A stretch of 10,543 bases of DNA from an uncultured Bacillus sp. (GTDB taxonomy: Bacteria; Bacillota; Bacilli; Bacillales_B; DSM-18226), in assembly GCF_946478885.1 (NCBI RefSeq), contig NZ_CAMLDX010000112.1:1-10543 (forward strand), written 5' to 3'. A program made the position numbers and the translations under genes. This document shows, piece after piece, positions 1-10,543 of this stretch (positions are counted from its first letter, which is position 1; each line of letters starts with the position of its first letter). The notes beneath the pieces were generated by a model. The model was not told where the DNA came from and did not search any database. It was given only the letters and a program-made list of their open reading frames with translations.

Positions 1-35
1 AAAATCACAAGCAGCTTGAGTAAGGAAAACGGCAT

Positions 36-80
36 ATTTAAAATAAAGGCTGATCCACAGGAACCAGCCTCTTTTGCTTT
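36..80 (-). terminator. Terminator of the protease gene, possibly bidirectional
   Basis: AGGCTG (47-52) pairs with CAGCCT (65-70), and TCC/GGA (54-56 with 60-62) extends the stem inside the loop. Read on the minus strand the hairpin is followed by TTTATTTT, just after the protease stop codon at 80-82. The plus strand also has a T-rich run (71-80), so the same hairpin could end transcription entering from the left edge. Confidence 0.75.
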
Positions 81-1459
81 TATTCCTCTAGATTTTGCGT
101 ATTTTCTTCTGTCCCTTTCTTCTGCTGACTCCTCTGTTCATCTACCCTATGCATTTTTCCAAACTCTTTTTGAGCGGTTATGGTATTCTCGCGGGGGATG
201 ATGGCATCAGTTCTCGTTGAACTAGCCCTCTTCGGCTTAAAGACAAAGGTAAAAAGCATTAGGAAAATGATGACCAGAACCAGTATACCATCAATTAAAT
301 AGAACAGTGTTTTATACTCTGACCAGAGAATCTTGCTTGCGTCGATTTTATTTTGTGAATCAGCGATATAATCTTTCACTTCTGAATGATTTGGATAAAT
401 TCTTGCAACAGCCTCGAATTTTTCCAATGCATCTTTGTAATAACCGCCCCAGTATAATTCTAACCCTTCTCTGTAGAGCTTATCGGCACGTCCGCTTTTG
501 TTTTTTGCGCCCGCCTGATTGACAAATTCCTTCACTGTATTAACGGGAACTGCAAAATTAAAGCCCTGCACTTCTTGACCATTGACTGTATCTCCGCGGA
601 ATGTTAATAATCCGATGATGTCTCCTTTTTCATTTATGACCGGACCGCCGCTGTTTCCATGCGTTGCAGCCGCATTAATTTGAATAACAGGACTGCCGCC
701 CTGCTCCAGCGTTTTGGAAGCGGAAGAAACCTGTCCGCCATTCATCGATGACTCCAGTAAAGAATCAGTTGAGAATAAATCAGACTCTGCCGCGGCCGGA
801 TAGCCAATGACCCAAATATTATTCTGATTTTCTACAGTATCAGAGTTTCCCAGCTTTAAGGTTGGTAAATCCTTCCCTTCTATTTTTCACACCGCAACGT
901 CTTTTCCTTGTGTTACAGGAGCTCCATAACTTTTCACCTCACCATCTAATACCTTGCCATCCGGTAAAATAACCTTCAGAACCCTTGTAACATGGGTATA
1001 TTCCGAGTAGGTCCACATATATTCATAGGCTGTTTGAACATCCACCTTAAAATATTCGGCCACTATTGCAGCCAGCTTTTCCAAGCCCCTTGTGGCCAAT
1101 TCAATATCTTCAAGCTGTGTCCCCTCCACTACATGGGCATTTGTTACGATATAGCCGTCAGGACTGATGACGGCTCCAGAACCTGATCCGCCGATATAGG
1201 TTTGATAATTCATTTCAGCTAAAAGAGTATCAACTTCAACTCCAATGTCACTCCAAAAATCATAAAACTTCCAATCAATGACCGCATATTCGACAATTCG
1301 GACAACTGCGGGTTTAGAATACTCAGATATTTTTTGTGCCCGGGAAATTTTCGCTGTGTCAGGCTTAATATTCATTAAAACAAATGAGGCAATAATTACT
1401 GCAATGAGCAAAACACTAATCGGCACGGTGAAAAAAGCCCTTTTTTTCAGAATAATCAC
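80..1459 (-). pseudogene. Membrane-anchored trypsin-like (HtrA/DegP-type) serine protease, interrupted by one in-frame TGA
   Basis: The frame runs 459 codons with a single stop (TGA at 889-887). Both sides of it are in the same frame and together form one S1-family protease. An N-terminal membrane segment (residues about 11-30) is followed by the protease domain. The His is in VTNAHVVEG (H109), the Asp in GKDVAV (D187) and the Ser in HGNSGGPV (S270). The stop falls at residue 191, right after DVAV, where the family usually has Leu followed by KI, so TTA/TTG to TGA is the likely change. An insert of about 45 residues between His and Asp, rich in Tyr and Glu, is unusual. After the protease come a TPR-like helical pair (about 325-363), a second membrane segment (about 386-408) and a charged cytoplasmic tail. 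No PDZ domain is seen. The likely role is an extracytoplasmic protease anchored at both ends. Without readthrough only an inactive fragment lacking the catalytic Ser would be made. Confidence 0.8.
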
Positions 1460-1463
1460 CTCT
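1448..1463 (-). promoter_or_regulatory. Ribosome binding site and doubtful start codon of the protease gene
   Basis: The minus strand reads AGAGGTG (1463-1457) and then ATTATTCTG. The only standard start nearby, GTG at 1459-1457, is part of this Shine-Dalgarno-like run and has no binding site of its own. The spacing best fits CTG at 1450-1448, which starts the basic stretch before the membrane anchor. A TTG changed to CTG would explain this and fits a gene already losing function. This is inference from spacing only. Confidence 0.4.
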
Positions 1464-1604
1464 GGTCATCTGGATAGAATGCCTTTGATCAAATCCAATA
1501 TATTCTTTAAGAAGGAAAAATAAATTTTGTACGAAAAAAATATTAGCAGCTCGTTCAAGCACAAAAATAAGGTTTTGGAGTAAAAACTAGGAAGATGATA
1601 GGAA

Positions 1605-1640
1605 GCCAAATAAAAAGCTGACCTTATTCAAGTCAGCTTT
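1605..1640 (-). terminator. metA terminator containing the stop codon
   Basis: Perfect 8-bp stem: AAGCTGAC (1615-1622) pairs with GTCAGCTT (1632-1639) across a 9-base loop. On the minus strand it is followed by TTTATTT. The metA TGA (1635-1633) lies within the first arm, so the coding region ends inside the hairpin. Confidence 0.85.
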
Positions 1641-2556
1641 CATCGGGATTAATCCAATCATATGGAGTTTCCTGATATACATAATAATTCAGCCAATTGG
1701 AAAATAAAAGGTGTGCATGTGAACGCCAGCGGTTTAATGGTTGTTTTTCCGGATCATTATCCGGGAAATAGTTGACCGGAATTTGCGCCGGGACCCCTTT
1801 TCTCAGGTCGCGCCAATATTCTTCTGCCAATGTTTGTGCTTCGTATTCTAAATGGCCGGTTATCATAATTTGTCTTCCGCCGTGGGCACACATAATAAAA
1901 GGGCCGGCCTCGTTTGAGGTTGAAAGTATTTTAATAGCGGAGCAATTCTCTAAATCTTCCAATGATACGTCAGTATGTCTGGAATGCGGCGCAAGAAAAA
2001 CATCATCAAATCCACGCAACAATTTTTCCGAGCGGTCATTCACAATATGCGAGAAGATCCCGGAACATTTTTGCGGAAGTTCGTACTTATTGATACCAAA
2101 ATGATGATACAGGGCAGCCTGCGCTCCCCAGCAAATATGAAGAGTGGAAGTAACATTGGTTTTCGTCCAATTCATAATTTCAATCAGTTCATCCCAATAG
2201 TCAACTTTTTCAAACGGCAAATTTTCTACCGGTGCTCCAGTGATGATCATCCCATCAAATTTTTTATTTTTAACCTCTTCAAATGTCGTATAGAATTGCT
2301 CAAGATGATACGGGGTAGTATGCTTCGATTCATAAGTGACCGTTTTGAGAAAATAGATATTGACCTGTAAAGGGGTGTTTCCTAAGAGACGCAAAAGATG
2401 AGCTTCGGTCTTTTCCTTTTCCGGCATCAGGTTTAGAAGTAAAATGTTCAATGGACGGATATCTTGTTTACTAGCTCTTTCATCGTCCATGATAAATATA
2501 TTTTCTTTTTCCAGTATTTCTCTTGCTGGAAGAAGTTTAGGTATTTTAATAGGCAA
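1633..2556 (-). CDS. metA: Homoserine O-acetyltransferase (MetA/MetAA type)
   Basis: The gene makes 307 residues, the normal length for MetA. The enzyme acylates the hydroxyl of L-homoserine, the first committed step of methionine synthesis, in the cytoplasm. The sequence starts with the typical [11 protein letters not shown] block. The nucleophile is Cys142 in [16 protein letters not shown], with His235 and Glu237 in ITGHLEYE. Residue 111 is Glu ([10 protein letters not shown]). In this family Glu at this position goes with acetyl-CoA and Gly with succinyl-CoA, so acetyl transfer is expected despite the common label of O-succinyltransferase. Translation starts at TTG (2556-2554), with AAGGAGA at 2570-2564 seven bases upstream. 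The gene is monocistronic, divergent from fhs, and ends in its own terminator. No SAM riboswitch or T-box fits in the leader of about 25-30 bases implied by the promoter. Confidence 0.95.
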
Positions 2557-2591
2557 AGTATCATCTCCTTGTAAGATTTAATAATAAAAAT

Positions 2592-2620
2592 ATTATAATA
2601 ACCTTTCTCATTTGTAGCAA
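2592..2620 (-). promoter_or_regulatory. Sigma-A-type promoter of metA
   Basis: On the minus strand, TTGCTA (2620-2615) and a perfect TATAAT (2597-2592) are separated by exactly 17 bases. The TTG start of metA is about 35 bases further on. The -35 box matches TTGACA at four of six positions. This is seen directly; use in the cell is inferred. Confidence 0.65.
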
Positions 2621-2673
2621 TGATATTACTGAAGCTTATCAAAATAATAGCACAAAAGGCTGACAAACAATGA

Positions 2674-2709
2674 TACAATGAGGTGAAGAAATTGCTTAAG
2701 TATGGAGGT
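2674..2709 (+). promoter_or_regulatory. Possible -10 box and the ribosome binding site of fhs
   Basis: TACAAT (2674-2679) could be a -10 box, but no good -35 box lies 16-18 bases upstream, so the promoter call is weak. GGAGGT (2704-2709) sits six bases before ATG 2716. It fixes that codon as the start rather than the in-frame TTG at 2683, which has no ribosome binding site. Confidence 0.5.
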
Positions 2710-2715
2710 ATCAGC

Positions 2716-4404
2716 ATGAGTGTAAAAATTACTGTTAAATCTGACATTGAAATTGCTCAACAATCATATGTAAAGCCTATTAAAGAAGTTGCAGAGACGA
2801 TCGGCTTAACAGAAGATGATTTGGAGCTATATGGGAAATATAAAGCGAAAATATCCTTTGATACTTTAAAAAGACTGGAAACAAAAGAAAGCGGGAAAGT
2901 CATTCTCGTTACAGCTATCAACCCGACACCTGCCGGGGAAGGGAAATCTACAGTTACAGTTGGTCTTGGGGATGCATTCAAAAAACTTGGCAAGAACGTT
3001 GTCATTGCCTTAAGGGAACCCTCACTTGGACCTGTAATGGGAATAAAAGGCGGTGCCACTGGAGGCGGCTATTCTCAAGTGCTTCCGATGGAAGATATCA
3101 ATTTGCATTTTACTGGAGATTTTCACGCGATTACGTCTGCTAATAATGCTCTTGCTGCTTTACTTGATAATCATCTTCAGCAGGGAAATGAACTGAAGAT
3201 CGACCAAAGACGTATTGTTTGGAAACGGTCTTTGGACTTGAATGACCGTGCGCTGCGCAAGGTCATTGTCGGATTGGGCGGTCCGGCGCAAGGAGTACCG
3301 CGTGAAGATGGTTTTGATATTACTGTAGCATCTGAGATCATGGCAGTTTTATGCCTAGCGTCGGATTTACAGGATTTGAAAAAACGTTTGGCAAGAATTG
3401 TGGTTGCCTATAACATCCATAAGCAGCCTGTAACGGTAGGCGACCTTGGAGTTGAAGGAGCTCTCACCCTGTTGTTAAAGGATGCGGCAAAACCAAATCT
3501 TGTCCAAACAATTGAACATACTCCGGCCCTTGTACACGGAGGACCTTTTGCAAATATTGCCCACGGTTGTAACAGTGTCATTGCCACCAAGGCAGCCTCA
3601 AAGCTTGGCGACTATGTGATTACGGAAGCAGGATTCGGTGCTGACCTAGGAGCAGAGAAATTTTTAAATATTAAAGCGAGAAGCGCTGGTATTAAACCGG
3701 AGGCCGTTGTCATTGTCGCCACTATCCGTGCTTTAAAAATGCACGGCGGTGTGGCAAAGACGGACCTAGGCAAGGAAGATATTCAAGCGTTAAAACGTGG
3801 GTTTGCCAACGTGAAAAAGCATACGGAAACTATTGCCAGTTTCGGGCTGCCTATGGTCATTGCCGTTAACCGGTTTATTACTGATACTGCTCAAGAGGTT
3901 GAGACACTTGTAAACCTGTGCGAACAGGAGAATTTGCCGGTTTCCTTAACTGAGGTTTGGGAAAAAGGCGGTGCCGGGGGAGTGGATCTGGCTAATAAAG
4001 TACTGGAAGCAATGGAAAAGGGCGAATCCGGCTATCATCCATTGTACGAGCTTTCCGATAGCATTGAGGAAAAAGTCCGAACCATCGTACAAAAGGTATA
4101 TGGCGGCAGAGATGTTGAATTATCCTCGAAGGCGAGAAAACAGCTGCGTGAGTTTGAGGAATTCGGCTGGGATAGCCTGCCTGTTTGCATGGCAAAAACA
4201 CAATACTCTCTTTCGGACGATCCGCTTAAGCTTGGCAGACCGGAGGATTTCACGATCAGCATTCGCGAATTTAAGCCGTCTATCGGAGCGGGATTCATTG
4301 TTGCCTTAACCGGCGATGTGATGACTATGCCAGGCCTGCCAAAAGCTCCTGCAGCATTGAAAATGGATGTAGATGACAATGGGAATGCTGTTGGGCTGTT
4401 CTAA
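2716..4404 (+). CDS. fhs: Formate-tetrahydrofolate ligase
   Basis: The product is 562 residues, close to the usual 555-560. The enzyme uses ATP to join formate to tetrahydrofolate, giving 10-formyl-THF for purine synthesis and initiator-tRNA formylation. The ATP-binding loop is TPAGEGKST (residues 71-79). It is followed by the family block around residues 101-122 ([13 protein letters not shown], then ATGGGYSQ), by [15 protein letters not shown], and by the C-terminal [15 protein letters not shown] motif. The reading frame is intact. Start ATG 2716 is set by GGAGGT six bases upstream. It is divergent from metA, so two one-carbon/methionine genes share a control region. The gene ends in TAATG, shared with the next gene. 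Confidence 0.97.
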
Positions 4405-4925
4405 TGTTTGATCCCACCGCATTTGAAAATATTCGAGTGGTGATGGACGGGCTATTCTATGATAAAGATCTGAGCGGTGAAATCATCATTACAGATCGTA
4501 ACGATTTCATCAATACGGCAAAGCTGTCAAGGTCGTATGACTTGTCCTTCCAATTGCCTTCTTTGAACAAGCCGCAGGTGACATGCAAATTTATCTTAAC
4601 GGCCGGCCTTGAAAACTTGTCAGCAGAATTGCTGCAGTTGTCCGAAGACCTTGCCGGCTGTTGCGCAGCGATAGAATTTACTATGAGGCATCATTACAGT
4701 GAACCGTTATTTTTGAAAATAGAAGAATTATTATCAGATATTTGGGGCGATAGTAGAAGGATTCGGGTGACTGTCTGCCGTGAAACTCTTTTGACACAGC
4801 AAAAGGTTCACTATACAGGCAATGTTTCATTTAACCGAATCATTCAGGAAGAACAAATAGAGGATTTAACAGAAATGGCTGAGTACATGATCATTACACT
4901 CAAAAGACTGGAAGAAATGATATAA
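4404..4925 (+). CDS. Protein of unknown function translationally coupled to fhs
   Basis: The product is 173 residues with no family I can name. Its ATG (4404-4406) shares one base with the fhs TAA (4402-4404), and there is no good ribosome binding site in front. It is probably translated by ribosomes finishing fhs. It has no signal peptide or membrane segment, so it is likely cytosolic. Visible features are a mixed beta-rich N-terminal half (residues about 8-70), a pair of cysteines (GCCAA, about 90), an acidic helix and a charged C-terminal helix. The tight overlap suggests a role linked to one-carbon metabolism, but this rests on position only. It is not a shadow frame, because it is the sole long open frame here and it ends just before an intergenic hairpin. 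Confidence 0.8.
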   Translation: MFDPTAFENIRVVMDGLFYDKDLSGEIIITDRNDFINTAKLSRSYDLSFQLPSLNKPQVTCKFILTAGLENLSAELLQLSEDLAGCCAAIEFTMRHHYSEPLFLKIEELLSDIWGDSRRIRVTVCRETLLTQQKVHYTGNVSFNRIIQEEQIEDLTEMAEYMIITLKRLEEMI

Positions 4926-4952
4926 ACGCAAAAGAGGCTGTAACGATTTGGC

Positions 4953-5076
4953 AAGGAGCTGTCTCATAAGGTGTTAGGCATCTACCATGGATCTATATCC
5001 CGTACAGAGTGATGAAAGGGAGACGAGATACTGGATTGTCGTGCCTGACACCTTTACTTTTGGGACAGTTCTTTTT
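4953..5076. repeat. Long imperfect hairpin repeat, possible terminator, between the fhs operon and the hydrolase gene
   Basis: A left arm (4955-4981, containing GAGCTGTCTCA and AAGGTGTTAGGCA) pairs with a right arm (5041-5073, containing TGCCTGACACCTTT and TGGGACAGTTC). The middle has a weaker stem (TATCCCGT with ACGAGATA). The right arm ends in TTCTTTTT, so it can act as a plus-strand terminator for fhs and its partner. GTGCCTGACACC-type sequences recur between genes in some Bacillaceae, as far as I recall, so this may be one copy of a dispersed family. Part of the right arm recurs at 8285-8300. Confidence 0.6.
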
Positions 5077-5219
5077 ATGCTCAAAAATATCAAAACCGTG
5101 CTGTTCCAATACCCATAAATGAAAATCATCTATTTGTCTAAATTTTGGCAAAGGAAGGATCCTTTAGGGGAGGCATAAAAAGCGAATTTTGTCGGATAAA
5201 GTAGAAATTGAAATATAAC

Positions 5220-5263
5220 TGTAATATATCTATTACAAAACTGACAAATTGTGATGGTATACT
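5220..5263 (+). promoter_or_regulatory. Candidate WalR box and promoter of the NlpC/P60 hydrolase gene
   Basis: TGTAAT (5220-5225), five bases, then TATTAC (5231-5236) matches the WalR box TGTWAH-N5-TGTWAH at 11 of 12 positions. TATACT (5258-5263) is a good -10 box, while the -35 region is poor (TTACAA at 5233-5238, 19-base spacer), as expected for an activator-dependent promoter. WalRK controls wall hydrolases of this class, including cwlO (yvcE), in B. subtilis. The same bases also form an inverted repeat TGTAAT/ATTACA, so another regulator is possible. Confidence 0.45.
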
Positions 5264-5269
5264 ACCACT

Positions 5270-5453
5270 AGTTGAGTTAAGGAGAATGTCTAAATCTGAC
5301 ACCCTCTCAGATTCAAATAGGAAAAATCGTTTTCTAATACATAATTAATATTACAAAAATAGTATAAATATTGTCGAACGGCAACGAAGTTTGAACTTAT
5401 CAAGGACCTGATACAGTGAAGGTATTGCCTTAGGATGCAGGGAGGATTTAGTT
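5270..5453 (+). promoter_or_regulatory. Long structured 5' leader of the NlpC/P60 hydrolase mRNA
   Basis: If transcription starts just after the -10 box at 5258-5263, the mRNA leader is about 185 bases and holds no gene. It contains a perfect 7-bp hairpin, AATCTGA (5293-5299) with TCAGATT (5307-5313), loop CACCCTC. A long-range GGCAA (5380-5384)/TTGCC (5425-5429) pairing lies just before the ribosome binding site GGGAGG (5440-5445). A second possible -10 (TATAAA, 5363-5368) could give a shorter transcript. B. subtilis cwlO is also reported to have an unusually long leader affecting mRNA stability. No known riboswitch is recognised. Confidence 0.45.
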
Positions 5454-6617
5454 TTGAAAAAGAAAATCATAACACTTAGTACAACCATCATGCTTGGAAT
5501 GGGAGGTATTCTTACAGTACCGGGTATTAATGCACATGCAAATGTCCAATCCAGTATCAACAAGGCTCAACAAGAGCTTAGCACTTTACAGACGAAAAAA
5601 GCTGATCTTGAAGCGCAAATCACAAAAATGGAACAAGCAATCAAGGATAATAATACTAAGGTTGAAGAAACAAATACTCAAATTGCTCAAACGCAGACCG
5701 AAATTGAAGCACTTAATAAGGAAATTGCTGCGGTTCAGGAACGAATCGTACAGAGAACAGAGATTTTGAAAGAGAGAGCGGTTTCATATCAGGAAAACGG
5801 TGGACAGGTTGGATATTTGGATGTTATCTTAGGCGCTTCTAGTTTCGGTGAATTTATTGACCGTCTTGGTGCTGTTGCCACTCTGTTTGAGGCTGATTCA
5901 GAAATCATCAAACATCTTGAGGAAGATCAAAATACTTTAAAAACAAAACAAGCCTCGGTTGAAAAGAAATTAACCGAATTAAATACGATGAAGGTTGATT
6001 TAGAAGAAATGCAGGCACAAATGGCTGAACAAAAGGCTGAGAACGAAGCATTAAAGCAACAATTACAGTCAGATGAAGCAAACAGCCTTGCTGAAATTGC
6101 CAGCCTGCAACAGCAACAACAAAGTACACTGAATTCAGTGGTTAAATCTCTGAAAAGTGCACCAGCAAACACTGGCAAATCAGCTTCTGCTAATACAGTG
6201 AATGCAGCGCCTTCTCCGGGAGCAACAGGTAGTATTTCAGCAGTCATTAATGCAGGATACAGATATATTGGGAATTCTGTCTATGTATTTGGTGGCGGCA
6301 GAACGGCATCTGATATTGCCAACGGTCGATTTGATTGTTCAGGCTTTGTTTCTTGGGCATTTTCTCAAGCAGGTGTTAGAATCGGGGCCAGTACGTCTGC
6401 TTTAAGAAATACAGGAACGAGAGTATCGCCAAGCGATATGAGACCTGGAGATTTGGTATTCTTCAACACAGTCAAAACAGATGGTCATGTCGGCATCTAC
6501 CTTGGTGGCGGAAAGTTCATTGGCTCACAATCATCAACAGGTGTTGCGATTGCCAATATGTCTGGCGGCTATTGGGCAGGTGTATTCAGTGGAAGAGTAA
6601 TGAGAATTTTAAACTAA
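5454..6617 (+). CDS. Secreted coiled-coil NlpC/P60 peptidoglycan hydrolase, CwlO-like (C40 peptidase)
   Basis: The product is 387 residues. A signal peptide (residues 1-29, cleavage after AHA) is followed by a long coiled coil (about 31-215, rich in Gln, Glu and Lys), a Ser/Ala/Asn linker (about 215-255) and a C-terminal NlpC/P60 domain. The catalytic Cys is 295 (FDCSGF), the His is 345 (DGHVGIY), and the third polar residue is probably Gln359 in FIGSQSSTG. Enzymes of this type cut the D-Glu to diaminopimelate bond in peptidoglycan peptides. In CwlO the coiled coil couples the enzyme to the FtsEX transporter for wall elongation, a role likely here but not shown. Start is TTG 5454 with GGGAGG eight bases upstream. 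It is somewhat shorter than B. subtilis CwlO, so it may be a paralogue. It is monocistronic, with a WalR-like site in front and a strong terminator behind. Confidence 0.9.
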   Translation: MKKKIITLSTTIMLGMGGILTVPGINAHANVQSSINKAQQELSTLQTKKADLEAQITKMEQAIKDNNTKVEETNTQIAQTQTEIEALNKEIAAVQERIVQRTEILKERAVSYQENGGQVGYLDVILGASSFGEFIDRLGAVATLFEADSEIIKHLEEDQNTLKTKQASVEKKLTELNTMKVDLEEMQAQMAEQKAENEALKQQLQSDEANSLAEIASLQQQQQSTLNSVVKSLKSAPANTGKSASANTVNAAPSPGATGSISAVINAGYRYIGNSVYVFGGGRTASDIANGRFDCSGFVSWAFSQAGVRIGASTSALRNTGTRVSPSDMRPGDLVFFNTVKTDGHVGIYLGGGKFIGSQSSTGVAIANMSGGYWAGVFSGRVMRILN

Positions 6618-6624
6618 TAGATGC

Positions 6625-6656
6625 AAAAAGGTGGGAGCAAAATCCTGCCTTTTTTT
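6625..6656 (+). terminator. Intrinsic terminator of the NlpC/P60 gene
   Basis: A 12-bp stem with two G-T pairs: AAAAAGGTGGGA (6625-6636) with TCCTGCC and following T residues (6643-6654), loop GCAAAA, ending in seven T residues. It lies eight bases after the stop codon. The group II intron remnant begins directly after the T run, the usual target position of class C group II introns. The A run before the stem means it could also work on the minus strand. Confidence 0.85.
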
Positions 6657-6839
6657 GTGTGCCAGGCATGGCAACTATCTAGGTGGTGAAAGGTCCACTG
6701 TGGGGGGACACATCGACCAACCACTAAGGAAGCGCAAGGTACTTATCGTGAGATAAGGGCTAGAGGAAGCGTGGAATAAAATCTTGGCTCGACGAACAAA
6801 AATCTGATACTAAGGCTCTATAAAGGGATGAGGCTCCCA
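6657..6839 (+). mobile_element. Group II intron 5' end (domain I remnant)
   Basis: This stretch has no open frame but resembles the start of a bacterial group II intron. It opens with GTGTG (matching the 5' consensus GUGYG), then CCAGGCATGG and AGGTGGTGAAAGGTCCACT, a stem-loop of the kind found early in domain I. Further along come GGAAGCG repeats and a short CTTATCGTGAGATAAG hairpin (about 6741-6756). It lies directly after a terminator. No reverse transcriptase or maturase follows; similarity stops where the IS4 transposase fragment begins (about 6840). The match is from memory of intron structure, so a covariance model search would settle it. Confidence 0.55.
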
Positions 6840-6840
6840 T

Positions 6841-7244
6841 TCCGAACAAGAAATTGTCCGTATTTACGGCATCCGTTGGGATATCGAAGTATTCTTTAAA
6901 ACGACTAAATGGCTCCTTCGCTTACAGAAAGAGTTTCAAGGACGCTCATATGACTTACTTATCAGTCATACAACGATTATTTTTACTAGATATATCATTC
7001 TTTCTTGGCAAAATCGTTGTCACACCGATGAACGTATATTAGGTGGATTATTTTATGACCTATGTGACGAAATAAATGAACTTGATTGGGCTGTCGCGTT
7101 GCAATTAATCGAGCTTCTTCAAGATGTCTTGAAGAAGACAAATAAACAAACACAACAATTACTTAAAATCAACTATTACAATGGATTGCAGGTTTACCAA
7201 GCTACATTAAAGCTTACCTGCCTGATTTGGTCTGCGAAAGTTGA
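6841..7244 (+). pseudogene. IS4-family transposase, C-terminal fragment with a frameshift
   Basis: Reading from SEQEIVR, the frame carries YGIRWDIEVFFKTTK, which fits the IS4 signature Y-(2)-R-(3)-E-(6)-K exactly and includes the third catalytic acidic residue. It continues through LQKEFQGRSYDLLISHTT and GGLFYDLCDE to KTNKQTQQLLK. At about 7167-7171 an A run is one base short. Shifting frame there recovers QLLQWIAGLPSYIKAY and LPDLVCES, with TGA at 7242-7244. The first two-thirds of the transposase are missing here; the N-terminal part is found inverted at 9771-10376. No inverted repeat is seen after the stop, as Fn3 coding sequence follows at once. Cannot be active. Confidence 0.88.
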
Positions 7245-7411
7245 GTTATCAAGTAACAAAAAACAACGTGGTGATTTATACAGGCTCAGATTTATCTTTT
7301 ATAGATACTAATGTGGCTCCTCGAAAAACATACGTTTATGAAATTGTTGCTGGTAATGCTTCAGGCGTAAGTAAAACTGCTAATATTACTGTTCAAACGA
7401 GCAAGCGGTAA
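7245..7411 (+). pseudogene. 3' end of an extracellular protein gene: second half of an Fn3 domain
   Basis: From 7247 the frame reads YQVTKNN, VVIYTGSDLSFIDTNV, APRKTYVYEIVAGNASG and VSKTANITVQTSKR, then TAA (7409-7411). This is the C strand through G strand of a fibronectin type III domain: Y.V, then DT.V.P.T.Y.Y.I.A.N..G.S, then a terminal ITVQT. The domain has no start and no A/B strands here. The matching first half, ending NWSAV, is on the minus strand at 10377-10429. The IS4-family transposase separated the halves and the inversion then moved this one. The stop codon touches the group II intron 3' end. Confidence 0.75.
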
Positions 7412-7505
7412 TAGGGTAACTTCTTTCGAGGCTACCCCCTCATCAAACCGTACGTGCCCTATTAGGGGTAGCGTTAGGAAAAACCGTTTTCTGCCGAGAC
7501 CCCTA
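7412..7505 (-). mobile_element. Group II intron 3' end (domains V-VI remnant)
   Basis: Read on the minus strand, this holds GGGCACGTACGGTTTGATGA, very like the 3' strand of group II domain V. A domain VI-like hairpin follows (TACCC 7433-7437 with GGGTA 7414-7418) and an end at CCCTAT. On the plus strand, domain V pairs AAC/GTT, TAC/GTA and CCC/GGG with mismatches, so it may be decayed. It follows directly on the DDE transposase fragment and ends at the Fn3 stop codon. After undoing the inversion it lies downstream of, and in the same orientation as, the intron 5' end at 6657. Confidence 0.5.
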
Positions 7506-7738
7506 TATACAAAAGTGACCAAATTGAAATGTAGTTTTGCTTTCTTTCCGGTACGATGGCAGACATTGTTTACTTGAAAGAATTCTTTCAAGTAGGCATT
7601 TACCCTTTCAATTGCTGTTCTTTCGGCAAATAGATCTTTCCATTTTTCTGAACCACATGCCGAAGCCATATATTTGTATGCATCAAATAGGCCACACCTG
7701 TATTTTTTAGAGGGCATATTTTACGTTTACGACCGTTT
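7506..7738 (-). pseudogene. DDE transposase, C-terminal fragment
   Basis: The fragment reads KKYRCGLFDAYKYMAS, then EKWKDLFAERTAIERVNAYL, KEFFQVNNVCHRTGKKAK and LHFNLVTFVY. ERTAIERVNAYLKE is the conserved C-terminal block of a DDE transposase group common in Bacillus and Clostridium, containing the catalytic Glu. Upstream, KNGRKRKICP in the neighbouring frame joins on if one base is missing at about 7710. The match ends at FVY, where intron-like sequence takes over. No N-terminal two-thirds and no terminal repeats are seen. It starts directly after the stop codon of the membrane protein gene. Confidence 0.7.
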
Positions 7739-8158
7739 TTATAGTTTTTCCTCACTGGTGAAACCGATGAAATTGATAATTAGAATAAAAATAGGAAAGA
7801 ACATCAATGCTCCTATTGCAAGAAGACCTGTACTAGGATTAGGAGCGTCCCCTCCATAGGTTATCGGGAATAGAGAGGCAATGATATATGCAAAAAGAAC
7901 AAAATATGGAACCCAAAGGATAACTGTCCAAAAGTTTGCTTTTCGATTTTTTAACCACTTTTTTGTTAGGAAAAAGAGCAGGATTATATCAAATATAAAT
8001 ACAACAACAATAGTTATACTACTTAATGTATTTACATCACCAATATTCCAACCCGTTAGTCTACTAATCCTATAAACATTAGCCATAAGTTCGATTGGAA
8101 AAAGTATCATAAGAGCATATAGAATGCTGACCACATTTAATTTAAAGAAATATTTCAT
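7739..8158 (-). CDS. Four-helix integral membrane protein, unknown function
   Basis: The product is 139 residues and the frame is intact. Start ATG (8158-8156) is preceded by GAGGGGA at a suitable distance. Four hydrophobic segments are visible, at about residues 5-26, 46-65, 76-98 and 111-133. A basic loop (KKWLKNRK, 66-73) after the second helix points to the cytoplasm, and a Gly/Asp/Pro-rich loop (101-110) probably faces out. The C-terminus is short and acidic (TSEEKL). I do not recognise the family. It is the only intact gene among the mobile debris, so it is either a remnant of the original chromosome or cargo brought in with an element. Its TAA abuts the DDE transposase fragment, so the native C-terminus may have been trimmed. 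Confidence 0.75.
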   Translation of the reverse strand: MKYFFKLNVVSILYALMILFPIELMANVYRISRLTGWNIGDVNTLSSITIVVVFIFDIILLFFLTKKWLKNRKANFWTVILWVPYFVLFAYIIASLFPITYGGDAPNPSTGLLAIGALMFFPIFILIINFIGFTSEEKL

Positions 8159-8245
8159 TTGAAAATCCCCTCGTATATTATGTTTAGGCTCCTCTTAAGG
8201 AGTCCGTAATCCTTACTTTTCCTGTAATAAATCATATTTCTTGGG

Positions 8246-8300
8246 TGTCCCGAGATATTTCTAGATAATGAGATTAAGATCATTTGGGACAATTCTTTTT
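8246..8300 (+). repeat. Hairpin resembling the intergenic repeat arm at 5061-5076
   Basis: TGTCCC (8246-8251) pairs with GGGACA (8286-8291) over a 34-base loop, followed by ATTCTTTTT. TGGGACAATTCTTTTT (8285-8300) matches 5061-5076 at 15 of 16 bases, so it may be a worn copy of the same repeat and a plus-strand terminator-like structure. The rest of 8159-8345 holds no gene. It contains the leader of the membrane protein gene and a small CTCCT/AGGAG hairpin (8189-8202). Confidence 0.35.
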
Positions 8301-8359
8301 CCCCCTGTGGGCTTAACCACATTTTAAGACTGTTTCTCAGTGTACGTGCGCGCAGGCTG

Positions 8360-8480
8360 TTCTCCCTGTTCTTCGAACCTAGATGATAGTAGCTCTAGGG
8401 TGGCTTTCGAATCAGGGCAAGTTCTGATGCACGAGGTTGCTGGTCGGTGTCCACACCAGAGATATCTCAGGGCATCATAG
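8360..8480 (+). ncRNA. Candidate IS110 bridge RNA
   Basis: IS110-family recombinases are guided by a noncoding bridge RNA made from the element end next to the transposase gene. This stretch just upstream of the IS110 gene folds into two stem-loops, each with an internal loop, the layout expected of target- and donor-binding loops. Stem 1: CCCTG (8364-8368)/CAGGG (8413-8417), TTCGAA (8372-8377)/TTCGAA (8406-8411), CCTAGA (8378-8383)/TCTAGG (8394-8399). Stem 2: TGATGC (8425-8430)/GCATCA (8472-8477), CTGGT (8440-8444)/ACCAG (8455-8459), with large unpaired strands at 8431-8439 and 8460-8471. Ends of the RNA and loop specificities cannot be set without the intact element ends. Confidence 0.6.
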
Positions 8481-8503
8481 AAATGTACGGATGATTCTAT
8501 TTG

Positions 8504-8520
8504 AAAGGAGGGGACACCCC
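8504..8520 (+). promoter_or_regulatory. Ribosome binding site of the IS110 gene, masked by a small hairpin
   Basis: AAAGGAGGGG (8504-8513) precedes ATG 8521. GGGG (8510-8513) can pair with CCCC (8517-8520) across ACA, hiding part of the binding site right at the start codon. This would damp translation of the transposase. Confidence 0.5.
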
Positions 8521-9695
8521 ATGAAATTATTTGTTGGTTTAGATATTAATTCTTTTGATATTAAAGTTTGTATATTGGACGGTGAAGGTGAAAAACTTCA
8601 ATCTTTTTCCGTTTCTAATGATCTACCAGGTGCTACACAGCTGCGTGATCACATTTTAGAATGTACGAAGAACCAGACTATTCAGGCCTTAAAAATTGGC
8701 TTAGAATCTACATCCGTTTATAGTTTTCAACCATCTATGTTTTTGCACCATAATGAATCACTTAAAGGGCTTGGTACTAAAGTGTTTGTCATGGATCCAA
8801 AACAGATTGCCAACTTTAAGAAAAGCTATTCGGATATGGATAAGACGGATGAAATTGATGCGTTCGTGATTGCGATTATCTTCGATTCGATCGTAATTCT
8901 ATGTCCGTCGTGAAGGGAGAACAATATATTGCCTTACAACAATTGACTCGTTCACGTTACCAACTCATCCATCAGGTGACAAAAGAGAAATAACATTTCT
9001 TACAGCATTTGAGTTTTAAATGTAATACCTTTTCTCAGGAGGTTGATTCTTCCGTCTTCGGAAATGCCATGATGGATATGTTCTCTGAAAAGTTCAGCCT
9101 AGATGAACTAGCAGAAATGCTGTTAGAGAATCTGGCAAAATTCCTTCAGGAGAATGGTAAAACCGATTTAATGACCCTGAATGCGTAGCAAAATCTATTC
9201 AGAAAGCTATGCGTTCTTCGTATCGTCTAGATAAAGTGGTCGAAGATTCGATCGATCTTCTCCTTGGCACATCGATTGAAGTGATTCGAACAAGTAAAGG
9301 AGATAGAAAAAGGCATTGAGCACATCATGGCTGGCTTTGATGAGACACAGATTCTTCAATCCATCCCCGGGATTGGACCAGTATTCACGGCTGGTATTAT
9401 CGCTGAAATTGACCAAATTGAGCGTTTTGAAGATGAAACGAAAATAGCTAAATATGCCGACCTATACTGGCGAAAACACCAATCAGGACGATTCACTGCA
9501 GACGATACTTTCCTTTCTCATAACGGGAATCAATACCTTAGATATTACTTAGTTGAAGCCGCCAACTAAGTAAGAAGGCATATCCCCGAGTATCACGAAT
9601 ACTACGCTAAGAAATACAAGGAAGTACCGAAACATCAGCACAAAAGAGCACTCGTACTAACCACAAGAAAATTTGTGCGTTTGGTAGATGCGCTA
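8521..9695 (+). pseudogene. IS110-family transposase, decayed
   Basis: The start MKLFVGLDINSFD is typical of IS110. The DEDD acidic residues are visible as D8, E62 (GLESTSVYS), D110 and D113 (DKTDEIDA). The C-terminal domain shows SIPGIGPVFTAGIIAEIDQ and YWRKHQSGRF with the conserved Ser, then NGNQYLRYYLVEAAN. The gene is broken at least five times: a one-base loss at about 8873-8874 (GCGGAT to GCGAT), TAA at 8991-8993 replacing Gln, a one-base loss in an A run at about 9159-9162, a frame-changing indel at about 9290-9305, and TAA at 9567-9569 replacing Ser. Reading past the last stop gives RRHIPEYHEYYAKKYKEVPK and LTTRKFVRLVDAL, after which similarity ends at about 9695. The 75 bases from there to 9770 are unassigned. 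It cannot be active. Confidence 0.92.
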
Positions 9696-9770
9696 ATTAA
9701 TCCTTTTCTAAATTCCAGTATTTGTGATATAATTTCTGGTTTAGTTTAGTGCGGCTTTTTTCGAAAAATG

Positions 9771-10376
9771 GATCAGGCGCAGACTGGAGAGCTTCTACAC
9801 GGCGCTTGTAACCGGAACATCATTTATCAATTTCTTCATTGATTCCATTAATAGAAGACGTTTTTGAGCTTAGTAAAGGGAAGTCAATTGGCATGAAGGT
9901 ATGCCCGTCTGACCAGCCTAATGTAAGCATTCGAAATCCTTTATAAAATCGCATCTTCAAGGAAGCATGATCAAAACAACGGGCAAGCAACTCTACATTC
10001 TTACTACGATTTCGATCAAATGTAGAGTCATCAATAATGAGCACTTTTGGACGCTCCTTTGATGTAAGTACGCTAACTTTTTGAATGATAGCTACACTAA
10101 AGTATAAAAGGAACTTCCGCAAGCAAACTTGGAATGATTTAAAAAACGATAGACGGTATCTTTGCCCGGATAACGCACGCTCTTTTTGGATGTAACAAGG
10201 GCAAACCAATTTTTTTGATGAAAGATCAGGCTAAAAACAAGCTGAAACAAAAAGGCACATGAAAACCCAAAGCTTTTTCGAATGCCTGCTTGGCGCAGGT
10301 ATTTCGATACTTGTAATTCAGTGAATACTGCAGAAAGTTCATTTGGTAGTTGTTCAATTGAGTGTTTTTCCTTAGC
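9771..10376 (-). pseudogene. IS4-family transposase, N-terminal half with frameshift and stop
   Basis: From about 10373 the minus strand reads KEKHSIEQLPNELSAVFTEL, then YLRQAGIRKSFGFSCAFLFQ, QKNWFALVTSKK and PGKDTVYRFLNHSKFA. A one-base loss at about 10118-10121 (TGGCGG to TGCGG) breaks the frame. It resumes as RKFLLYFSVAIIQKV and ERPKVLIIDDSTFDRNRSK, which holds the first catalytic Asp. It continues through ELLARCFDHASLKMRFYKGF and LTLGWSDGHTFMPIDF to NGINEEIDK. A TGA (9822-9820) replaces the next codon, probably CGA (Arg), and CSGYKRRVEALQSAPD follows. The match stops there. The C-terminal part is at 6841-7244 on the opposite strand. The first codons continue in frame from the Fn3 fragment, so the element end and native start are missing or not recognisable. 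Confidence 0.88.
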
Positions 10377-10543
10377 AACCGCACTCCAGTTTAATGTAAC
10401 TGAATTGCTTGTCACTTCAGTTGCGTGAAGTTATTAGGTGTTAAAGGAGCGCTAACCTTTGGATCTGTTACGATAGGATTTACAACAGTATCTAGACTTT
10501 TAATAGGTGCCTGAATTAAGCCATATCCATAATATTTATCTTT
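10377..10543 (-). pseudogene. Subtilase-like C-terminus joined to the first half of an Fn3 domain; gene continues past the right edge
   Basis: The minus strand from the window edge reads KDKYYGYGLIQAPIKSLD, and YGYGLIQA is the motif that ends the catalytic domain of S8 subtilisin-like proteases. After a linker (VVNPIVTDPKVSAPLTP) comes NNFT, then TEVTSNSVTLNWSAV one frame over, the A and B strands of an Fn3 domain ending at its conserved Trp. Restoring one G at about 10424-10426 would give FTATEVTS in one frame, so a one-base loss is likely. Coding sequence then runs straight into the IS4 transposase. The missing second half of the domain is at 7245-7411. The intact protein would be a secreted protease with a C-terminal Fn3 module. 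The protease body lies outside the window. Confidence 0.65.

Follow-up and report, generated by a model that had tools for sequence, protein, structure and literature searches.

The row of truncated elements behind the NlpC/P60 gene in the window, a stretch of 10,543 nucleotides from an uncultured Bacillus sp., can be explained, with a probability of about 0.75, by a subtilase gene with an Fn3 domain that was interrupted by an IS4_4 element, by losses from that element, and by an inversion of about 2.93 kb that parted the halves of both. Before the inversion of the segment from 6838/6840 to 9767/9770, both the middle (343 bp) and the left end of the interrupting element would have been deleted. 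The inverted segment would have carried the C-terminal IS4 part, the C-terminal Fn3 half, the 3' end of a group II intron, a scrap of an IS1182 element, a small gene and an IS110 element, and its inversion would have left the C-terminal IS4 part adjoining a truncated intron of another family behind the NlpC/P60 gene. The genes to the left of position 6640 are open (homoserine O-succinyltransferase, formate-tetrahydrofolate ligase, a 173-aa protein and NlpC/P60), and the truncated mobile elements stand to the right. The best reading of 6657-10543 is a graveyard of such elements (two introns, IS4, IS1182 and IS110), a decayed insertion zone with one likely inversion of about 2.9 kb and several deletions. 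The last intact gene before it (5454..6617, + strand) encodes a PcsB/CwlO-like NlpC/P60 peptidoglycan hydrolase, assigned by PF24568 and PF00877 and by its relatives; an identical protein is encoded on one contig of 2,973 bases (source 'lgn'), and the nearest named relative is that of Bacillus benzoevorans, at 73%. The protein relatives of the window point to a member of the Bacillaceae as its source. None of the 440 matching records in the plasmid collection, and none of the five in the phage collection, covers 80% of the stretch. Viral contigs hold eight transposase loci at 28-68% identity, which were left aside. In those parts of the literature that the search covered, no account of such a locus was found.

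The identity and polarity of the IS4 pieces can be observed directly. The sequence-only reading had proposed that one IS4 transposase is split into a C-terminal part on the + strand and an N-terminal part on the - strand, and comparison with intact copies confirms this. P0001, a 453-aa transposase that is the closest to both parts among four proteins compared, aligns by residues 319-453 with 6841-7241 on the + strand and by residues 3-203 with 10373-9772 on the - strand, the two parts having no overlap. The C-terminal part together with the right end of the element, CTGCGAAAGTTGAG, occupies 6840..7246 (+) and is frameshifted near 7167; the N-terminal part occupies 9771..10373 (-), with a frameshift near 10120 and an in-frame stop codon at 9820-9822. 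Matches to positions 2-75, 69-177 and 314-423 of the NCBIfam IS4_4 profile NF049925 (449 positions) identify the pieces as parts of a DDE transposase, each match scoring below the whole-protein cut-off, as expected of pieces. P0028 is a relative in this group that its source names IS4 family transposase ISDha5. Full-length copies in genome G172 (L138 and L139, both at contig ends and perhaps one copy found twice) match 6840-7246 at 90% and 10373-9771 at 91%. The 343 bp that separate the two parts in G172 (1634-1976 of L139) are absent from the window, and a further 172 bp (858-1029 of L139), comprising the left end of the element, the leader and the first two codons, are gone at the junction with the N-terminal Fn3 half. 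The ends of the element, read by eye from two Alicyclobacillus fastidiosus plasmid copies with 7-bp target duplications, are CTCAACTTTCGCAG on the left and CTGCGAAAGTTGAG on the right, and G172 has 13 bp of the Alicyclobacillus terminal inverted repeat. In the window the exact right end is present where the C-terminal Fn3 half begins, while the left end is deleted, as is the left flank of the insertion, which is one side of any target-site duplication. Because the + strand piece ends in the exact right end of the element, its junction with the C-terminal Fn3 half is a true insertion junction. The trinucleotide CAT at 6838-6840 might be left over from the IS4 sequence AAATCCCAT, but is too short to weigh. 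Like the IS4_4 group, the window has the transposase profile and the right inverted repeat; unlike the full-length relatives, which measure about 1.53 kb (L139), it has two opposite pieces that lack the middle and the left end. At 19 or more places, counted by hand among the matches listed with two candidates scored per genome, both halves of such an element lie no more than 1.5 kb apart on one contig, and at all 19 of those counted they align with opposite strands of the window, which means that the element is as a rule co-linear and that the window departs from it.

Each IS4 part had also been described as fused to the matching half of a single Fn3 domain. The C-terminal half runs to a stop codon at 7247..7411 (+), and 10374..10543 (-) encodes the C-terminal end of a subtilase domain followed by the N-terminal part of an Fn3 domain, with a frameshift of one base located between about 10412 and 10430. 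Joined with five X at the gap (the author's choice), the halves match PF00041 over profile positions 2-79 of 84 with 22.6 bits and an E value of 1.2e-4. This supports the description, with the reservations that the curated cut-off is 25 and that the C-terminal half alone has no profile match; the N-terminal half alone scores 17 bits. The length chosen for the gap agrees with six of the eight loci examined (L159-L162, L164 and L168), which align ungapped, and the other two (L163 and L166) have one residue more. L168, a 705-aa S8 subtilase (PF00082), aligns with all 115 joined residues at 30%. Its S8 domain ends in KDxxxGxGLI and is followed by an Fn3-like stretch, as in the window, and L168 itself has no Pfam Fn3 match at E values up to 0.001; the gene in the window differs from it in being interrupted by IS4 and frameshifted. 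Together, the profile match of the joined halves, the alignments across the gap and the S8 subtilase that follows the whole join suggest that the reading as a subtilase-Fn3 gene is probably right. The joined protein matches 66 of 193 genomes, and since Fn3 domains are so common, the complementarity of the halves alone is no proof that they come from one gene.

When the segment from 6838/6840 to 9767/9770 is flipped, the two parts of IS4 and the two halves of Fn3 all fall into order on the - strand. To that extent the proposal that a flip of 6840-9770 restores colinearity holds, but it restores neither a whole IS4 element nor a single intron: with 343 bp absent between 9771 and 6840, and with the frameshifts and the stop codon, the transposase gene remains incomplete. 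That loss is left unexplained by the flip, and a clean inversion without loss is rejected on its account. Besides the flip, this account requires that IS4 lost the 343 bp and the 172 bp, that both introns and IS110 lost parts, and, if the gap in the joined Fn3 domain is five residues, that about 15 bases of Fn3 went too. We infer that one original copy lies behind both halves of the interrupted gene, that a single inversion parted them, and that the events took the order given above. Inversion is the simplest account of the four coherent pieces (two from IS4 and two from Fn3), but it does need these extra deletions. The two breakpoints have 5 bp in common (CCATT/AATGG), and as about 10% of 20,000 random pairs reach at least 5 bp of microhomology when ±3 bases are allowed, no mechanism can be read from the breakpoints. 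No long inverted repeat links the two breakpoints among the 25 of 37 inverted-repeat pairs that were listed, which gives no indication of recombination between repeats; inversion through inverted repeats was considered and rejected, the shared 5 bp being within chance and thus no evidence for it. The ends would probably have been joined by illegitimate end joining.

It is unlikely that the arrangement is instead an assembly chimera, in which unrelated fragments from a genome rich in repeats, and perhaps metagenomic, would have been joined at 6838-6840 or 9767-9771 with no inversion in the cell. Both joins do lie inside mobile elements that are present in many relatives, often at more than one place among the matches listed, as such an error would have it. 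Where repeats cause a misjoin, the repeat that the fragments share usually remains there intact, however, and the joins in the window are non-homologous and inside truncated elements; nor would a random misjoin yield complementary halves of both IS4 and Fn3. The same complementarity makes it rather improbable that two separate, opposite-facing IS4 copies were inserted in two Fn3 genes and each partly deleted, again with no inversion. Some relatives do have two of such elements (e.g., G013, G015, G101 and G127), and the frequency of Fn3 domains is in keeping with two target genes, but two independent insertions would be required at the same place in Fn3 and with the same polarity, followed by deletions that happened to leave complementary halves.

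The sequence-only reading went further than a single inversion of the IS4-interrupted gene, proposing that the same flip rejoins a split group II intron and restores an ancestor in which the subtilase-Fn3 gene converged with the NlpC/P60 gene. The orientations of the pieces are as that reading described, and a 5' intron end is indeed present on the + strand at about 6657, behind a putative terminator of the NlpC/P60 gene (by reading). This 5' piece (6657..6837), which ends abruptly at 6837, comprises domain I of an intron of about 1.86 kb, here called family A (the names of the two families are the author's own). Domain I is recognized by RF02001 with 42 bits against a cut-off of 32, the last part of the match entering the IS4 sequence. 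Introns at seven loci share 92-97% identity with the piece. At six of them (L142-L146 and L151) the copies are 87-99.6% alike over about 1,860 bases and contain one frame of 440 codons, and Rfam recognizes domain V in four (L142, L143, L145 and L146) and at its cut-off in neither L144 nor L151; the copy at the remaining locus, L086, breaks off after about 230 bases. A 3' intron end does lie on the - strand, but its extent, given as 7412-7505, is corrected to 7467-7412; bases 7468-7505 match nothing beyond a 12-base word. Over its 56 bases this 3' piece shares 96% identity with an intron of about 2.18 kb, here called family B, of which L152 and L153 are full copies of about 2,182 bases with a frame of 488 codons and a domain V; it is 86-91% identical to four more loci (L154, L155, L156 and L158). 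It falls within the domain V/VI stretch covered by Rfam RF00029 in L152 and, being incomplete, scores below the Rfam cut-off that both full copies reach.

The two intron pieces come from two different, unrelated introns. In local alignments with the start of each intron, the 5' piece scores 330 for A and 16 for B, where shuffled sequences average 15.9; in those with the end of each intron, the 3' piece scores 102 for B and 17 for A, the latter reached by 14 of 300 shuffles. Likewise, the 5' piece has no match at E values up to 1 in L147, L152-L156 or L158, among which L152 and L153 are those known to hold intron B whole, and the 3' piece finds short chance words in the seven intron A loci, the best with an E value of 1.7. 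Compared with these Bacillaceae families, the window keeps just the 5' piece of A and the 3' piece of B and no reverse transcriptase. The claim that they are the ends of one intron is thereby refuted, and as they belong to two, the intron is no witness to the inversion.

The convergent ancestor fared no better among the relatives. In the best 80 of 99 NlpC loci, compared with flanks of up to 10 kb (contig ends leave five of the 80 with under 5 kb on the downstream side), no subtilase-Fn3 gene converging with the NlpC/P60 gene was seen. The homoserine O-succinyltransferase gene is also present in two of these loci only, L001 and L002, and there the NlpC/P60 gene is followed in the same direction by an ABC-F-like gene (named from its sequence by the author). 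Just one of the 80 (L057) has a sequence that matches the L168 subtilase at E values up to 1e-8, and it lies upstream of the NlpC/P60 gene, not downstream. Among the relatives' loci compared, no close relative with this region, and so with the un-inverted order, was found. These relatives are not close enough to refute a convergent subtilase in the lineage of the window, which is itself the one source of support for it. With its single intron refuted, its IS4 element incomplete after the flip and its ancestor in no relative examined, the full account of the sequence-only reading is very improbable.

The other pieces between the breakpoints of the proposed inversion are also remnants, apart from one small gene. 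A fragment near the C-terminus of an IS1182-family transposase occupies 7506..7678 (-), its residues 14-69 matching positions 422-478 of 488 in profile NF033551, and is 79% identical to L157 over 7506-7660. The gene at 7739..8158 (-) encodes 139 aa, appears by reading to specify a membrane-like protein, and has no Pfam or NCBIfam match; its homologues in five other genomes are 82-90% identical in nucleotide sequence (L148/L112, which are the same place, L149, L150, L113 and L115). An IS110-family element at 8167..9766 (+), with its left end at about 8167, shares 70-75% identity with named copies on plasmids of Priestia, Cytobacillus and Bacillus and 85% with a copy in G010, but differs from these Bacillaceae copies in that its gene is frameshifted and about 60 bp of its right end are absent. 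The IS110 family comprises RNA-guided recombinases, and the right part of this element lies at the 9767-9771 breakpoint, but because that end is truncated by about 60 bp there is very little likelihood that the recombinase catalyzed the small inversion and damaged its own end in doing so.

The locus is a real and ordinary instance of mobile-element decay, probably accompanied by a small inversion, with little significance beyond the locus itself. The lesson it offers is that scraps of two different group II introns can pass for one split intron, and that where an inversion is deduced from debris, every piece should be tested against intact copies before it is counted as a witness.

The formate-tetrahydrofolate ligase gene (2683-4404) is flanked by the homoserine O-succinyltransferase gene and a gene for a protein of 173 amino acids; it is absent from the corresponding place in both syntenic relatives (loci L001 and L002) and has no match among the best 80 of the 99 relatives' NlpC loci. 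The HtrA/trypsin-like protease gene (80-1459, minus strand) contains a single in-frame TGA (887-889) that corresponds to a leucine codon in L002, the sole matching relative locus, and represents either a pseudogene or a gene with a base error.

A spacer of 38 bases (7468-7505) separates the fragment of intron B from that of IS1182 and matches none of the relatives of either element that were compared. The Niallia endozanthoxylica locus (L086 of genome G002) contains a 5' piece of intron A of approximately 230 bases (1599-1828), from which the remainder of the intron is missing, with a truncation point different from that of the piece in the window. In genome G001, a frame of 128 codons (L088, 1798-2184) seems to be a fusion in which a different N-terminal stretch precedes the N-terminal part of the IS4 transposase seen in the window; the added stretch, as we read it, is probably IS110-like.
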